Origin: Pedobacter foliorum
Lineage (GTDB): Bacteria > Bacteroidota > Bacteroidia > Sphingobacteriales > Sphingobacteriaceae
Length of the DNA stretch: 64,000 nucleotides
Reading direction: 5' to 3'
NCBI RefSeq assembly: GCF_013266735.1
Contig: NZ_JABSNU010000018.1
Span: 1 to 64,000 of the forward strand
The translations under genes and the position numbers were made by a program. Below, one piece after another: positions 1 through 64,000 of the stretch. The notes beneath the pieces are model-generated. The model was not told the origin of the DNA, ran no database searches, and was given only the letters and a program-made list of their open reading frames with translations. Position 1 is the first letter of the stretch, and each line of letters opens with the position of its first letter.

Positions 1-81
1 TTTGTACACTTCAAGAAATATTCAAAGAAAAAAGGCATAGTAAGGAAATACTCAGGACGGATCTCACAACAAACAAAAAAG

Positions 82-117
82 GAAGCCGTATCATCTTTTG
101 ATTAATGATACGGCTTC
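82..117 (-). terminator. Bidirectional intrinsic terminator after ahcY
   Basis: A perfect 13-bp inverted repeat (82-94 with 105-117, arm GAAGCCGTATCAT) encloses a 10-nt loop. It is followed by T-rich sequence on the plus strand and by CCTTTTTTG on the minus strand, so it can stop transcription in both directions. It lies 28 bp past the ahcY stop codon and probably also ends whatever gene enters from the left edge. Confidence 0.85.
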
Positions 118-144
118 TTTTGTATAAAGATAAGAATCTAAATA

Positions 145-1461
145 TTAGTATCTGTAAGTATCAGGTTTAAATGGACCTTCAACCGGAACACCAATGTATT
201 CTGCCTGATGAGCATCTAAAACATCAAGTTCAACACCGATTTTAGCCAAGTGTAAACGAGCTACTTTTTCATCTAAATGCTTAGGAAGTACATAAACTTT
301 GTTCTCATATTGATCTGTATTGATCCATAATTCTAATTGAGCCAAAGTTTGGTTAGTGAATGAGTTAGACATTACAAAGCTTGGGTGACCAGTTGCACAG
401 CCTAAGTTTACTAAACGACCTTCAGCCAATAGGATGATGTCTTTTCCATCAATAGTATATTTGTCTACCTGAGGTTTGATCTCTACTTTAGTAGCGCCAT
501 AGTTTTTGTTTAACCAGGCAACATCGATTTCATTATCAAAGTGACCGATGTTACAAACGATAGCTTTATCTTTCATGCTTTTGAAGTGTTCAGCACGAAC
601 GATGTCACAGTTGCCTGTAGTCGTTACAATAATATCAGCTTCTTTAACTGCTGTAGCAAATTTCTTAACTTCATAACCTTCCATTGCAGCTTGTAATGCA
701 CAGATTGGGTCAATTTCAGAAACAATTACACGTACACCTTGTGAACTTAAAGATTCGGCAGAACCTTTACCAACATCACCGTAACCAGCAACAACAGCTA
801 CTTTACCAGCCATCATGATATCAGTAGCACGACGAATTGCATCTACTAATGATTCACGGCAACCGTATTTGTTATCAAATTTAGATTTGGTAACTGAGTC
901 ATTTACGTTGATTGCAGGTAAGTGCAATGTTCCGTTTTTCATGCGCTCATATAAGCGGTGAACACCGGTAGTAGTTTCTTCAGATAAACCTTTGATGTTA
1001 GCGATAAGTTCAGGGAATTTATCGAAAACCATATTGGTTAAGTCACCACCATCATCTAAGATCATGTTTAATGGCTGACGCTCAGGGCCAAAATGTAAAG
1101 TTTGTTCGATACACCAGTCGAAACTAGCCTCATCTAAACCTTTCCATGCATATACCTGGATACCAGCAGCGGCAATAGCAGCAGCAGCATGATCCTGAGT
1201 AGAAAATATATTACAAGATGACCAGGTAACTTCAGCACCTAATGCAACTAATGTTTCAATTAAAACTGCAGTTTGGATGGTCATGTGAAGGCAACCTGCA
1301 ATGCGTGCGCCTTTTAATGGTTGAGAAGGACCAAATTCTTCGCGTAACGACATTAATCCTGGCATTTCTGCTTCTGCCAGTTCAATTTCTTTGCGGCCCC
1401 ATTCTGCCAGTGAAATGTCCTTAACTTTGTAAGGAACGTAAGTTGTCTCTACTGATGACAT
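145..1461 (-). CDS. ahcY: Adenosylhomocysteinase (S-adenosylhomocysteine hydrolase)
   Basis: Cytoplasmic NAD-dependent enzyme that splits S-adenosylhomocysteine into adenosine and homocysteine, removing the product inhibitor of methyltransferases and feeding methionine recycling. The 438 residues are the normal family length. Landmarks are DGGDLTN (137-143), the NAD-binding loop [11 protein letters not shown] (225-235) and the conserved C-terminal end KPDTYRY. The start is an ATG at 1461. The gene stands alone: a strong terminator follows it and the next gene upstream is divergent. No riboswitch of a known SAH or SAM class was recognised in the upstream region. The identification is firm. Confidence 0.98.
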
Positions 1462-1493
1462 ATTTAAGTGATTAAGTTTCTAGTAAACAGCCG

Positions 1494-1501
1494 CAAATTT
1501 A
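1494..1501 (-). promoter_or_regulatory. Candidate -7 box for ahcY
   Basis: Read on the minus strand this is TAAATTTG, an exact match to the Bacteroidota -7 consensus TAnnTTTG, 32 bp before the ahcY ATG. The nearest upstream TTG candidates for the -33 box sit 23 and 26 bp away, longer than the usual spacing of about 19-20, so only the -7 half is convincing. Confidence 0.42.
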
Positions 1502-1851
1502 CGACTATTTATGTTTATTTATTGCAACAAAAAATGAATGGTGCAATTCAAATTGTTCTGGCCCCTTTTGTCGTAATAAATAGTAACCACATTCGTGTTT
1601 GGTTCGTGCCAGATTGGGGTCCGCTTCGGGTAAAAGGTACCTTTATCCGAATAAACTACGTACCAGACCCCGCTTTGTCCTTATCTTGCACAACAACTGG
1701 GACGAAAGAAATCTTTGTAAGATTTGTATCTATTCCTATTCAGTTTTTTTTTGGCTTAATGTTAATTAGTGTTAAAAATGGGGGCTGAACTTGAATTAAA
1801 ATCATTAATCTTCTGAAAATTAATATATTTAAGGAACCAAATGATGCCTTT
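1502..1851. other. Divergent intergenic region with a nested hairpin
   Basis: About 390 bp separate ahcY from the divergent plus-strand operon and no convincing gene lies here. It contains a structured stretch: an inner imperfect palindrome at 1625-1651 (arms TTCGGGTAAA and TTTATCCGAA, centre GGTACC) inside an outer 6-bp pair GGGGTC (1616-1621) / GACCCC (1666-1671). A weak promoter-like pair, TTG at 1686-1688 and AATCTTTG at 1710-1717 with 21 bp between, could serve the plus-strand operon and would give a leader of about 130 nt. Confidence 0.4.
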
Positions 1852-3108
1852 ATGTTAAAATTCGCTCTCTGCAGTTTATGCAGTTTAATAACCTGCATTC
1901 TCTCTTATGGCCAAACTATGGCCCAGGTAAGTAAGATAGATAGTTCCACAATGGTTACCCTTAGGATAGATCCTTCTAGCGCACGTGGGGCAGCTGTGTC
2001 GCAATTTTTTGACGAAGTTACCTTTACGCCTCTGGAAACCACTAAGGAAAGTCTTTTTGGAGCTATTCAGCAACTTAAAATGACCGATGAGCATTATGTG
2101 GTTTACGATTGGGAAACTAAAGCAGTGCTGATATTTACAAAAGCTGGCAAATACGTGGCAAAAATCAATGCCAGCAAGTTTGAAAAAGATCCGGATGTAA
2201 AGGATCAAAGTTTTTATGGCTTCAATATCGTCAAAGAGGATGACAAGCAGGCCATCCAAATAGGTGCGGGGAAACAAGTGTACTATTTTGATTTTGCCGG
2301 TAAACTCATCAAAAAAGTACCTGTACCTAAAGAGAAAAACTACGCCAACTATAAAAAGTTCAGTGATGGTACTGTGATCGATCAGAATTTCCTGGAAAAG
2401 AACGAAAAAGACAGTACGTACTATTATTTGAGCCTGATTAAAGACAATAAAAGAGTAGAGAGTTATTTTTCTTACAAAACCGAAGACCGTAAGGGGGATG
2501 ACAGGTGGCATGGTGGGCGCGTATACGACTACGGTAATCCTGATGAATTTCTATTCATCAAGAATTACCAGTATAATATTTATAAGCTAACCTCCAGCAA
2601 GCTTTCCTTGGCCTATCAGATATTTTTCCCGGCGGCAAATTCCCTGCCAATGGACTATGGTACCAACCCGGTTTACAAGGGGAAAGCATTTGATTATTAT
2701 GAGAAAAACAGGGATGCTTTCTATGAGATGACAAATAGTTATCTGCATTTCAATAACCTGTATTTCCAGGTCAGGAACTTTAACTGGAGTCGCGATGAGA
2801 AAAAAGCTTTCATCTACAACCTGAAAACAGCTGAACTGACTTCAATAGCAGACATTGAACCCGATTCTACCTCGCAATTCCTACCTGTAACTGATTTAGC
2901 CTCTCAATATGACTTTACCAATAAGGGTTTCCTGATCGTTAGCCCCGAATATTTTTACACCAGTTATTCTTCTTTGACAATGTTCACTGCTAAAGAACAG
3001 AATGAAGAAAAAAACAGGAAGTACAATGATGTTTTAACACAATTTTTTAAAACGCAGAATAAGAAAAGCAACCCGGTAATCATCAAATTAAAGCCAAAGA
3101 AAAATTAA
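1852..3108 (+). CDS. Secreted 6-bladed beta-propeller-like protein, function unknown
   Basis: The protein has 418 residues with an N-terminal signal peptide (about residues 1-24, ending near TMAQ). The rest reads like the Bacteroidota 6-bladed beta-propeller family: an early FTPLETTKESLFGAI segment followed by blade-like strands such as VLIFTKAGKYVAKI. Many Tyr/Lys-rich strands follow and no catalytic motif is recognised. The ATG at 1852 is the only start that gives a complete signal peptide. It ends 6 bp before the next gene, a TonB-receptor-like barrel, so both are probably co-transcribed and may act together at the cell surface. Codons ending in C or G look more frequent than in neighbouring genes, which could point to transfer; this is a visual impression. 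The function is not known to me. Confidence 0.72.
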   Translation: MLKFALCSLCSLITCILSYGQTMAQVSKIDSSTMVTLRIDPSSARGAAVSQFFDEVTFTPLETTKESLFGAIQQLKMTDEHYVVYDWETKAVLIFTKAGKYVAKINASKFEKDPDVKDQSFYGFNIVKEDDKQAIQIGAGKQVYYFDFAGKLIKKVPVPKEKNYANYKKFSDGTVIDQNFLEKNEKDSTYYYLSLIKDNKRVESYFSYKTEDRKGDDRWHGGRVYDYGNPDEFLFIKNYQYNIYKLTSSKLSLAYQIFFPAANSLPMDYGTNPVYKGKAFDYYEKNRDAFYEMTNSYLHFNNLYFQVRNFNWSRDEKKAFIYNLKTAELTSIADIEPDSTSQFLPVTDLASQYDFTNKGFLIVSPEYFYTSYSSLTMFTAKEQNEEKNRKYNDVLTQFFKTQNKKSNPVIIKLKPKKN

Positions 3109-3114
3109 CGCTCC

Positions 3115-5958
3115 ATGTCTAAATTAACAACGCTAACTCTGGCATTTTTGCTGAGTATTACCTGTATTACACTCCGCGCGCAACAAGTCAATCCTGCAAA
3201 TCCGGGAAGCGTAAAAGGTCTTGTGAGGGATACCGCGCAAAATTATGTCCTTAAATCTGCCACCGTTTCTGTGTACAAAGCCGCAGACAGCACTTTGCTG
3301 AGTTACCAGGTGACTAATAATTATGGTGAATTTAACTTTAAAAATCTTCCAGTCAATCTTCCTTTGAGACTTGATGTCAGCCACGTGGGCTACTTGACTT
3401 CCAGAAAACAATTTACGATACCTGCCGATAAAAATACGATCAATCTCCAAACCATTGTAGCAACCAAAAGGGATGTTATGCTGAATGATGTGGTCATCTC
3501 TGTGCCGCCGATTAGCATGAACGGAGATACACTTGAATTTAACGCCGCCGCCTTTAAGCTGGATAGCAATGCTGTGGTGGAGGATTTACTGAGAATGATC
3601 CCGAACATTACGCTATGGGGCGATGGGAAGATCACCGTTAATGGTAAAGAAGTTAAAAGTCTGCTGGTAAACGGAAAGTCCTTTTTTGGCGGCGACATGA
3701 AGCTGGCCACTCAAAACCTGGCCAAGAATTCTGTTCAAAAAATACAGGTATATAACAAATCGAGGAACCAGGAAAGTTCCAGCAGAGCAGATTCTACACT
3801 GGAAATGAACATTAAGCTCAAAAAGGGAAAGGACATAGGCTTTTTTGGTAAGATTGGTTTTGGTTATGGTACCAACAATCGGTTTGAGACCGATGGCAGT
3901 ATCAATATGTTTACTCCAAAGATGCAGCTTGCTATTGTGGGAGCCATGAATAACATCAATAAGATTGCAGATAACACTGGCGATCTCATGTCCAATAGCA
4001 CATTTAAGGGGGTGGGTACCAACGTAGAATACCAGCCTGATTTCAGGGCCGAAGGCATCTCCCGGCCCAGTGCACTAGGAGCTAACTTCAGCTACAATTT
4101 CATTGAGAAACCAACATACGAGCTCAAAAGTACTTTAAAGTCCAATTACTTTTTGCAGGACAGGAACACCGATTTCCTGGCAGATTACAAAACTACGACC
4201 TCTGTTAACAGTACAGATAAGGTGATCGAGAACAGCCGGACCATCAATGAATCTTCCAATATGACACAAAAGTTTGATTCCTATTATGAGTACGCTAAAA
4301 AAGGTCATAATTTAGAATTTTCCCAGGAAGTAAAATTCGACCGGATAGAAAACAATAATCAAACTTTCCGTAGTTCTACCAATGTAGAGGATGTACTGAC
4401 CAGTACCAACAACTCGTTAAATACGAGCAGTAATAATAACAAAAATTTCAGGTTTAGCGGTCAATACCAGTATTCTCCATACATCATCACCCCCAAAACA
4501 CGGTTTAGGGGGGGTACTGCCGAATATAGTTTGAATAATTACAATAACGAAAGTGAGCGACTGAACATCACCGAGTTTAAATCATTTACCGGCACAGCTT
4601 CCAATCAGAAGTTTAACAGAAAGTACAATATCAGCTCAGATGGTTTAAGACAGGAATTAAATTTGACAATACCGGATGTAAAAAGGTTAATTTTTGGAAG
4701 TAAGAACTACTCCAGGTTAAGCTTTAACCTCACCAACAAACTGGTACTCAACTCGGATAAAAACATCAACAGGGTACAGGATCTGGACACTCTGACTAAT
4801 GTATATAAAACAAATGCTTACTTGGACAACCAGATCCGCACTAATGTGATCGAGGAAACGCCGGGGCTGAGAATAGAAAAATCTTTTCAGAAAAGCCTGT
4901 CTAACCGCTATTATAAATCATTTACCATCCGGTTTCATCCCAAACAACTAATGATTAGCCAAGACAATAAATCTGACCGATCATTTCAAAACTTAAAACG
5001 CAACTACAGCAGATTTGCTCCTGATGCCGGCCTCAGTTTCTATAATCACCAATATGGGGAAACTTCAAGAAGCTATGACCTTAGTTACACTACGAAGATT
5101 AATATACCCAACATCAATCAGCTGGCACCGCTGACGGATAGCACCAACCTGTACTACCTGCAAAGGGGAAATGTTAACTTGAAAGAAGGGGTGCAGCGGG
5201 AATTGTCTTTTAGATTCGACAGTAATGACCAGCGAAGTAAAAATACCCTCAATTATTATATGGGGATCAGCGCTGGTCTGATTGCCAATAATATTGTAGA
5301 CAGTCTGTTGATCGATGAACAAAACAGGCGTACCGTATACCTGGTTAACGCAAACGGACACAAATACATCAACGGTTATGGCAACATCAGAAAAGCGTAC
5401 AAGTTGAAGTCTTCAGAACTTCAGCTGAGTCTGAACAGCAACTTCAATGCAAATAAAAACCCCGGATATACCAACAGTATCTTTACTTTTTCGACCAACC
5501 TGAACACTTATACAAGTGTAAATATCAATTATACCTACAAAAGCTACCTGGCTGTTGCATTTGGGCAGTCTTACAATACCTCGCATTCTAAACAGGAGGC
5601 GTTTAATACCGAATACAGCGGTACAAATATGGGTACTACACTGAGTAGTAGTTATAATGTAACCAAAAGATTTACGTTGAACAGCAATGTAACTTTCAAC
5701 AAGAGTTCGTCCTCTATAGCCGACGATATCAATTTTACCATCTGGAATGCCAGTGCGGTTTATCGTTTTCTTAAAGGCAATAACGCAGAATTTAAATTCT
5801 CCGCACTGGATCTTTTACACCAGAACACCAGTGTGATCAATTATGGTGATGCTAATAGTTTTACCATAGGGACGCAGAATGTGCTGAAGCAATATTTTAT
5901 GACTACTATATCTTACTATCCGAGACAGTTTGGAAAGAAAGGGAAAGACAAGAAATGA
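3115..5958 (+). CDS. TonB-dependent-receptor-like outer membrane beta-barrel protein
   Basis: The protein has 947 residues. A signal peptide (about 1-22, ...TLRAQ) is followed by a carboxypeptidase-regulatory-like beta-sandwich (about 30-115; GSVKGLVRDTAQ ... YGEFNFKNLP), a plug-like segment (about 120-240; VVEDLLRMIPNI, VNGKEVKSLLVNGKSFFGG) and a long barrel with alternating strands to the C-terminus. This is the layout of the outer membrane protein beta-barrel family of Bacteroidota, related to TonB-dependent receptors but without an adjacent SusD. It probably inserts in the outer membrane and may import a ligand or display a domain; no ligand can be named. It follows the propeller gene by 6 bp. 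Like that gene it uses more C- and G-ending codons than the flanking genes. Confidence 0.82.
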   Translation: MSKLTTLTLAFLLSITCITLRAQQVNPANPGSVKGLVRDTAQNYVLKSATVSVYKAADSTLLSYQVTNNYGEFNFKNLPVNLPLRLDVSHVGYLTSRKQFTIPADKNTINLQTIVATKRDVMLNDVVISVPPISMNGDTLEFNAAAFKLDSNAVVEDLLRMIPNITLWGDGKITVNGKEVKSLLVNGKSFFGGDMKLATQNLAKNSVQKIQVYNKSRNQESSSRADSTLEMNIKLKKGKDIGFFGKIGFGYGTNNRFETDGSINMFTPKMQLAIVGAMNNINKIADNTGDLMSNSTFKGVGTNVEYQPDFRAEGISRPSALGANFSYNFIEKPTYELKSTLKSNYFLQDRNTDFLADYKTTTSVNSTDKVIENSRTINESSNMTQKFDSYYEYAKKGHNLEFSQEVKFDRIENNNQTFRSSTNVEDVLTSTNNSLNTSSNNNKNFRFSGQYQYSPYIITPKTRFRGGTAEYSLNNYNNESERLNITEFKSFTGTASNQKFNRKYNISSDGLRQELNLTIPDVKRLIFGSKNYSRLSFNLTNKLVLNSDKNINRVQDLDTLTNVYKTNAYLDNQIRTNVIEETPGLRIEKSFQKSLSNRYYKSFTIRFHPKQLMISQDNKSDRSFQNLKRNYSRFAPDAGLSFYNHQYGETSRSYDLSYTTKINIPNINQLAPLTDSTNLYYLQRGNVNLKEGVQRELSFRFDSNDQRSKNTLNYYMGISAGLIANNIVDSLLIDEQNRRTVYLVNANGHKYINGYGNIRKAYKLKSSELQLSLNSNFNANKNPGYTNSIFTFSTNLNTYTSVNINYTYKSYLAVAFGQSYNTSHSKQEAFNTEYSGTNMGTTLSSSYNVTKRFTLNSNVTFNKSSSSIADDINFTIWNASAVYRFLKGNNAEFKFSALDLLHQNTSVINYGDANSFTIGTQNVLKQYFMTTISYYPRQFGKKGKDKK

Positions 5959-6044
5959 TGATTTGAGCAGAGAAATACTGTGTTTTGGCTAGCGGGCACA
6001 AAGTAATTTGAAGGTCAAAACTATATTGGTCTTATCGCCAATGT

Positions 6045-6075
6045 TTTGATGCTAGTTGCAGGTACAGTACCTTTG
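6045..6075 (+). promoter_or_regulatory. Consensus Bacteroidota promoter of the bacilliredoxin gene
   Basis: TTTG at 6045-6048, then 19 bp, then TACCTTTG at 6068-6075: an exact -33/-7 pair for the Bacteroidota housekeeping sigma factor. It lies 37 bp before the ATG at 6113. It overlaps a longer in-frame reading that would begin with TTG at 6056, which argues for the ATG as the true start. Confidence 0.75.
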
Positions 6076-6112
6076 TATACTTAAAGAAGAAATTAATAAA
6101 AATATTAAGCAT

Positions 6113-6523
6113 ATGTATCCAGAATATTTAGTTGAGCCAATGCGTGCTGAACTTACAAACGTAGGTTTTGAAGAATTAAAAACTGCTGAAGCAGTTGATA
6201 GCGCCATTACAAGCGAAGGAACTGTGTTTGTAGTAGTTAACTCGGTATGTGGTTGTGCAGCATCAAACGCACGTCCGGCAGCAAGATTGGCCGCAGCAAA
6301 TGAAAAACATCCTACAAAATTAGTAACAGTTTTTGCAGGTATGGAAAAAGAAGCGGTTGACAGAGCTAGGGGTTATATGTTGCCTTTTCCTCCATCATCA
6401 CCTTCAATGGCTTTATTTAAAGATGGCAAATTAGTTCATATGATAGAGCGTCATCAAATTGAAGGCCGTCCTGCACAAATGATTGCTGATAGCCTTATTG
6501 GTGCTTTTGATCAGTACTGCTAG
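6113..6523 (+). CDS. BrxA/BrxB-family bacilliredoxin
   Basis: The product is a 136-residue thioredoxin-fold protein of the YphP/YqiW (BrxA/BrxB) family. The CGC active-site motif is at residues 46-48 (VNSVCGCAAS), and the conserved PFPPSSPSMALF segment follows. In Firmicutes these proteins remove bacillithiol from mixed disulfides; Bacteroidota homologs probably do similar low-molecular-weight thiol or disulfide chemistry in the cytoplasm. The start at 6113 (MYPEYLVEPM) matches the family N-terminus; an in-frame TTG at 6056 is rejected because the promoter overlaps it. It is monocistronic, and a large hairpin follows. Confidence 0.93.
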   Translation: MYPEYLVEPMRAELTNVGFEELKTAEAVDSAITSEGTVFVVVNSVCGCAASNARPAARLAAANEKHPTKLVTVFAGMEKEAVDRARGYMLPFPPSSPSMALFKDGKLVHMIERHQIEGRPAQMIADSLIGAFDQYC

Positions 6524-6544
6524 TAGGAATTAGAAATTATATAA

Positions 6545-6694
6545 AGAGGGTATCCAAAAAGATTTATTTACTATTTGATTATGCTCATCGCCGTTCTGAA
6601 TTCATTTCAGAATCTCGTTTAAGCAATATTAAATAGTAATTGTGTGATTCTGAAATGAATTCAGAATGACAATCTTATCTTTTGGATACTCTCT
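6545..6694. repeat. Composite REP-like hairpin between convergent genes
   Basis: Two nested inverted repeats. The outer arms are 6545-6559 and 6680-6694 (AGAGGGTATCCAAAA against its complement, one mismatch). The inner arms are 6593-6614 and 6646-6667, 21 of 22 matching, and each inner arm is itself a palindrome with halves TTCTGAA/TTTCAGAA. The inner core resembles the TCCTGAA...TTCAGGA repeats elsewhere in this window. It sits between the convergent bacilliredoxin and GH30 genes and may act as a bidirectional terminator. Confidence 0.75.
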
Positions 6695-6721
6695 TTTGCG
6701 TTTAAATAAAAATACTTTTAT

Positions 6722-8311
6722 TTAAGGAGCAGAGAATATAAACGTACTTATTGATCGGGGAGGTAGTGTAGTATCCTCAAGCGGATAAGGGCGTATATTA
6801 TCATCTTGTTTTTCGGAGGTTATGTAATGTTTTTTAAGCTTTCCTTTAGCTAATCCTTTTAATACAAAATCAGTCTTTTTAGCTTCGCTGGTATAGTTAA
6901 TTACATTTACAATAATGCTTTTTCCTTTAGGGTCTTTAAATGCAGAAATCATAACCTGTTGAGCAATCTCGATATCGTTTAAACCATCGTTTCTTTGGGT
7001 TTCTATACGAACCATTCCTGGACGGATAAAGAGACTGTAGTGCCCCAATGCCCATAAATTTTTAGTGATTGTGTACATGGTTTCAGGATTGTTTGCCCTT
7101 TTTGGATTTATAGCAATAAGGAAATAACGAGGGTTTAATGGATTCCCTGGTTCATAAGTATTCCAGAAATGCCAGGCAGATGCGTCCCCAATGGTAAAAT
7201 CATGGTTAATTACTTTAGCAAGGAATAATGCATGATCCATTTCGCTTGGATTGCCCGAAGTTTTATCTTTAAAACCATTGCCAAGCATTGAATATTCTGA
7301 TTGCCAGTATTCCAGTCCCTTGTACTTTTTCAAAGTATCTCTTAAAGATCTTCTCACGGTTATTAGCGTGTTGTCGCCATTTTCTGTAAAATAGCCATGA
7401 CCTTCAACAAACTTTGTAGTATTACTAAGACCACCTATATACAACGGGCTTTTAGGATTCCAGAAGTTATCTATTTGACGAGATGTACGCCCTTTATGTG
7501 CATATAGATAATCAAGTTGACCAGCCTCAGTAGCTAGAATTTTTGTACTAAGTTTTTGCTTAGCTAAACTGGTGTTTAAAGATTTAATAGTTTCAAACAT
7601 TTCTTCATTTGTCCATGGACTGCCTTCCTGATTGGAGCTCTTTAGCCAATCCCATTGGGGCTCATTTATTGGGCTGATATAGTTAAAATGAAGGTTCTTT
7701 TTGTCGTAGTGTTTTATTACTTCAGTTAGGAAATTTGCATAAGCATCGTATTTGTCGGGTCTTAGGTTTGTGGATCCATCCTTTTGTGATTTATAGCCGA
7801 GACCATTTTTGTTAAATTGTACAGGAGGACTATTTACAAATGCAATCAGGTCCTTTACACCATAGTTTTTTGCCTGCTGCAACATCCAGGTATATCCTTG
7901 TTGTTTGTCCCAATCGTAAGTCCCGTCAGGGGATAAAAAGCACTCTACTCTGCGTGCAGAATCTGCAATTCCGCTGCTATCGCCTTGTTCAGCTGTGCCT
8001 CCTCCAATATTAAAACGCCATGCCGATAAACCGATGCCTTTCGGGCAGCCATTTTTATCAAACTCCCTGCTAAATAGTAATTCGGCAATATGTTGTTTTT
8101 TAGCTAATGGCCATTGCTTGCCAATTTCTTCTGTGTACCAACATCCAGATCCACCAATGTTGTGTATTTGTTGCACAGTTTTGTCGAACAGTAAGGTGAA
8201 TTTAATTGTTTTTTGATCCTGACAGAAGGAGTCTAGTGTGCTCGATAAGAGAATCATACTGAGGACAACTCTCTTAATAAATACCCCCGAAAAGTGTAAT
8301 TGAATTTTCAT
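6722..8311 (-). CDS. Secreted glycoside hydrolase family 30-like enzyme
   Basis: A 529-residue exported protein: a hydrophobic stretch at about 12-31 (VVLSMILLSSTLDSFC) is probably the signal. A (beta/alpha)8 barrel follows, then a beta-sandwich. GH30 hallmarks are visible: GLSAWRFNIGGG (94-105), the acid/base glutamate in SPINEPQW (E217) and the probable nucleophile in EYWQSEYSMLG (E339). The closest known type in Bacteroidota is the endo-beta-1,6-galactanase-like subgroup, but substrate cannot be fixed from sequence. The start is ATG 8311, only 54 bp from the divergent ATG at 8366, so the two genes may share control. The C-terminal part (NPETMYTITKNLWALGHYS) is the usual GH30 join to the beta domain. 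Confidence 0.85.
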   Translation of the reverse strand: MKIQLHFSGVFIKRVVLSMILLSSTLDSFCQDQKTIKFTLLFDKTVQQIHNIGGSGCWYTEEIGKQWPLAKKQHIAELLFSREFDKNGCPKGIGLSAWRFNIGGGTAEQGDSSGIADSARRVECFLSPDGTYDWDKQQGYTWMLQQAKNYGVKDLIAFVNSPPVQFNKNGLGYKSQKDGSTNLRPDKYDAYANFLTEVIKHYDKKNLHFNYISPINEPQWDWLKSSNQEGSPWTNEEMFETIKSLNTSLAKQKLSTKILATEAGQLDYLYAHKGRTSRQIDNFWNPKSPLYIGGLSNTTKFVEGHGYFTENGDNTLITVRRSLRDTLKKYKGLEYWQSEYSMLGNGFKDKTSGNPSEMDHALFLAKVINHDFTIGDASAWHFWNTYEPGNPLNPRYFLIAINPKRANNPETMYTITKNLWALGHYSLFIRPGMVRIETQRNDGLNDIEIAQQVMISAFKDPKGKSIIVNVINYTSEAKKTDFVLKGLAKGKLKKHYITSEKQDDNIRPYPLEDTTLPPRSISTFIFSAP

Positions 8312-8342
8312 TGATACAATATTAATTAAAAAACATCTATAA

Positions 8343-8350
8343 TACTTTTG
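8343..8350 (+). promoter_or_regulatory. Candidate -7 box of the divergent propeller-like gene
   Basis: TACTTTTG matches TAnnTTTG exactly and lies 15 bp before the ATG at 8366. No clear -33 TTG is found at normal spacing. The box overlaps a possible TTG start at 8348, which argues that translation begins at the ATG. Confidence 0.45.
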
Positions 8351-8365
8351 ATATATTTATGCCTG

Positions 8366-9562
8366 ATGAATAGATTTAAATTTACATTAAGCATAAAAAA
8401 TATCGTTTTGTTCTGCAGTTTAGCAGGCTGGTTCACGAATGCTGATGCTCAGGATTTGACCAATATAAAATTTACAGCAACAGAGGATACTGCATGGACA
8501 AATTTATTTGTAAGAGAGGATGGGTGGTTTGGTGGCGATGGCATTTACAGTATTCCATTAAATGGCGTAGAATATGGCAAGCCTGAAGCTAAAAAAACAT
8601 TGTTTATTTTTAGCGATAGCATGATCGGGAAGATTAAAGATAGTAAAATGAAACCGGGAGCTAGAATGATCCACAATAGCGTGGCTGTACTAAAAGGAGT
8701 GAAGCCCGTAAAGGAAAATATATCTTTTTTTTGGAAAAATGATGCTAAGGATAGTGCTGAAACAGTATTTGTGCCAAAAACTCCTTTAACTGGCCCTAAA
8801 GATTATTACTGGCTTGGAGATGGTTTTGTCAATCAGGAACAAAATGATGCTATCTATATTTTTGGATACAGAGTAAAACAAGTTGGAGATGGTGCGTTTG
8901 GTTTTTCGGAGGTAGGTAATACACTGATAAAAATATCTCAAAAAGAGCAAGCCCCTTTTAAAAATTTTGAACAAAAGGATACACCTTTTTATTTGAGTGA
9001 GAGCAAAACGGAAAAAGAAATGGGATCGTTTGGTGCAGGTATATTTGTGAATACAGCAAAAGCCGGAGCTCCTAATCCTGATGGATATATTTATATTTAC
9101 GGCGTTAAGGGGATGGCTAAAAAACTGTTGGTAGCAAGAGTAAAGCCAAAGGAGTTTGATGATTATTCCAAATGGAATTTTTGGGATGGTGCTATTTGGA
9201 ATGCAGATATTACGAAAGCAGAAACGGTAACAGATCAGGTTTCAAACGAATTAAGTTTATCAGCATTACCTGACGGTAGATATGCTTTGGTTTTTCAGCA
9301 GAGTGGATTGAGCAGGACAGTAGGGATGCGTTTAGGGAAAACTCCGGTAGGACCATTTGGACCGATAATAAAACTTTGGGATTGTTCTGATGCATTAAAA
9401 GAGAAGTCGTATTTTCCATATAATGCTAAAGCACATCCTAGTTTATCTGAAAAAGGTGAACTTTTAATTAGTTATAATGTTAATTCTTTTGAGTTCTTTA
9501 AAGATCTTGATAAGGATCCTCAGTTGTACAGGCCCCGATTCATTAAGATTAAATTTAATTAA
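8366..9562 (+). CDS. Secreted DUF5005/DUF4185-like five-bladed propeller protein
   Basis: A 398-residue exported protein with a signal peptide (about 1-29, ending near NADAQ). Motifs resemble the five-bladed propeller folds of DUF4185/DUF5005 and GH43/GH32-like proteins: FIFSDSMIG, a following HNSVAVL, YWLGDGFV, and ELSLSALPDGRYALVFQQSG near the end. No catalytic triad can be assigned with certainty, so a hydrolase or a glycan-binding role are both possible. The ATG at 8366 is chosen over an in-frame TTG at 8348 because a -7 box overlaps the TTG. It is divergent from the GH30 gene and followed after 21 bp by an orphan FecR gene, probably in the same transcript. The function is an inference from fold-like motifs only. 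Confidence 0.68.
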   Translation: MNRFKFTLSIKNIVLFCSLAGWFTNADAQDLTNIKFTATEDTAWTNLFVREDGWFGGDGIYSIPLNGVEYGKPEAKKTLFIFSDSMIGKIKDSKMKPGARMIHNSVAVLKGVKPVKENISFFWKNDAKDSAETVFVPKTPLTGPKDYYWLGDGFVNQEQNDAIYIFGYRVKQVGDGAFGFSEVGNTLIKISQKEQAPFKNFEQKDTPFYLSESKTEKEMGSFGAGIFVNTAKAGAPNPDGYIYIYGVKGMAKKLLVARVKPKEFDDYSKWNFWDGAIWNADITKAETVTDQVSNELSLSALPDGRYALVFQQSGLSRTVGMRLGKTPVGPFGPIIKLWDCSDALKEKSYFPYNAKAHPSLSEKGELLISYNVNSFEFFKDLDKDPQLYRPRFIKIKFN

Positions 9563-9583
9563 GTCAGAAGAAAGAATAGAAAT

Positions 9584-10588
9584 ATGAATACAGAATCAGA
9601 AAAAAAGCCAATATTTTATAAAACCTGGGCATTTAGGTATTTAGCAATAGCTTGTCTCGCATTAATTGCATGTGCTGTTGGTGCACTTTTTTATAACCAT
9701 CATCCAAAACCACTAAAAGAAAACAGATTTGCTAAACGTGATATTCATGCAGGCAGCAGCAGAGCGACATTGACCTTAGCTGATGGTAAAAAGATTATTC
9801 TGGATGATGCACCCAATGGGATTTTAGCCCAGGAGTCGGGTTCAAGTATTATAAGAACAGGTACAGGGCAAATTACTTATGCTGTTAATGAAAAAGGGGC
9901 GGATGCTGATGTAGCTAAAGATAAAGGCGTTAACAGCCTTGAAACCCCAATAGGTGGTCAATATCAAGTGCGATTACCCGATGGAACTAAAGTGTGGTTA
10001 AATGCTGGCTCAAAATTAACTTACCCAGCGTCATTCCCTCCTAATAAAGCAAGAAAGGTAGAATTAATAGGTGAAGCTTACTTTGAAGTGCCAAAAATTG
10101 TAGCTAAATCTCTTATTCCAGGTAATGATACTACGATTAATGTGACTTTTATTGTGGTATCAGAGAAACAGAGAATTGAGGTTGAAGCAGCTCGTTTTAA
10201 CATTAGTGGTTATCCCAACGATGAATCTACAAAAACTACAGTATTAGAAGGGGCAGCTCAAATCAACTATTATAATCTTATCAAAGTAGATCAACAGTCT
10301 ACAATAGGTGTAGATGGTTTACAAATAACAGCAGCAAATCCTAAAGAGGCAGTTGCCTGGAAAAATGGACTGTTCTTATTTCAGGAAGAAAGTCTGGAAA
10401 CTATTATGAAAAGCATTTCCCGATGGTATGATGTCGAAATAGTTTATACTAATGATGCAGTACGTAAGGAGTTGTTTAGTTTGTCGGTTTCAAGATTTGA
10501 TAACATCTCCGCAACTTTAAAATCTTTGGAGAACACGGGTTTGGTAAAGTTCAAAATTAAAGGGAGGAAAATAACCGTTCTTCGCTAA
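9584..10588 (+). CDS. FecR-family protein with DUF4974 domain, short cytoplasmic end
   Basis: The protein has 334 residues. One membrane helix is at about 15-37, followed by a FecR periplasmic domain (ETPIGGQYQVRLPDGTKVWL at about 120-140; GEAYFEVPK) and a C-terminal DUF4974 domain (LETIMKSISRWYDVEIVY). FecR proteins normally relay a TonB-receptor signal to an ECF sigma factor through a cytoplasmic anti-sigma segment of roughly 80 residues. Here only about 14 residues precede the helix and no sigma-factor gene is adjacent. It may have lost sigma-factor control or act on a distant partner. It sits 21 bp after the propeller-like gene and has no SusC/SusD neighbour. Confidence 0.85.
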   Translation: MNTESEKKPIFYKTWAFRYLAIACLALIACAVGALFYNHHPKPLKENRFAKRDIHAGSSRATLTLADGKKIILDDAPNGILAQESGSSIIRTGTGQITYAVNEKGADADVAKDKGVNSLETPIGGQYQVRLPDGTKVWLNAGSKLTYPASFPPNKARKVELIGEAYFEVPKIVAKSLIPGNDTTINVTFIVVSEKQRIEVEAARFNISGYPNDESTKTTVLEGAAQINYYNLIKVDQQSTIGVDGLQITAANPKEAVAWKNGLFLFQEESLETIMKSISRWYDVEIVYTNDAVRKELFSLSVSRFDNISATLKSLENTGLVKFKIKGRKITVLR

Positions 10589-10881
10589 GTCTGGCATCTG
10601 TTGCGAAAAGCAACAGCGCCTAGGCCTCATCGAAGAAGGTGATTTTTAAGGAAAGCAAGGGGGCTAGTTTTTGAGATAGGAAACATTAATTATTATACTA
10701 TAATTAGTGTTGTACTTTACCGGTAGTAGCTTCAAGCTATTCTAAACATCATCGTATTATCCTAAGTAAATGGGCCATTTTTCCATGCTGTTTCCCTTAA
10801 ATTCAGTGTCTGAGATGGGGCCTAGGAACCATTTGCGCCCTTCAGCGCAATTTGTTCCAGCCCATGAACAGATCACTTAAT
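10589..10881. other. Convergent intergenic region with three hairpins
   Basis: This 293-bp stretch between FecR and cdaA has no convincing gene. It holds a 7-bp perfect hairpin with a GAAAA loop (10598-10616), a 12-bp AT-rich palindrome with one G-T pair (10682-10693 with 10700-10711) and a GC-rich hairpin TTGCGC/GCGCAA (10833-10838 with 10845-10850). The last one is followed on the plus strand by TTTGTT. They may provide termination for the two converging transcripts, but none has a full U-tract. Confidence 0.4.
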
Positions 10882-11673
10882 TTAAAAATCTTTATTGAGC
10901 AGTTTCTCCAACTCTCCAAATGATACGTTCATCCTTACCCTGCCTTGTTTAGCATAGGCAATTTCACCTGTTTCTTCAGAAACAATTACGGCTACAGCAT
11001 CAGTGGTTTCAGAAACACCAATCCCGGCCCTGTGACGCAGACCAAACTGTGGAGGTAGTTTGTCATTATCAGTTAAAGGCAGAATACAGCTTGCACTTTT
11101 AATCTTGTTCTCCGCAATAACAACTGCGCCATCATGCAGAGGGCTATATTTTTGAAAGATACTTTCCAGTAATCGCTTGGATATTTTTGAATCTATTAGT
11201 TCACAGCTATTAGCAAAAAGCTGGTCGTCGTAAAACTTTACGAATACAATTAAAGCACCTGTTCTGGATTTCTTCATGCTTTTACAAGCATCAATAATCG
11301 GTTTTATACGGATTAGGTTGTCTCGTTCTATATTTTTACTTCCAAATAGATAACCCCACCATGCTTTGTTTTGCTGAAGGAAAGTATTTTTTCCGATGAG
11401 TAAGAGAAAGCGCCTTATCTCGGGCTGAAAAATAATGATTAAGGCTATAATTCCTACGCTTATAAACTGGTTAATGATGGTAGAGAGTAAATTCATTTTT
11501 AATGCATCTACAACCCAGTGTATTACTAGTATAATAACCATACCTAGTAAAAGATTTACTGCGAGGGTATTCTTAATCAGGTTGTAGATGTAATAGATAA
11601 TTAAAGCGACAAGAATAATGTCTACCGCATCTGTAACTGTTACCTTTAAGAAATCAAATTCTAAGCCTTTCAT
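10882..11673 (-). CDS. cdaA: Diadenylate cyclase CdaA (c-di-AMP synthase)
   Basis: Makes cyclic di-AMP from two ATP, a messenger controlling potassium, osmolyte and cell-wall homeostasis. The product has 263 residues. Three membrane helices lie in the first 85 residues (about 15-35, 38-57, 65-83), followed by a DAC (DisA_N) domain with both active-site motifs: DGA at 181-183 (SPLHDGAVVI) and RHR at 213-215 (FGLRHRAGIG). A longer reading from 11730 is possible but would run into folP; the ATG at 11673 gives the family N-terminus and lies 20 bp after the folP stop. folP-cdaA is a common Bacteroidota pair. Confidence 0.95.
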   Translation of the reverse strand: MKGLEFDFLKVTVTDAVDIILVALIIYYIYNLIKNTLAVNLLLGMVIILVIHWVVDALKMNLLSTIINQFISVGIIALIIIFQPEIRRFLLLIGKNTFLQQNKAWWGYLFGSKNIERDNLIRIKPIIDACKSMKKSRTGALIVFVKFYDDQLFANSCELIDSKISKRLLESIFQKYSPLHDGAVVIAENKIKSASCILPLTDNDKLPPQFGLRHRAGIGVSETTDAVAVIVSEETGEIAYAKQGRVRMNVSFGELEKLLNKDF

Positions 11674-11693
11674 TAGTGCCAAGTTATGGTTTT

Positions 11694-12551
11694 TTATTGT
11701 TGCTGTGTCTTTTGGACTAAAGCTATGCATTCTACCGCAGCTTTTACATCGTGAACGCGTAAAATGCTTGCTCCCTTTAGTAGTGCTATTGTATTCAATA
11801 CTGATGTGCCATTTAGGGCTTCCTGCGGTGTTAAGCCCAGAAATTTATAGATCATAGATTTCCTGGAAAAGCCCACAAGTAAGGGTAATTCAAAGATGTT
11901 GAAATCTTCCAGTTGGTTTAGCAGTTGATAGTTCTGATCTAAAGTTTTTGCAAAACCAAAGCCTGGATCTAAAATGATATCTTTTGCTCCCAATTTTTGT
12001 AATTGAGCAAGTTTAGCAGAAAAATAATCTGTTATGTCTAATGCAAGATCTTTATATGCTGTTTCCTGTTGCATGGTTTGTGGATTGCCCTTCATGTGCA
12101 TCATAATGTATGGAACCTGAAGTGCAGCAACAGTGTCAAACATAGCTTCATCCAGATCGCCCGATGCGATATCATTTATGATATGAGCGCCCGCTTCAAT
12201 ACTTTCTTTGGCTACTTTGGCTCTAAATGTATCAATAGAAATTACTGCTTCAGGTAACTTTTTTGTGATGGCCTCTACTACAGGGACTATCCTTTTTAAC
12301 TCTTCATCAGTACTAACTTCTGCTGCCCCCGGACGAGAGGAGTATGCTCCGATATCTATAAACTTAGCTCCATCTTTCAGAAAGGCTTCTGTTCTCTGCA
12401 ATGCATCATCAAGGGAGCCAGCCCTGCTGCTGTTGTAAAATGAGTCGGGAGTTAGATTTAGTATGCCCATTACGCATGGGGAGCTGATATCTGTCAGTTT
12501 GCCTTTGACGTTTAGTGTAGTCTTTCGGTTTAAAAATGTATCTTTAGCCAT
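11694..12551 (-). CDS. folP: Dihydropteroate synthase
   Basis: Cytoplasmic folate-biosynthesis enzyme joining p-aminobenzoate to 6-hydroxymethyl-7,8-dihydropterin diphosphate; the classical sulfonamide target. The 285 residues carry all DHPS signatures: MGILNLTPDSF near residue 30, the GAYSSRPGA loop, INDIASG, MHMKGNPQTMQ, DPGFGFAKT and GFSRKSMI. The start is ATG 12551. It is followed by cdaA after 20 bp, so the two are very probably one transcript. The DUF1599 gene lies divergently upstream. Confidence 0.97.
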   Translation of the reverse strand: MAKDTFLNRKTTLNVKGKLTDISSPCVMGILNLTPDSFYNSSRAGSLDDALQRTEAFLKDGAKFIDIGAYSSRPGAAEVSTDEELKRIVPVVEAITKKLPEAVISIDTFRAKVAKESIEAGAHIINDIASGDLDEAMFDTVAALQVPYIMMHMKGNPQTMQQETAYKDLALDITDYFSAKLAQLQKLGAKDIILDPGFGFAKTLDQNYQLLNQLEDFNIFELPLLVGFSRKSMIYKFLGLTPQEALNGTSVLNTIALLKGASILRVHDVKAAVECIALVQKTQQQ

Positions 12552-12644
12552 TGTTTGAATACAAACTTAGATAAAATCTTTAAATGATTTAACTCTATTA
12601 GGATCCTGTATTAAAACGGATGTAAACTTATTATTTTAATCGTT

Positions 12645-13187
12645 TTGGCAACAAACACTTCACAAGAATTTGACTCGGTAATCGCGGTTTGTAAATCGCT
12701 CTTTTTAAAGAAAACAAATGACTATGGAACGGCATGGCGAATATTACGCCCGTCTTCTATAACAGACCAGATTTTCATTAAGGCACAGCGCATCCGCACG
12801 CTTGAAGAAAAAAAAGTATCCAAAGTAGGGGAAGACGTGGTTTCTGAGTATATCGGCATTATTAATTATTGCGCAATTGCTATGATGCAACTTGAACTTG
12901 GAGAAGATGATCCGTATGAACTAGGAGTAGAAAGAGTTGAAAAACTTTTCGATGAAAAGGTAGGTGGAACTAAAGAGCTTATGTTTGCCAAAAATCACGA
13001 TTATGGTGAAGCTTGGAGAGACATGCGCATCAGCTCTTTAACAGATCTGATTTTAATGAAAATTTTAAGGGTAAAACAAATAGAAGACAATTCTGGCCAT
13101 ACTCTGGCTTCAGAAGGAGTAAATGCAAATTATCAGGATATGTTAAACTATGCTGTTTTTGCTTTAATTAAGTTAGGCGTAAAATAG
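12645..13187 (+). CDS. DUF1599 protein with two internal repeats
   Basis: A 180-residue soluble protein of the Bacteroidota DUF1599 family. Two copies of one module are visible: KTNDYGTAWRILRPSSITD at about 23-41 and KNHDYGEAWRDMRISSLTD at about 114-132, each followed by a helix with [KR]xxRI/RVK. DYGxAWR resembles a nucleotide-binding all-alpha motif, so a pyrophosphohydrolase-like role is imaginable but unproven. The only available start in this frame is TTG 12645, because a stop lies upstream at 12612 and there is no ATG before residue 79. It is followed after 10 bp by the BT_3928-type gene, an order also found in Bacteroides. Confidence 0.85.
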   Translation: MATNTSQEFDSVIAVCKSLFLKKTNDYGTAWRILRPSSITDQIFIKAQRIRTLEEKKVSKVGEDVVSEYIGIINYCAIAMMQLELGEDDPYELGVERVEKLFDEKVGGTKELMFAKNHDYGEAWRDMRISSLTDLILMKILRVKQIEDNSGHTLASEGVNANYQDMLNYAVFALIKLGVK

Positions 13188-13197
13188 CTGGTAAACA

Positions 13198-14349
13198 ATG
13201 AAGAAAGCTGCATTAAACTTTTCAAGGATATTTGTTGGTGTCCTCTTTATATTTTCAGGATTGATAAAAGCCAATGATCCACTCGGATTTGGTTATAAAC
13301 TTCAAGAGTACTTCGAAGTATTTCACATGCCATTCCTTAGTGGTATGGCTACAGGAATTGCTATCCTGCTTTGTGTTTTTGAAATAGTATTGGGTGCTTT
13401 GTTGCTTTTTGGTTTTTGGCGTAAACAAGTAACTACCGGCTTATTAGTTGTTATTATCTTCTTTACTTTTCTAACCTTTGTTTCGGCAGCATTTAAAGTG
13501 GTAACATCATGTGGTTGCTTTGGTGATGCCATTCCTTTAACGCCGTGGCAATCCTTCTCTAAAGACCTTGTGCTATTGGCAATGATCGTTTACTTGTTTA
13601 AAAACAGGGATCGGATAAACCCGGTTACTAATGATGCCAGATGGCAAAGTGGCTTGTTTGCCATTGTACTTACTTTCTCATTAATGTTTAGTCAGTTCAC
13701 CTATAGCAGACTGCCAATATTAGATTTTTTACCTTATAAAGTTGGGGCTAGTTTACCTGAATTGATGAAAATACCTGCGGGAGCAAAGCCTGATGAGTAT
13801 CTAATCATGTATAACATGAAGAATAAGGAAACCGGTGAAACGAAAGTGATGAGTGATAAGGATTACCTAAAAACAGAGATATGGAAAGATGAGAATTGGG
13901 AAATTGTAGGTGAGCCGGAAAGTAAATTAATTAAAAAAGGTTATGAGCCTAAAATTAAGGACCTTCAAATAACTGATGCTTCGGGTACCGATTATACTAA
14001 AGAACTGATAGAGAACCCATATTATAATCTGGTAATTGTAGCTTACAATTTAAAAGATGCTAATGAGGAGGGGATGGCGAAGTTAAATGCAGTAGCATTA
14101 AATGCTACTGAGCAATTTAATATAAGGTCTGTATTGTTAACCTCAAGTTCAGCGCAAAATGCAGATGAGTACAGCAAAAGAATGAAGTTGTTTAGCGAAA
14201 TTTTTTATGCTGATGCCGTTCCTTTAAAAAGCATGGTAAGGGCGAACCCCGGTATACTCTTGCTAAAGAATGGGGTAGTCATTAATAAATGGCACTATAA
14301 TAATGTGCCTAGTTTTGACGAACTTGCTGAAAAGTATTTCGCTAAATAA
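13198..14349 (+). CDS. BT_3928-family protein: DoxX-like membrane domain plus thioredoxin-like tail
   Basis: The product has 383 residues. The N-terminal third has four predicted membrane helices of the DoxX/MauE type (about 5-25, 48-72, 77-98, 117-136), with a conserved SCGCFGD motif at about residues 102-108 that could form a redox-active cysteine pair. A hydrophilic domain follows the membrane part; its end (PGILLLKNGVVINKWHYNNV) looks like the cis-Pro and last strands of a thioredoxin fold. It is probably a membrane-linked thiol-redox protein. It lies in a plus-strand operon: DUF1599 10 bp before and the permease gene 2 bp after. Confidence 0.85.
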   Translation: MKKAALNFSRIFVGVLFIFSGLIKANDPLGFGYKLQEYFEVFHMPFLSGMATGIAILLCVFEIVLGALLLFGFWRKQVTTGLLVVIIFFTFLTFVSAAFKVVTSCGCFGDAIPLTPWQSFSKDLVLLAMIVYLFKNRDRINPVTNDARWQSGLFAIVLTFSLMFSQFTYSRLPILDFLPYKVGASLPELMKIPAGAKPDEYLIMYNMKNKETGETKVMSDKDYLKTEIWKDENWEIVGEPESKLIKKGYEPKIKDLQITDASGTDYTKELIENPYYNLVIVAYNLKDANEEGMAKLNAVALNATEQFNIRSVLLTSSSAQNADEYSKRMKLFSEIFYADAVPLKSMVRANPGILLLKNGVVINKWHYNNVPSFDELAEKYFAK

Positions 14350-14351
14350 TC

Positions 14352-15407
14352 ATGTTTCAATACGCCTTTAAGAAATTCATCTATGGATTTGCCGTTATGG
14401 CGGGCGTAATTGTAGTCGTTTTTATACTGTTTAATGTATTGCCAGGGGATCCGGCACGAATGACTTTAGGACAACGTTCTGATGTACAATCTTTAGAAGC
14501 TGTGCGTAAAGAGTTTGGTTTAGACAGATCAAGACCAGTACAATTCTTTCTTTATTTAAATGATCTTTCGCCAATAGGTCTTCATGATAATAATAAGGAG
14601 ACTGAAGAGAAATACCATTATGTAAAGCTATTTTCTATTGGTAATGATGCTGTTGCGTTAAAATGGCCTTACTTACGCCGCTCTTATCAAACTAAGCGTG
14701 ATGTAACTACTATTTTAACAGAAACTGTTCCTAATACTTTTATTCTGGCTTTTACTGCAATGATATTTGCGACCATTATAGGCGTTTTTTTAGGCGTTCT
14801 ATCAGCAGTTCATAAAGATACCTGGATTGATAAAACTGCAAATGCTTTTGCTATTTTGGGAATATCGGCCCCTTCTTTTTTCGCCGGGATTATTATTGCA
14901 TGGTTTTTTGGTTTTGTATTAAGTGATTATACCGGATTAAATATGTCGGGTAGCTTATACAGTTATGATCCTTTTGAGGGTGAGGTCACTACCTGGAAAA
15001 ATCTTTGGTTACCGATGGTTACCTTAGGTTTAAGGCCTTTAGCGATAATTGTACAGTTAACGCGAAGTGCCATGTTAGATGTGCTGGCTCAGGATTATAT
15101 CAGGACTGCCAGAGCAAAGGGCTTGGGCAGAAATGCAATTATCTATAAGCATGCACTTAGAAATGCACTAAATCCTGTCATCACTGCTATTTCAGGGTGG
15201 TTTGCTTCTTTGCTTGCTGGATCCTTTTTTGTAGAGTACATTTTTGGTTATAATGGTTTAGGACGCACTACAGTAACTGCCTTAGAGATGTCGGATTTTC
15301 CAGTGGTTATGGGGTCTATACTTTTTATTGCCTTTGTTTTTGTAGTAATTAATATTTTTGTAGATATTTTATATGCCTTTGTTGATCCAAGGGTAAAATT
15401 GGCTTAA
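14352..15407 (+). CDS. DppB/OppB-type ABC transporter permease, without its partners
   Basis: The 351-residue inner membrane protein is of the binding-protein-dependent permease family (DppB/OppB type). It shows the N-terminal helix and LPGDPARMTLGQR motif (about residues 29-42), about six membrane helices and the EAA loop that docks the ATPase (DYIRTARAKGLGRNAIIYKH, about 246-265). Transporters of this class need a second permease, two ATPases and a binding protein; none is encoded in this window. The gaps to its neighbours (2 bp each side) put it in an operon with the BT_3928-type gene and aroK. Long inserts in the first periplasmic loop are common in Bacteroidota homologs. The substrate is unknown; peptides are a family-based guess. 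Confidence 0.9.
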   Translation: MFQYAFKKFIYGFAVMAGVIVVVFILFNVLPGDPARMTLGQRSDVQSLEAVRKEFGLDRSRPVQFFLYLNDLSPIGLHDNNKETEEKYHYVKLFSIGNDAVALKWPYLRRSYQTKRDVTTILTETVPNTFILAFTAMIFATIIGVFLGVLSAVHKDTWIDKTANAFAILGISAPSFFAGIIIAWFFGFVLSDYTGLNMSGSLYSYDPFEGEVTTWKNLWLPMVTLGLRPLAIIVQLTRSAMLDVLAQDYIRTARAKGLGRNAIIYKHALRNALNPVITAISGWFASLLAGSFFVEYIFGYNGLGRTTVTALEMSDFPVVMGSILFIAFVFVVINIFVDILYAFVDPRVKLA

Positions 15408-15409
15408 GA

Positions 15410-15916
15410 ATGAAGATATTTCTGATTGGATTTATGGGTTGCGGTAAAAGCACTTTGGGTAAAAAACTGGCTGCAAAGTTGGGGTATGATTTTATAGATC
15501 TTGACCAGGTGTTTGAAGATCAGATAGCTTCTAGCATCGGAGAATATTTTGCTGCCAATGGAGAGGATGCATTTAGAGCTCTGGAAAGTAAAGTACTTAA
15601 AGAACATAACTATCCTTCAAACTGTATTGTTGCAACTGGCGGCGGGGCTCCATGTTATTTTGATAATATGGAATGGATGAACAATAATGGAATTACTTTT
15701 TATATAGAAATGCCGCCGATTGCCTTAGCCAAGAGATTGGAGAAAGGTAAAGAAAAACGTCCTTTGTTGAGAGATATGAGTGAAGAGCAGCTGATCAAAT
15801 TTATAGAATCGAAACTAACTGAAAGAGAAAGTTTCTATAAACGCGCTGCTTTAATCGTGGATGGAATTAACCTGACCCCCGATAGAGCATTAGCTCAGCT
15901 ATCTCAAACCTTCTAA
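15410..15916 (+). CDS. aroK: Shikimate kinase
   Basis: Cytoplasmic enzyme of aromatic amino acid biosynthesis that phosphorylates shikimate at O3 with ATP. The 168 residues are typical. Walker A is GFMGCGKST (7-15); the shikimate-binding DxD region is DLDQVFE and the central VATGGGAP loop is intact, followed by the RPLLRD lid motif. The start ATG 15410 lies 2 bp after the permease stop. Its last 18 bp overlap the 3-prime end of the convergent M28 peptidase gene, so the two transcripts collide here. Confidence 0.96.
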   Translation: MKIFLIGFMGCGKSTLGKKLAAKLGYDFIDLDQVFEDQIASSIGEYFAANGEDAFRALESKVLKEHNYPSNCIVATGGGAPCYFDNMEWMNNNGITFYIEMPPIALAKRLEKGKEKRPLLRDMSEEQLIKFIESKLTERESFYKRAALIVDGINLTPDRALAQLSQTF

Positions 15917-17608
15917 ATACTGGTTGGTTTGCTTTTCTACTTCCAGTACAGCAAATTTAATTGCTGAACCTATCCTTGTTGTTTCTGTTTTTATGGGGAT
16001 AGAAGGGATGGTGGCTAGTGCATCAGTATAGTATTTTCCCCAGGTTGATAGGATATGTTTTTCATCTTGTTTAGTAGATTTTCCATTAGCAATGGCTTGT
16101 GTACTTAGGTCGAATTCTGTTTTTAATCGCTTTAAAGCTGCGGTTTTTACCTCATTAATTACAAATAATGCGGTGCTTTCATCAGCAGTCACAAGTGTAT
16201 AAGCTGTAGTTAAAGCGCTTATCCCTACATTCTTCATCGTTGTGGCAGATACTTTGTCTAATCGGTCATTGTCAGTATGGTAAAACACATCGGTAAAATG
16301 CCACATTAGTAAGCCGGGGATGTTGCTTCTAATAAAGGGTGTATGATCGCTGCCCCCTTCAAATGGGTTGTAGTTAACCGTCCAGTTTGCGTGTTTGCCC
16401 TGGTCGCTGCAAATTTTCATAACAAGGTCATTGTAATAGTGAGGGAAAAGATCATCTTCCTTTACATCGCCAGCTCCCCATTCGGTATGCTTGTCTTCAC
16501 CTCGAGTCCATATTGCTGAAGGATCGGGCATCTTTTCTATGAGGAAAGATCCGCCTGTTTTTTCTGTGTTTTCACCTACCATATCGAGACTCATTCCCCA
16601 CATAATTCCTTTTGCTCTTTCACTGTCTTCTTTAATGTAACGTTGGGTTGATACAATTTCATCACCCCATAAAAAGGTTAATGTTCTTTGAGGTGTCAGC
16701 TTTCCAGATTTTACTAAATCAGCAGTAAGTCTTGCCATCTCAGCCAGTGTCCCTACACCTGATGCGTTGTCATTTGCTCCAGGCTCCTGAACATGGGCAC
16801 TGTATACAAAACGTTCGTTAGGGTTGGTACTGCCTTTTACATTGGCAATTATGGTTAATTCATCTGAGGGATAGGTGTTTGTTTCAACTTTAACATTCAG
16901 TTTAACAGGTCCTTTTGCCAAAGCACTCTTTAAGCGTTCTTTAGCTTTGTATGATAGGTTAATAGCCCAGCCCTTATTCTCTGGATTATTAATTCCTGAA
17001 AATTGAATGGAGGTCTGATACTTTTCTGGTTGTGTATATGTAGGCATTGAGTAGCCTAAAACTCCCAAGGCTCCCGCATTTATAACCACATTGAATAGTC
17101 TACCTGTTCCAATTTCGGAAAATACGATCTTTCCTTTAAGGTCTTTGTCGTCAATTGAACTGAGGTCTGTAGAATTCAGATAAAGCACCGCTGCCGTAAT
17201 ACCCTCTTTGGGGGTAGAGGCAGAGTTTATCGTGATCATGTTACGGTTTGTTTTGAACTCAAGTAGTGGTTCTGGTTCTCCTTCTATGCTAACTATTGCA
17301 TTGATTGGGTCCCACGTATTTTGTTTCATGGGACGTTTTTCAATACGGTAGGTTAATAATGCTTCCGACTCATTATTTTGCTCCTGTACAAATCCAGCTT
17401 TTTTTAACAGACCTTCTACGTAATAGATAGTTTCATTAAATCCCTTGTTTCCGGGCAAACGCCACCGCTGTTCTACAAAGGCTGTAGTTTCAATGGCATT
17501 TTTTTCATTAAACCCATTACGGGTAAGGTCAAAATATGTTGATGTAGGATCTTGCGCAAAACTGTGCGAAGTATATAATAGCAATCCGGCAAGCAGTAGT
17601 CTTTTCAT
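15899..17608 (-). CDS. Exported M28-family zinc peptidase
   Basis: A 569-residue protein with a signal peptide (1-18, HSFAQ). A PA-like inserted domain (about 120-230) precedes an M28 aminopeptidase-type catalytic domain. Probable zinc ligands and catalytic residues are H272 and D280 (SAHVQEPGANDNASG), E317 (WGDE), D342 (SLDMVGEN) and H444 (YHTDNDRLD), all in the expected order. It probably trims peptides in the periplasm or outside the cell. The start ATG 17608 gives the signal peptide. Its stop overlaps the end of aroK by 18 bp. The DoxX gene upstream is 59 bp away. Confidence 0.92.
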   Translation of the reverse strand: MKRLLLAGLLLYTSHSFAQDPTSTYFDLTRNGFNEKNAIETTAFVEQRWRLPGNKGFNETIYYVEGLLKKAGFVQEQNNESEALLTYRIEKRPMKQNTWDPINAIVSIEGEPEPLLEFKTNRNMITINSASTPKEGITAAVLYLNSTDLSSIDDKDLKGKIVFSEIGTGRLFNVVINAGALGVLGYSMPTYTQPEKYQTSIQFSGINNPENKGWAINLSYKAKERLKSALAKGPVKLNVKVETNTYPSDELTIIANVKGSTNPNERFVYSAHVQEPGANDNASGVGTLAEMARLTADLVKSGKLTPQRTLTFLWGDEIVSTQRYIKEDSERAKGIMWGMSLDMVGENTEKTGGSFLIEKMPDPSAIWTRGEDKHTEWGAGDVKEDDLFPHYYNDLVMKICSDQGKHANWTVNYNPFEGGSDHTPFIRSNIPGLLMWHFTDVFYHTDNDRLDKVSATTMKNVGISALTTAYTLVTADESTALFVINEVKTAALKRLKTEFDLSTQAIANGKSTKQDEKHILSTWGKYYTDALATIPSIPIKTETTRIGSAIKFAVLEVEKQTNQYLEGLR

Positions 17609-17667
17609 GCATATAAAATATGCCGAAAGATACTAAGAATCATAGAATCGCTATTATATAAGCCTAT

Positions 17668-18123
17668 TTATCTATTGATATCTTGTCTCTTTTTCATGGA
17701 GTGATCTACCGAATAAGGACCAGATCCAACCACCCAAAACAGAACCAATAATAGCAATACGATAATTGATAGCCATAATTCGGAGTTCAGAGCAGAAAAA
17801 CCATGCGATAGGTTTACAAAGAAAACAGCGCATAGCAATATTGGAATTTGTATTACAGATGCAAACCTAGTGACAAGTCCAATCGCAATTAGGAGGCCTC
17901 CAACCAAATGTACGAATCCAATGATATGCACTGCCAGGCTAGCCATCAGTCCGGAAAACCCAAATACATTATTTTGTAATAACAGATTTTGAAGCGCTTC
18001 CGTATTGCTGACAATTGCAATGCCTTTGCTGAAAATGAGAATACCTAATGCAATACGGATAATGTCCAGCCATTTGGCATGATGTACATCGCCCCAGTGC
18101 TCGATTTTTTGAATAACAGTCAT
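17668..18123 (-). CDS. DoxX-family small membrane protein
   Basis: A 151-residue protein with four predicted membrane helices (about 20-42, 58-80, 84-101, 112-132). The pattern HLVGGLLIAIGLVTRFA in the middle is typical of the DoxX family. Proteins of this family are often linked to redox or sulfur metabolism but the molecular activity is unclear. The start is ATG 18123. It is flanked by truA upstream (84 bp) and the M28 peptidase downstream, with no evident functional link. Confidence 0.85.
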   Translation of the reverse strand: MTVIQKIEHWGDVHHAKWLDIIRIALGILIFSKGIAIVSNTEALQNLLLQNNVFGFSGLMASLAVHIIGFVHLVGGLLIAIGLVTRFASVIQIPILLCAVFFVNLSHGFSALNSELWLSIIVLLLLVLFWVVGSGPYSVDHSMKKRQDINR

Positions 18124-18207
18124 GATAATGCCTCCTATTTTTATGGTCTATTAAAGCTAATTAAAATTGATTAAATAATCAATAGCAAGATATTAACAAT
18201 CAATATA

Positions 18208-19017
18208 TTATAATGTTTTCCAGGAAAGGTCAGCTTGGTTCTGCAGTATCGATGAAAAAGAGGTTCTTCTTGGTAAATTCAGATATGGATAAGTAACTTT
18301 TGACAGGTATAATCCTTGTGGGTGTGCGGGGGTAATTAATTCCGGAGTTTGTTTAGTAATCAGATGACTTTCAAATTCATCTACGCTTAAAAGTCCTTTG
18401 CCTACTTTTAAAACTTGCCCCATGATAATCCTGATCATTTTGCTCAGGAAGCGATTTGAAGAGATCTGGAAGCGCAACTTATCTCCACTGGGGTCTACAG
18501 CAAGATTTGCCGACATTACATTGCAGATGGTGTGCTCGTATTTATCGGGGCTGGTGCAAAAGGCTCTGTAATCTTTGTGCTTTGGAAGTACATCGATTGC
18601 CTGTTTCATTTTATCAAAATGCAAATCTTGGAGCAGATAAAAAGAACTAAGCCCATTTAAAAATGGGTCTTTATAAGTGTGGATAAAGTAGTCGTACGAT
18701 CTTTGTACCGCATCAAATCTGGCATGTTGCTTACCATCCATTGCAATGATGTCGAATATGGCAATATTGGCAGGTAGGAGTTTGTTTAATCTGAACATCA
18801 GATCGAAATCCCATTCTTGCTCTACATCCATATGGAAAAAGAATTGACTCGCATGTACATGCGCATCTGTCCTTCCACATCCATTAATGAACACTTCAGT
18901 TTTTAGGATCTGAGTAAGTGCTTTTTCAAGTACACCCTGTACGTTTAGTACACCCGGTTGTTTTTGCCAGCCGTTATAATGTAATCCGTTGTAGCCAATA
19001 TGGACAAAGTACCTCAA
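18208..19017 (-). CDS. truA: tRNA pseudouridine synthase A
   Basis: Converts uridines 38-40 of the tRNA anticodon stem to pseudouridine. The 269 residues match the family; the catalytic aspartate is D51 in GCGRTDAHVHA. The reading frame starts with TTG at 19017, giving the usual RYFVHIGYNG N-terminus; no better in-frame ATG was found, and the TTG lies just after the stop codon of the hexosaminidase gene, suggesting translational coupling. It probably forms one transcript with the PBP4-type and GH20 genes upstream. Confidence 0.95.
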   Translation of the reverse strand: MRYFVHIGYNGLHYNGWQKQPGVLNVQGVLEKALTQILKTEVFINGCGRTDAHVHASQFFFHMDVEQEWDFDLMFRLNKLLPANIAIFDIIAMDGKQHARFDAVQRSYDYFIHTYKDPFLNGLSSFYLLQDLHFDKMKQAIDVLPKHKDYRAFCTSPDKYEHTICNVMSANLAVDPSGDKLRFQISSNRFLSKMIRIIMGQVLKVGKGLLSVDEFESHLITKQTPELITPAHPQGLYLSKVTYPYLNLPRRTSFSSILQNQADLSWKTL

Positions 19018-19021
19018 TTTC

Positions 19022-20980
19022 TTATTTTCTAGATCGTTTGCTTAATTCATCAATTGGCATAGAAAGCATTCTGCCAACTGGCTGTTTCCCTTTGTAAGTA
19101 ATCACTCTCATTGTAGTCGCATCTTTTGGAGGGGTCATCTTTTCAGTGTACTTAGGGTAAAAACGATCAGGGAATGAGTTATCAAAGCTGTAATAAATAT
19201 CTAGTCCTTGTACCTCGGTGCTTAATTCGATCATTAGCTGTTTATCAGCCGATCTGCTTACGCTAAATATAGGATCATACACACTAGGGGCATATTTAGT
19301 TTCAGCAACGTCAAGCCTTTTAAAATGCTGCTCAACACGATTAAAGAAATTGTTCCAGTTTTTCTTTTCTATTGGCGACCATACAGATTCTGCTATTGCC
19401 AGTCCTCTTGGCCAAGTCATATATTCTGCCTGACGGATGTTATATACCTGCTCCGTCCATAGGTTAGCTTGCCCACCTTTGATGTATTTTTTGTCAACAC
19501 CGGCGGGTATAGGATCAAATTCATATGATTTACTAAGCCTCAACGATGCATAGACTTTTGGTTCTGTAATAACATCAGCTTGCATGTAATCGAGGTAAGC
19601 GTATGTAGTAGGACTCATCACTACTTCGTGTTTTCTTTTAGCTGCTTCAATTCCGTATTTCATGCCTCTCCAGCTCATCACTGCAGTGTTTTGTGGCATA
19701 TCTCCATCAAGAATCTCATCCCAGCCCATAAACTTCTTTCCTTTTGATTCCACAATCTTCTGAATGCGTTTTTCAAAATAGCCCTGAACCTCGTGCATAC
19801 TTTTTAATCCCTCTTTTTTCATTAAGGCTTTAATGCTGTCGTTCTTCTCCCAAAAATTAAAAGGGGCTTCATCACCGCCCATGTGGATGTATTCAAAAGG
19901 GAACAATTGCGCTACCTGAGTTATTACAGTATCCAGGAAACTGTATACTTTTTCGTTGGCAGGACAAAGTGTATTGTCAACTAAAGCAATAGGAGGGGCC
20001 CCTCTTGACCAGTCCATAATTCTCTCGCCCGAACGTACACGATAGTTCTCAGCGCCAGGCGTACATGATAGTTCCGGATAAGAAGCTATTGCAGCTAAAC
20101 TATGACCGGGAACATCTATTTCGGGTAAAATATTTACGAACCTCTCTTTAGCATATTGTACCAGTTCTCTTATATCATCCTGTGTGTAAAAACCACCGTA
20201 ATTTCTTGGGTCATCAGCAGCCGGAGGGAAGAAAGTTCCAAAGTCGCCTACCTTTTTCACATTCCATGCACCCACCTCAGTTAATTTTGGGAAACCTTTT
20301 ATTTCTATTCTCCAGCCTTCGTCATCAGTAAGGTGTAAATGCAAAATGTTGTATTTATAGCGCACCATTGCATCGATGTATTGTTTCACTTCTGCTTTAG
20401 TGAAAAAGTGACGTGCAACATCAAACATTAAACCTCTCCATCCAACTCGAGGGTAATCTATTATTTCTACACAAGGTGCTTTCCATATTATATTTTCAAC
20501 AGCTTCTTTGCTCTCAATCTCCTTAGGGAATAACTGAACAAGGCTTTGAACTCCGTAAAATAATCCAGCAGGTTTGTTTGCTTTTATGGTGATGTGGTTT
20601 GGAGTTACTGACAACTGATAACCTTCTGCTCCTAATGCGGAGTTCTGTTTCTCATTTAAAATCAGATTAATTGTAGAAGTTGTTGTGGGAGCGCTAACCT
20701 CAGCTACATAACTTCCGGTAGGGATAGAAAGCCTCTCCTGTAAAAAATTAACCACCTGTTTAACTTCCGGTATAGCTGGTGCTTGTATTACCACATTTGA
20801 TGGAAGTACAAAATGCCCATCGCTTTTTATAACTGATACTGGTTCTGGGATAATTGCAATATCAGGTGCATTGTTTACGATAGCAATAGTTTCTGTAGTT
20901 GCTTCAGTGTTAGGCGCGTACTGACCAAATGCAGGAATACTTAAGAGACTTAGACAGAACAGGTAAAAGGTGTTTTTCAT
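19022..20980 (-). CDS. Beta-N-acetylhexosaminidase, GH20
   Basis: An exported 652-residue enzyme (signal peptide 1-20) that removes terminal beta-linked GlcNAc or GalNAc, from chitin oligomers, peptidoglycan fragments or glycoproteins. An N-terminal GH20b domain (about 40-175) leads into the catalytic TIM barrel: HLHLTDDEGWRIEIKGFP (214-231), and the catalytic Asp-Glu pair D370-E371 in HMGGDEAPFNFW. A small C-terminal beta domain follows (about 570-640; Pfam CHB_HEX_C-like). The start is ATG 20980. It lies between the PBP4-type gene (20 bp upstream) and truA (4 bp downstream). Proximity to a murein enzyme hints at a cell-wall recycling role, but chitin use is equally possible. Confidence 0.94.
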   Translation of the reverse strand: MKNTFYLFCLSLLSIPAFGQYAPNTEATTETIAIVNNAPDIAIIPEPVSVIKSDGHFVLPSNVVIQAPAIPEVKQVVNFLQERLSIPTGSYVAEVSAPTTTSTINLILNEKQNSALGAEGYQLSVTPNHITIKANKPAGLFYGVQSLVQLFPKEIESKEAVENIIWKAPCVEIIDYPRVGWRGLMFDVARHFFTKAEVKQYIDAMVRYKYNILHLHLTDDEGWRIEIKGFPKLTEVGAWNVKKVGDFGTFFPPAADDPRNYGGFYTQDDIRELVQYAKERFVNILPEIDVPGHSLAAIASYPELSCTPGAENYRVRSGERIMDWSRGAPPIALVDNTLCPANEKVYSFLDTVITQVAQLFPFEYIHMGGDEAPFNFWEKNDSIKALMKKEGLKSMHEVQGYFEKRIQKIVESKGKKFMGWDEILDGDMPQNTAVMSWRGMKYGIEAAKRKHEVVMSPTTYAYLDYMQADVITEPKVYASLRLSKSYEFDPIPAGVDKKYIKGGQANLWTEQVYNIRQAEYMTWPRGLAIAESVWSPIEKKNWNNFFNRVEQHFKRLDVAETKYAPSVYDPIFSVSRSADKQLMIELSTEVQGLDIYYSFDNSFPDRFYPKYTEKMTPPKDATTMRVITYKGKQPVGRMLSMPIDELSKRSRK

Positions 20981-21000
20981 AATTGCCGCAATTTACAATT

Positions 21001-22410
21001 TTACTTAAGGGCATCGAGTACCCTGAATAATTTTTTGCTGATTCCCGAGCCGGAATAGTTGTTTATATTTATAACAATGATGTACTTATTCCCATTCTTG
21101 TCGGTATAATAACCTGCATAGGCAGAAACATCACTAATGCTCCCACTTTTAAGTCTCATACCATTGTTTTCTGGAAGAGACTCGTAAAATATGGGGAACC
21201 AGCTTTCTTTTTGGCTCTGAAAAAGAACATTTGCCATAGCTGCGGCGGTTACTCTGGTAGCGGGTGATAGTCCACTACCATCCATAATGTTTAAAGCACG
21301 ACTATCTATCCCCTTTGCCGACCAGTAATTAATTACAGTTGCAGCTCCGTTTTGTGTAGTTGCTTCTTTTCCCGATTTCCAGGCAATGGTTTTTAACAGA
21401 TGCTCACCATATAGGTTCACACTTTTTTTATTGAACCAGTACACAATTTCGCCAAGGGTAGGGGAACTGATAGTAGCTAGTTTTTGTGTTACAGTCGGCA
21501 TTGGCTTTTGCTCGATTGTTAATTGTCGTGCTGTTGTAGCTGTTTCGGAAGCAGCTATCCCAATACGATTTAAAGTGTCTTGCAATCTAAATGCTGCGTC
21601 AAAAGCAGGATCAGGGAGTGCGGCAGAAACTCCTGATTTTGAAATGCCTATTGCCCAGCTTCCTCTTAAGTAAGCGATATTGCCTAGCGGTGGTAAATAA
21701 GAATAAACTTTATCACCTGTGCCTTCCGCACCTGCTTTAAGTTCGTTTACAAACTTAACATAAGGCATCTCAGGTACCGTTTTTAAGATACTTACGTTGT
21801 TTTCGGCTCTATTTGCCCTTAGGTGAATGTCAAATTGATTTTCTCTCCAACTAAGTGCAGATGCTCCTGCACCATAATAATTGCCAATATCTTGCCATAT
21901 CCAGCCATCAGGAGTTGTTTGGCTACCCCATAAACTGTCATCACCTATAACTTTTCCTTCAATTTTTTTAATCCCAGCCGCTTTAATCGCATTTACCCAT
22001 TGATTTAAGATTACATTTTCCTTACTGCTTTCATATCTCCAGGAGCCAAGGGTAGGGTCTCCACCGCCAATAATGATGAGGTTTCCTTTTAATGTTCCAT
22101 CCGAACCAATTGTACCGCTATAAGCCAATGTTGTCTGGTATTGAAAGTCTTTGCCCAATAATCCGAATGCGGTAGCTGATGTAATGGTTTTTAAAGTCGA
22201 GGCCGTTGCAACACCTATATTTTCATTTCTGCCAAATATAGTTTGCCCGGTTTTAGCATCAAGTACACACAAGGATGTTAGTGCATACGTAGCTTGTGGA
22301 TCTGCAAGTAAGTTGTTAAAAGCCTGCTCTAGTTTTTGCGCAGGTGTTTGGGCTAGAACGATAACCGTGTTCAGAAAGAACAGAAGGAATAATAGTGGGT
22401 TTTTGAACAT
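21001..22410 (-). CDS. dacB: D-alanyl-D-alanine carboxypeptidase/endopeptidase, PBP4 family (S13)
   Basis: Periplasmic penicillin-binding protein that cuts D-Ala-D-Ala ends and cross-links of peptidoglycan. The product has 469 residues with a signal peptide (about 1-21, VIVLAQ). The three active-site motifs of S13 are present: SxxK as STLK (S71-K74), SxN as SVN in FNKKSVNLYGE, and KSGS replacing KTG in MRLKSGSISDV. The ATG at 22410 is preferred; an in-frame GTG at 22431 would add seven residues before the signal peptide. It leads a minus-strand group with the GH20 gene and truA. A REP-like element separates it from asd. Confidence 0.93.
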   Translation of the reverse strand: MFKNPLLFLLFFLNTVIVLAQTPAQKLEQAFNNLLADPQATYALTSLCVLDAKTGQTIFGRNENIGVATASTLKTITSATAFGLLGKDFQYQTTLAYSGTIGSDGTLKGNLIIIGGGDPTLGSWRYESSKENVILNQWVNAIKAAGIKKIEGKVIGDDSLWGSQTTPDGWIWQDIGNYYGAGASALSWRENQFDIHLRANRAENNVSILKTVPEMPYVKFVNELKAGAEGTGDKVYSYLPPLGNIAYLRGSWAIGISKSGVSAALPDPAFDAAFRLQDTLNRIGIAASETATTARQLTIEQKPMPTVTQKLATISSPTLGEIVYWFNKKSVNLYGEHLLKTIAWKSGKEATTQNGAATVINYWSAKGIDSRALNIMDGSGLSPATRVTAAAMANVLFQSQKESWFPIFYESLPENNGMRLKSGSISDVSAYAGYYTDKNGNKYIIVININNYSGSGISKKLFRVLDALK

Positions 22411-22437
22411 AATATGGCAATCGGTATTCACATAAAA

Positions 22438-22528
22438 CGGTCGCTATCCTGAATTTATTTCAGGACCTCGGAACAGAAAGATGAGTCCTGCTTTTCTGAG
22501 ATCCTGACCTGCGTCAGGATGACGACCG
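22438..22528. repeat. REP-like palindromic element, copy 2
   Basis: Outer arms 22438-22452 and 22514-22528 are complementary with two mismatches. Each arm region continues into a smaller palindrome (TCCTGAA...TTCAGGA at 22447-22465 and TCCTGAC...GTCAGGA at 22502-22519). It shares the CCTGAATTTATTTCAGGA core with the copies at 35438 and 56352. It lies between asd and the PBP4-type gene. Confidence 0.75.
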
Positions 22529-22536
22529 CGTTATTG

Positions 22537-22555
22537 ATCTAGTGTGACACTAGAT
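22537..22555. promoter_or_regulatory. Perfect 9-bp palindrome downstream of asd
   Basis: ATCTAGTGT (22537-22545) and ACACTAGAT (22547-22555) are exact complements around a single G. A one-base loop cannot form a normal RNA hairpin, so a dimeric protein-binding site is more likely than a terminator. The role is unknown. Confidence 0.35.
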
Positions 22556-22564
22556 TTGTTAAAA

Positions 22565-22606
22565 CTTATATCAGTTTGCTTTTAACTTATATCAGCTCAC
22601 TTTTAA
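22565..22606 (-). repeat. Tandem 21-bp duplication of the asd 3-prime end including the stop codon
   Basis: 22565-22585 and 22586-22606 are tandem copies with 18 of 21 bases identical. On the minus strand they read VKSELI-stop followed by VKSKLI-stop in the same frame. The coding end of asd thus appears twice; read-through of the first stop would add six residues and reach the second. Confidence 0.75.
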
Positions 22607-23579
22607 CTAAATATTCCGCAATCTGTACTGCGTTTGTTGCAGCACCTTTACGTAAATTATCAGCTACGATCCACATGTTTAATGTATTTGGTAACGACTC
22701 ATCACGTCTGATTCTTCCTACAAATACTTCATCTTTCTCATGAGCATCTTTAGGCATAGGATATTTAAGGTTTGCCGGATCATCAACAACAATTATTCCT
22801 TCTGTTTTGGTTAGTAAATCTCTTACATCAGCAAGATCGAAGTCGTTTTCAAACTCGATGTTAACTGATTCTGAGTGACCACCCATAACAGGAATACGTA
22901 CTGTAGTAGCAGTAACTTTAATGCTGTCATCGCCCATGATCTTGCGTGTTTCAAGAATCATTTTCATTTCCTCTTTAGTGTATCCGTTTTCAGTGAACAC
23001 ATCAATTTGAGGGATAACATTTAAATCGATAGGGTATGCATAAGCCATAGGGCCATCAGTAATACCATTACGCTCATTCATCATCTGCTCAACAGCTTTT
23101 ACTCCCGTACCTGTAACAGACTGGTAAGTAGAAACTACAACACGTTTGATTCTATATTTATCATGAAGTGGTTTTAAAGCCACTACCATTTGTATGGTTG
23201 AACAGTTCGGGTTTGCAATGATCTTATCATCAATAGATAATTCACTTGCATTAACTTCAGGAACGATCAATTTTTTTGAAGGATCCATACGCCAGGCTGA
23301 TGAATTGTCGATCACCGTTGTGCCTGCCTCTGCAAAAAGAGGTGCATATGTTGTTGAAGTACCGCCACCTGCAGAAAACAATGCGATATCTGGTCTCATT
23401 GCAATTGCAGTCTCCATATTTACAACAGCATACTTCTTACCCTTGAACGAGATTTCCTTACCAACACTCTTTTCAGATGCTACAGGGATCAATTCAGTTA
23501 ATGGGAAGTTACGCTCTTCTAATACTTTTAACATTACGGTGCCTACCAAACCGGTGGCTCCAACTACTGCAATTTTCAT
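22587..23579 (-). CDS. asd: Aspartate-semialdehyde dehydrogenase
   Basis: Reduces aspartyl phosphate to aspartate semialdehyde with NADPH, the branch point to lysine/diaminopimelate, threonine and methionine. The 330 residues match the family. The nucleotide-binding GATGLVG is at 7-13, and the catalytic cysteine is C126 in NPNCSTIQM. The start is ATG 23579. The gene end is duplicated in tandem just behind its stop codon. It is apparently transcribed alone: a terminator lies upstream at 23705-23742 and a REP-like element downstream. Confidence 0.97.
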   Translation of the reverse strand: MKIAVVGATGLVGTVMLKVLEERNFPLTELIPVASEKSVGKEISFKGKKYAVVNMETAIAMRPDIALFSAGGGTSTTYAPLFAEAGTTVIDNSSAWRMDPSKKLIVPEVNASELSIDDKIIANPNCSTIQMVVALKPLHDKYRIKRVVVSTYQSVTGTGVKAVEQMMNERNGITDGPMAYAYPIDLNVIPQIDVFTENGYTKEEMKMILETRKIMGDDSIKVTATTVRIPVMGGHSESVNIEFENDFDLADVRDLLTKTEGIIVVDDPANLKYPMPKDAHEKDEVFVGRIRRDESLPNTLNMWIVADNLRKGAATNAVQIAEYLVKSELI

Positions 23580-23704
23580 TTTTTTCTAATTGTTTTTTAC
23601 TTGTTTTTAATTAATTATAAAGGTTTTATGTTTAATAAGTTCCCAAAGATGTGAAATATTTCAGCATTAAGTAAATGTTTCTGCAAAGCAGGGTACTTAT
23701 AAAC

Positions 23705-23742
23705 AAAAAAGGGAAGTGATTTTTGTAAACCACTTCCCTTTT
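23705..23742 (-). terminator. Terminator ending the ten-gene 3-keto-glycoside operon
   Basis: An 8-bp perfect stem GGGAAGTG (23711-23718) / CACTTCCC (23731-23738) is flanked by A6 on one side and T4 on the other, so it can terminate in both directions. It lies about 20 bp after the last gene of the minus-strand operon and before asd. Confidence 0.85.
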
Positions 23743-23761
23743 GTTGTTAAGATATATCTTC

Positions 23762-24643
23762 TTAAACCAGTTCGCGATTTACGTAATCAAAGCTTTGCTT
23801 AATGCTTACAAAAGGATCCTTTGAGAAATTCTCCTGCTCAACAATTAAGTGTTTAAGTCCTGATTGCTTGGCGTGTTTATAGATGCTCTTAAAGTCGATT
23901 TTTCCACTTCCTACTTCTGTATTGATGGTGTTATCAGCTTTGTCCATATCTTTTACATGCCACATTACGAAACGGCCAGGGTGTTTTGCAAATAAAGCAA
24001 GTGGATCATTTCCAGATCTTACAACCCAGTATAAATCCATTTCGAACTGAACATTTTTCTTGTCAGTTTCCTGAAGCAATATTTCGTAACCTGTAGTATC
24101 GCCAAGCTTATCAAATTCAAAGTTATGATTATGGTAACCTAACTGTAAGCCAGATTTTGCACATAACTCTGCTGCTTCGTTTAATCTTGCCGCAACTCTT
24201 TTGTAACCATCAGCATCAGGTCTTAAAGATGCATCAAGATAAGGGCAGGTAAGGTACTCCATGTTCAGTGCAACCGCACCTTCAATCAGAGGCTTAACTT
24301 CATCAAGGTTTCCACTTTTAATAAAGCCATCTAATCCGAAGTGACCACTAGGAGCTTTTAATCCATTAGCATCAAGCAAGGCTTTAAATGATTTGGCATC
24401 CAAACCCCAATATCCTGCTTCAGCAGTATAACCATAAGTTTCAACTTCCTTGTATCCTGCTTTTGCCACTTTCTCTATTACACCTTTTACGTCTTTAGGT
24501 AATAGATCTCTTAGCGTGTAAAGTTGTAAACCTATTGGATGAGCAGGTCCGGCAGGAGCACCACTGCAAGCAAAAGAAGGTAATAATGCAGCACCTGCTA
24601 CAGCAATACCTGCCTGTTTAATAAAATTTCTTCTAGAATTCAT
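23762..24643 (-). CDS. Exported TIM-barrel sugar isomerase/epimerase (last gene of the operon)
   Basis: A 293-residue xylose-isomerase-like TIM-barrel protein with a twin-arginine-type leader (RRNFIKQAGIAVAGAALLP; residues 4-22). Landmarks: IGLQLYTLRD, GYHNHNFEFD, FEMDLYWVVRSG, WHVKDMDK, IVEQENF, which supply the Glu/Asp/His metal ligands of the family. The ATG at 24643 is chosen; an in-frame GTG at 24664 overlaps the upstream gene. Family members isomerise or epimerise sugars; homologs in 3-keto-glycoside clusters are proposed to process 3-keto sugars. Here it closes a ten-gene operon, 10 bp after a second exported TIM barrel. The exact reaction is not known. Confidence 0.85.
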   Translation of the reverse strand: MNSRRNFIKQAGIAVAGAALLPSFACSGAPAGPAHPIGLQLYTLRDLLPKDVKGVIEKVAKAGYKEVETYGYTAEAGYWGLDAKSFKALLDANGLKAPSGHFGLDGFIKSGNLDEVKPLIEGAVALNMEYLTCPYLDASLRPDADGYKRVAARLNEAAELCAKSGLQLGYHNHNFEFDKLGDTTGYEILLQETDKKNVQFEMDLYWVVRSGNDPLALFAKHPGRFVMWHVKDMDKADNTINTEVGSGKIDFKSIYKHAKQSGLKHLIVEQENFSKDPFVSIKQSFDYVNRELV

Positions 24644-24653
24644 AGTTTTTGAA

Positions 24654-25535
24654 TTATACGTCACAAATATTTACTGCTTCTCTTAACGATTTTATACCGT
24701 CTTTGTTTTTCGGGATAAATTCCTGAGCCAGGTATCCTTTAAAACCAGTTGCAACAATAGCTTTAATGACCGCAGGATAAAATAATTCCTGAGTATCATC
24801 AATCTCATGTCTTCCCGGTACACCGGCGGTATGGTAATGAGAAATGTACTGATGGTTATTTTGTATAGTACTGATTACATTTCCCTCATCAATTTGCATG
24901 TGGTAAATATCGTAAAGTAATTTAAAGTTTTCAGAACCTAGTCTTTTGCAAAGTTCAACACCCCAAGGAGTATTGTCACATTGATAATCTTTATGGTCAA
25001 CTTTACTGTTCAATAGTTCCATAACAACGATCACATTATGCTTTTCAGCAATGGGAAGTATTTGTTTTAAACCATCTACACAGTTTTTCCAACCGGTCTC
25101 ATTATCTTTTCCTCTGCGAGCTCCACTAAAGCAGATTAATTGCGAGTATCCTGCTTCAGCAACTCTTGGAATCATTTCAGAGTAGTTCTTAATCAGTGTT
25201 TCATGAAATTTAGGATCATTCCATCCATCATCTATACTGATTTCTGCACCGTTGCACATAGCAGAATATAAACCATGTTTTTTTAGCGTAGGCCAATCTT
25301 TTGGCCCAACAATGTCTATGGCTTTAATTCCGATTTTTTTGGCTTCAATACATAAAGTATCAAGGTCGATATTGCCGAAGCACCAACGACAAACAGAGTG
25401 GTTCACATTTCCTTTTAACATAGTTGACTGATATGGCTCAAGCGCAAAGGCCGGCAGAGCTGCCGAAACACCTAAAGCGGCGGTTCCGGCAACAATATTC
25501 TTCAGTGCAGATCTCCTGCTTAATTCTGGTTCCAT
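24654..25535 (-). CDS. Exported hydroxypyruvate-isomerase-like TIM-barrel protein
   Basis: A 293-residue TIM-barrel protein of the hydroxypyruvate isomerase/sugar isomerase-epimerase superfamily with a Tat-like leader (RRSALKNIVAGTAALGVSA, 7-25). Motifs: VVMELLNSKVDHKDYQC, LLYDIYHMQIDEGN, HYHTAGVPGRHEID, LAQEFIP, matching the Hyi-like metal site. It is probably periplasmic and acts on a keto sugar or its breakdown product in the pathway of this operon. It lies 38 bp after the MFS permease gene and 10 bp before the last TIM barrel gene. The role is inferred from family and context. Confidence 0.85.
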   Translation of the reverse strand: MEPELSRRSALKNIVAGTAALGVSAALPAFALEPYQSTMLKGNVNHSVCRWCFGNIDLDTLCIEAKKIGIKAIDIVGPKDWPTLKKHGLYSAMCNGAEISIDDGWNDPKFHETLIKNYSEMIPRVAEAGYSQLICFSGARRGKDNETGWKNCVDGLKQILPIAEKHNVIVVMELLNSKVDHKDYQCDNTPWGVELCKRLGSENFKLLYDIYHMQIDEGNVISTIQNNHQYISHYHTAGVPGRHEIDDTQELFYPAVIKAIVATGFKGYLAQEFIPKNKDGIKSLREAVNICDV

Positions 25536-25573
25536 TGTTTTAATTATCTAAGTTTTGATTTGGTTCAAATAGA

Positions 25574-26815
25574 TTAATGGGCAATTGCTTCCTCTTCAAT
25601 TTTCTTTTTGTCATTGAAGGTTAAAGCAAACAATAAGAAAACTACCAATGCAATACCTGATGGGATTAGCCATACCATTTTCCAGTCGGCAGCACCATTA
25701 GCACCTTTGTAGGTATCTGTAATCCAACCTGCAACTTCAAATCCGATAAGCATACCCACACCATATGTAGCTAAGGTAATTAATCCCTGAGCAGCACTTT
25801 TATATCTTTCACCAGCTTTTGAGTTGGTGTAGATCTGTCCTGATACAAAGAAGAAATCATAGCAAATACCGTGTAAAGCAATACCAATTAAGATCATAAA
25901 GCTAAGCTCTCCTGCATTTCCGTAGGCAAATAACAAATACCTAACAGACCATGCAAGCATACCCACAAGGATAGTTTTCTTAAATCCGTATTTCTTAAAG
26001 AAGAAAGGAATTAGTAGTAAAAACAACGCTTCTGAAATCTGGCCTATAGCCATTTTACCTGTTGGTCCTTCAACACCGATATTAGATAAGAAAGGGTGCG
26101 CATTTTGATAATAGAATGCCAGAGGGATACAAATAAGGATAGCAGAAACGAAAAATATAGCAAAGTTTTTGTCCTTTAACAGTTTCAATGCGTCAAGACC
26201 TAAGATGTCACTGATTTTTACCTTTTCACCTGCAGCCACTTTTGGTGGAGTTTTAGGTAGCGTGAAACTAAATAAGCCTAAAGCTAATGAAGCAATACCA
26301 GCCATAAGGAATGTGTTTTTCAATAAACCTGCAGATAAAGCTTCAGGTGAATCCCAAACAAACAAATAACTAATAATTAATCCGGCAGCGATCCAGCCTA
26401 TAGTTCCAAAGATTCTAATATTAGCAAACTCTTTTTCAGGATCTTTCATTTGATTAAATGAAACTGAATTTACCAAAGCAAGTGTTGGCATATAAAGAAT
26501 CATGTAGCCTAATACGTAAGGATAAAAAACAGAGATATCTGTAGCAGTATACATTTGATACATCAATGCAGCTCCAAGTAGGTGTAAAACACCAAGGATT
26601 TTTTCAGCATTAAAAAACCTATCAGCAATTAAGCCAATAATAAAAGGAGCTACAATAGCTCCCCATGATTGGGTAGAAAAAACAGCGGCAGTTTCTGAAC
26701 CGGAAGCAGAAAGATTCTTGTCCAGAAAAGTACCTAAGGTAACAAACCATGATCCCCAGATAAAAAATTCCAGGAACATCATGATTGAAAGTTTGACACG
26801 ATTAGTCGTATTCAT
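25574..26815 (-). CDS. MFS permease, NupG/nucleoside:H+ symporter-like family
   Basis: A 413-residue inner membrane transporter with about 12 helices. The start RVKLSIMMFLEFFIWGSWFV and the motif NSVSFNQMKDPEKEFANIRI (about 115-135) are typical of the NupG-like branch of the major facilitator superfamily, whose Bacteroidota members are often found in sugar clusters and annotated as nucleoside permeases. In this operon the cargo is more likely a sugar or keto sugar released in the periplasm than a nucleoside. The start is ATG 26815; the DUF1080 gene is 32 bp upstream and the Hyi-like gene 38 bp downstream. Confidence 0.88.
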   Translation of the reverse strand: MNTTNRVKLSIMMFLEFFIWGSWFVTLGTFLDKNLSASGSETAAVFSTQSWGAIVAPFIIGLIADRFFNAEKILGVLHLLGAALMYQMYTATDISVFYPYVLGYMILYMPTLALVNSVSFNQMKDPEKEFANIRIFGTIGWIAAGLIISYLFVWDSPEALSAGLLKNTFLMAGIASLALGLFSFTLPKTPPKVAAGEKVKISDILGLDALKLLKDKNFAIFFVSAILICIPLAFYYQNAHPFLSNIGVEGPTGKMAIGQISEALFLLLIPFFFKKYGFKKTILVGMLAWSVRYLLFAYGNAGELSFMILIGIALHGICYDFFFVSGQIYTNSKAGERYKSAAQGLITLATYGVGMLIGFEVAGWITDTYKGANGAADWKMVWLIPSGIALVVFLLFALTFNDKKKIEEEAIAH

Positions 26816-26847
26816 ATTGGGTTTTTGTTAATCTTTAAAAGTATAAA

Positions 26848-27543
26848 TTACAGTTCTTTAATCACAATGTTACGGTACCAAACAGCATCACCATGATCCT
26901 GAAGTGCTATTTTTCCTGATTTGAAGGTTCCAAAACCGTCCCATCCACCAAATTTACTTTTTGATACCAGATTTTTCCAATTTTCATCCCAAAGCGTAGT
27001 AGTTACTACTTTAACGCCATTAAGCTTTAATTCAAGGGCTCCGTTGTTACTGATTACTTCAGCTGTATTCCATTCTCCAACAGGTTTTACCGGTTCAGAG
27101 CTACTTTTAACAAGATCATACAAATCTCCCGCTCTATGCTTGGTTATTTTTCCGTCCGGGTGACCGTCGTTATCTAAAACCTGCATTTCTAAACCTGTAC
27201 TGTAAGTAGCACCATATTTTTTAGGGTCTTCATGTACATAGAAAATAATACCGCTATTAGATTTCGGAGCTACCTTCCATTCCAGTTTTAAGTGAAAGTT
27301 ACTGTATTCCTTATCCGTTACTAAATCACCCCCACCTTCATTTTCTCCTTTAGGATCAAAATGAAGTGTACCGTTTTCTATTTTCCATTTACTGCCGGCG
27401 GTTGTTTTTCCATATGTGTGCCATCCGGAAGTGGTTTTACCATCAAATAGCTTGGTAAAACCTTTTGTACCTTTTTGACTTTTCGTGCTACTGCAGCTCA
27501 TTATTGTAGTTAAGATAAGCGCAGAGAAAATGTATTTTTTCAT
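26848..27543 (-). CDS. DUF1080 lipoprotein, 3-keto-glycoside hydrolase family
   Basis: The protein has 231 residues. A lipoprotein signal ends at C17 (TTIMSC); the rest is a single concanavalin-like jelly-roll of Pfam PF06439, recently named 3-keto-disaccharide hydrolase. Motifs: GFTKLFDGKTTSGW, LVTDKEYSNFHLKLEWKV, NSGIIFYVHEDP, GEWNTAEVISN, DHGDAVWYRNIVIKEL. In the known pathway a dehydrogenase first oxidises a glycoside at C3 and a DUF1080 protein then cleaves the labile bond. The GMC dehydrogenase genes in the same operon fit that exactly. It would sit on the outside of the inner membrane or in the outer membrane. The start is ATG 27543. Confidence 0.9.
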   Translation of the reverse strand: MKKYIFSALILTTIMSCSSTKSQKGTKGFTKLFDGKTTSGWHTYGKTTAGSKWKIENGTLHFDPKGENEGGGDLVTDKEYSNFHLKLEWKVAPKSNSGIIFYVHEDPKKYGATYSTGLEMQVLDNDGHPDGKITKHRAGDLYDLVKSSSEPVKPVGEWNTAEVISNNGALELKLNGVKVVTTTLWDENWKNLVSKSKFGGWDGFGTFKSGKIALQDHGDAVWYRNIVIKEL

Positions 27544-27570
27544 TATATGTTTTAAAATGTTCTTTATTTA

Positions 27571-29028
27571 TTATGCTCCCAATGTCCAGCCTTTGCGATA
27601 TTCACGTTTCACGTATTGGTTCACATCATCCAGGTTAGTAACCTTCATCTGGTCATTATCCCAAAGTAATTTAATGTTACGACCAGGGTATGAGATTTTT
27701 CCTTCACTGTTTTTACGTTGAACATCAACACCACGAATAGCAAGATTTGCCATTAATAAAGCTTCAGTAAGTGGTCCTGCAATTTCAAAAGGAGAGCTTA
27801 CTTCTTGTTTGCCATAACCGGCAATAGCAGCTTCAACCCATTGTTTGTAGTGACCATTTGCTCCACCTTGTACACGAGCAAATTTTTGTGCTACCTTGAT
27901 GTCTTTGTTTTTGGTTAATGGAAGTAATTTTGGATTTGCGCTATAAGTTTCGCACATCATTTTACCTTTTGTACCAACAAATAAGGTTCCGTTACCTCCG
28001 TCTCCAAAGGTTTCGTTTGCCTGTAATTCTTCTGGTCTTTCAGGTTGAATACCACCATCCATCCAATGTACAGTAACATCACCCTTGGTTTTAGTCGTTT
28101 TAGGGAATTTTAAGGTTACATGGCTTGATGGAGGACAGCTATCAGGGAAATATCCTCTTTTAAACTCATCCACATATACAGAACCAACACTAGCTTGAAC
28201 TTCGCTCGCATATTTTAAATTCAAAACACTGAACGGAGCTTCAAGCAAGTGGCAGCCCATATCACCAAGTGCACCAGTACCGTAATCCCACCAGCCACGC
28301 CAGTTAAACGGAACCAATTTATCTACATAGTCTTTGTATGGAGCAGTACCTAACCAAAGATCCCAATCAAGATCTGATGGTACCTGAGCTTTGTTAGCCG
28401 ACCATGGAATACCCTGAGGCCATACCGGACGATCTGTCCATGCATAAACCGTGTGTACATCTCCAATCAATCCTGCATCATACCATTCTTTCATTTGTCT
28501 GGGCCCATCGTTAGATGCACCCTGATTTCCCATTTGGGTAACCACTTTATATTTTTTGGCAGCAGCTGTTAAAGCTCTTGCCTCATAAATATCATGAGTT
28601 AAGGGTTTTTGCACATACACATGCTTACCTAATTGCATCGCTGCAAGGGCAATAATGGCATGGTTATGATCTGGAGTAGAAACAGAAACAGCATCAAAAT
28701 TTTTAGCTTCTTTATCCATCAACTCACGCCAGTCTCTGTAATATTTAGCTTTAGGGAAAGCTTTTACACTTGCTGCAGCTCTTGAATCATGCACGTCGCA
28801 TAAGAAACCGATATCGGCCTTTCCGCTTTTTGCAAATTCAGCAATATCAGACTGACCTTTTCCGCCTGCACCAATTCCTGCTACAATTAACCTGTCGCTA
28901 GGAGCTAAAAATCCTTTTCCACCCAAAACATGACGCGGAACTATCATAAATGCAGAGGCAGCAATAGCTGATGTTTTTAGAAAACTACGTCTGTTTGTAG
29001 CATTCTGATCTTTTTTTGTTTCTTCCAT
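27571..29028 (-). CDS. Exported Gfo/Idh/MocA oxidoreductase
   Basis: A 485-residue protein with a Tat leader (RRSFLKTSAIAASAFMIVP, about 13-31). The N-terminal Rossmann domain has GIGAGGKGQSD (about 51-61) and the family signature YVQKPLTHD (EKP-type, here QKP). A long C-terminal alpha/beta domain carries the usual substrate pocket (LGDMGCHLLEAPF). Exported members keep a tightly bound NAD(P) and act in the periplasm. In this operon it could oxidise or reduce a sugar at C3 or turn over a keto intermediate. A shorter signal-less relative is encoded at 30622-31782 in the same operon. The start is ATG 29028. Confidence 0.9.
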   Translation of the reverse strand: MEETKKDQNATNRRSFLKTSAIAASAFMIVPRHVLGGKGFLAPSDRLIVAGIGAGGKGQSDIAEFAKSGKADIGFLCDVHDSRAAASVKAFPKAKYYRDWRELMDKEAKNFDAVSVSTPDHNHAIIALAAMQLGKHVYVQKPLTHDIYEARALTAAAKKYKVVTQMGNQGASNDGPRQMKEWYDAGLIGDVHTVYAWTDRPVWPQGIPWSANKAQVPSDLDWDLWLGTAPYKDYVDKLVPFNWRGWWDYGTGALGDMGCHLLEAPFSVLNLKYASEVQASVGSVYVDEFKRGYFPDSCPPSSHVTLKFPKTTKTKGDVTVHWMDGGIQPERPEELQANETFGDGGNGTLFVGTKGKMMCETYSANPKLLPLTKNKDIKVAQKFARVQGGANGHYKQWVEAAIAGYGKQEVSSPFEIAGPLTEALLMANLAIRGVDVQRKNSEGKISYPGRNIKLLWDNDQMKVTNLDDVNQYVKREYRKGWTLGA

Positions 29029-29054
29029 GGTTCTATTTGGTTAGGTAGGTTGAA

Positions 29055-29543
29055 TTATTTTTTAAGTGATAAAATATATTTTACCATTTCTTTTGCATCG
29101 TCTTTACTCAATCCCGGGTGAGGAGTCATTGGAATTGCACCCCAAACACCTTGTCCACCAGCAATGATTTTATCAGCAAGGTGCTCAATGTTTTCGTCAG
29201 TTGCAGGGTATTTACCAGCAACGTTCACGTAAGCAGGACCAACAAGTTTTTGCGTTTTACTGTGACATGCTAAACAGTCAGATTTACCCAGTAGTGCTTC
29301 GCCCTTCATTTTTGCAGCTGGAGCAGCTGGTGCTTCAACAGCCGGAGCAGCTTCTTTTGTCTCAGTTGAAGCAGCCGGTGGTGCCTCAACAGTTACGGTT
29401 GCTTTTGCTGACGTGTCTGTTGTAGCATGCGTTGCAGTAGAAGCAGAATCTGCAGCTTTATTTGCAGCAGCTCTTTCTTCCGGACTTGCACATGAGGCCA
29501 TAAAGAGTGCTAAACAGCCTAAACCTAATAGTGTTCTTTTCAT
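29055..29543 (-). CDS. Lipoprotein cytochrome c with Ala/Pro/Thr-rich tether
   Basis: The protein has 162 residues. A lipoprotein signal ends at C18 (LFMASC), then come about 60 residues rich in Ala, Thr, Pro and Glu, a flexible tether. A class I cytochrome c domain follows with heme motif CLACH (90-94) and the probable axial methionine M139 in AIPMTPHPG. It most likely carries electrons from the GMC dehydrogenase of this operon to the respiratory chain. The start is ATG 29543. It lies 16 bp after the signal-less TIM barrel gene and 26 bp before the exported Gfo/Idh/MocA gene. Confidence 0.93.
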   Translation of the reverse strand: MKRTLLGLGCLALFMASCASPEERAAANKAADSASTATHATTDTSAKATVTVEAPPAASTETKEAAPAVEAPAAPAAKMKGEALLGKSDCLACHSKTQKLVGPAYVNVAGKYPATDENIEHLADKIIAGGQGVWGAIPMTPHPGLSKDDAKEMVKYILSLKK

Positions 29544-29559
29544 TGTTGTGTTGTATTAA

Positions 29560-30612
29560 TTATAAACCTAAAATTCTATTATTGAAGTCATCATCACCTC
29601 CAGAAGCAGCGAAATCATCGAATGCTTTGTTGGTTACTTTAATGATATTCTTTTTAATGAATTCAGCACCTTCTCTGGCGCCAACTTCAGCATCCTTAAT
29701 GCAGCATTCCCATTCCATTACAGCCCATCCTTTGTAATCATACTGCGCAAGTTTACTAAATATGGTTTTGAAATCTACTTGTCCATCACCAGGAGAACGA
29801 TACCTTCCGGCACGGTTTGCCCAGCTTTGGTAACCACCAAATGTTCCTTGTTTACCTGTAGCATTAAATTCAGAATCTTTAACATGGAATGCTTTTATAC
29901 GCTCATGATAAAAATCGATATACTGGATATAATCAAGTTGTTGTAATACAAAGTGAGATGGATCGTAAAGTAAGCAGGCACGTGGGTGATTGTTTACTTT
30001 TTCAAGGAACATCTCATAAGTGATTCCATCAAAAAGATCTTCTCCCGGGTGTATTTCGTAACAAACATCTACACCACAAGTATCAAATTCATTTAATATT
30101 GGAGTCCACCTTTTTGCAAGCTCAGTAAAAGCAGCGTCTACTAATCCTTCCGGGCGTTGAGGCCATGGGTGGAACATATGCCATAGTAGTGAACCACTAA
30201 AAGTAGCATGTGCATTTAAACCAAGATTTTGAGAAGCTTTTGCAGCATATTTTAATTGCTGCACAGCCCATTCAGTTCTAGCTTTAGGATTGTTTTTATA
30301 CTGCTCAGGAGCAAAAGCATCAAAAGCAAGGTCATATGCCGGATGTACCGCAACTAACTGACCTTGTAAGTGAGTTGATAGTTCAGTGATTTCCAATCCG
30401 TATGATCTAACCTTTCCGGTTAATTCATCAGCATAGGTTTTGCTTTCTGCTGCTTTTTGAAGGTCAATAAACCTTGCGTCAAGCGTGGGTACCTGGATAC
30501 CCTTAAAGCCTAAGCCAGCCGCCCACTCACAAATAGCATCTAAAGAATTAAATGGAGCCTCGTCACCAATAAATTGGGCAAGAAAAACTCCGGGGCCTTT
30601 AAGTGTCGTCAT
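29560..30612 (-). CDS. Sugar phosphate isomerase/epimerase family TIM barrel, no signal
   Basis: A 350-residue xylose-isomerase-like TIM-barrel protein without an export signal (starts TTLKGPGVFLAQF), hence probably cytoplasmic. Motifs: GFKGIQVPTLD, HATFSGSLLWHMFHPWPQRP, CYEIHPGEDLFDG, LLYDPSHFVLQQLDY, AFHVKDSEFN, WAVMEWEC. The Glu/Asp/His/Glu set is the normal metal site. It lies 9 bp after the signal-less Gfo/Idh/MocA gene; this pairing (oxidoreductase plus TIM barrel) occurs widely in inositol and keto-sugar metabolism. It may complete the conversion of imported keto sugar to a normal metabolite. Confidence 0.88.
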   Translation of the reverse strand: MTTLKGPGVFLAQFIGDEAPFNSLDAICEWAAGLGFKGIQVPTLDARFIDLQKAAESKTYADELTGKVRSYGLEITELSTHLQGQLVAVHPAYDLAFDAFAPEQYKNNPKARTEWAVQQLKYAAKASQNLGLNAHATFSGSLLWHMFHPWPQRPEGLVDAAFTELAKRWTPILNEFDTCGVDVCYEIHPGEDLFDGITYEMFLEKVNNHPRACLLYDPSHFVLQQLDYIQYIDFYHERIKAFHVKDSEFNATGKQGTFGGYQSWANRAGRYRSPGDGQVDFKTIFSKLAQYDYKGWAVMEWECCIKDAEVGAREGAEFIKKNIIKVTNKAFDDFAASGGDDDFNNRILGL

Positions 30613-30621
30613 GATGTTTCT

Positions 30622-31782
30622 TTATATTTTAAAATCCGACCATTTTTGATCTGACTGGCTAGAAGCCACTACGGTGTCAATAAATGCCATACCTCTTACA
30701 CCATCTTCCACTTTAGGGAAATCAAGCATAGCTTCGGTAGGGGTTGTTCCATGAATTTTTGCAGAAACAGTTAATGCAAAATTTCTGTAGATATTAGCAA
30801 ATGCCTCTAAGTAACCTTCTGGGTGACCGCCCGGTACACGAGTGTTGTGTTTAGCTATATCAGAAAGGTAAGCCTGACCAGCACGATAAATTTGTGCAGG
30901 CTCGTTAAGCCATTTTAAAGTAAGGGTATTAGGTTCTTGTTGATTCCATTCTAAACCGCCTTTTTCACCATACACTCTAATTTTTAATGCATTTTCTTCA
31001 CCTGCAGCAACCTGAGATGCAACCAATACACCATTTGCTCCATTGTCGAATTTAAGCAAAACGTTTCCATCATCATCAAGACCTCTGCCTTCAACAACAA
31101 TGTTCAAATCAGCACATAATTTAGTGATTTTAGCACCAGAAATATATTCAGCTAATTGAGCAGCGTGAGTACCTATATCACCCATGCAACCGCTTTTTCC
31201 ACTTTTCTTAGGGTCTGTACGCCAAGCAGCGCCAGCATTTCCTTCTCTTTCAGTAAGTGTACTTAACCAACCTTGAGGATATTCAACTAATACTTTTCTG
31301 ATAGCACCTAGTTTTCCCTCTTTAACCATTTGTTTGGCTTGTTTTACCATAGGGTAGCCAGAGTAGGTATGAGTTAAGCATAAAATCAAACCTGTCTCTT
31401 CTACTTTTTGTTGAAGCAATTTAGCTTCTTCAAGAGATAAAGCGATTGGTTTTTCAATTACTACGTTAAACCCATGATCTAATGCCATCATTGCAGGAGC
31501 AAAGTGAGCAAAATTTGGGGTAACAATCGTTACAAAGTCAATACGTTTGTCGGCGGGCAATTTACTTTCCTTTTCAATCATCTCCTCAAAGTTCATATAA
31601 ACCCTGTCTTCCGGTAGGAATAACATCTCGCCAGATTCTTTGGCGATTTCCGGGTTAATACTCAATGCTCCGCAGCAAAATTCTACCTGGCCGTCAATGT
31701 TAGCGGCAATACGATGAACTGCACCGATAAACGCGTCTTTACCGCCGCCTACCATGCCCATTCTAATTTTTCTTGTTTTCAT
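30622..31782 (-). CDS. Gfo/Idh/MocA oxidoreductase, cytoplasmic
   Basis: A 386-residue NAD(P)-dependent oxidoreductase with no signal peptide. The Rossmann start is IRMGMVGGGKDAFIGAVHR (6-24) and the EKP signature is VVIEKPIALSLEEA; the active-site helix is GCMGDIGTHAAQLAEY. Known relatives reduce or oxidise C3 or other hydroxyls of sugars, including 3-keto sugars (ThuB-like). It probably reduces imported 3-keto glucose or a related compound in the cytoplasm. The start codon overlaps the stop of the GMC gene by one base (TAATG), so the two are translationally coupled. Confidence 0.9.
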   Translation of the reverse strand: MKTRKIRMGMVGGGKDAFIGAVHRIAANIDGQVEFCCGALSINPEIAKESGEMLFLPEDRVYMNFEEMIEKESKLPADKRIDFVTIVTPNFAHFAPAMMALDHGFNVVIEKPIALSLEEAKLLQQKVEETGLILCLTHTYSGYPMVKQAKQMVKEGKLGAIRKVLVEYPQGWLSTLTEREGNAGAAWRTDPKKSGKSGCMGDIGTHAAQLAEYISGAKITKLCADLNIVVEGRGLDDDGNVLLKFDNGANGVLVASQVAAGEENALKIRVYGEKGGLEWNQQEPNTLTLKWLNEPAQIYRAGQAYLSDIAKHNTRVPGGHPEGYLEAFANIYRNFALTVSAKIHGTTPTEAMLDFPKVEDGVRGMAFIDTVVASSQSDQKWSDFKI

Positions 31783-33485
31783 TAAATGTTACCTTTTTTT
31801 AATTCACTAACAGCAAAATCACAAGCTCTTGCTGTTAAAGCCATATATGTTAATGATGGATTCTGACATGCAGCTGAAGTCATGCAAGAACCGTCTGTTA
31901 CAAATACATTTTTTACCTCATGCATCTGATTCCATTTGTTTAATACTGAAGTTTTTGGATCATGTCCCATACGGGCAGTTCCCATTTCGTGTATAGCCAT
32001 ACCCGGAGCAGATCCATTGTCATAAGTGTTTACGTCTTTAATTCCTGATGCCTCAAGCATTTCTGCAGCATCATTCATCATGTCAACACGCATTTTTTGT
32101 TCGTTATCTTTAAATTCGCAATCAATAGCCAATACAGGTTGACCCCATTTGTCTTTCTTGCTTTTGTCTATATATACACGGTTTTCGAAATATGGAAGAG
32201 ATTCGCCGAAACCTCCCAATCCCATGCTCCATGCACCAGGTGTAGTCATTTGATCTTTAAATTCTGCACCAAATGCCATTTCAGCAACATCGGCATGCCA
32301 GTTGCCTCTGCTTGCACCACCCTGATAACCAAAGCCCCTTACATAGTCACGTTTATCATTGCCCATGTTTCTATATCTAGGGATATAGATTCCATTAGCC
32401 CTGCGTCCATAAGTGTATTTATCGTCAAAACCTTCCGCTCTTCCCGAAGCACCACAACGGAAGTGATGATCCATTAAGTTGTGGCCCAACTGTCCGCTGC
32501 CATTACCTAATCCTTCAGGGAATTCGGCAGATGTAGAGTTAAGTAATAGGAAAGTAGATCCTAAAGTAGATCCATTTACAAAAACGATCTTTGCAAAATA
32601 TTCTATAGTTTCTTTTGTTTCAGAATCAATTACTACAACACCTTTTGCTTTTTGAGTTTCTTTATCATAGATAATGGTATTTACCAACGAGAAAGGACGT
32701 AAAGTGAGATTGCCTGTTGCCACCGCAGCAGGTAGGGTAGATGATTGAGTACTGAAATAAGCTCCAAACGGACAGCCTCTGCTACAAAGATCACGGTATT
32801 GGCAAGATCCTCTTCCTCCATGAGGAACAGTTAAATTGGCTGTGCGGCCAATTGTCATGATTCTCGACTTTTTCCACTTATCTTCAATACGTTTCTTTAC
32901 ATCTTTCTCAACACAGTTCATCTCCATTGGAGGCAAAAAATGCCCGTCAGGTAATGCCGGCCAGCCCTCTACTTGTCCACTGATACCTGCAAATTTCTCT
33001 ACATAATCGTACCACGGAGCAAGGTCTTTATATCTGATAGGCCAGTCTACACCATGACCGTCTTTAAGGTTGTCTTCAAAGTTAAGGTCACTAAAACGAT
33101 AGCTCTGTCTGCCCCACATTAATGACTTTCCACCTACGTGGAATCCACGGTACCAATCGAAACGTTTAATTTCTGTGTATGGGCATTCAAGGTCATTAAC
33201 CCAATAGCTCTCATTAAATTCCGAGTATGGGTAATCTCTTTTTTGTACCGGATGTGTTTCTTTTTGCGCTTCCGTTATTCTGCCACGGTGTTCAAATTCC
33301 CATGGCTTTTTGGTAGCTGTAGTATAATCTTTTATGTGCTCAATGTTTCTTCCTCTTTCAAGTAATAAAACTTTTAAGCCCTTTTCTGTTAGTTCCTTTG
33401 CTGCCCAACCGCCGCTAATTCCCGATCCTACAACAATGGCATCATATGTATTATTAGCTGTCGCTTTAGTATTTAAATTGCTCAT
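31782..33485 (-). CDS. GMC-family FAD dehydrogenase, probable glycoside 3-dehydrogenase large subunit
   Basis: A 567-residue flavoprotein. FAD-binding GSGISGGW is at 20-27, the GMC C-terminal active-site region contains IHEMGTARMG, and NPSLTYMALTAR closes the fold. Three cysteines spaced C228-x5-C234-x3-C238 followed by PFGA match the [3Fe-4S] motif of FAD-dependent glucose dehydrogenase complexes, so electrons can leave to a cytochrome. It has no signal of its own; large subunits of this class are exported piggyback with the Tat-bearing small subunit, encoded 18 bp upstream here. With DUF1080 downstream, oxidation of a glycoside at C3 is the best reading. Sorbitol or gluconate dehydrogenase activity is the alternative. 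Confidence 0.9.
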   Translation of the reverse strand: MSNLNTKATANNTYDAIVVGSGISGGWAAKELTEKGLKVLLLERGRNIEHIKDYTTATKKPWEFEHRGRITEAQKETHPVQKRDYPYSEFNESYWVNDLECPYTEIKRFDWYRGFHVGGKSLMWGRQSYRFSDLNFEDNLKDGHGVDWPIRYKDLAPWYDYVEKFAGISGQVEGWPALPDGHFLPPMEMNCVEKDVKKRIEDKWKKSRIMTIGRTANLTVPHGGRGSCQYRDLCSRGCPFGAYFSTQSSTLPAAVATGNLTLRPFSLVNTIIYDKETQKAKGVVVIDSETKETIEYFAKIVFVNGSTLGSTFLLLNSTSAEFPEGLGNGSGQLGHNLMDHHFRCGASGRAEGFDDKYTYGRRANGIYIPRYRNMGNDKRDYVRGFGYQGGASRGNWHADVAEMAFGAEFKDQMTTPGAWSMGLGGFGESLPYFENRVYIDKSKKDKWGQPVLAIDCEFKDNEQKMRVDMMNDAAEMLEASGIKDVNTYDNGSAPGMAIHEMGTARMGHDPKTSVLNKWNQMHEVKNVFVTDGSCMTSAACQNPSLTYMALTARACDFAVSELKKGNI

Positions 33486-33503
33486 TTTAATGCTATAAAA
33501 GGT

Positions 33504-34151
33504 TTATGCCCAAACTTTTTGACCTGGTTTTAAATCCACGCAACCATCATAACGGCCAGGGATTTCAACGAAAGCCTTTGCTTTAGTTGCTCCAATCTCA
33601 GAAGTGAAATAACCTAGTAAGGTTAAATCTCTGATGATAGAGAAGAAACGTGGTTCTGTTTTCGGCTTTTCCTTCGGTAGGATTGATGCAAAACCTTTTT
33701 GTTTTGCTGCATCTGCTTCTTTTTGCTTATCAAGAGTTTCTTGCTCTGCTTTGGTAGCGGCAATAGTCTCTTCTCTAAGTTTGCTCAGCAATTGTGTGCG
33801 TTGCTCAGGAGAAATCTCCAGGAAAGATTTTTTAAACTGGTCTTTAGATTGTTTTTCAAGATCATCTAAGCCTTTTACGAATGCATTTTGAGCATCCTCA
33901 GGATAACAATCTTTTACCATTAATGCGATAAATGGGCCCACACCCGCCGCCTTTGCACCTGGCGAACTTGTGGTAGGAATAATGATGTCGGCAACTTCGG
34001 TAATCAGCTTAAGCTGGTCATCGGCAAATAAGTTGCCTTTGGTTTTAGTAGATGGTGAGTTGCAACTATCAAGAAATACTCCTATCGTAGTTGCAGATAA
34101 AGCTCCTCCCATTAGGAAGGCCATATTCCTCACTGCTTCTCGTCTGTCCAT
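33504..34151 (-). CDS. Tat-exported small subunit (gluconate 2-dehydrogenase subunit 3 family)
   Basis: The product has 215 residues starting MDRREAVRNMAF, a twin-arginine leader at residues 3-4 with a hydrophobic stretch to about 28; a cysteine at about 30 (FLDSC) could also be lipidated. The body (LKLITEVADIIIPTTSSPGA ... FVEIPGRYDGCVDL) is the Gluconate_2-dh3 family, the chaperone-like small subunit that carries GMC dehydrogenases across the membrane. A charged coiled-coil-like insert occurs at about 125-155 (KAEQETLDKQKEADAAKQK). It is the first gene of the ten-gene operon, with about 265 bp of non-coding sequence upstream; no exact TAnnTTTG box was found there. The start is ATG 34151. 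Confidence 0.9.
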   Translation of the reverse strand: MDRREAVRNMAFLMGGALSATTIGVFLDSCNSPSTKTKGNLFADDQLKLITEVADIIIPTTSSPGAKAAGVGPFIALMVKDCYPEDAQNAFVKGLDDLEKQSKDQFKKSFLEISPEQRTQLLSKLREETIAATKAEQETLDKQKEADAAKQKGFASILPKEKPKTEPRFFSIIRDLTLLGYFTSEIGATKAKAFVEIPGRYDGCVDLKPGQKVWA

Positions 34152-34369
34152 ATTTGGCGGTTTAGGTGTTTTGGTGTATTCTAAGTGTGTTTTGTTTTGT
34201 AATATTAAGAAAAAATAAATAGTTAGTGTTCTAAATACACAATTAAAGTAAATATATAATGTTTTTGTTACTTAATAAAGGCAGTTTTAAAATTAACGAA
34301 AATCCATCTCTTTGAGTATCTGTATTTAGGGTTTTAGGCAAGTGAAAATGGTTATTGCAGTAAACATTT

Positions 34370-34400
34370 TTGAATAGGATTGTTCAATTATTTACTTTTG
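34370..34400 (+). promoter_or_regulatory. Consensus promoter of tdh
   Basis: TTG at 34370-34372, 20 bp, then TACTTTTG at 34393-34400. The match to the Bacteroidota -33/-7 pair is good. It lies inside the first codons of a longer in-frame reading from 34380, so it decides for the ATG at 34419. Confidence 0.7.
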
Positions 34401-34418
34401 TCAAAATCCAAGTCAGTC

Positions 34419-35363
34419 ATGGCAGAGAAAATAGTAGTATTAGGTTCTAACGGTCAGATAGGCACTGAGCTGGTAACGGCTCTACGCAAAGTGTATGGAG
34501 AGTCAAATGTAGTTGCCTGCGATATTCGCCGACCCGACTATGATATCAAAAACTCCGGGCCTTTTGAATTTGTAAATGTTCTGGAAAAAGATACTTTGAA
34601 GTCTATTTTTCAGAGGTATAAACCTACGCAGGTTTATTTGCTGGCGGCATTATTGTCGGCCACAGGAGAGCAAAACCCTAAGCTTGCCTGGGATCTAAAT
34701 ATGAATGGATTACTTAATATTTTAGATCTGGCAATTACCTATCAAACGGCAAAAGTTTACTGGCCAAGTTCTATCGCTGTGTTTGGGCCAAATTCACCTA
34801 AAGACAATACACCTCAGTTTTGTGTAATGGATCCTAACACGGTTTACGGAATTAGTAAACTTGCAGGAGAGCGCTGGTGCGAATATTATCACCAAAAATA
34901 TAATTTAGATGTGCGCAGTATTCGCTATCCCGGTTTAATAAGCTGGAAGGCTGCACCGGGTGGAGGAACTACAGATTATGCTATTCACATTTTTCATGAT
35001 GCATTAAAAAAAGGTACTTACGCATCATTTTTAAATGCTGCAACAGAGTTGCCAATGATGTATATGGATGATGCAATCCGTGGAACAATAGAATTGATGG
35101 ATGCCGATGCTTCAAAAATTACGATTCGCTCCAGCTATAATTTTGCAGGAGTAAGTTTTACACCCGAGATTTTAGCGGCTGAGATCAGAAAACATATTCC
35201 AGAATTTACATTAACTTACGCCGAAAATGACCCTCGCCAAAATATAGCAGATAGCTGGCCTAGATCTATTGACGATAGTTATGCAGTGAAAGAATGGGGA
35301 TGGAAGCCAGAGTTTAATCTTGAAAGGCTTGCAATAGAAATGATTAATAATTTAAAAAAATAA
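34419..35363 (+). CDS. tdh: L-threonine 3-dehydrogenase, short-chain dehydrogenase (epimerase-like) type
   Basis: Oxidises L-threonine to 2-amino-3-ketobutyrate with NAD. The protein has 314 residues and belongs to the extended SDR group known from Flavobacterium and other Bacteroidota, not the zinc alcohol-dehydrogenase type. Visible: GSNGQIGTE (NAD loop, about 8-16), the catalytic YGISK (Tyr-Lys), WPSSIAVFGP and SIRYPGLISWKAAPGGGTTD (substrate loop). The next enzyme of the route, 2-amino-3-ketobutyrate CoA ligase, is encoded at 59249-60436. The start at 34419 (MAEKIVVLG) is supported by the promoter overlapping the longer reading. Confidence 0.93.
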   Translation: MAEKIVVLGSNGQIGTELVTALRKVYGESNVVACDIRRPDYDIKNSGPFEFVNVLEKDTLKSIFQRYKPTQVYLLAALLSATGEQNPKLAWDLNMNGLLNILDLAITYQTAKVYWPSSIAVFGPNSPKDNTPQFCVMDPNTVYGISKLAGERWCEYYHQKYNLDVRSIRYPGLISWKAAPGGGTTDYAIHIFHDALKKGTYASFLNAATELPMMYMDDAIRGTIELMDADASKITIRSSYNFAGVSFTPEILAAEIRKHIPEFTLTYAENDPRQNIADSWPRSIDDSYAVKEWGWKPEFNLERLAIEMINNLKK

Positions 35364-35437
35364 ATATAAATTTAGTGCGCTTATTGATACCGTGTGTATA
35401 TCTGGTGTCCCGCTTCCGTTATTCTCACCCCTTGTTT

Positions 35438-35522
35438 CCGTCATCCTGAATTTATTTCAGGATCTCGCAAGAGAAAAGCGGATTTGTAGGTGCGGGGTCC
35501 TGAAATAAATTCAGGATGACGG
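35438..35522. repeat. REP-like palindromic element, copy 3 (perfect 25-bp arms)
   Basis: Arms 35438-35462 and 35498-35522 are exact 25-bp reverse complements separated by 35 bp, and each arm contains the smaller palindrome TCCTGAA/TTCAGGA. Behind it, to about 35570, three decaying direct copies of an AGGATGACGGATTTGA-like unit follow. It lies in the 278-bp gap between tdh and the yebC-family gene. Confidence 0.85.
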
Positions 35523-35641
35523 ATTTGATTTAGGATGGTGAGTTTGCTTCAAGATGACGGATTTGACTAGAACCTTAACCAGTGGTTTTGAACTAGGATA
35601 CGGTAAATAAAGAGCCTAAGAAATAAATAACAACAAAAAAA

Positions 35642-36370
35642 ATGGGAAGAGCATTTGAGTTCAGAAAAGAAAGAAAATTTAAACGTTGGGCCAAAATGGC
35701 CGTACAATTTACCAGGATAGGTAAAGATATCGTGATGGCGGTAAAAGATGCTGGGCCTCATCCCGAAACAAATTCACGCTTACGTACTGCAATGCAAAAT
35801 GCTAAAGCGGTAAATATGCCAAAAGACCGTGTAGAGGCTGCTATTAAAAGGGCTTCTGATAAAAGCATGGCCAATTATGAAGAGATTGTTTATGAAGGTT
35901 ATGCACCACATGGTGTAGCTGTACTGGTTGAGACGGCTACTGATAACACCAACAGAACAGTTGCGAATGTGCGTAGCTATTTCAATAAAACAAATGGCAC
36001 TTTAGGTAAAACAGGCTCACTGGATTTTGTGTTTAACAGAAAATCAATATTCAGATTTGTTCCTCCTGAGAACCTTGATTTGGAAGAACTGGAGTTTGAA
36101 TTGATTGATGCCGGACTGGAAGAACTTTATGTGGAGGCTGATGAAGAGGGTAATGATATTGCGGTAGCACAAGGTCCTTTTGAAAACTTTGGAACGCTGC
36201 AAAAAGCATTGGAAGAAAAAGGCCTCGAATTAAAAAGTGCTAAACTGGAACGTATCGCTTTATCTAGTCATGAAGTGACCGAAGAACAGGCTGCAGATGT
36301 ACTGAAACTAATAGATAAACTGGAAGAGGACGATGACGTTCAAGCAGTTTATCACAATATGGCAGAATAA
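35642..36370 (+). CDS. YebC/PmpR (TACO1) family protein
   Basis: A 242-residue protein of the YebC family, whose members act as DNA-binding regulators or, as shown for several, help ribosomes through difficult sequences such as polyproline. The typical start GRAFEFRKERKFKRWAKMA and the signatures PKDRVEAAIKRAS, YEEIVYEGYAPHGVAVLVE, RTVANVRSYFNKTNG and GSLDFVFNRK are all present. The start is ATG 35642. The Bacteroidota type is somewhat divergent from E. coli YebC, so I give no symbol. It is monocistronic; its stop codon lies inside a 12-bp palindrome shared with the convergent esterase gene. Confidence 0.93.
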   Translation: MGRAFEFRKERKFKRWAKMAVQFTRIGKDIVMAVKDAGPHPETNSRLRTAMQNAKAVNMPKDRVEAAIKRASDKSMANYEEIVYEGYAPHGVAVLVETATDNTNRTVANVRSYFNKTNGTLGKTGSLDFVFNRKSIFRFVPPENLDLEELEFELIDAGLEELYVEADEEGNDIAVAQGPFENFGTLQKALEEKGLELKSAKLERIALSSHEVTEEQAADVLKLIDKLEEDDDVQAVYHNMAE

Positions 36371-36382
36371 ATTCTGCCATAT
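36357..36382. terminator. Palindrome over the yebC stop codon, between convergent genes
   Basis: ATATGGCAGAAT (36357-36368) and ATTCTGCCATAT (36371-36382) are exact 12-bp complements around AA. The TAA stop (36368-36370) is inside it. No U-tract follows on either strand, so it is only a candidate two-way terminator for the two genes converging here. Confidence 0.5.
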
Positions 36383-36391
36383 AAAAACCCA

Positions 36392-37174
36392 TTATTTCTG
36401 GTTAGATAATAACCATGGCAACAGTTCAGGCTCTGCAAAGGCAGAGTCCCAACTGTTGTGATTCGCTTCAGGATACAATGTTATTTTTGGAGTTTGTCCC
36501 AATACTTTTAATTGATCCGCAATTGAAGTAGATAGTACTACAGGTACTACATCATCTTTTTCTCCATGAAAAATCCATAGGGGAACTTTTTTATACTTCT
36601 GAACATTGGCTATGTTGTCTCCTCCGCAAATAGAAAAAGCGGCGGCAAATGTTTTGCGTTTACGTCTTAACAATTCGTAAGTACCCATACCTCCCATAGA
36701 TAGGCCACCTATGTAAACCTTTTTGTTGTCAACATAAGGTTTATCCAAAAAGTTATCTATCATGCCTAGCAGTGCATGCATGGCTTTCGTCGGTTTACCT
36801 CCGGTTTCAAAATTAAATTCTCGCTTGGAACCATCATTGCTTTCAAATTTAACGTTTGCCCAAAAGCTATCATTGCTACACTGAGGGAATACGACTATAG
36901 CGGGGAACTTTTTACGAACACTTTCTTTTAAAAACAACTTACCACCATGAGTTAGCTGTTTCTCATTGTCGTTGCCTCTTTCTCCACTTCCATGTAAAAC
37001 GAACAGGATTGGGTATTTCTTATTTGCATCAAAATTCTCAGGAAACAGAACTCTATAGGAAATGCTATCCTTCCCTTTAATAAAACTCCCCGATTCATAC
37101 TTCTTGAAATCTTGCGCTTTACTATTCAAACCAAATAGCAAAACCATAAGCGTGGTTAATTTAATCCTGTTCAT
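36392..37174 (-). CDS. Secreted alpha/beta-hydrolase (esterase/prolyl-oligopeptidase-like)
   Basis: A 260-residue exported protein (signal 1-20, LNSKAQ). The hydrolase fold shows the oxyanion segment LFVLHGSGERGND, the nucleophile elbow GGLSMGGMGTYE with Ser in GLSMG, an Asp in HGEKDDVVPV and a His in EANHNSWDSAF. It resembles the PHB-depolymerase/feruloyl-esterase-like carboxylesterases often placed in polysaccharide loci. It lies downstream of the PUL, after the GH3 gene, from which it is separated by a large palindrome, so it may remove ester groups from the same substrate but may be transcribed separately. Confidence 0.87.
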   Translation of the reverse strand: MNRIKLTTLMVLLFGLNSKAQDFKKYESGSFIKGKDSISYRVLFPENFDANKKYPILFVLHGSGERGNDNEKQLTHGGKLFLKESVRKKFPAIVVFPQCSNDSFWANVKFESNDGSKREFNFETGGKPTKAMHALLGMIDNFLDKPYVDNKKVYIGGLSMGGMGTYELLRRKRKTFAAAFSICGGDNIANVQKYKKVPLWIFHGEKDDVVPVVLSTSIADQLKVLGQTPKITLYPEANHNSWDSAFAEPELLPWLLSNQK

Positions 37175-37251
37175 GATACTAAACTATGAAATTTTATAGG
37201 TTTTGGAGAATGGGATTGTATTTGAAAAAGACTTATTTATGTATTTTTTAT

Positions 37252-37317
37252 GGGTATTATAGGAGTTTTGTAGGACTATTTGTCCTTTAATAGTCCTACA
37301 AAACTCCTATAATACCC
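37252..37317. repeat. Perfect 29-bp inverted repeat made of 11-bp CCT-headed units
   Basis: 37252-37280 and 37289-37317 are exact 29-bp complements with an 8-base loop. Within the right half CCT recurs at 37284, 37295 and 37306, an 11-bp period. The same design (inverted array of 11-bp CCTA units) occurs at 54922-54997. No U-tract follows on either strand, so it is not a classical terminator. It lies between the GH3 and esterase genes. Confidence 0.9.
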
Positions 37318-37340
37318 TATTCTTACTCGATTGATAATAG

Positions 37341-39638
37341 TTATCTTAATCTAAACTGACTCGTTTTTACATCTCTTGAATTTGTGCCGATAAACACTTT
37401 AAAATCTCCAGGTTCTGCTACAAATTTCAAATCAGAGTTAAAGAATTTCAAGTCATCTACAGTAATTTTGAAAGTAACTGTTTTGCTCTCCCCAGCTTTT
37501 AAGCTGATCTTTTCAAAATGCTTTAGTTCTTTAACCGGACGGGTAGAACTACCAACAAGATCTCTGATGTAAAACTGAACTACTTCTTTTCCTTCTCTAG
37601 TTCCTGTATTTTTTACCTCAACACTTGCGTTGATGGTTTCGCCAGCTTTAAAGCTGCTCTTATCTAGTTTTATATCACTATAATCAAAGGTGGTATAGCT
37701 CAGTCCATAACCAAAAGGATACAAAGGATCATTGCTCACATCGATGTAATTAGAGCGGAATTTAGAAAACCATTTGCCATCTTCTAACGGACGGCCAGTA
37801 TTTTTATGACTATAGTACAAAGGTATTTGACCAACATTCTGAGGGAAAGTAGCAGTCAGTTTTCCTGAAGGATTGACATCACCAAATAATACATCAGTAA
37901 TGGCTTTTGCCGCTTCTGTACCACCAAACCAAACATTAAGTATTGCCGGAACATTTTGGTTCTCCCAGTTTAAAACTAATGGACGGCCAGTAAATAGAAC
38001 CAATACAACAGGTTTTCCTGTTTTAAGTAAAGCTTGTAGTAAACGTTTTTGAACCTGTGGAATTTCCAAATCGGTACGGCTAGAGCTTTCTCCACTCATT
38101 TCTGAGCTTTCACCAAGAGCAGCAATAACAACATCAGCTTGTTTAGCTATATCAACAGCTTCTTTGATCACTTCTTCTTCCGGACGATTGTCTCTTGGAA
38201 TATCACGACCAAACATAGTAGCTCTTTTTTGATACTCTTCGTCGGCTAATAAGTTAGAACCTAAACTGTGTAATATTTTAACGTCTGAACCCAAATTAGC
38301 TTTCATTCCATCTAAAAGAGACGAAGTATTGGCTAAATCACTATTTACACTCCAGGTACCAGGCATATTAGAACCTGTATTAGCCAAAGGCCCAATTAAA
38401 GCAACTGTACCCGTTTTTTTAAGGGGCAATGTTTGATTGTCGTTTTTTAACAATACGAATGATTGAGTTGCAGCTTCACGAGCAAATTGTAAATTCTCTG
38501 GTTTAAGTATTTCTGTTTTTGCACGCTCCTCGTTGCAGTAACGGTAAGGATCTTCAAATAAACCCAGCTTATATTTAGCTTCTAACACAAGGCGACAAGC
38601 ATTATCAATTTGTTGTGTTTTTACTTTTCCTTCCTGTACCGATTTTTTTAGGGTAGTTAAAAATCCTTCTCCAACCATATCCATATCAACACCTGCGTTT
38701 AATGATAAAGCAGATACAGCTTGCAAATCACCCAAGCCATGATCTATTAGTTCATTTACGGCAGTGTAGTCGGTAACTACGAAACCTTTAAAACCCCATT
38801 GTTTACGCAATAAATCAGTCATTAACCACTTGTTAGCAGTGGCAGGCACACCATTTATATCATTAAACGAAGTCATCACACTTCCGGCACCAGCATCAAT
38901 AGCAGCTTTGTAAGGAGGAAGGTATTCGTTATACATTCTGTCCAAACTCATGTCTGTAGTGTTGTAATCTCTTCCAGCTTCAGCTGCACCATATAAAGCA
39001 AAGTGTTTTACACAAGCCATCATGGTGTTGTATTTAGAAAGATCATCTCCCTGATAACCTTTAATCATAGCCTTGGCAATTTGGCTGCCCAAATAAGTAT
39101 CCTCTCCTGATCCTTCAGAGATTCTTCCCCAACGAGGGTCTCTTGAAATATCAACCATTGGAGAGAAAGTCCAGTTTAAGCCATCAGCAGTGGCTTCAAT
39201 AGCGGCTATACGGGCTGTTTTTTGTATCAACGACATATCCCAGGTACAAGACAATGCCAATGGAATGGGGAAGGTAGTTTTATATCCGTGGATCACATCC
39301 TGCCCAAAAATGATAGGAATTTTAAGCCTGCTCTGATTTACAGCAATCTCTTGTGCCTTACGGATTTTTTGCGGTGTTGTAAAGCTAAACATACCACCTA
39401 CCTGGCCTTTCTTTATCTTACTTTCAACATCTGTACTTACTACCGATCCTGTGGTTGCTTCACCACCGGTTAGTAAATTAAGTTGACCTATCTTTTCATC
39501 TAAAGTCATTTTAGATAATAGATTACTGATAAAAGCATTCATCTTTTGATCAGGAGCGGAAACTTTGGTTTTCTGTTGTGCAAATGTTGTACTGGTACAG
39601 AAAAATATAGATAAGAATAGTAAGTGCGATATTTTCAT
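37341..39638 (-). CDS. Exported GH3 beta-glucosidase
   Basis: A 765-residue periplasmic or secreted enzyme with signal peptide 1-21 (TTFAQ). Domain order: GH3 N-terminal barrel (about 40-370), GH3 alpha/beta sandwich (about 395-625) and a C-terminal fibronectin-III-like domain (about 660-735). KHFALYG is at 211-217 and the catalytic nucleophile is D290 in GFVVTDY. The acid/base loop is in the second domain near GESSEMSGESSSR. It hydrolyses terminal beta-glucosyl residues from oligosaccharides; next to two GH144-type genes, short beta-1,2-glucans such as sophorose are the likely substrates, as for BT_3567 of Bacteroides thetaiotaomicron. The start is ATG 39638, 4 bp after the SGNH esterase gene. 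Confidence 0.94.
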   Translation of the reverse strand: MKISHLLFLSIFFCTSTTFAQQKTKVSAPDQKMNAFISNLLSKMTLDEKIGQLNLLTGGEATTGSVVSTDVESKIKKGQVGGMFSFTTPQKIRKAQEIAVNQSRLKIPIIFGQDVIHGYKTTFPIPLALSCTWDMSLIQKTARIAAIEATADGLNWTFSPMVDISRDPRWGRISEGSGEDTYLGSQIAKAMIKGYQGDDLSKYNTMMACVKHFALYGAAEAGRDYNTTDMSLDRMYNEYLPPYKAAIDAGAGSVMTSFNDINGVPATANKWLMTDLLRKQWGFKGFVVTDYTAVNELIDHGLGDLQAVSALSLNAGVDMDMVGEGFLTTLKKSVQEGKVKTQQIDNACRLVLEAKYKLGLFEDPYRYCNEERAKTEILKPENLQFAREAATQSFVLLKNDNQTLPLKKTGTVALIGPLANTGSNMPGTWSVNSDLANTSSLLDGMKANLGSDVKILHSLGSNLLADEEYQKRATMFGRDIPRDNRPEEEVIKEAVDIAKQADVVIAALGESSEMSGESSSRTDLEIPQVQKRLLQALLKTGKPVVLVLFTGRPLVLNWENQNVPAILNVWFGGTEAAKAITDVLFGDVNPSGKLTATFPQNVGQIPLYYSHKNTGRPLEDGKWFSKFRSNYIDVSNDPLYPFGYGLSYTTFDYSDIKLDKSSFKAGETINASVEVKNTGTREGKEVVQFYIRDLVGSSTRPVKELKHFEKISLKAGESKTVTFKITVDDLKFFNSDLKFVAEPGDFKVFIGTNSRDVKTSQFRLR

Positions 39639-39642
39639 AGTA

Positions 39643-40305
39643 TTATTTCTTTAAATAGGGTGTTATTTCCTTTATCCAGATGGCATACCCTTCTGGTTTC
39701 ATGTGTAGCATGTCATCCACAAACAGTTCCGGCCTTGGAGCACCATTGCTATCCAGCATTTTTGAGTTTACATCTATAAAGCGGGCATTTTTTTGCTTGC
39801 CGATGTAATCTTTTATCCTGGTGTTTGCTTTATTTACATTGTCTGCAAACTTTGCCCTTGATGGACTTAGTTTCATAGAAATGTAGATGATGTTTGCCTT
39901 TGGAAGACCTTTGCGTAGGTTAGTATAAAAGGTGATAAACCTGTTATAAGTTTGCTCTGCGTTAGCTCCTTCGGCTATGTCATTTTCTCCACTATAAATT
40001 ACCACCTGCTTAGGTTTGTAAGCGAATACAAGTTCGTTGATGTACTCATTAGCCTGCTCAAGTGTTGAACCGCCAAAGCCACGGTTAATAGCATGGTAAT
40101 CTTTGAAAACGGTTTCCAGATCATCCCACCTTGTAAACGAAGAGCTGCCCACAAATACAACTTTGTTTTTAGCGGGCATTGATAGGCTATCCTGATGTTT
40201 AAATTTCTGGATATCATTCCAGAAAGGTCTATTCTGGGCAAATGAGTTAACAGACAGACTTACCAGTAATACAAAAAGCAGGCGGAAATAGAAGTGATGT
40301 TTCAT
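39643..40305 (-). CDS. Secreted SGNH/GDSL-family esterase
   Basis: A 220-residue exported protein (signal about 1-23, NSFAQ). SGNH blocks are clear: the nucleophile serine region VFVGSSSFTRW (50-60), the glycine block NRGFGGSTLEQ, the asparagine block YSGENDI and the final DDMLHMKPEGY with the Asp-x-x-His pair. Such enzymes remove acetyl or acyl groups from carbohydrates. Its position between the GH43-like and GH3 genes of the PUL (gaps 11 and 4 bp) suggests it removes esters from the imported glycan, possibly succinyl or acetyl groups; this is an inference. The start is ATG 40305. Confidence 0.9.
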   Translation of the reverse strand: MKHHFYFRLLFVLLVSLSVNSFAQNRPFWNDIQKFKHQDSLSMPAKNKVVFVGSSSFTRWDDLETVFKDYHAINRGFGGSTLEQANEYINELVFAYKPKQVVIYSGENDIAEGANAEQTYNRFITFYTNLRKGLPKANIIYISMKLSPSRAKFADNVNKANTRIKDYIGKQKNARFIDVNSKMLDSNGAPRPELFVDDMLHMKPEGYAIWIKEITPYLKK

Positions 40306-40316
40306 AATGTGTTTTT

Positions 40317-42065
40317 CTAATTAACTTTTGCAACCTCTGTTCTTGGAGCGACTCCGCTCTCATTAATTGCTTCAATGCTAAAATAGTAAGTTTTATTTTT
40401 GTCCATCCCTTTATACCAGTATTCATTGGTATTATGTATCATAATGCAATTGTAAAGCTTGTCGGGTTCAGTGCCTATGTAGATGTTGTAAGCATAAGCA
40501 TCTTCTACAGGAGCCCATTTTAACCAGGCACTGCGCTTATCTTTTTCAGTTCTTAGTACCACAAAGTCTTTGACGCTTTTTGGCGCCGACTGGTTTCCAT
40601 TACCGAAAACCCTTAAACCGCTAATGGCGAATTTACCGGTAGGCATATGTATGTTTTCCAGTTTTACGTATCGTGCTTTAACGGGCTGTTCCAGCTCAAC
40701 ATAATCATGAGGAACATCAGTTTTGTTGGCGCTTTTGTCCTTTAAAATTTTCCATTTAACACCATCAGTAGAGTACCAAAGTTTGTATTGATGATAAATG
40801 TCTAGTCGCTTACCAAGAAATTCAGCATCCTGATCTGCGTAGTTAATCTGTACTGCATTTACAGTCGACACGTTGCCAAGGTCTGTTTGAATCCATTCGC
40901 CTTTATCCGCTGTTTTTGCACTCCAATAAGTCTTAATGCTTTCATCAACAGCATTATTTGCATAGAATGATCCAAGTGTTGATGATACGGTTACAGGCTT
41001 GTTGTAGTTTAATAACATCCATCCTGTAAAGCCACTTTTTAAATGATCCTGAGCTTCGGTAGGTAAATAATGAGGATAATCGCCGAAGGCAGCATCCATA
41101 TACATTACGTCGTCTTTATCAAATCCGGCTGGCCAGATACCCAAACGGCGTTCAAAGTTGTTTTTTACTGAGATGGCAATGGTAGAAACATGCCAGTAAT
41201 TGTTCCACTTATCCTGATAAGTAGCACCATGACCTGCACCACGGGCAAAGCCACCAGGTTTCCATGAAAAAGGTGTCGACTGATGTTCAAATGGCCCCAA
41301 TGGGGTAGGTCCAACTGCTACGCCATCTGCATAACCACTAAATTCTGTTCCCGGAGCACCATATTGAAGGTAATATTTGCTATTGTGTTTTGTTACCCAT
41401 GCACCTTCCATAAAAGGATCTAAAAAGGTGTTGTCTAAATACTCGCCAAACCTCTGCCATCCAAAACGCTCTGGATTTAACAGAAGGAGCTCTTTACGAG
41501 TGCCAATTGGCGCAAATGTTTTACGGTTTAGTTCAATTCCATATAGAGGATAGCTGTTGCTACTACCATTGTACATGTATAGCTTGCCGTCGTCATCAAC
41601 AAAATGAGCCGGGTCCCATCCACCAATTTCAAACTCGTGAACAGCTTCTTTCCATTCATTCTTTTTAGGATCTGTACTCATCCAGATTGGAAAGTTTTTA
41701 GAATAAGTAGATCCAAAAACAAGCATGGTGTCGCCTTGTACCCATACTGATGGGGCGCAAAGATCATCATAAACCTTATGTTCTGGCCTTAAGAAGTTTT
41801 TAGAAACAAACTTCCAGTTATTCATATCGCTGCTCCACCAATAACCCCATTGATTGGTAGAGAACAAATAATAATCCCCTTTGTAAGTAACAATAACCGG
41901 ATCGGCTGTGGCCCTGTGTTTTCCTTGGGTAGCAAAATTAGGAATAGGAGTATAGCCATAATCCAGGTTAATTGGATTACAATAAGTAAGTTGTTTTTTT
42001 TGAGCAAATGCCCCAATGCTTAGAAAAAGCATCAGGAACATCGCTGTATATTTTTGCTTCGCCAT
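40317..42065 (-). CDS. GH43-like five-bladed propeller enzyme with discoidin and fibronectin-III domains
   Basis: The protein is 582 residues. A signal peptide (1-21, GAFAQ) precedes a five-bladed propeller of GH43/GH117 type (about 30-340) with acidic residues in RATADPVIV, EIGGWDPAHFVDDDG and LDPFMEGAWV. A F5/8-type C (discoidin, CBM32-like) domain follows (about 345-485; NAVDESIKTYWSA, GEWIQTDLGN), then a fibronectin-III domain (about 495-582). The substrate is unclear; many Bacteroidota PULs include such enzymes. The start is ATG 42065 because the in-frame codon before it is GTG. It lies 3 bp after the first GH144-type gene, in the middle of the PUL operon. Confidence 0.85.
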   Translation of the reverse strand: MAKQKYTAMFLMLFLSIGAFAQKKQLTYCNPINLDYGYTPIPNFATQGKHRATADPVIVTYKGDYYLFSTNQWGYWWSSDMNNWKFVSKNFLRPEHKVYDDLCAPSVWVQGDTMLVFGSTYSKNFPIWMSTDPKKNEWKEAVHEFEIGGWDPAHFVDDDGKLYMYNGSSNSYPLYGIELNRKTFAPIGTRKELLLLNPERFGWQRFGEYLDNTFLDPFMEGAWVTKHNSKYYLQYGAPGTEFSGYADGVAVGPTPLGPFEHQSTPFSWKPGGFARGAGHGATYQDKWNNYWHVSTIAISVKNNFERRLGIWPAGFDKDDVMYMDAAFGDYPHYLPTEAQDHLKSGFTGWMLLNYNKPVTVSSTLGSFYANNAVDESIKTYWSAKTADKGEWIQTDLGNVSTVNAVQINYADQDAEFLGKRLDIYHQYKLWYSTDGVKWKILKDKSANKTDVPHDYVELEQPVKARYVKLENIHMPTGKFAISGLRVFGNGNQSAPKSVKDFVVLRTEKDKRSAWLKWAPVEDAYAYNIYIGTEPDKLYNCIMIHNTNEYWYKGMDKNKTYYFSIEAINESGVAPRTEVAKVN

Positions 42066-42068
42066 CAC

Positions 42069-43424
42069 CTACAAATTAGGACTTGTGAATCCTAGGGTTT
42101 TAAGACCTCTTTTTACATCCGGACTGCTCATGAATAGTTTCCATAACAAACCGCTGCGGTAGTTTTCAATCATCACAATGATTGGCCCCTGATCTATAGC
42201 AAGGTTAGATTTAGCATACCAGTCTTTGTCTTCACTAAACGCATCAATAAAGCCATATTCGCCCCAAAGCTTATCGCCTTTTTCAAAGTAGAAATGTTTT
42301 AAAGCTTCCATAGAATATTCTGGAGTATAAGGGAAAGCTGATAAAGCTGCGGTTGGCGAAATCACACCAAGATCTTCTGTTGGCGAGTGAGCAGCATATC
42401 CAACCCAACTGTCGCTGGCAGTTAAGCCCCAGCTATTAGTACCATAACCCTTAAATTTTTTAGGGTTTTCTATACAATAGGCTCTGTTAATAAGCGTGTG
42501 GTTTTTGTTTTGCTCCCAATAGTCGGCATTATTGTCTTTTAAACCACGTGGGTCTAACCCCATAAAAGAGTAGTGTGAAAAGAATAACGGACCTCCGTAA
42601 TCAAAGCCCAATGGCAATGTGATGTCGTTAAATTTACGGCCATTAAAGAAAGTATTGTTGTTGGCAAATCCATCATCGTAAACGCGTTTGTTGATTGGGT
42701 ATTTTGGAGATGCAGCTGCCATCACATAAGTGATTAAGCATTCGTTCCATCCTTTAATCTGATGGTTCATACTCCATCCATTATTAGGGCTCCAGTGCCA
42801 GTAAAGAACGTTTTGGTTTTGAGTAAACCAATTCCATTCAATGCCTTCCCACATCCAAAGTATTTTATTTCTAATGTCGCTTTCGACTGGATTATCTGCA
42901 GTATAATATTGACGGGCAGTTAATAAACCTTGAAACAGTAATGAAGTTTCAACGATATCTGCGCCATCATCTTTTGGGCTAAAGCGGATTACTTTTCCGG
43001 TTTCTCCGTTTAACCAGTGAGGGAAAGCACCATGAAACATATCTGCTTTCCATAAAAAGTCTACTATTTTTTTTGTGCGTTCGGCAGCTTGTTCACGAGT
43101 GATGAATTTACGCTCGGCAGCTACTATCATAGCCATAACACCAAAGCCGGTACCACCCGTTGTAACCACTTCTGAGCCATAGTCAAAAGAAATGTTACTA
43201 CGTTCGCGTGCCATACCGCTAACCGGATGTCCAAAATCCCAGAAGTATCTAAAAGTTTGTTTTTGTACCAGATCTAGCAACTGATCATCGGTAAGGTTTT
43301 TTTTAATGGAGAGTTCTGGTTTAATCAGCACTTTAGCTTTGTCACTTTGCTGAGCCGAAATCTTCGAAGTTGAAGATAGCATGAAAAAAGAGAGGAGGAC
43401 TGCGATTAAGTGTGTAGTTTTCAT
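42069..43424 (-). CDS. PF10091 glucoamylase-like enzyme (GH144 type), exported
   Basis: A 451-residue protein with a signal peptide (about 1-25, TSKISAQ). The body is the PF10091 (alpha/alpha)6-barrel: LVQKQTFRYFWDFGHPVSGM, TTGGTGFGVMAMIVAAER, GAFPHWLNGETG, WHWSPNNGWSMNHQIKGWNE, YDFGY-like blocks, SAFPYTPEYSMEAL and DQGPIIVMIENYRSGLLW. Proteins of this Pfam family from Chitinophaga define GH144, endo-beta-1,2-glucanases. It is 3 bp before the GH43-like gene and 51 bp after a paralog. Two ATGs are possible (43439 or 43424); the second starts directly at the signal peptide. The glucanase specificity is an inference. Confidence 0.87.
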   Translation of the reverse strand: MKTTHLIAVLLSFFMLSSTSKISAQQSDKAKVLIKPELSIKKNLTDDQLLDLVQKQTFRYFWDFGHPVSGMARERSNISFDYGSEVVTTGGTGFGVMAMIVAAERKFITREQAAERTKKIVDFLWKADMFHGAFPHWLNGETGKVIRFSPKDDGADIVETSLLFQGLLTARQYYTADNPVESDIRNKILWMWEGIEWNWFTQNQNVLYWHWSPNNGWSMNHQIKGWNECLITYVMAAASPKYPINKRVYDDGFANNNTFFNGRKFNDITLPLGFDYGGPLFFSHYSFMGLDPRGLKDNNADYWEQNKNHTLINRAYCIENPKKFKGYGTNSWGLTASDSWVGYAAHSPTEDLGVISPTAALSAFPYTPEYSMEALKHFYFEKGDKLWGEYGFIDAFSEDKDWYAKSNLAIDQGPIIVMIENYRSGLLWKLFMSSPDVKRGLKTLGFTSPNL

Positions 43425-43475
43425 AATAAAGGGTTTCATTTGAGTGTTATCTCGTTTTTGTGTTTCAATATTTTA

Positions 43476-45137
43476 TTAGAGGTTCGGACTAGTAAAGCCT
43501 AGGCTCTTCATTCCTGTTTTTACTTCCGGACAGCTCATAAATAAGTTCCATAATAACTTAGTTCTGTAATTTTCGATCATTACTATAATTGGACCCTGAT
43601 CTATTGCCAAGGTAGAATCGGCAAACCATTGTTGTTGCAGGGAGAAGGCATCAACAAAACCGTATTCCTTGAAAATTTTATCGCCTAGTTTATAGTAGTA
43701 AAATTTAAGTGCTTGCATAGATTCAACGGGAGTATATGGGAATGATGCTAATGCTCCTGTTGGCGCAATAACCCCTCTGTCATTGTTTGGTGAACTAGCA
43801 GTATAACCCGATGGAATATCGCTGGCAGTTAAGCCCCAGCAGTTTTCTCCATAGCCATAATAGTTTAATGGATTTGCTTTACAATAGTTGTAATTGATTA
43901 AAGCATGTGCTTTATTTTGTACTTCATAATTGGCGTAAGCATCCGATAAGCCTGTTGGATTTATACCTAGGAAAGAATAATGCGCAAAAAACAATGGGCC
44001 TCCATTGGCTTCGCCCAATGGTAATTGGATTCCGAAATAGCTTTTTCCATTTTTCATACCTCCGTTTTGTGCCCATCCGTTGTCATAAACTGATTTCGGA
44101 ATTGAGTGCGTAGGAGAGGAGGCTGCCAGAACATAGGTAATAAGAGATTCATTCCATCCGCGAATAGGAAGGTTCATATCCCAATTGTAATTAGGGCTCC
44201 AATGCCAGTATAAGACATCGCTATTATCTTTTCGGTACCAATCCCATTCTACAGCATTGTAAAGCGCATTGATATCTGTACGCAAGGTAGACTCCGCTAC
44301 ATCAGCACCATTAAAGTATTGCCTTGCGGTTAGTAATCCCTGCATAAGGAGTGAGGTTTCTACTAAATCTCCACCATTGTCTTTTTGACTAAATGGAATA
44401 ACTGTTCCTGTACTGCCATCAAGCCAGTGCGGATAAACACCATGAAAGCGATTGGCAGTTTTTAGAAAGTTAACGATCTTTTGTGTTCTTGCTAACCCTT
44501 CAGCTCTTGTTATAAAGTTTCTGCTAACCCCGGTAACTAGTGCCATCACTCCAAATCCGGTTCCTCCAGTAGTTACAGTATTTCCCGAACTGTTTCTTTC
44601 GCGCGCCATTCCACTTTCGGGGTGGCCAAAGTCGTAAAAGTATTTAAAGGTTTGTTGTTGAACTTTAGTTAGTAACTCGTCGTCGGTAATTCTCGGAAAC
44701 TTATCTGAATCGTCGATGCCGGTATTAAAATTAATGCTCACAGCGGTTTCGAGACTGCCACCCTGAGTAGATTTTAGTGTAGTTGCTATTGATATATTGT
44801 AGGCTTTTATACCTGATAAATTCGATGTTGGTTTAATAACAACAGTATTGTTGTTTTCGATAGTGGCCGAAAAGGGAATTCCAGCGCCTGAACTTTCATT
44901 AAAAAGTATGTTAGTCGCTAAATCAGTAGAGCTGATGCTTTCTGAGAAAGCAATTTTAACAACTGGATTCACCTCAATATTGTTGAACGATCCGGTTGTT
45001 GAAGACTTGCCGTCTATACTAATTGATGTATGCTGGAAAGCCTTGATATTATTTTTTGGGGGTACAACAGTAGAATTTTTCTTACAGCTTACCAGTAAAA
45101 ATAGAAATGGATAAAAAAGGAGTAAGTGTTTTTTCAT
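43476..45137 (-). CDS. PF10091 glucoamylase-like lipoprotein (GH144 type) with Ig-like N-terminal domain
   Basis: The protein has 553 residues. A lipoprotein signal ends at C18 (LFLLVSC); an Ig-like Big_5 domain (about 35-140; VVKIAFSESISSTDLATNIL) holds the catalytic PF10091 domain (about 150-553) away from the surface. The catalytic half parallels the neighbouring paralog block by block: QQQTFKYFYDFGHPESGMAR, WHWSPNYNWDMNLPIRGWNE, DQGPIIVMIENYRTKLLWN. It is probably the surface-exposed endo-enzyme, with the neighbour as the periplasmic one. A stem-loop lies between it and the LamG gene upstream. The start is ATG 45137. Confidence 0.88.
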   Translation of the reverse strand: MKKHLLLFYPFLFLLVSCKKNSTVVPPKNNIKAFQHTSISIDGKSSTTGSFNNIEVNPVVKIAFSESISSTDLATNILFNESSGAGIPFSATIENNNTVVIKPTSNLSGIKAYNISIATTLKSTQGGSLETAVSINFNTGIDDSDKFPRITDDELLTKVQQQTFKYFYDFGHPESGMARERNSSGNTVTTGGTGFGVMALVTGVSRNFITRAEGLARTQKIVNFLKTANRFHGVYPHWLDGSTGTVIPFSQKDNGGDLVETSLLMQGLLTARQYFNGADVAESTLRTDINALYNAVEWDWYRKDNSDVLYWHWSPNYNWDMNLPIRGWNESLITYVLAASSPTHSIPKSVYDNGWAQNGGMKNGKSYFGIQLPLGEANGGPLFFAHYSFLGINPTGLSDAYANYEVQNKAHALINYNYCKANPLNYYGYGENCWGLTASDIPSGYTASSPNNDRGVIAPTGALASFPYTPVESMQALKFYYYKLGDKIFKEYGFVDAFSLQQQWFADSTLAIDQGPIIVMIENYRTKLLWNLFMSCPEVKTGMKSLGFTSPNL

Positions 45138-45165
45138 AATTTTCAGAGATACTGATCAGGTGTAA

Positions 45166-45198
45166 AACAATCACCATTATTTTTTAATGGTGATTGTT
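45166..45198 (-). terminator. Intercistronic stem-loop inside the PUL operon
   Basis: A perfect 14-bp stem (45166-45179 with 45185-45198) has a loop of five T on the plus strand and is followed on the minus strand by TTTACACC after the run of T pairs. It lies in the 71-bp gap between the LamG gene and the lipoprotein enzyme gene. It may be a partial terminator or an mRNA end that makes susC/susD levels exceed the enzymes. Confidence 0.6.
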
Positions 45199-45208
45199 GT
45201 GGTAAACT

Positions 45209-46138
45209 TTATCGTCCTTGACTTTCTAACTTAAACAAGGCAGAAACCTGTTGAGGAGTCAATGCTTTTTTATAGATACGCATTTCATCTAATTTGCCGG
45301 TATAGGTAAGCATCCATGGTTCAGCACCTCCATAAGGAGCACCTAATTGATTTTGGTAACCACCTATCACAAATTTAGCAGGGTTTTTAAAGGCCAATGC
45401 TCCAAGTGGAGTTGTGTCATTGGCTTTTCTGTCTGTTCTGTTTACTATAGCACCTGCATTATTCTCATCAATAGTTATACGTTGTCCATTGGCATAATAC
45501 GCAACCTTTGATGTAGTTTCGTCATAAGTATAAGTAATTTGTCTCCATGCGCCGTACATGTTATCTGGCCTAAGTGCTTCTGGTAAATCTAACCACTGTT
45601 CAACGTTATTTATTGGCGGAGTAACATTTTTCTCAAAATGTAGTTTAGTAAGCATTTTGTCAGACGACGAATTATTTCCTTCGATGATAACAAAGAAATT
45701 GCCCCAGAATGAGCCGTCCTCTTTACTTAATGCAAAAACTCCTTGCGCCCCTCCATCATGTTTTTGAGTATTTATCCAAAAGGAAACGGTAAAACTTGTA
45801 AGGGCTCCAACAGCACCAGGATTTGCATAAGAGATAAATGCTCCATTTGCACCTTGATACGCTTTTCCTTTACGTCCTTCTGTGAAAGTTCCCGATCCTT
45901 TTATTGCTCCTCCAGTAACGGTAGCTTGTTTGTCATCCACGTTATCTTCGAAAGGGAAGTATGCTACGAGACTGGCGGGTTCTATTTCTGAGGAATTAAC
46001 AAATCCACCTTCCACAGGAGGTGGGTCTCCGGGAGTAAAGTCATCATCTTTTTCTGCTTTGGTACATTGTACCAAACTGAAACTTATTGCTAATGCTAAG
46101 CACCATAGAGCGCTTGCAGATATTTTAGTATTTTTCAT
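45209..46138 (-). CDS. LamG-domain lipoprotein, probable surface glycan-binding protein
   Basis: The protein has 309 residues. A lipoprotein signal ends at C25 (FSLVQC), then an acidic, Pro-rich linker (DDDFTPGDPPPVEGG) and one LamG/concanavalin-like jelly roll (about 55-305; LVAYFPFEDNVDDKQAT, GALTSFTVSFWINTQ, GKLDEMRIYKKALTPQQVSA). No catalytic acids are apparent. The position directly after SusC and SusD is where PULs place SusE/SusF-like surface binding proteins, so a glycan-capture role is likely. It lies 24 bp after susD. The start is ATG 46138. Confidence 0.86.
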   Translation of the reverse strand: MKNTKISASALWCLALAISFSLVQCTKAEKDDDFTPGDPPPVEGGFVNSSEIEPASLVAYFPFEDNVDDKQATVTGGAIKGSGTFTEGRKGKAYQGANGAFISYANPGAVGALTSFTVSFWINTQKHDGGAQGVFALSKEDGSFWGNFFVIIEGNNSSSDKMLTKLHFEKNVTPPINNVEQWLDLPEALRPDNMYGAWRQITYTYDETTSKVAYYANGQRITIDENNAGAIVNRTDRKANDTTPLGALAFKNPAKFVIGGYQNQLGAPYGGAEPWMLTYTGKLDEMRIYKKALTPQQVSALFKLESQGR

Positions 46139-46162
46139 AACTCGCTATAAAAGTGTTAATAA

Positions 46163-47686
46163 TTAGTTGCCATAACCTGGATTCTGAGCCAATCTACCAC
46201 CGCTTAAATCACGTTGATTTTGCGGTATAGGGAATAACTCATTTTTTCCATCTACGAAGTTTTTACCATGAGCTCTTAGAACTGTTCCTGCTCTTCCCTG
46301 ACGTACCAGGTCAAAAAATCTGTCTTGCTCCATAGCTAGTTCAACCCTTCTTTCTTTCCAGATATTTGCTATTGTGGCTGGAACGGGAGTCAGTCCTGCA
46401 CGCTCACGTACTTCGTTTAACGGGGTTTGGGCATCTCCACCGGCATTTGCAGCAGCCTCAGCATTGATTAACAAAACTTCTGCATAACGCATAGTGCGAA
46501 TATTTTTAGGTCTTTTATCTTTATCTCCATCTAAAGGCACAGATTCCTTAAGGATACTGTGATAAGCTTTATAGCTATATCTTGAATTCTCCACTGAATC
46601 TTGAGATGGGATACGGAAACCGTCCCAAAGAACTGTTCCAGGACTGTTTGCAGGTAAAGTAGGAGTTATGAAAATAACGGTAGCATTTTTTCTTACATCA
46701 TTAGGCTCATATGCGCTTACAAGGTCGGAAGTAGGCGTGTTAAACCCTAGACCAACATCGTTCCAACCACCTTTAGAGCGGGCTCCTTGTCCATTACTGA
46801 ATAGGGGACTAACAGCATCTTTTGCAACATTTAATCCAGTTTGAATTTCAAATATTGATTCACTGTTGTTGTTTCCTCCATCTCCTCCAACTGCATTTTG
46901 TCTGAAAATTAAATTGTAGTCTCTTACAAGGCTATATTTATTTGAAGTCATTACAGCTTTTGATAATTCGTAAGCTTTTTGATAGTTTTTTAGGTATAAA
47001 TAAACCTTAGCAAGGTAAGCCTGGGCTGCTCCTTTAGTCGCTTTACCTACTCCTGATCCACTTTTTTCAGGTAAGTTGTCAACTCCAAATTGCAGATCTT
47101 CAGTAATTATCTGATAGATAGCTTCTTTGGTTGCTCTGGTCTGAAATTCTTCATTATTGCCCTCTGATGGCTCAGGAACTCTGATTAGTTTGGGAACTCC
47201 TCCAAATAATCTAACAAGATTAAAATAGTAAAGTGCTCTTATGAATCTGGATTCTCCAATTAGTCTATTTTTAACTGTTTCGTCAAAAGTACTTTTTGAT
47301 AAAATATCGATAGCCCTATTGGCTCTGGCAATACCGGTGTAATGGCCTCTCCAAATGTTGTCGAAGATGAAGTTTGAAGGAGTAAATGTGAAGTTGTCAA
47401 TTTCTCCGGCTGATCCGAAATCTGAAGGGGTACTGCCTTTATCTCCATCATCAGAAGCGACGTCTGTAGCCAGTACGAAAAGGAATCCAAAGGTTGTTGG
47501 GTCAAACCCACCCATGTAAAGGGTGTTGTATACACCGCCCACCATCTTTTCGGCTGCATCTGGGTCTTTTAATGCTTGTTCCTCAGTTAAATTTCCTTGA
47601 GGTTCTACATCAAGAAAGCTCTTCTTGCAACCAGATATTACAACTAGTGCAATGAATATGATGAATACTTGTTTTATGTTAAACAT
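46163..47686 (-). CDS. SusD/RagB-family outer membrane lipoprotein
   Basis: A 507-residue lipoprotein that forms the lid on the SusC transporter and binds glycan outside the cell. The signal ends at C20 (VVISGCKKSFLD). TPR-like helices and SusD landmarks follow: FIRALYYFNLVRLFGGVPKL (about 147-166), KAYLAKVYLYLKNYQKAYEL, MRYAEVLLINAEAAAN, and the end ELFPIPQNQRDLSGGRLAQNPG. The start at ATG 47686 is preferred; an upstream in-frame start at 47728 would add 14 residues and overlap susC. It lies 19 bp after the susC stop. Confidence 0.94.
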   Translation of the reverse strand: MFNIKQVFIIFIALVVISGCKKSFLDVEPQGNLTEEQALKDPDAAEKMVGGVYNTLYMGGFDPTTFGFLFVLATDVASDDGDKGSTPSDFGSAGEIDNFTFTPSNFIFDNIWRGHYTGIARANRAIDILSKSTFDETVKNRLIGESRFIRALYYFNLVRLFGGVPKLIRVPEPSEGNNEEFQTRATKEAIYQIITEDLQFGVDNLPEKSGSGVGKATKGAAQAYLAKVYLYLKNYQKAYELSKAVMTSNKYSLVRDYNLIFRQNAVGGDGGNNNSESIFEIQTGLNVAKDAVSPLFSNGQGARSKGGWNDVGLGFNTPTSDLVSAYEPNDVRKNATVIFITPTLPANSPGTVLWDGFRIPSQDSVENSRYSYKAYHSILKESVPLDGDKDKRPKNIRTMRYAEVLLINAEAAANAGGDAQTPLNEVRERAGLTPVPATIANIWKERRVELAMEQDRFFDLVRQGRAGTVLRAHGKNFVDGKNELFPIPQNQRDLSGGRLAQNPGYGN

Positions 47687-47705
47687 GATCGTATTTTTTA
47701 AAAAG

Positions 47706-50700
47706 TTAAAAACCAACATTAACACCAAAAGCGAAAGTTCTGGTTGTAGGATAAATTTTAGATTCTACCCCTGCATTTAGAGTTTTATCACTAATTATCT
47801 CAGGTGTAAATCCGCTATATCCGGTTATCGTTGCTAAGTTTTGTGCAGTTACAAATACCCTTAATTTCTGGATTTTGTATTTTGACATCATCTCTTTAGG
47901 CAAACTGTACCCTAGAGTAAGGTTGTTGATTCTAAAGAAATCACCTTTTTCAAGGAAGTAAGTTGAAGCCGGTAATTTGTCTAGATTAGCTCTTGGAATC
48001 TTATTGCTTGGATTATTAGGTGTCCATCTGTTTTTAGCTACATTTGTTTCAAGATTATCTTTTGAGTTTTCGCGCTCAGCTTTTTTGCCATTATATACCT
48101 TTCCTCCTGATGTACCGTAAGTGCCAATATTTAGGTCAAACGCTTTGTATGTTACGTTACCATTCAATCCAAATGTTAGTTTTGGCTGATATGAACCAGA
48201 GAAGGCACGATCTTCATCATTAATAACCCCATCTCCGCTAATGTCACGATATCTTAAATCACCAGGCTTAGCATCTTTTTGTGCAGAAGCTGCTATTTCA
48301 GCTGCGTTTTGGAAGACCCCATCTGCTTGTAACAAGAAGAAGCTTCCAATTGGTTGGTTGTTGTCAGATTTAGTAACAAAAGTTCCACCAACATTGGCAT
48401 CAAATAATGCCTGACCACCATTTAAACCTGTAATTTTATTTTGGTTATAAGAAACGTTACCATTTATTGAATAGCTCCAATCCTTACCTACAGATGAGGC
48501 CCAGTTTAAAGCAAGTTCTACTCCTTTATTGCTAAAAGATGCAGCGTTTGTGGTGTATTGACTATCGGTATCACCTAGAATAGCTGGAATTCTTATTGCA
48601 ACAAGTGCATTTTCAGTTTTCTTATTATAGTAGTTGAATTCTCCAGTTAGTTTGTTTTCAAGGAACCCGAAATCTAAACCTAAATCGTATTCTGTGGTAG
48701 TTTCCCATTTAATGTTTTTATCAGGAAGATTATCAAATGAAATCCCTAAGTATTCTTTTCCATCAAAAAAGTAAGGCTTGTTTATTGTTGCTAATGGTAA
48801 ATATGTACTTGTTGGGATTAAGTCGTTCCCCACCTTTCCATAACTAGCTCTTAATTTTAAAGCAGAGAATATTCTTTGGTTAGCCATAAAACTTTCATTT
48901 ACAACGTTCCATCCTAATCCGACAGATGGAAAATAACCCCATCTGTTTTGTGAAGGGAATCGTGAAGTTCCATCAGCTCTAAAAGTTGCCGTTAATAAAT
49001 AACGATTAGCGTAAGAATAATTAAATCTACTTATGTATGAATTTCGGGTTGCTTTATCACCTGTATTATCATTGGTTTGATTAGTTGGTGATCCTGCTCC
49101 AAGATACCATTGGTCTGGACTCTCAGGAACATCAGTTCTTGATCCTTTAAAGCTTCTAAACTTGAAACCCTCTGCTGTAGTACCTACTAATAAATTAAAG
49201 CTATGCTCTCCAAAAGTTTTGTTTGCCGTAACTGTGTTGTCCCAAACCCATCTTGTAGTTGTTTTATCCTCAAGTGCCAATGCGCTGTTCGGACGCACCT
49301 GGTTACCACCTTCAGTTAAGAAAACATTGTTAGGGCCAGTATTTAAATAGCGGTAATTGTATGTTGTAACTTTCCCAAAATCGCCATCAATACCAAATGA
49401 AGATCTGAAAGATAACCATGAAATAGGTTTTAAATCTAAAGCGAAATTACTTTGGATTCTATTTCCAAGTTCCCTGTTATTTTCTTTTTCAAGATTAAGC
49501 AAAGGGTTACTAATATTATTTGATAATGAAGTATTACCATATTTTCCATCCACTTTAGAAGCGACATAAGGTGCTGCTCTGTATGCGATATTAAATGCAT
49601 CTAGATTTACATTTCTAACATCTGATCTGCTAAAAGATGTCATTGATGTAAATTTTAACCAGTTGGTAATGTTGTATTCGTTGTTTGAACGTAAAGTAAG
49701 ACGATTAAAATCATTGGTTTTTATAATACCTGCATCACTTAAATAACCTGCACTAAATAAATAGGTTCCTTTATCGCTACCTCCAGATATTGATAAGTTG
49801 TGATTTTGCTGGAAACCCCTTTTAAGAATAGCATCATACCAATCAGTATTTGCTCCATTTTGCAACATTGTCGGAGTAATTAAAACGTCTCCGGTTCCGT
49901 AATAAAGGTTTGCTTCATTAAGATAGCCTGCGTATTGATTCGCACCAGCCATATTAACCAGTTTTGCAGCTTCTTTAAAGCCTGCAGTAGCATTGTACTC
50001 TATCTGCATATCTCCAGCTTTACCTTTTTTTGTGGTTATAAGTATAACTCCATTTGCAGCACGCATACCATATATTGCAGTAGCAGATGCATCTTTAAGG
50101 ATGTCCATCGTTAAAATATCATTTGAGTTGATATTTCTTATGTCCTCATTGATTACCCCATCAACTACATACAGTGGGTTTGCGCCTGCAAGCATTGTAC
50201 CTGTACCACGTACACGGACAGTTGGTAAGCTGTTAGGAGCTCCCGAGCTAACAATTTGAACGCCTGCAACTTTTCCTTGTATGGCTTGAGTAGCAGATAA
50301 AACTGGCTGACGTGCGATGTCTTCACCTTTAACCTGAGCTACAGAACCTGTAAGGTCCTTCTTTTTTTGGGTACCATAACCCACTACCACAACTTGCTCA
50401 AGTTCTTGTGAATTTGATGCCAATTCAATATTTATTGTTGTTCTGTTGTTTACCTGTACCTCTATCGGATCATATCCGATGTAAGAGAATACAAGAGTCG
50501 CATTGGCCGGAGCACTTACTGCGTATTTTCCTGATGCATCTGTTAGTGTACCTATTTTTGTTCCCTTTACTAAAACGCTTACACCCGGAAGGGTGGTCTT
50601 GTCTGCACCGTCACTTACTACACCATGTATAGTAATATCTTGTGCAGATGCTGCGTTAATAAAAAAGAAACATAAAAAAGTTAAAACAGAAAGTTTTGTA

Positions 50701-50714
50701 AAGATTCTTTTCAT
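47706..50714 (-). CDS. SusC/RagA-family TonB-linked outer membrane transporter
   Basis: The protein has 1002 residues. Signal peptide 1-24 (INAASAQ), then a carboxypeptidase-like domain (about 27-110; GVSVLVKGTKIGTLTDASGK), TonB box and SusC signature (VVVVGYGTQKKKDLTGSVAQ at about 110-130), plug domain (VRVRGTGTMLAGANPLYVVD, ATAIYGMRAANGVILITTKK) and a long 22-strand barrel ending in AFGVNVGF. It imports oligosaccharides through the outer membrane using TonB energy together with the SusD partner. It is the first gene of the PUL operon, with a 249-bp upstream gap to the regulator. The start is ATG 50714. Confidence 0.96.
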   Translation of the reverse strand: MKRIFTKLSVLTFLCFFFINAASAQDITIHGVVSDGADKTTLPGVSVLVKGTKIGTLTDASGKYAVSAPANATLVFSYIGYDPIEVQVNNRTTINIELASNSQELEQVVVVGYGTQKKKDLTGSVAQVKGEDIARQPVLSATQAIQGKVAGVQIVSSGAPNSLPTVRVRGTGTMLAGANPLYVVDGVINEDIRNINSNDILTMDILKDASATAIYGMRAANGVILITTKKGKAGDMQIEYNATAGFKEAAKLVNMAGANQYAGYLNEANLYYGTGDVLITPTMLQNGANTDWYDAILKRGFQQNHNLSISGGSDKGTYLFSAGYLSDAGIIKTNDFNRLTLRSNNEYNITNWLKFTSMTSFSRSDVRNVNLDAFNIAYRAAPYVASKVDGKYGNTSLSNNISNPLLNLEKENNRELGNRIQSNFALDLKPISWLSFRSSFGIDGDFGKVTTYNYRYLNTGPNNVFLTEGGNQVRPNSALALEDKTTTRWVWDNTVTANKTFGEHSFNLLVGTTAEGFKFRSFKGSRTDVPESPDQWYLGAGSPTNQTNDNTGDKATRNSYISRFNYSYANRYLLTATFRADGTSRFPSQNRWGYFPSVGLGWNVVNESFMANQRIFSALKLRASYGKVGNDLIPTSTYLPLATINKPYFFDGKEYLGISFDNLPDKNIKWETTTEYDLGLDFGFLENKLTGEFNYYNKKTENALVAIRIPAILGDTDSQYTTNAASFSNKGVELALNWASSVGKDWSYSINGNVSYNQNKITGLNGGQALFDANVGGTFVTKSDNNQPIGSFFLLQADGVFQNAAEIAASAQKDAKPGDLRYRDISGDGVINDEDRAFSGSYQPKLTFGLNGNVTYKAFDLNIGTYGTSGGKVYNGKKAERENSKDNLETNVAKNRWTPNNPSNKIPRANLDKLPASTYFLEKGDFFRINNLTLGYSLPKEMMSKYKIQKLRVFVTAQNLATITGYSGFTPEIISDKTLNAGVESKIYPTTRTFAFGVNVGF

Positions 50715-50878
50715 GCTGTTTAAAATTTAGTTGTTAGTTGTATAAATCTCCGAGAGTATTTGAGTTAAAACAAATAAAGCACCTCAACATTAATACATCA
50801 TCATAGAAACTTATACTATCTCAAACAATCGAAATAGGCCACTTGTTTTGCTAAAAACAGCGTCCTATGCCAACATAA

Positions 50879-50908
50879 CAAAATTTAGACCTACAACATG
50901 AGGCCAAA
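50879..50908 (-). promoter_or_regulatory. Weak candidate promoter of the susC operon
   Basis: On the minus strand TTTG (50908-50905) is followed after 18 bp by AAATTTTG (50886-50879), one mismatch from TAnnTTTG. It would leave a leader of about 165 nt before the susC ATG, in line with the long leaders common for PULs. The evidence is limited to the motif. Confidence 0.35.
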
Positions 50909-50963
50909 AGAATTTCATAAATCTGAACTTTGAAAAAGGGGTATGAGAGGTAATGATGTAGTG

Positions 50964-53855
50964 CTATAACTCCATTAGAAACTCTACGAGGTTCTTGTCG
51001 TGGGGTACATCAAGCTTTTTACGGAGTCTATATCGACGTATTTCGACACCTCTTAGAGAAATGTTGAGTAGTGAGGCCATTTCCTTACTGCTCATATTCA
51101 TGTGCAGGTATGCGCAAAGTTTTAGATCATTTGGTACTAGATCGGGGTGGTTGGCTTTAAGCTTTTTGAAGAAACTTTCGTGAGCCTCGTTAAAACTGCT
51201 CTCAAATAAATTCCAATCACGCTCATCATTCATGCCGTCATCAATCACCTTCTGAATTTTTCTAAGCTGCTCTTCGGCCAAAGGTTTTCCGTTAGAATCT
51301 TTAAGTTTCAGCATCTCCTGACTTAGCTTTTGCAGCAACTCATTTTTGTACACAAGGCTCATGGCAGAGTTTGCCAGCTCCCTGTTTTTACCTGCCAGTT
51401 CAACCTGTAGTTTCTCTGTCTGTAATTTGATGATTTGTCTTTCAGTTGCTTCAGCTTCTTTCTTTAGGAATTCTTCTTTTTCTGTTTGTAATTTATCAGA
51501 AATGGCTTGCTGATCTTTCTTTAGTTTTCTTTCGTAAAAGCGCTTACCGGCAATTAGTAAAAGAACAATGCCGATTAGGTATAAAGCAAAAGCCCATTTA
51601 CTTGCGTAGAAGGGTGGGAGTATGGTAAACTCAAACTCAGTGTCTTTACTTATTGTTTCATCATTAATCTTAGCCCTAACCAGAAAAGTATAAGTTCCTG
51701 CACTTAGATTGGTGAAATCTTTTTGCGACGCAGTACTCCAATCAGCCCATTGCTTAGAATAACCCTTCAGAAAATACTGAAATTTAATACTGCTTTGTCT
51801 GTAATAGGGAAGTGCATAAGATATCCTGATGTTATTTCTGCTAAAAGGAATTTCTATTTCTGAGTCTGTATTGCCTACTTCACTAAGGATAGAGTAAGTA
51901 TCTGTAATATCCTCTACTTTTCTAATTAAAACCGAGGGTAAAACTATCTTTTTGTGGTTTAAGGAATCTAATTCATTGTAAATAACAAAACCATCATCAA
52001 CACTGATAAGGTAAATATGGTCGCTTATTTTACTGATATTCTCATAGTATTGAACCATACGGCCATCCAGAACACTAAAGCGATTGGAATCAATTTCTAT
52101 TTTCCCCGGTTGAGAAAAATTAACCAGTGCCATTTTACCATGGTTTATAAACCAATACTTCTTATAATCGGCTTTTATGATTTTATGGGATGTGGCAAAA
52201 GAGCCAAGCTCTTTATTTAAGGTAGTGTACTTGCTAAACTTATTGCTGATCTCATCGTAAGTTAAAAAACCTTCGCTAGAAGAATAAATTAATTTGTTGT
52301 CGAGCGTGAAAAGGTTGATGCCATAGGTACTTGGCAATCCATTACGTTCATCGTAATACTTTGTGCTTGTAACTGTTTTAAAATCAGCACTGAGTACCAG
52401 TTTATACAAACCCCTGTAAGCATGGCTTACCCAAATGTCGCCTTTAGCATCTTGTTCTAAATATCTTGATGGTTCATCGAAACCTTTAATTTTTGAGTCA
52501 AACTTCCACTGGCCTGTCGGATCTTTTTTAAACAAAACCAAGCCATTATAGGTACCTTGAATAAGGTAGTTATCGTTTAGTTTTTTAATTACCCAGCCTC
52601 CGCTTATACCAGTAACCTTTTCAATCGTGTTTCCGTTAACACTAAAAGTACCATCGTTATGACCGCAAAGAAGCTGGCCATCAATCATCTGCAAATCCCA
52701 AACCTGACCCTGAGATTTAGGAATCAGTTTAAAATCAAAAGAGCTGAATGAATTACCTTTATTGCCTACCCAAGGACTATAAAAAAGGCCTTGATTGGTG
52801 CCCAAATAGATATTGTCTTTATAAATAAGGCTCGAATAAACAGTGCCAAACAAGCCGGTTTTATCAAAATAAAAGTAAAGCGGAGAGTTTAATTCAATAC
52901 GATCTATACCATTGTCCAGACCAGTCCATAAGTTCTGTTCATCATCGGCATAAAGACTAAGTACGGTATTGTTCTGTAAACCACTCGATTTATTGATCCT
53001 TTGCACAATGTTTCCATTCTCATCAATAATGATCAAACCGTTTAAAATTGTACCATAAGCATAATATTTGCCTAGTACTTTAGCCCCGTTGTTTAATTGA
53101 TAAGTTTGCAGAAAAGCATTTGCAGGCGTGTTAAAGGGTGTGTATTTCTCGCCATCATATAGAAACAAGCCGTCTTTGCTGGTGCCAATTAATAAACTGC
53201 CGTTTTTATAAGGAAGTATAGAAAGAACTGATCCGGGAAGGGGAGCACCTGTGTTTTTAAGCGGAATAAGATTATTGCCCTCAAGCTCGTACAAACCTTT
53301 TCCTAAAGCTTCAAGAATAAAACGCTTATCCACTTTGTGTAAAAACAGAAAGAAAGCAGGGATTTTTACAACACTAATTTTGTTGTCATTGTAAATATAT
53401 AAACTCGAGAAAGACTGGAAAATAATACGTTTGCCATCCACATATATTTTCCATATCTCATCGTTCATTTTATACTCTTTAGGAATAAGATTGATGAGGG
53501 AAGTATATTTTAGGCGTTTATTGTCTACTTTCCAATAGCCGAATTCTCCAAAGCTGCCGGTATAAATGATGTCGTTATCGCCTGTAGCAACCGAACGTAC
53601 GATTTGCCTATTTGGCATTTCGTATTGTTGCCAGTATTTGCCATCGTAGGTTAAAAGACCCTGTGTATTTCCAAAATACATAACGCCGTTTTTGCCTTTG
53701 GCAATAGACCAATTCTGATTACCTGAAAGATAAACGGATTTAGGATAATTTTGAATGTAAGGAACCCCTATGCTTTTGATATCGTCCGCTGTGGCAGAAA
53801 CGGAGAGAAAACAAAAGATAAAAAATATAATGTGCTTAAGGATTCCGTTGTTCAT
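50964..53855 (-). CDS. PUL regulator: beta-propeller sensor, Y_Y_Y, membrane helix, LuxR-type HTH
   Basis: The protein has 963 residues. A signal or anchor (about 6-24) is followed by a periplasmic two-propeller sensor (about 30-640), a Y_Y_Y domain (about 680-755; YFLKGYSKQWADWS, GTYTFLVRAKIN) and one membrane helix (about 770-785, ALYLIGIVLLLIAG). A long coiled coil (about 790-880) ends in a LuxR-type helix-turn-helix (last 60 residues; SSKEMASLLNISLRGVEIRR). It has no histidine kinase or receiver, so it is a one-component membrane regulator: glycan outside, DNA binding inside. The ATG at 53855 is chosen over TTG 53858. It lies 249 bp upstream of susC on the same strand and 6 bp after trhO. 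Confidence 0.9.
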   Translation of the reverse strand: MNNGILKHIIFFIFCFLSVSATADDIKSIGVPYIQNYPKSVYLSGNQNWSIAKGKNGVMYFGNTQGLLTYDGKYWQQYEMPNRQIVRSVATGDNDIIYTGSFGEFGYWKVDNKRLKYTSLINLIPKEYKMNDEIWKIYVDGKRIIFQSFSSLYIYNDNKISVVKIPAFFLFLHKVDKRFILEALGKGLYELEGNNLIPLKNTGAPLPGSVLSILPYKNGSLLIGTSKDGLFLYDGEKYTPFNTPANAFLQTYQLNNGAKVLGKYYAYGTILNGLIIIDENGNIVQRINKSSGLQNNTVLSLYADDEQNLWTGLDNGIDRIELNSPLYFYFDKTGLFGTVYSSLIYKDNIYLGTNQGLFYSPWVGNKGNSFSSFDFKLIPKSQGQVWDLQMIDGQLLCGHNDGTFSVNGNTIEKVTGISGGWVIKKLNDNYLIQGTYNGLVLFKKDPTGQWKFDSKIKGFDEPSRYLEQDAKGDIWVSHAYRGLYKLVLSADFKTVTSTKYYDERNGLPSTYGINLFTLDNKLIYSSSEGFLTYDEISNKFSKYTTLNKELGSFATSHKIIKADYKKYWFINHGKMALVNFSQPGKIEIDSNRFSVLDGRMVQYYENISKISDHIYLISVDDGFVIYNELDSLNHKKIVLPSVLIRKVEDITDTYSILSEVGNTDSEIEIPFSRNNIRISYALPYYRQSSIKFQYFLKGYSKQWADWSTASQKDFTNLSAGTYTFLVRAKINDETISKDTEFEFTILPPFYASKWAFALYLIGIVLLLIAGKRFYERKLKKDQQAISDKLQTEKEEFLKKEAEATERQIIKLQTEKLQVELAGKNRELANSAMSLVYKNELLQKLSQEMLKLKDSNGKPLAEEQLRKIQKVIDDGMNDERDWNLFESSFNEAHESFFKKLKANHPDLVPNDLKLCAYLHMNMSSKEMASLLNISLRGVEIRRYRLRKKLDVPHDKNLVEFLMEL

Positions 53856-53861
53856 CAACAG

Positions 53862-54809
53862 CTAAGATAGTTGTTTACTCGGAACGTTTACCTGTTGGGG
53901 AACTTTTACATAATATCCTGTTCCATCATAAGCTCGTTTACGAGGGTTGGTGGTACATTCAGTTGAGCAACAGCCTTGTAAAGCATCTCCGCAATCATCA
54001 CATTGTGTTACGTGCTCATTACATTCTGGATTGGCACAATTGATCATTTTTGGAGTGATTGTACCACAGTTATAGCATTTAGATACTATTGAGGGGTTAA
54101 CCGTGTTTACATCAACCGCAATACGGTTGTCGAAAACGTAGCATTTACCTTCAAAGTCTTCGCCACCTGCTTCTTTACCATATTTTATGATACCGCCATG
54201 TAATTGGTAAACATCATTAAAACCATGGTGTAAAAGCAAAGCTGATGCTTTTTCGCATTTTATGCCGCCAGTGCAATAAGTAAGTACTTTTTTATCCTTG
54301 TATTTAGCAAGCTCATTTATTTTTTCAGGGAAATCTCTGAAATTCTCAATATCTAAGGTTACTGCGTTTTTAAATTTACCCAGATTGTGCTCGTAGTTTG
54401 AACGTACATCAAGGATGATCACATCTTCCTGATCTATCATTTTCTGAAACTCAACAGGCTCCAGGTGTTTACCTGTTTGCTTGTTTGGGTCTATAATGTT
54501 TGGATCTCTTAATCCTGAGTGTACAATTTCAGCTTTGTAGCGGCAATGCATTTTAATAAATGAAGGCTCTTCTACATTGTCAATTTTGAATTCAGTTTTA
54601 GCAAAACGTTCATCAGCTTTTATAGCTGCCATGTAGGCGTCGCATGATTCTTTTGTTCCTGAAACAGTGCCATTTAATCCTTCGTTGGCAACAATAATAC
54701 GACCAACAAGGTTTAAAGATTTGCAGAATGTAAGATGATCAGCAGCAAATTGTTCTGCCTCGGCTATGTGACTATAGCAATAGTAAAGTAATGTCTGGAA
54801 TTTTTTCAT
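53862..54809 (-). CDS. trhO: tRNA uridine-34 hydroxylase, rhodanese family
   Basis: A 315-residue YceA/TrhO protein, which hydroxylates uridine 34 of some tRNAs to 5-hydroxyuridine in an O2-dependent manner. An N-terminal ferredoxin-like domain (about 1-95) is followed by a rhodanese domain (about 125-225) with the catalytic loop YCTGGIKCEKAS; a cysteine-rich tail (CYNCGTITPKMINCANPEC, then CDDCGDALQGCCSTEC) may bind zinc. The start is ATG 54809. Its stop is 6 bp before the PUL regulator start, so the regulator may be expressed from the trhO promoter. Confidence 0.94.
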   Translation of the reverse strand: MKKFQTLLYYCYSHIAEAEQFAADHLTFCKSLNLVGRIIVANEGLNGTVSGTKESCDAYMAAIKADERFAKTEFKIDNVEEPSFIKMHCRYKAEIVHSGLRDPNIIDPNKQTGKHLEPVEFQKMIDQEDVIILDVRSNYEHNLGKFKNAVTLDIENFRDFPEKINELAKYKDKKVLTYCTGGIKCEKASALLLHHGFNDVYQLHGGIIKYGKEAGGEDFEGKCYVFDNRIAVDVNTVNPSIVSKCYNCGTITPKMINCANPECNEHVTQCDDCGDALQGCCSTECTTNPRKRAYDGTGYYVKVPQQVNVPSKQLS

Positions 54810-54921
54810 AATTCATTGATACCGATGCAAACGGCGTTTAATGCGGTGCAAAGGTAGTAAAAAAATAAAAGAATTGATATGTTGCTGCGGCTATATGTTT
54901 AAGCTTTGTTTGGGTGATGTA

Positions 54922-54997
54922 AGGGCGTTTACAGGGTGTTTGGCCCTACCAAGGCCCTAGTAACGCCCTATCAACGCCCTGGCAACGGCCCCATAAC
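54922..54997. repeat. Palindromic array of 11-bp CCCTA units
   Basis: Two 11-bp units in inverted orientation (AGGGCGTTTAC 54922-54932, AGGGTGTTTGG 54933-54943) are followed without gap by four direct units: CCCTACCAAGG, CCCTAGTAACG, CCCTATCAACG, CCCTGGCAACG (54944-54987), and a partial fifth. The period is exactly 11 bp. It lies in the 322-bp gap between trhO and the divergent C1 peptidase gene; the rest of that gap holds only a promoter candidate. Confidence 0.85.
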
Positions 54998-55077
54998 TGA
55001 AAATGGAGATGATGCTCTGGCCAGCATGTGTTTCTTGTAACATTATTGTAAACTTACCACCTTAGTTAGATTATTGT

Positions 55078-55085
55078 TAAGTTTG
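55078..55085 (+). promoter_or_regulatory. Candidate -7 box of the C1 peptidase gene
   Basis: TAAGTTTG matches TAnnTTTG exactly and lies 46 bp before the ATG at 55132. No TTG is present at the normal -33 spacing, so this is a half-supported promoter. Confidence 0.45.
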
Positions 55086-55131
55086 TAACCGTTATTTAAA
55101 ACACAAATAAAACTAATTTATTATTCATAAA

Positions 55132-56325
55132 ATGACTAACACTTCTATGAGATCATTGTGGTTGACAGCAAGTCTTCTACTTGGATCAACTGTTGGATTT
55201 GCACAAGACAACCTTGTAAATTCATTAAAAAACAACCAAAGCGAAAACAGCGCAACCAGTTTTAAATTTACACCAGTTATAAATACTGAAGCAACTTCTG
55301 TTAAAAATCAAAAATCTTCTGGTACTTGCTGGAGTTACAGCACCAACTCTTTCTTAGAGTCGGAAATGATTAGAATGGGCAAAAAACCGGTAGATATTGC
55401 CGATTTATTTACTGCTCGTAATGTTTATGTTGAAAAAGGAATCAATTATGTGCGTATGCATGGTGCCTTAACATTAGGCGATGGCGGTGCATGTCATGAT
55501 GTAATTAATATGTTGGCTAAATATGGTGCTTTACCTCAGGAAGCTTATAGTGGTAATGATTACGGATCTCCTGGATCATCAGATAGAATGAACACTTTAA
55601 CAAAAGCTATTTTAGAGAAAGCTGTAAATGGAGCTGATGGTAAGTTTGATCCTAAATGGAAAGCTAAATATATTGCAACTATCGATTCTTGTATGGGTGC
55701 AGTTCCTGAAAAATTCACTTACGAAGGAAAAGAATACACTCCAAAAAGCTTTGCTAAAGAGGTTGTAGGTATTAATCCTGAAGATTATGTTGAACTTTCA
55801 TCTTTCAATACTTCTCCATATTACAAAAAAGCTGTTTTGATGGTTCCTGATAACTGGTCGTACGATCAGGTATATAATGTGCAAATGGACGATATCACTA
55901 AAATCATTGATAATGCTTTAAAAGGTGGTTATAGCGTTGCATGGGCAACTGATGTTAGTGAGAAAGGCTTTAGCTGGAAAAACGGTGTTGCTTACGTTCC
56001 TGAAAAGGACTTTGACAGCATGACTGACGAAGAGAAAAAAGCAATGTTTAATGGTCCAAAAGCTGAAAAGGAAATCACTGTAGATTTACGTCAGGCGGCA
56101 TTTGATGATTATCAAACTACTGATGATCATGGTATGCAGATTACCGGATTAGCTAAAGATCAGAATGGTAAAGAATATTATATCGTTAAGAACTCTTGGG
56201 GTGCTACAAACGATTATAACGGTTATTTATATGTAACTAAAAACTTTGTGAAATATAAAACCACTGCGTTTTTATTACATAAAAAAGGTATCCCTTCTGA
56301 TATCCGTAAAAAACTGGATATCTAA
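55132..56325 (+). CDS. Exported C1-family cysteine peptidase (bleomycin hydrolase-like)
   Basis: A 397-residue papain-superfamily peptidase with a signal peptide (about 1-25, VGFAQ). The catalytic cysteine is C66 in SSGTCWSYS; the histidine is in TTDDHGMQITG and the asparagine in YYIVKNSWGA. The insert pattern (FTARNVYVEKGINYVRMHG, GGACHDVINMLAKYG, FTYEGKEYTPKSFAKEVVG) is that of the aminopeptidase C/bleomycin hydrolase group, which is normally cytoplasmic; export is typical for Bacteroidota members. It trims peptides from the N-terminus. It is monocistronic, divergent from trhO. Confidence 0.93.
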   Translation: MTNTSMRSLWLTASLLLGSTVGFAQDNLVNSLKNNQSENSATSFKFTPVINTEATSVKNQKSSGTCWSYSTNSFLESEMIRMGKKPVDIADLFTARNVYVEKGINYVRMHGALTLGDGGACHDVINMLAKYGALPQEAYSGNDYGSPGSSDRMNTLTKAILEKAVNGADGKFDPKWKAKYIATIDSCMGAVPEKFTYEGKEYTPKSFAKEVVGINPEDYVELSSFNTSPYYKKAVLMVPDNWSYDQVYNVQMDDITKIIDNALKGGYSVAWATDVSEKGFSWKNGVAYVPEKDFDSMTDEEKKAMFNGPKAEKEITVDLRQAAFDDYQTTDDHGMQITGLAKDQNGKEYYIVKNSWGATNDYNGYLYVTKNFVKYKTTAFLLHKKGIPSDIRKKLDI

Positions 56326-56351
56326 GGTTTTTCACATAGTTGAGGGCATCA

Positions 56352-56434
56352 CGTCATCCTGAATTTATTTCAGGACCCCTCAAGAGAAAGACGGAACAGC
56401 GCTTGCGAGGTCCTGAAATAAATTCAGGATGACG
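56352..56434. repeat. REP-like palindromic element, copy 4 (perfect 26-bp arms)
   Basis: Arms 56352-56377 and 56409-56434 are exact 26-bp complements 31 bp apart; each arm holds the small palindrome TCCTGAA/TTCAGGA. The inner flanks (CCTCAAG, CTTGCGAGG) extend the pairing imperfectly. It lies just after the C1 peptidase gene in a 332-bp convergent gap that also holds a terminator and a CCTA repeat array. Confidence 0.85.
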
Positions 56435-56480
56435 AAGCGCTTAACAGAATCACGAGTGGTTTAATAAATATCAGAATATA

Positions 56481-56522
56481 AAAATAGCGCCTGTGTCATA
56501 ATCATGAAGCAGGCGCTATTTT
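56481..56522. terminator. Bidirectional intrinsic terminator between convergent genes
   Basis: A perfect 13-bp stem AAAATAGCGCCTG (56481-56493) / CAGGCGCTATTTT (56510-56522) carries a T-run on the plus side and the complementary run on the minus side. It ends the C1 peptidase transcript and the DUF5686 transcript coming from the other direction. Confidence 0.85.
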
Positions 56523-56532
56523 TATTTGCGAT

Positions 56533-56664
56533 CCTAAATAACTACCCTAAATACCTAGAATCCTACTCAGATACCTACCATCCTACTAAGATTCCTACAA
56601 TACTAGATACCTACAATACTTAGATGCCCTACAGTGCTCAGATACCTATTCAAACCACTAGAAT
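56533..56664. repeat. Degenerate CCTA-rich tandem array
   Basis: CCTA recurs at 56533, 56546, 56554, 56562, 56574, 56582, 56594, 56610, 56628 and 56645, mostly with alternating 8- and 12-bp steps, giving 16-20-bp units of the form CCTACnATCCTACTnAGATA. The array runs into the last codons and stop of the DUF5686 gene. Confidence 0.7.
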
Positions 56665-59105
56665 CCGTAAAACAACCTGAACCCATGATTTACCCTTTTG
56701 TTGCCATCATAAGCAAAGCCGTAGGTTGCTTTGAAAATCAATCGTTGTAAGCCAAAGTAAAACTCTGTGTAGTTCCTTTTTATTGGCTGGCTCAAATAAC
56801 TAACCCCAACAAGCTCTTCTAATTTTAACTTGCGCAACATTGGCACTTTGTTAGTTAATAAACCTGAGAAATTATGCTCAAAGTGTGCTTCTACATATTG
56901 ACGGTTTGTGCTGAAAAGATAAAAATCTAAGAATAAGAATTTCCTTAAATCCGGTTGCCCTAATAATGAGTTGTTACCTCTGAAATGCTTAGCATCAGGG
57001 TAATAAACTGTCTTATTGTTAATGAATTTGCCGGCACCTACTACAAATGATGAATAACCCCATAAACCTGCACTAATGCGGTTTTGAGAAACTTCTAACG
57101 ACAATAAGTCGTAATCTACATCACTATTAAATAATTCGTTTATACCTTTTTTATACGTAAGGTTAATTGTAGGGTACTTTGAGCCTTGATAAAATTTACC
57201 ATCAGGGCGGGTGATGTACTGCTGACCAATAGTATAGTTTAATGATGCAGTTACCGTTAATGCTTTGTATGTTGGAAATAGCGGAGTTTCAGTATCTGGT
57301 GTAAAAGGGTTGTTGGAGGTAAAGGTTTCGCCTTTTAAGTCTTTTACTTTGAAAGTTGTTGTGTTTACAAGATTGGTGTTTCGTGAGTAATCTACCAGAA
57401 CTGTTGCTAATAGGCCATTTGCTAATTCTCTTGAGGTACCAATATTTGCAAATTCCTTTTTATAGAATTTAGAGAAGTTGGTTTCGAAAAATAAGGAGTT
57501 AACAGAGTTGGCCAAAAGACTCATCGATCCCAAATTGTTTAAGTCGTAAATGCCCGAACCGGCACTCATGCTAATATTACCACGTTTTATAGGGTTGTAA
57601 TAATAATTTGCAGATAGGTTTCCGGTTAGCGTCTTGTTAGAAAATCCGTACCTGAATTCTGGGCGTACGCTATAGTAGCGCCTGTCTTGTAGCCGTTTTG
57701 TATAGGTTACGCCGTATTTAATTGCAAAACCTTCAACTGTGTTGTAAAATATAGATCGGTAAAGGGGATCAAAACTGTAATACTTTTGGGCATACCTATT
57801 ATTTATAGTATAGCCGGTTACCACAGCCTTTATAATTCCAAACTTGTTGTTTTCACGCTCTAAGGAATCGAGATAGCGTTTTGAGACCTTAAGGGCGGCT
57901 ACGCTGTCTTTTCTAACGTAGTCACGACTTTCTTCTTTGGTAAGCGGAATTGGTCGGTTGTTAAGCCAAAACAGTGAGTCTTTTTCATTTACAGCTTTGG
58001 TTATTTTGAGGATTTCTCCGGTGAAGTAGTTTTTTGGGAAAATAGGGTGGAGGTTATAATTACTATAAACACCTACGTAATAACCTTCGAATTTAAAGCC
58101 AAGCACATTGCCATTAAACTGAAAGTTTACGTTTGAAGGCATGTATGTGTTTTCAGTTTTAAGGAATTGTTGCGAAATATTTAGGGTATCGAGCAGGTTG
58201 ATGCCTGAGTTACTTGTTAAGTATACATTGGCATTAACAAGGTGCCAGGTATCATCCTTAATATATATAATACCTCTAAAAATAGGGTCGTGGTCACGAC
58301 GAGGGATGATTTGTATCTTATTAATGATTTCTCCGTTTTCTGTAGAAACACCCAATAATTTATACTTGTAGTAGAGAAAGGCATTGTCGGAAATTGGAGA
58401 TACAAAGCCACGGGCGCTCAGTTTATTCTCTAATAAGATGTTCTCATAAAAATTAATAATCAGGTCTGATGCTTTATTGAAACTGAAGGCATTGTTACGG
58501 CCTGCAATTTTTGAAGAGACCATTTCTTCATGGATCTTATCAGGACGTTCGTAAGAAAAGGTAGAGGTTGATTCTGATAAGTATAAAATCCCTCTTCTGT
58601 TCGTATCAAGATCAAGTGTTTTTTGAATGTCTCGTCCAAAGAATCTTTTTGGTGCGCCAACAAGTTTTTGTACTCCTTTAATATATACATCGGCTTTATA
58701 GGCTTTTACCTCTGTTAAATGTTCTTTTCTTTTTTTAATGGCTTGTCTGATGATTTCGTAGGCAGGGTCCTCAGCATTTCCATCTATGGTTACTCCGGCC
58801 AGGGTATAGGTTTCGGGGGTTATTGTTATGTTTTCTGTTATGTTGTCTTCGATAGTTATATCTTTCTCTAATGCTTTATAGCCGATTGCTTTAAAAACAA
58901 TGGTAAAAGTTCCCTTTTGAATACTTAATGAATAGATTCCATCAACATTAGCCGATGTTCCGGTAGTTGTATTTTTTATGTATACAGATACGAAAGGAAC
59001 AGATTGTCCATCAGTATCTTTAATTGAACCCCCAAGCTTAAACTGCTGTGCTGATAGACTAAGCGTGCATATTTGTAGGAATAGCGTTAAAAAAATGTTC
59101 TTCAT
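56658..59105 (-). CDS. DUF5686 outer membrane protein with carboxypeptidase-like domain
   Basis: An 815-residue protein. A signal peptide (about 1-19, LSAQ) is followed by a carboxypeptidase-regulatory-like domain (about 22-105; SVPFVSVYIKNTTTGTSANV) and then the DUF5686 region: a helical/beta part with YEIIRQAIKKRKEHLTEVKA (about 120-140) and a C-terminal outer membrane barrel ending in KRVNHGFRLFYGF. These proteins are common in Bacteroidota and thought to be outer membrane barrels of unknown function, not classical TonB receptors. The start is ATG 59105. Its stop lies in the CCTA repeat array; it is transcribed alone. Confidence 0.88.
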   Translation of the reverse strand: MKNIFLTLFLQICTLSLSAQQFKLGGSIKDTDGQSVPFVSVYIKNTTTGTSANVDGIYSLSIQKGTFTIVFKAIGYKALEKDITIEDNITENITITPETYTLAGVTIDGNAEDPAYEIIRQAIKKRKEHLTEVKAYKADVYIKGVQKLVGAPKRFFGRDIQKTLDLDTNRRGILYLSESTSTFSYERPDKIHEEMVSSKIAGRNNAFSFNKASDLIINFYENILLENKLSARGFVSPISDNAFLYYKYKLLGVSTENGEIINKIQIIPRRDHDPIFRGIIYIKDDTWHLVNANVYLTSNSGINLLDTLNISQQFLKTENTYMPSNVNFQFNGNVLGFKFEGYYVGVYSNYNLHPIFPKNYFTGEILKITKAVNEKDSLFWLNNRPIPLTKEESRDYVRKDSVAALKVSKRYLDSLERENNKFGIIKAVVTGYTINNRYAQKYYSFDPLYRSIFYNTVEGFAIKYGVTYTKRLQDRRYYSVRPEFRYGFSNKTLTGNLSANYYYNPIKRGNISMSAGSGIYDLNNLGSMSLLANSVNSLFFETNFSKFYKKEFANIGTSRELANGLLATVLVDYSRNTNLVNTTTFKVKDLKGETFTSNNPFTPDTETPLFPTYKALTVTASLNYTIGQQYITRPDGKFYQGSKYPTINLTYKKGINELFNSDVDYDLLSLEVSQNRISAGLWGYSSFVVGAGKFINNKTVYYPDAKHFRGNNSLLGQPDLRKFLFLDFYLFSTNRQYVEAHFEHNFSGLLTNKVPMLRKLKLEELVGVSYLSQPIKRNYTEFYFGLQRLIFKATYGFAYDGNKRVNHGFRLFYGF

Positions 59106-59218
59106 TAATTGGGTTTAAAGCTTAAATATCGGATTAGTTGTTAATACTAAACAGAATTTTTGTGTTAAAGTTTGCAAGGGTCATCTAAATGCTTTACCTA
59201 CACAAGATGATATTTTTA

Positions 59219-59226
59219 TAACTTTG
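59219..59226 (+). promoter_or_regulatory. Candidate -7 box of kbl
   Basis: TAACTTTG matches TAnnTTTG exactly and lies 22 bp before the kbl ATG. No proper TTG was found at -33; the closest is TTTA at 59193-59196. Confidence 0.5.
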
Positions 59227-59248
59227 GTTGCACTAATTATTTATAAAT

Positions 59249-60436
59249 ATGTACAAAACTTTACAACCGGTTCTAAAACAAGAACTGGAGCAAATAGAAA
59301 AAGACGGTTTATTTAAACGTGAACGTATTATTGTAACCCCTCAGGGAGCGGATATTAAGATCAGCACTGGTCAGGAGGTGATCAACTTTTGTGCAAATAA
59401 TTATTTGGGACTATCGTCTCATCCAGCTGTTATTGATGCGGCTAAGAAAGCAATAGATAAATATGGTTACGGAATGTCGTCGGTACGTTTTATCTGTGGT
59501 ACTCAGGATGTGCATAAAGAATTGGAAGAAAAGCTTTCTAAATTTTTAGGTACAGAAGATACAATTCTATATGCGGCTGCATTTGATGCAAATGGTGGTG
59601 TTTTTGAACCATTGTTTAATGATCAGGATGCAATTATTTCTGATGAATTGAACCATGCATCTATTATTGACGGTGTGCGTTTGTGTAAAGCAAAGCGTTT
59701 TAGGTATAAAAATGCGGATATGGCAGATTTAGAGCAGCAATTAATTGCCGCTAAGGATTCCAGACATCGTATTATTGTTACTGATGGTGCTTTCTCTATG
59801 GACGGTGTGGTAGCTCCGTTAGATAAGATTTGCGATTTAGCAGATAAATATGAAGCACTTGTGATGATTGATGAGTCGCATTGTACTGGTTTTATGGGTA
59901 AAACCGGTCGTGGTACTCATGAACATTTCAATGTGATGGATAGGGTTGATATAATTACCGGTACTTTGGGTAAAGCTCTTGGTGGTGCATCAGGTGGTTT
60001 TACATCAGGTAAAAAAGAAATCATTGATATGTTGCGTCAAAGATCTCGTCCGTATTTATTCTCGAACACACTTGCTCCTGCAATTACAGGTGCATCTGTA
60101 GCAGTTTTGGATCTTTTAAGTGAAACTACTGATTTAAGAGATAAATTGGAGAGCAACACGGTTTACTTCCGTAAAAAAATGACTGAAGCTGGTTTTGACA
60201 TTAAAGAAGGTGTACACCCAATTGTTCCGGTGATGCTTTATGATGCTAAACTTGCGCAGGAATTTGCTGCGAAAATGCTTGAAGAAGGTATTTATGTAAT
60301 CGGTTTCTATTATCCGGTAGTAGGACAGGGTAAGGCAAGGATCCGCGTACAATTGTCAGCTGCTCACGATCAACACCATTTAGATAAAGCTATTGCTGCA
60401 TTTACTAAAGTAGGTAAAGCGTTAGGCGTAATATAA
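59249..60436 (+). CDS. kbl: Glycine C-acetyltransferase (2-amino-3-ketobutyrate CoA ligase)
   Basis: PLP enzyme that splits 2-amino-3-ketobutyrate with CoA into glycine and acetyl-CoA, the second step of threonine breakdown after tdh. The 395 residues match the family. Landmarks: [46 protein letters not shown] and the PLP lysine in [13 protein letters not shown]. The start is ATG 59249. tdh is about 24 kb away at 34419, so the two steps are not in one operon here. A large stem-loop follows before pheS. Confidence 0.96.
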
Positions 60437-60444
60437 AATTAAGC

Positions 60445-60500
60445 GGCTGAGTCCATTTTCTGTATGGAGTGATACTTCATGATGATTTTTGGACTCAGCC
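60445..60500 (+). terminator. Stem-loop between kbl and pheS
   Basis: GGCTGAGTCCA (60445-60455) pairs exactly with TGGACTCAGCC (60490-60500); the loop contains a smaller imperfect hairpin (ATGGAGT...ACTTCAT). No U-tract follows, only ATTATAAAT. It lies before the pheS -7 box, so it more likely ends kbl than attenuates pheS. Confidence 0.5.
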
Positions 60501-60527
60501 ATTATAAATATATTATATAAATAGCTG

Positions 60528-60535
60528 TATATTTG
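60528..60535 (+). promoter_or_regulatory. -7 box directly before pheS
   Basis: TATATTTG matches TAnnTTTG and ends only 5 bp before the pheS ATG (60541), so the transcript would have almost no leader. No -33 TTG at normal spacing was found. Confidence 0.5.
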
Positions 60536-60540
60536 TCGCC

Positions 60541-61578
60541 ATGTTACAAGACAAGATAACACAATATACAGCCGAAATAAATGCTTTTTCAACTGATAAG
60601 GCAGATGAATTAGAACAATTCCGTATAAAATTCCTTGGTACTAAAGGAATTATCAAAGATATTTTTGATGAGTTTAAGGCCGTTTCACCAGAAGAGAAAA
60701 GAACTCTGGGGAAGGTTTTGAACGAATTTAAACAACTGGCAGAAGCTAAATATCAGACTTTGAAAGATCAGGGTGGGGTAGAAGAAGTTTCAACTGATGC
60801 CGGTATAGATTTAACCTTGCCGGGTGAAGGGTTTGAAATTGGAGCCCGCCATCCATTAGCATTGGTTAGACGAGAAATCATTGAGATTTTTAATAAACTT
60901 GGTTTTATTGTAGCAGAAGGTCCTGAAATTGAGGATGACTGGCACAATTTCTCTGCTTTGAACTTCCCGGAAGAACATCCGGCAAGAGATATGCAGGATA
61001 CTTTCTTTATTAAAAAAGGAGGCGAAAAAGGTGATATTGCTTTACGTACCCATACTTCATCTGTACAGGTAAGGATGATGGAGGCTGGTAAGCCACCATT
61101 TAGAGCAATTATGCCGGGTCGTGTTTATCGTAATGAGGCTATTTCTGCAAGAGCACATTGCTTTTTCCATCAGGTAGAAGGTTTGTATGTTGATGAGAAT
61201 GTTTCATTCGCTGATTTAAAGCAAACGTTATTCTATTTTGTTCAGGAGCTTTATGGTGAGGGTACGAAAGTTCGCTTCCGCCCATCTTATTTCCCTTTTA
61301 CAGAGCCATCTGCTGAAATGGATATCTCTTGTACAATCTGTAAAGGTGCAGGCTGTCAGATGTGTAAGTATAGCGGCTGGGTTGAGATTTTAGGATGTGG
61401 TATGGTTGATCCTAACGTTTTAGAAAATTGTGGTATTGACAGTAAGAAATATAGCGGATTTGCATTTGGAATGGGTATTGAGCGTATTGCCAACCTTAAA
61501 TTTGAGATCAAAGATTTACGTTTATTCTCTGAAAACGATGCTCGCTTTTTAAAGCAATATAAAACATCATTGATATAA
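60541..61578 (+). CDS. pheS: Phenylalanyl-tRNA synthetase alpha subunit
   Basis: Catalytic subunit of the (alpha-beta)2 enzyme charging tRNA-Phe. The 345 residues show an N-terminal coiled coil (about 1-85) and the class II core: motif 2 FRAIMPGRVYRNEA, then FHQVEGLYVD, PSYFPFTEPSAEMD, a cysteine-rich CTICKGAGCQMCKYSGW and motif 3 GFAFGMGIERIANLK. The start is ATG 60541. The beta subunit gene pheT is not adjacent, common in Bacteroidota. The stop overlaps the start of the following lipoprotein gene by one base (TAATG). Confidence 0.97.
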   Translation: MLQDKITQYTAEINAFSTDKADELEQFRIKFLGTKGIIKDIFDEFKAVSPEEKRTLGKVLNEFKQLAEAKYQTLKDQGGVEEVSTDAGIDLTLPGEGFEIGARHPLALVRREIIEIFNKLGFIVAEGPEIEDDWHNFSALNFPEEHPARDMQDTFFIKKGGEKGDIALRTHTSSVQVRMMEAGKPPFRAIMPGRVYRNEAISARAHCFFHQVEGLYVDENVSFADLKQTLFYFVQELYGEGTKVRFRPSYFPFTEPSAEMDISCTICKGAGCQMCKYSGWVEILGCGMVDPNVLENCGIDSKKYSGFAFGMGIERIANLKFEIKDLRLFSENDARFLKQYKTSLI

Positions 61579-61988
61579 TGATTAAAAAATTAGCTGGGTT
61601 ATTTTTATTGGCGGTCACTTTTTTGAGTTGCGGAAAGGAAAGTGAAATGATTCCTAATGTTTTCGTGGAATATAATGTGACTGTTCAGGAATTTAATATT
61701 AAAGCTAAGAATCGTGTATTATTGGTAAGTAACCAAGGCGTTAAGGGCTTGATGATAGTTGCAGTTGGTAGTGGTTATAGGGCGTTCGATAGAGCGAGCT
61801 CGGTAAACCCTCAAAATGGGGGCTGTGCAGTTGTACCGGATTCAACCGGAATTACTGCTACTGATCCTTGTACAGGAGCTAAGTTTTTACTGTTGGATGG
61901 AACTCCGCAAAAGGCACCAGCTGTACGTAATTTAAAGTCTTATAGTACATCACTTCGTGGTGGGCAAACTATAAATGTAAGTAATTAA
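61578..61988 (+). CDS. Small lipoprotein with a Rieske-like fold lacking the iron-sulfur ligands
   Basis: The protein has 136 residues. A lipoprotein signal ends at C18 (VTFLSC). The remaining sequence follows the pattern of a Rieske domain: YRAFDRASS, then GGCAVV, then DPCTGAKF in place of the canonical CPCHGSxF, then LLLDGTPQKAPAVRNLKSYS and a final strand. The Cys and His that would bind the second iron are Asp and Thr, and no C-x-H is present for the first pair, so no [2Fe-2S] cluster can form. The two other cysteines, which pair as a disulfide in true Rieske proteins, are kept. Translational coupling to pheS and tetR (one-base overlaps at both ends). The role is unknown. Confidence 0.75.
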   Translation: MIKKLAGLFLLAVTFLSCGKESEMIPNVFVEYNVTVQEFNIKAKNRVLLVSNQGVKGLMIVAVGSGYRAFDRASSVNPQNGGCAVVPDSTGITATDPCTGAKFLLLDGTPQKAPAVRNLKSYSTSLRGGQTINVSN

Positions 61989-62563
61989 TGGAACCAGAGA
62001 AAATAAAGGAAAGTATAATCAGGTCTGCTAAAGAACTGTTCAGAAAGTACGGCTATCATAAAACAAGTGTTAATGAAATTGCCAGAAAAGCCAGAATAGC
62101 TAAGGCAACTATATACAAGTATTTTGAAAGTAAAGAGCAGATTCTTGATGCTATCCTAATGGATTATCTGGACTTAAATCTTCATGAGATTTTAAAAAAT
62201 AAAGCTCAGTTTGCTGATGAAGAAGAGCATCTTAAGGCACTTGTAATGAAAACATGCAGACTTACTTATACGGTTTGCAATGAGTTTATTGGTTGGGATT
62301 TTGTTAGAGAGAATGCCAACTCACAAGACTTTCTAAAGCATTTATCTGATCAGTTGGAGTCGTTATTACTTTCTGCTTATCTGGAGCTTGATCATTTTAA
62401 AAATAATCCATCGCGTAAAGAGGGACTTGCATTTTTGTTAAAAGCCAGCAAGAGCATTGTGTTCTCATTCGCATTCACTTCTGTTAGTGATTCTGACGTT
62501 CGTAAGAACTTCGTTAGTTTTCAGAAAGAACTTCTTCCCTTCCTGGTAAAGGCCGCATTGTAG
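61988..62563 (+). CDS. TetR/AcrR-family transcriptional regulator
   Basis: A 191-residue regulator with an N-terminal TetR helix-turn-helix (about 10-55; SAKELFRKYGYHKTSVNEIA, then KATIYKYFESKEQILDAIL) and an all-helical ligand-binding domain. The start ATG 61988 overlaps the preceding stop by one base, so it is translated from the pheS-lipoprotein transcript. 22 bp after its stop lies a palindrome over the promoter of a 36-codon gene, a plausible operator for this regulator. The ligand is unknown. Confidence 0.92.
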   Translation: MEPEKIKESIIRSAKELFRKYGYHKTSVNEIARKARIAKATIYKYFESKEQILDAILMDYLDLNLHEILKNKAQFADEEEHLKALVMKTCRLTYTVCNEFIGWDFVRENANSQDFLKHLSDQLESLLLSAYLELDHFKNNPSRKEGLAFLLKASKSIVFSFAFTSVSDSDVRKNFVSFQKELLPFLVKAAL

Positions 62564-62584
62564 GTTTCTTTACAAAACCTTAAC

Positions 62585-62610
62585 TTATACCGTTTTGGTA
62601 TTCGGTATAA
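62585..62610. promoter_or_regulatory. Candidate operator: palindrome over the -33 box of the 36-codon gene
   Basis: TTATACCG (62585-62592) and CGGTATAA (62603-62610) are exact 8-bp complements 10 bp apart. Between them lies TTTTGG, the -33 box of the next promoter. No U-tract follows, so it does not look like a terminator. Its size and the tetR gene just upstream suggest a dimer-binding operator. Confidence 0.5.
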
Positions 62611-62625
62611 AAACATTTATATTTG
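62594..62625 (+). promoter_or_regulatory. Strong consensus promoter of the 36-codon gene
   Basis: TTTG (62594-62597), 20 bp, TATATTTG (62618-62625): both boxes match the Bacteroidota housekeeping promoter. The ATG follows 20 bp downstream. This is one of the best promoters in the window. Confidence 0.72.
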
Positions 62626-62645
62626 GCCATATACGTCAATATATT

Positions 62646-62756
62646 ATGAGTAAAGAGGTTTTAGAGATTTCTGTAATGGTTGATGAGAAGTTTGATATGA
62701 GCTTTAATCTGGTTGAAGGCATTTTTGGTTTAATCCTTAAAGTTTTTGGTAAGTAG
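62646..62756 (+). CDS. Predicted 36-residue small protein, function unknown
   Basis: A short open reading from ATG 62646 to TAG 62756. The first half is acidic/polar (SKEVLEISVMVDEKFDMS); the second half is a hydrophobic, possibly amphipathic helix with a lysine end (VEGIFGLILKVFGK). I recognise no family. The case for a real gene is its consensus promoter, its 20-bp leader, and a palindromic operator candidate over the -33 box behind a tetR gene. It could be a small membrane-binding peptide or simply an untested reading frame. Confidence 0.5.
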   Translation: MSKEVLEISVMVDEKFDMSFNLVEGIFGLILKVFGK

Positions 62757-62832
62757 AGTTTGATATTGCATTTTCTTTTCTTTGAAAGGTGTTTGATTAC
62801 CTGACGGAGATCAGTATGTCTGAAATTTTATC

Positions 62833-62840
62833 TAATTTTG
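62833..62840 (+). promoter_or_regulatory. -7 box directly before rlmD
   Basis: TAATTTTG matches TAnnTTTG and ends 6 bp before the rlmD ATG at 62847, implying a very short leader like that of pheS. No matching -33 TTG was found. Confidence 0.5.
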
Positions 62841-62846
62841 CGGCAA

Positions 62847-64000
62847 ATGAGTAGAAATAGAAAAGCCGGAACAGTAACCATCATCCCCAATTTAAGTATT
62901 ATTGATATTGCCGAGGAAGGCAAGGGTGTTGGTAAAGCAGATGAATTGGTAATATTTGTGGATAAAGCCGTACCGGGTGATGTGGTTGATGTTCGCATAG
63001 TAAAGAAAAAGAAGAATTTTGCTGAAGCAGTAATTGAAAGCTTAAATGAAGCTTCTGATTTAAGGGTTGATCCTTTTTGTCAGCACTTTGGTACCTGTGG
63101 TGGTTGCAAATGGCAACACATGGGCTATGATGCTCAATTGAAATTTAAACATAAAAATGTGGAGGCTGCTTTACAGCGTCTCGCAAAGATTGATACTTCT
63201 GCAATGGAGCCAATTTTAGGTTCTGCAGAAAATAAATACTATCGCAATAAGCTTGAATACACGTTTTCTAATAAACGCTGGTTAAATAAACAAGATATGG
63301 CGGATAGAGCAGAGGATTCAGAAGGGCCAAATGAGGACCTGGAAATGAATGCCCTTGGTTTTCACGTTCCACTTAGGTTTGATAAAATTTTAGATATACA
63401 GCATTGTTATTTACAAGCTGAGCCATCTAATACATTAAGAAATAGCGTTAGAGCATATGCTTTAGAAAACGGACTGTCTTTTTACGATTTGCGTAATCAT
63501 GAAGGTAGCTTAAGAAACCTGATTATACGTACTTCATCTACAGGAGAAGTAATGGTGGTTGTGGTTTTTGCGTATGCAGAACAAGAACAGGTAGATGGCT
63601 TAATGGAATATCTGAAAGTAAACTTCCCTGAAATCACTTCATTACTTTACATATTAAATCAAAAGAAGAACGATACCATTTTTGACCAGGATGTAATTAC
63701 TTACGCGGGTAGGGATTACATTTTTGAGGAAATGGACGGTCTAAAGTTTAAAATTGGTGCGAAATCTTTTTATCAAACCAATTCAGATCAGGCTCACGAG
63801 TTGTATAAAATCACGAAGGAATTTTCCGGTTTTTCTGGTGATGAACTGGTTTATGATTTATACACCGGTGCAGGTACTATTGCCAATTTTGTAGCGAGAA
63901 GTGTGAAACAGGTTGTTGGAATTGAATATGTACCTACAGCTATTGAGGATGCTAAGTTTAATTCGGAGCTTAATAAAATAGAGAATACGATTTTCTATGC
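62847..64000 (+). CDS. rlmD: 23S rRNA (uracil-5-)-methyltransferase RlmD, cut by the window end
   Basis: The first 384 codons are present and open to the last base; the C-terminal part is outside. The enzyme methylates U1939-type uridine of 23S rRNA with SAM. An N-terminal TRAM domain (about 10-65; VDKAVPGDVVDVRIVK) is followed by an iron-sulfur cysteine cluster (CQHFGTCGGCKWQH, about 78-91), then the methyltransferase domain with SFYQTNSDQAHELY and the SAM-binding YDLYTGAGTIANFVAR. The catalytic cysteine lies beyond the edge. The start is ATG 62847. Other TrmA/RlmD-family members (RumA-like) are possible, but the cluster and TRAM domain fit RlmD. Confidence 0.9.
   Translation, partial: MSRNRKAGTVTIIPNLSIIDIAEEGKGVGKADELVIFVDKAVPGDVVDVRIVKKKKNFAEAVIESLNEASDLRVDPFCQHFGTCGGCKWQHMGYDAQLKFKHKNVEAALQRLAKIDTSAMEPILGSAENKYYRNKLEYTFSNKRWLNKQDMADRAEDSEGPNEDLEMNALGFHVPLRFDKILDIQHCYLQAEPSNTLRNSVRAYALENGLSFYDLRNHEGSLRNLIIRTSSTGEVMVVVVFAYAEQEQVDGLMEYLKVNFPEITSLLYILNQKKNDTIFDQDVITYAGRDYIFEEMDGLKFKIGAKSFYQTNSDQAHELYKITKEFSGFSGDELVYDLYTGAGTIANFVARSVKQVVGIEYVPTAIEDAKFNSELNKIENTIFY

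Follow-up and report, generated by a model that had tools for sequence, protein, structure and literature searches.

Two intergenic arrays of 11-bp units in Pedobacter foliorum

The window, meaning the whole stretch of 64,000 nucleotides of Pedobacter foliorum DNA that was analyzed, carries two intergenic repeat elements, at 54922 and 37252, whose features and neighboring genes are listed in Table 1. The first, hereafter the class A array, lies between a trhO-like gene and a divergent peptidase C1-like gene. The preliminary description had read it as two inverted and then four direct 11-bp units, and this layout was borne out, with a 5-nt center and a degenerate fifth unit now added; the terminal CCCC-ATAAC-GAA of the fifth unit is common to class A copies. 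Each neighboring gene has a promoter-like motif (TACCTTTG and TAAGTTTG), which we take to be a Bacteroidota -7 element. The array sits between these divergent motifs, i.e., upstream of both. A terminator scan of the region returned zero terminator-like sites and, as had been noted earlier, a U-tract is absent; a sigma-70 scan was negative or uninformative.

Table 1 Coordinates and strands of the two arrays, the promoter-like motifs and the neighboring genes in the window.
Feature	Position	Strand	Details
Class A left arm	54916..54937	-	two inverted 11-bp units, reverse complements of GCCCTTACATC (54916-54926) and ACCCTGTAAAC (54927-54937)
Class A center	54938..54942	none	5 nt separating the inverted arms
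Class A right arm	54943..54986	+	direct units GCCCTACCAAG, GCCCTAGTAAC, GCCCTATCAAC and GCCCTGGCAAC, starting at 54943, 54954, 54965 and 54976 in this order
Degenerate fifth unit of the class A array	54987..54997	+	GGCCCCATAAC
trhO-like gene	53862..54809	-	UPF0176/rhodanese; neighbor of the class A array
Presumed Bacteroidota-type -7 motif for the trhO-like gene	54849..54856	-	TACCTTTG
Presumed Bacteroidota-type -7 motif for the C1-peptidase gene	55078..55085	+	TAAGTTTG
Peptidase C1-like gene	55132..56325	+	neighbor of the class A array; divergent from the trhO-like gene
Class B left arm	37252..37280	none	arm of the perfect 29-bp inverted repeat
Class B right arm	37289..37317	none	inverted-repeat partner of 37252..37280
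Esterase/alpha-beta hydrolase gene	36392..37174	-	neighbor of the class B array
GH3 beta-glucosidase-type gene	37341..39638	-	neighbor of the class B array

The second element, the class B array, has arms of 29 nt each that are 100% complementary and 8 nt apart, so the perfect inverted repeat reported before stands. Its units GTCCTTTAATA, GTCCTACAAAA and CTCCTATAATA start at 37282, 37293 and 37304, and the 11-bp step attributed to it holds except at the last CCCTA, where a 10-bp step is the sole exception. The RNA-fold z of the element was -13.3. Against Rfam, the perfect hairpin gave sub-threshold matches only, mostly to microRNA-precursor models, and for the arrays no family reached the gathering threshold.

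The window also contains long palindromes of type CGTCATCCTGAATTTATTTCAGGA (35437-35523, 56352-56434 and 6587-6673) that resemble CGTC-tagged REPs of Bacteroidetes (PMC3733652), and similar copies are found near two 11-bp arrays elsewhere in the genome.

Core and spacer positions of the units

The class A unit reads G-C-C-C-T-A-n-n-A-A-n. Across 76 right-arm units, information content was 1.2-1.9 bits at the core positions, against 0.2-0.8 bits at the three positions of the spacer. Part of the core conservation in these values reflects the selection of loci, because the search pattern used to find some of them contained the core. This selection bears less on the left-arm units and on units 3-4 of the right arm, which showed a like core/spacer split, in weaker form. 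Since the left arms keep the core, and so do right-arm units 3-4, which lie mostly past the reach of the two-unit left arm, the pattern points to a constraint that probably acts on each unit, beyond pairing alone.

The cores differ among species (GCCCTA, GTCCTA, GTCTGA, CCCTGT and GGTGTGAA), and the class A plan is shared by classes with GTCCTA (B), GTCTGA (D), CCCTGTTA (I) and GGTGTGAA (T). Of 144 genomes in the genus, 51 contained class I patterns, with a low reversed control, and 16 contained class T patterns, with a reversed control of zero; the corresponding control for class D was invalid because its pattern is near-symmetric when reversed. The elements at 54922 and 37252 are confirmed as dispersed repeats of a single kind, belonging to two of its related classes, and they have the same design, as had been claimed: each is an inverted array whose 11-bp units join a conserved core to a spacer that varies. 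Small intergenic hairpin arrays of this kind number in the dozens in Pedobacter genomes.

Distribution of the arrays and their period

A BLAST search of the home genome (G000, 6.08 Mb) with the 54922 element found five more class A copies of 81-86% identity, and pattern searches added one, giving seven class A copies. Further class B copies were located on contigs C5, C33 and C39 by BLAST and on C40 and C11 by patterns; classes A and B together make up at least 15 copies in this genome, with other classes besides. The period-11 pattern had 13 matches in G000 and its reversed control had 0. For the period-10 pattern, which served as a negative control, the sole match was a TCCTA pentanucleotide satellite near a contig end (L001, G000:C14:401-444).

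The period was also profiled without any motif, based on self-similarity at lags 7-19 in 36-bp windows with a threshold of 23 of 36. Lag 11 gave nine intergenic arrays in 464 kb of G000 and nine in 280 kb of G092, the other lags gave 0-2 intergenic arrays each, and open reading frames made up about 91% of the scanned DNA. At the same threshold, a sample of 20 species of the genus (20 kb each) contained five lag-11 arrays, all intergenic, along with five at lag 7 and three at lag 14. Other families of the class, scanned over 354 kb, had no lag-11 array at a threshold of 23, so the period marks this genus. In the array-blind sequence of the genus overall, period 11 stood out and nearly all of its arrays were intergenic. 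An AT-rich intergenic run in the window (23571-23637) has lag-11 self-similarity and no notable hairpin, and may be a decayed array or chance.

In general, the lag-11 arrays varied in hairpin potential, which was strong in many and little in some. About 15 of 33 copies lay between divergent genes, which is not clearly above expectation, and no preference of the arrays for gene ends was detected. Units similar to those of Pedobacter were also found in rumen Bacteroidales, some of them strongly palindromic. Among these, the strongly palindromic CCTAnCAACGC arrays in rumen Bacteroidales MAGs (L091, L105 and L122) had no visible neighbor encoding DUF6266, the protein family described below. Pattern matches outside Bacteroidota were mostly direct repeats without inverted arms. 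A phage origin of the repeats was considered and rejected (two viral contigs only, one AT-rich direct array).

The suggestion that the two spots represent an undescribed repeat family agrees with these results. Further copies exist in the home genome, the period is kept in relatives (by the lag scans of the genus and by class patterns in other Pedobacter genomes), Rfam has no family at gathering score, and none of the open-access papers searched prints the units or names DUF6266 or PF19781, an absence that is not proof of novelty.

Presence, length and class of arrays differ between relatives

The nearest relative found was G126, whose flanking trhO-like protein is 97% identical to that of the home genome across 110 aa. 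Two arrays differ between G000 and G126 by exactly 11 and 22 bp. The 54922 array is at the same place in G002 and G083 and missing in G126. Three relatives lack array A_C40, and G126 lacks several class B arrays. The empty sites showed no clean target-site duplication, with flanks too diverged to call one.

Three orthologous loci carry GTCCTA units in G000 but GTCTGA units in G126, with the register unchanged and nearly all units having changed class between the sister species (compared lengths of 125/124, 80/80 and 82/92 bp). This in-place rewriting of nearly every unit is the strangest observation of the analysis. It is compatible with recognizer-driven replacement or with conversion from other arrays; a new array inserted at exactly that site is a less likely cause. 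Elsewhere in G126, the orthologue of the class B array at G000:C40:92110 (L209) is reduced to a mini-palindrome, TATAGGCCTA, which is either a deletion product or an array seed.

DUF6266 genes lie beside arrays of most classes

Annotation of neighboring genes placed four unrelated arrays of different classes each just upstream of a gene for DUF6266 (PF19781), a Pfam family of unknown function. This linkage was then set as a prediction, and 40 further class T and class I loci were fetched from five species. They included six DUF6266 genes, each directly adjoining its array, in G060 (two subclasses), G065, G069 (class T and class I) and G076. DUF6266 thus accounted for 6 of 77 flanking genes versus 1 of 1013 open reading frames in array-blind sequence of the genus (p=7e-7), and the lone array-blind gene, in G092, has an array about 250 bp upstream. 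Classes with DUF6266 next to an array are B, C, D, T, I and the GACC/GTCC class (G050 and G069), the last being nearest to class A. No DUF6266 gene was found beside the seven class A copies of G000, nor next to any of the 11 arrays of class T that were inspected in G066.

The 13 DUF6266 genes compared, which include two orthologue pairs, all matched PF19781. Their arrays were always 5', about 80-250 bp from the start codon, and none was downstream, a 13 of 13 that arises partly by construction, since most loci were fetched for their arrays, and for which the background comparison is the real test. DUF6266 identity correlated with unit similarity (Mantel r 0.56, p 0.0008), a result that is supporting and not decisive because the unit strings were selected visually and class I has a large weight in it. 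The proteins of classes B and D are sisters with 54% identity, and arrays of these two classes replace one another at orthologous loci. By sequence, DUF6266 matched neither a solved structure nor any other family, and the searches made of phage, plasmid and viral-contig collections returned no DUF6266. One DUF6266 gene in the home genome has directly upstream a larger nested array (L045:3240-3490, G000:C38), with outer units TCACTAGGAAA and an inner CCCCTAGAAAC array.

Comparison with known repeat systems

REP and REPIN repeats are small dispersed intergenic palindromes associated with RAYT (TnpA-REP) genes (PMC2817692, PMC3116915, PMC8266576). The arrays resemble them as dispersed intergenic palindromes with several families per genus and in the link of one gene to a family of non-coding copies: a gene linked to one member of each family, here DUF6266, was found in most classes, though not beside the G000 arrays of class A or the G066 arrays of class T. 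However, the linked protein of REP/RAYT systems is a Y1 HUH transposase, and PF01797 (the Y1 transposase of IS200/RAYT type) was detected in 0 of 8 genomes in a search that recovered its positive controls. REPs are stem-loops of 20-40 bp with a GTAG or CGTC end (PMC3733652), whereas the elements described here are multi-unit 11-bp arrays. A further difference is that the array next to a linked gene lies solely on its 5' side. We rejected membership in the REP/RAYT group because the defining transposase is absent from all eight genomes and the repeat plan is different.

The plasmid partition/iteron arrays parC of R1 (bound by ParR) and stbDR of R388 (bound by StbA) have 11-bp steps. Like them, the Pedobacter arrays consist of direct sites one helical turn apart, each a core with a short spacer, and lie beside the gene of a binding protein, if DUF6266 is one. 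Unlike them, the arrays are inverted, chromosomally dispersed, present in many copies and divided into several classes; instead of a single replicon site near partition genes, copies are spread over contigs and chromosomes, and the library searches revealed no resemblance of DUF6266 to those proteins. MITEs are short, non-coding, palindromic and multicopy, with empty sites in relatives, and the arrays are similar in all these respects. They differ in that their units vary in number by 11 bp. No fixed terminal repeat was recognized, nor any target-site duplication at the empty sites, whose flanks are too diverged to call one.

Discussion

A step of one helical turn with a conserved core and a free spacer looks like a binding-site array on one face of the DNA, and a gene linked to one array per class on a fixed side looks like a self-regulated recognizer. 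On these grounds, we infer that DUF6266 proteins bind the arrays of their own class. That both spots belong to a system of DUF6266 genes and dispersed 11-bp sites, with each paralogue recognizing its own class, is in our view an evenly balanced proposition. Points that weigh against it are that DUF6266 resembles no solved structure or other family, that the class A copies of G000 and the G066 arrays of class T have no DUF6266 neighbor, that all but one of the DUF6266 genes come from loci chosen for their arrays, that the Mantel test used visually selected unit strings, and that some lag-11 arrays have little hairpin potential. One unit, with a core of ~8 bp and a spacer of ~3 bp, would be one putative binding site, and the 11-bp step would place the sites of an array roughly on one helix face. 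Each DUF6266 paralogue would recognize the core of its own class, binding the array beside its own gene, where it probably autoregulates, and also the dispersed arrays elsewhere. The palindromic layout suggests that copying passes through a hairpin: the inverted arms could form one in single-stranded DNA, a likely copying route. Unit number would change by slippage, and the class of an array could be rewritten. What was observed is the arrays with their period, classes and intergenic location, their presence or absence in different species, the in-register class switch and, in most classes, the DUF6266 linkage on a fixed side; binding to DNA, autoregulation, mobility and the driver of the class switch are inferred from these.

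Between the two roles raised in the preliminary description, the protein array site is favored by sequence features, in that the core is kept beyond the short arm, the 54922 array lies between promoter-like motifs and a protein family is linked. In the structured-RNA reading, the arrays would be transcribed hairpins and 11 bp a full turn of the A-form RNA helix. It is less likely for the copy at 54922, which lies between two divergent promoter-like motifs, upstream of both. Strong RNA folding of the class B array (the z of -13.3) and of several other arrays speaks for it, but gene ends are not preferred, partnerless right-arm units keep the core and Rfam has no match at gathering score, making it improbable overall. 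Transcription terminators would also be hairpins in intergenic DNA; a region with neither a terminator-like site nor a U-tract, located between divergent genes, makes this reading scarcely credible.

Selfish hairpin repeats moved by another enzyme, whose hairpin-processing geometry would set the 11-bp step and for which DUF6266 would be a passenger or a seeding upstream region, could account for the flanking ends common to copies, for the absence of A_C40 in three relatives and of several class B arrays in G126, and for the strong hairpins of many arrays. This is possible but rather unlikely, as the eight genomes tested lack a Y1 transposase, the empty sites, with their diverged flanks, show no clean target-site duplication, and neither the in-register rewriting of old copies nor the match between DUF6266 phylogeny and units is predicted by it. 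Sister species differ in unit number by exactly 11 and 22 bp, as recognizer-free, neutral slippage with template switching would produce, and the perfect arms suggest arm-to-arm correction. However, a single period across unrelated cores, the core/spacer conservation and the DUF6266 linkage all go unexplained by slippage, and we consider this reading quite improbable.

Returning to the DUF6266 system, a broader and more tentative claim, which we hold at somewhat under an even chance, is that DUF6266 may be an undescribed class of sequence-specific DNA-binding, perhaps DNA-mobilizing, proteins. Its paralogues would be paired with their own helix-phased arrays, which would be rewritten in register as specificity changes, so that the protein and its genome-wide sites would co-evolve. 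If true, the system would provide the first function for an uncharacterized protein family and a second, RAYT-independent coupling of a bacterial gene to dispersed palindromic repeats. The in-register switch between sister species would then be a natural experiment in which genome-wide sites follow a changing recognizer.
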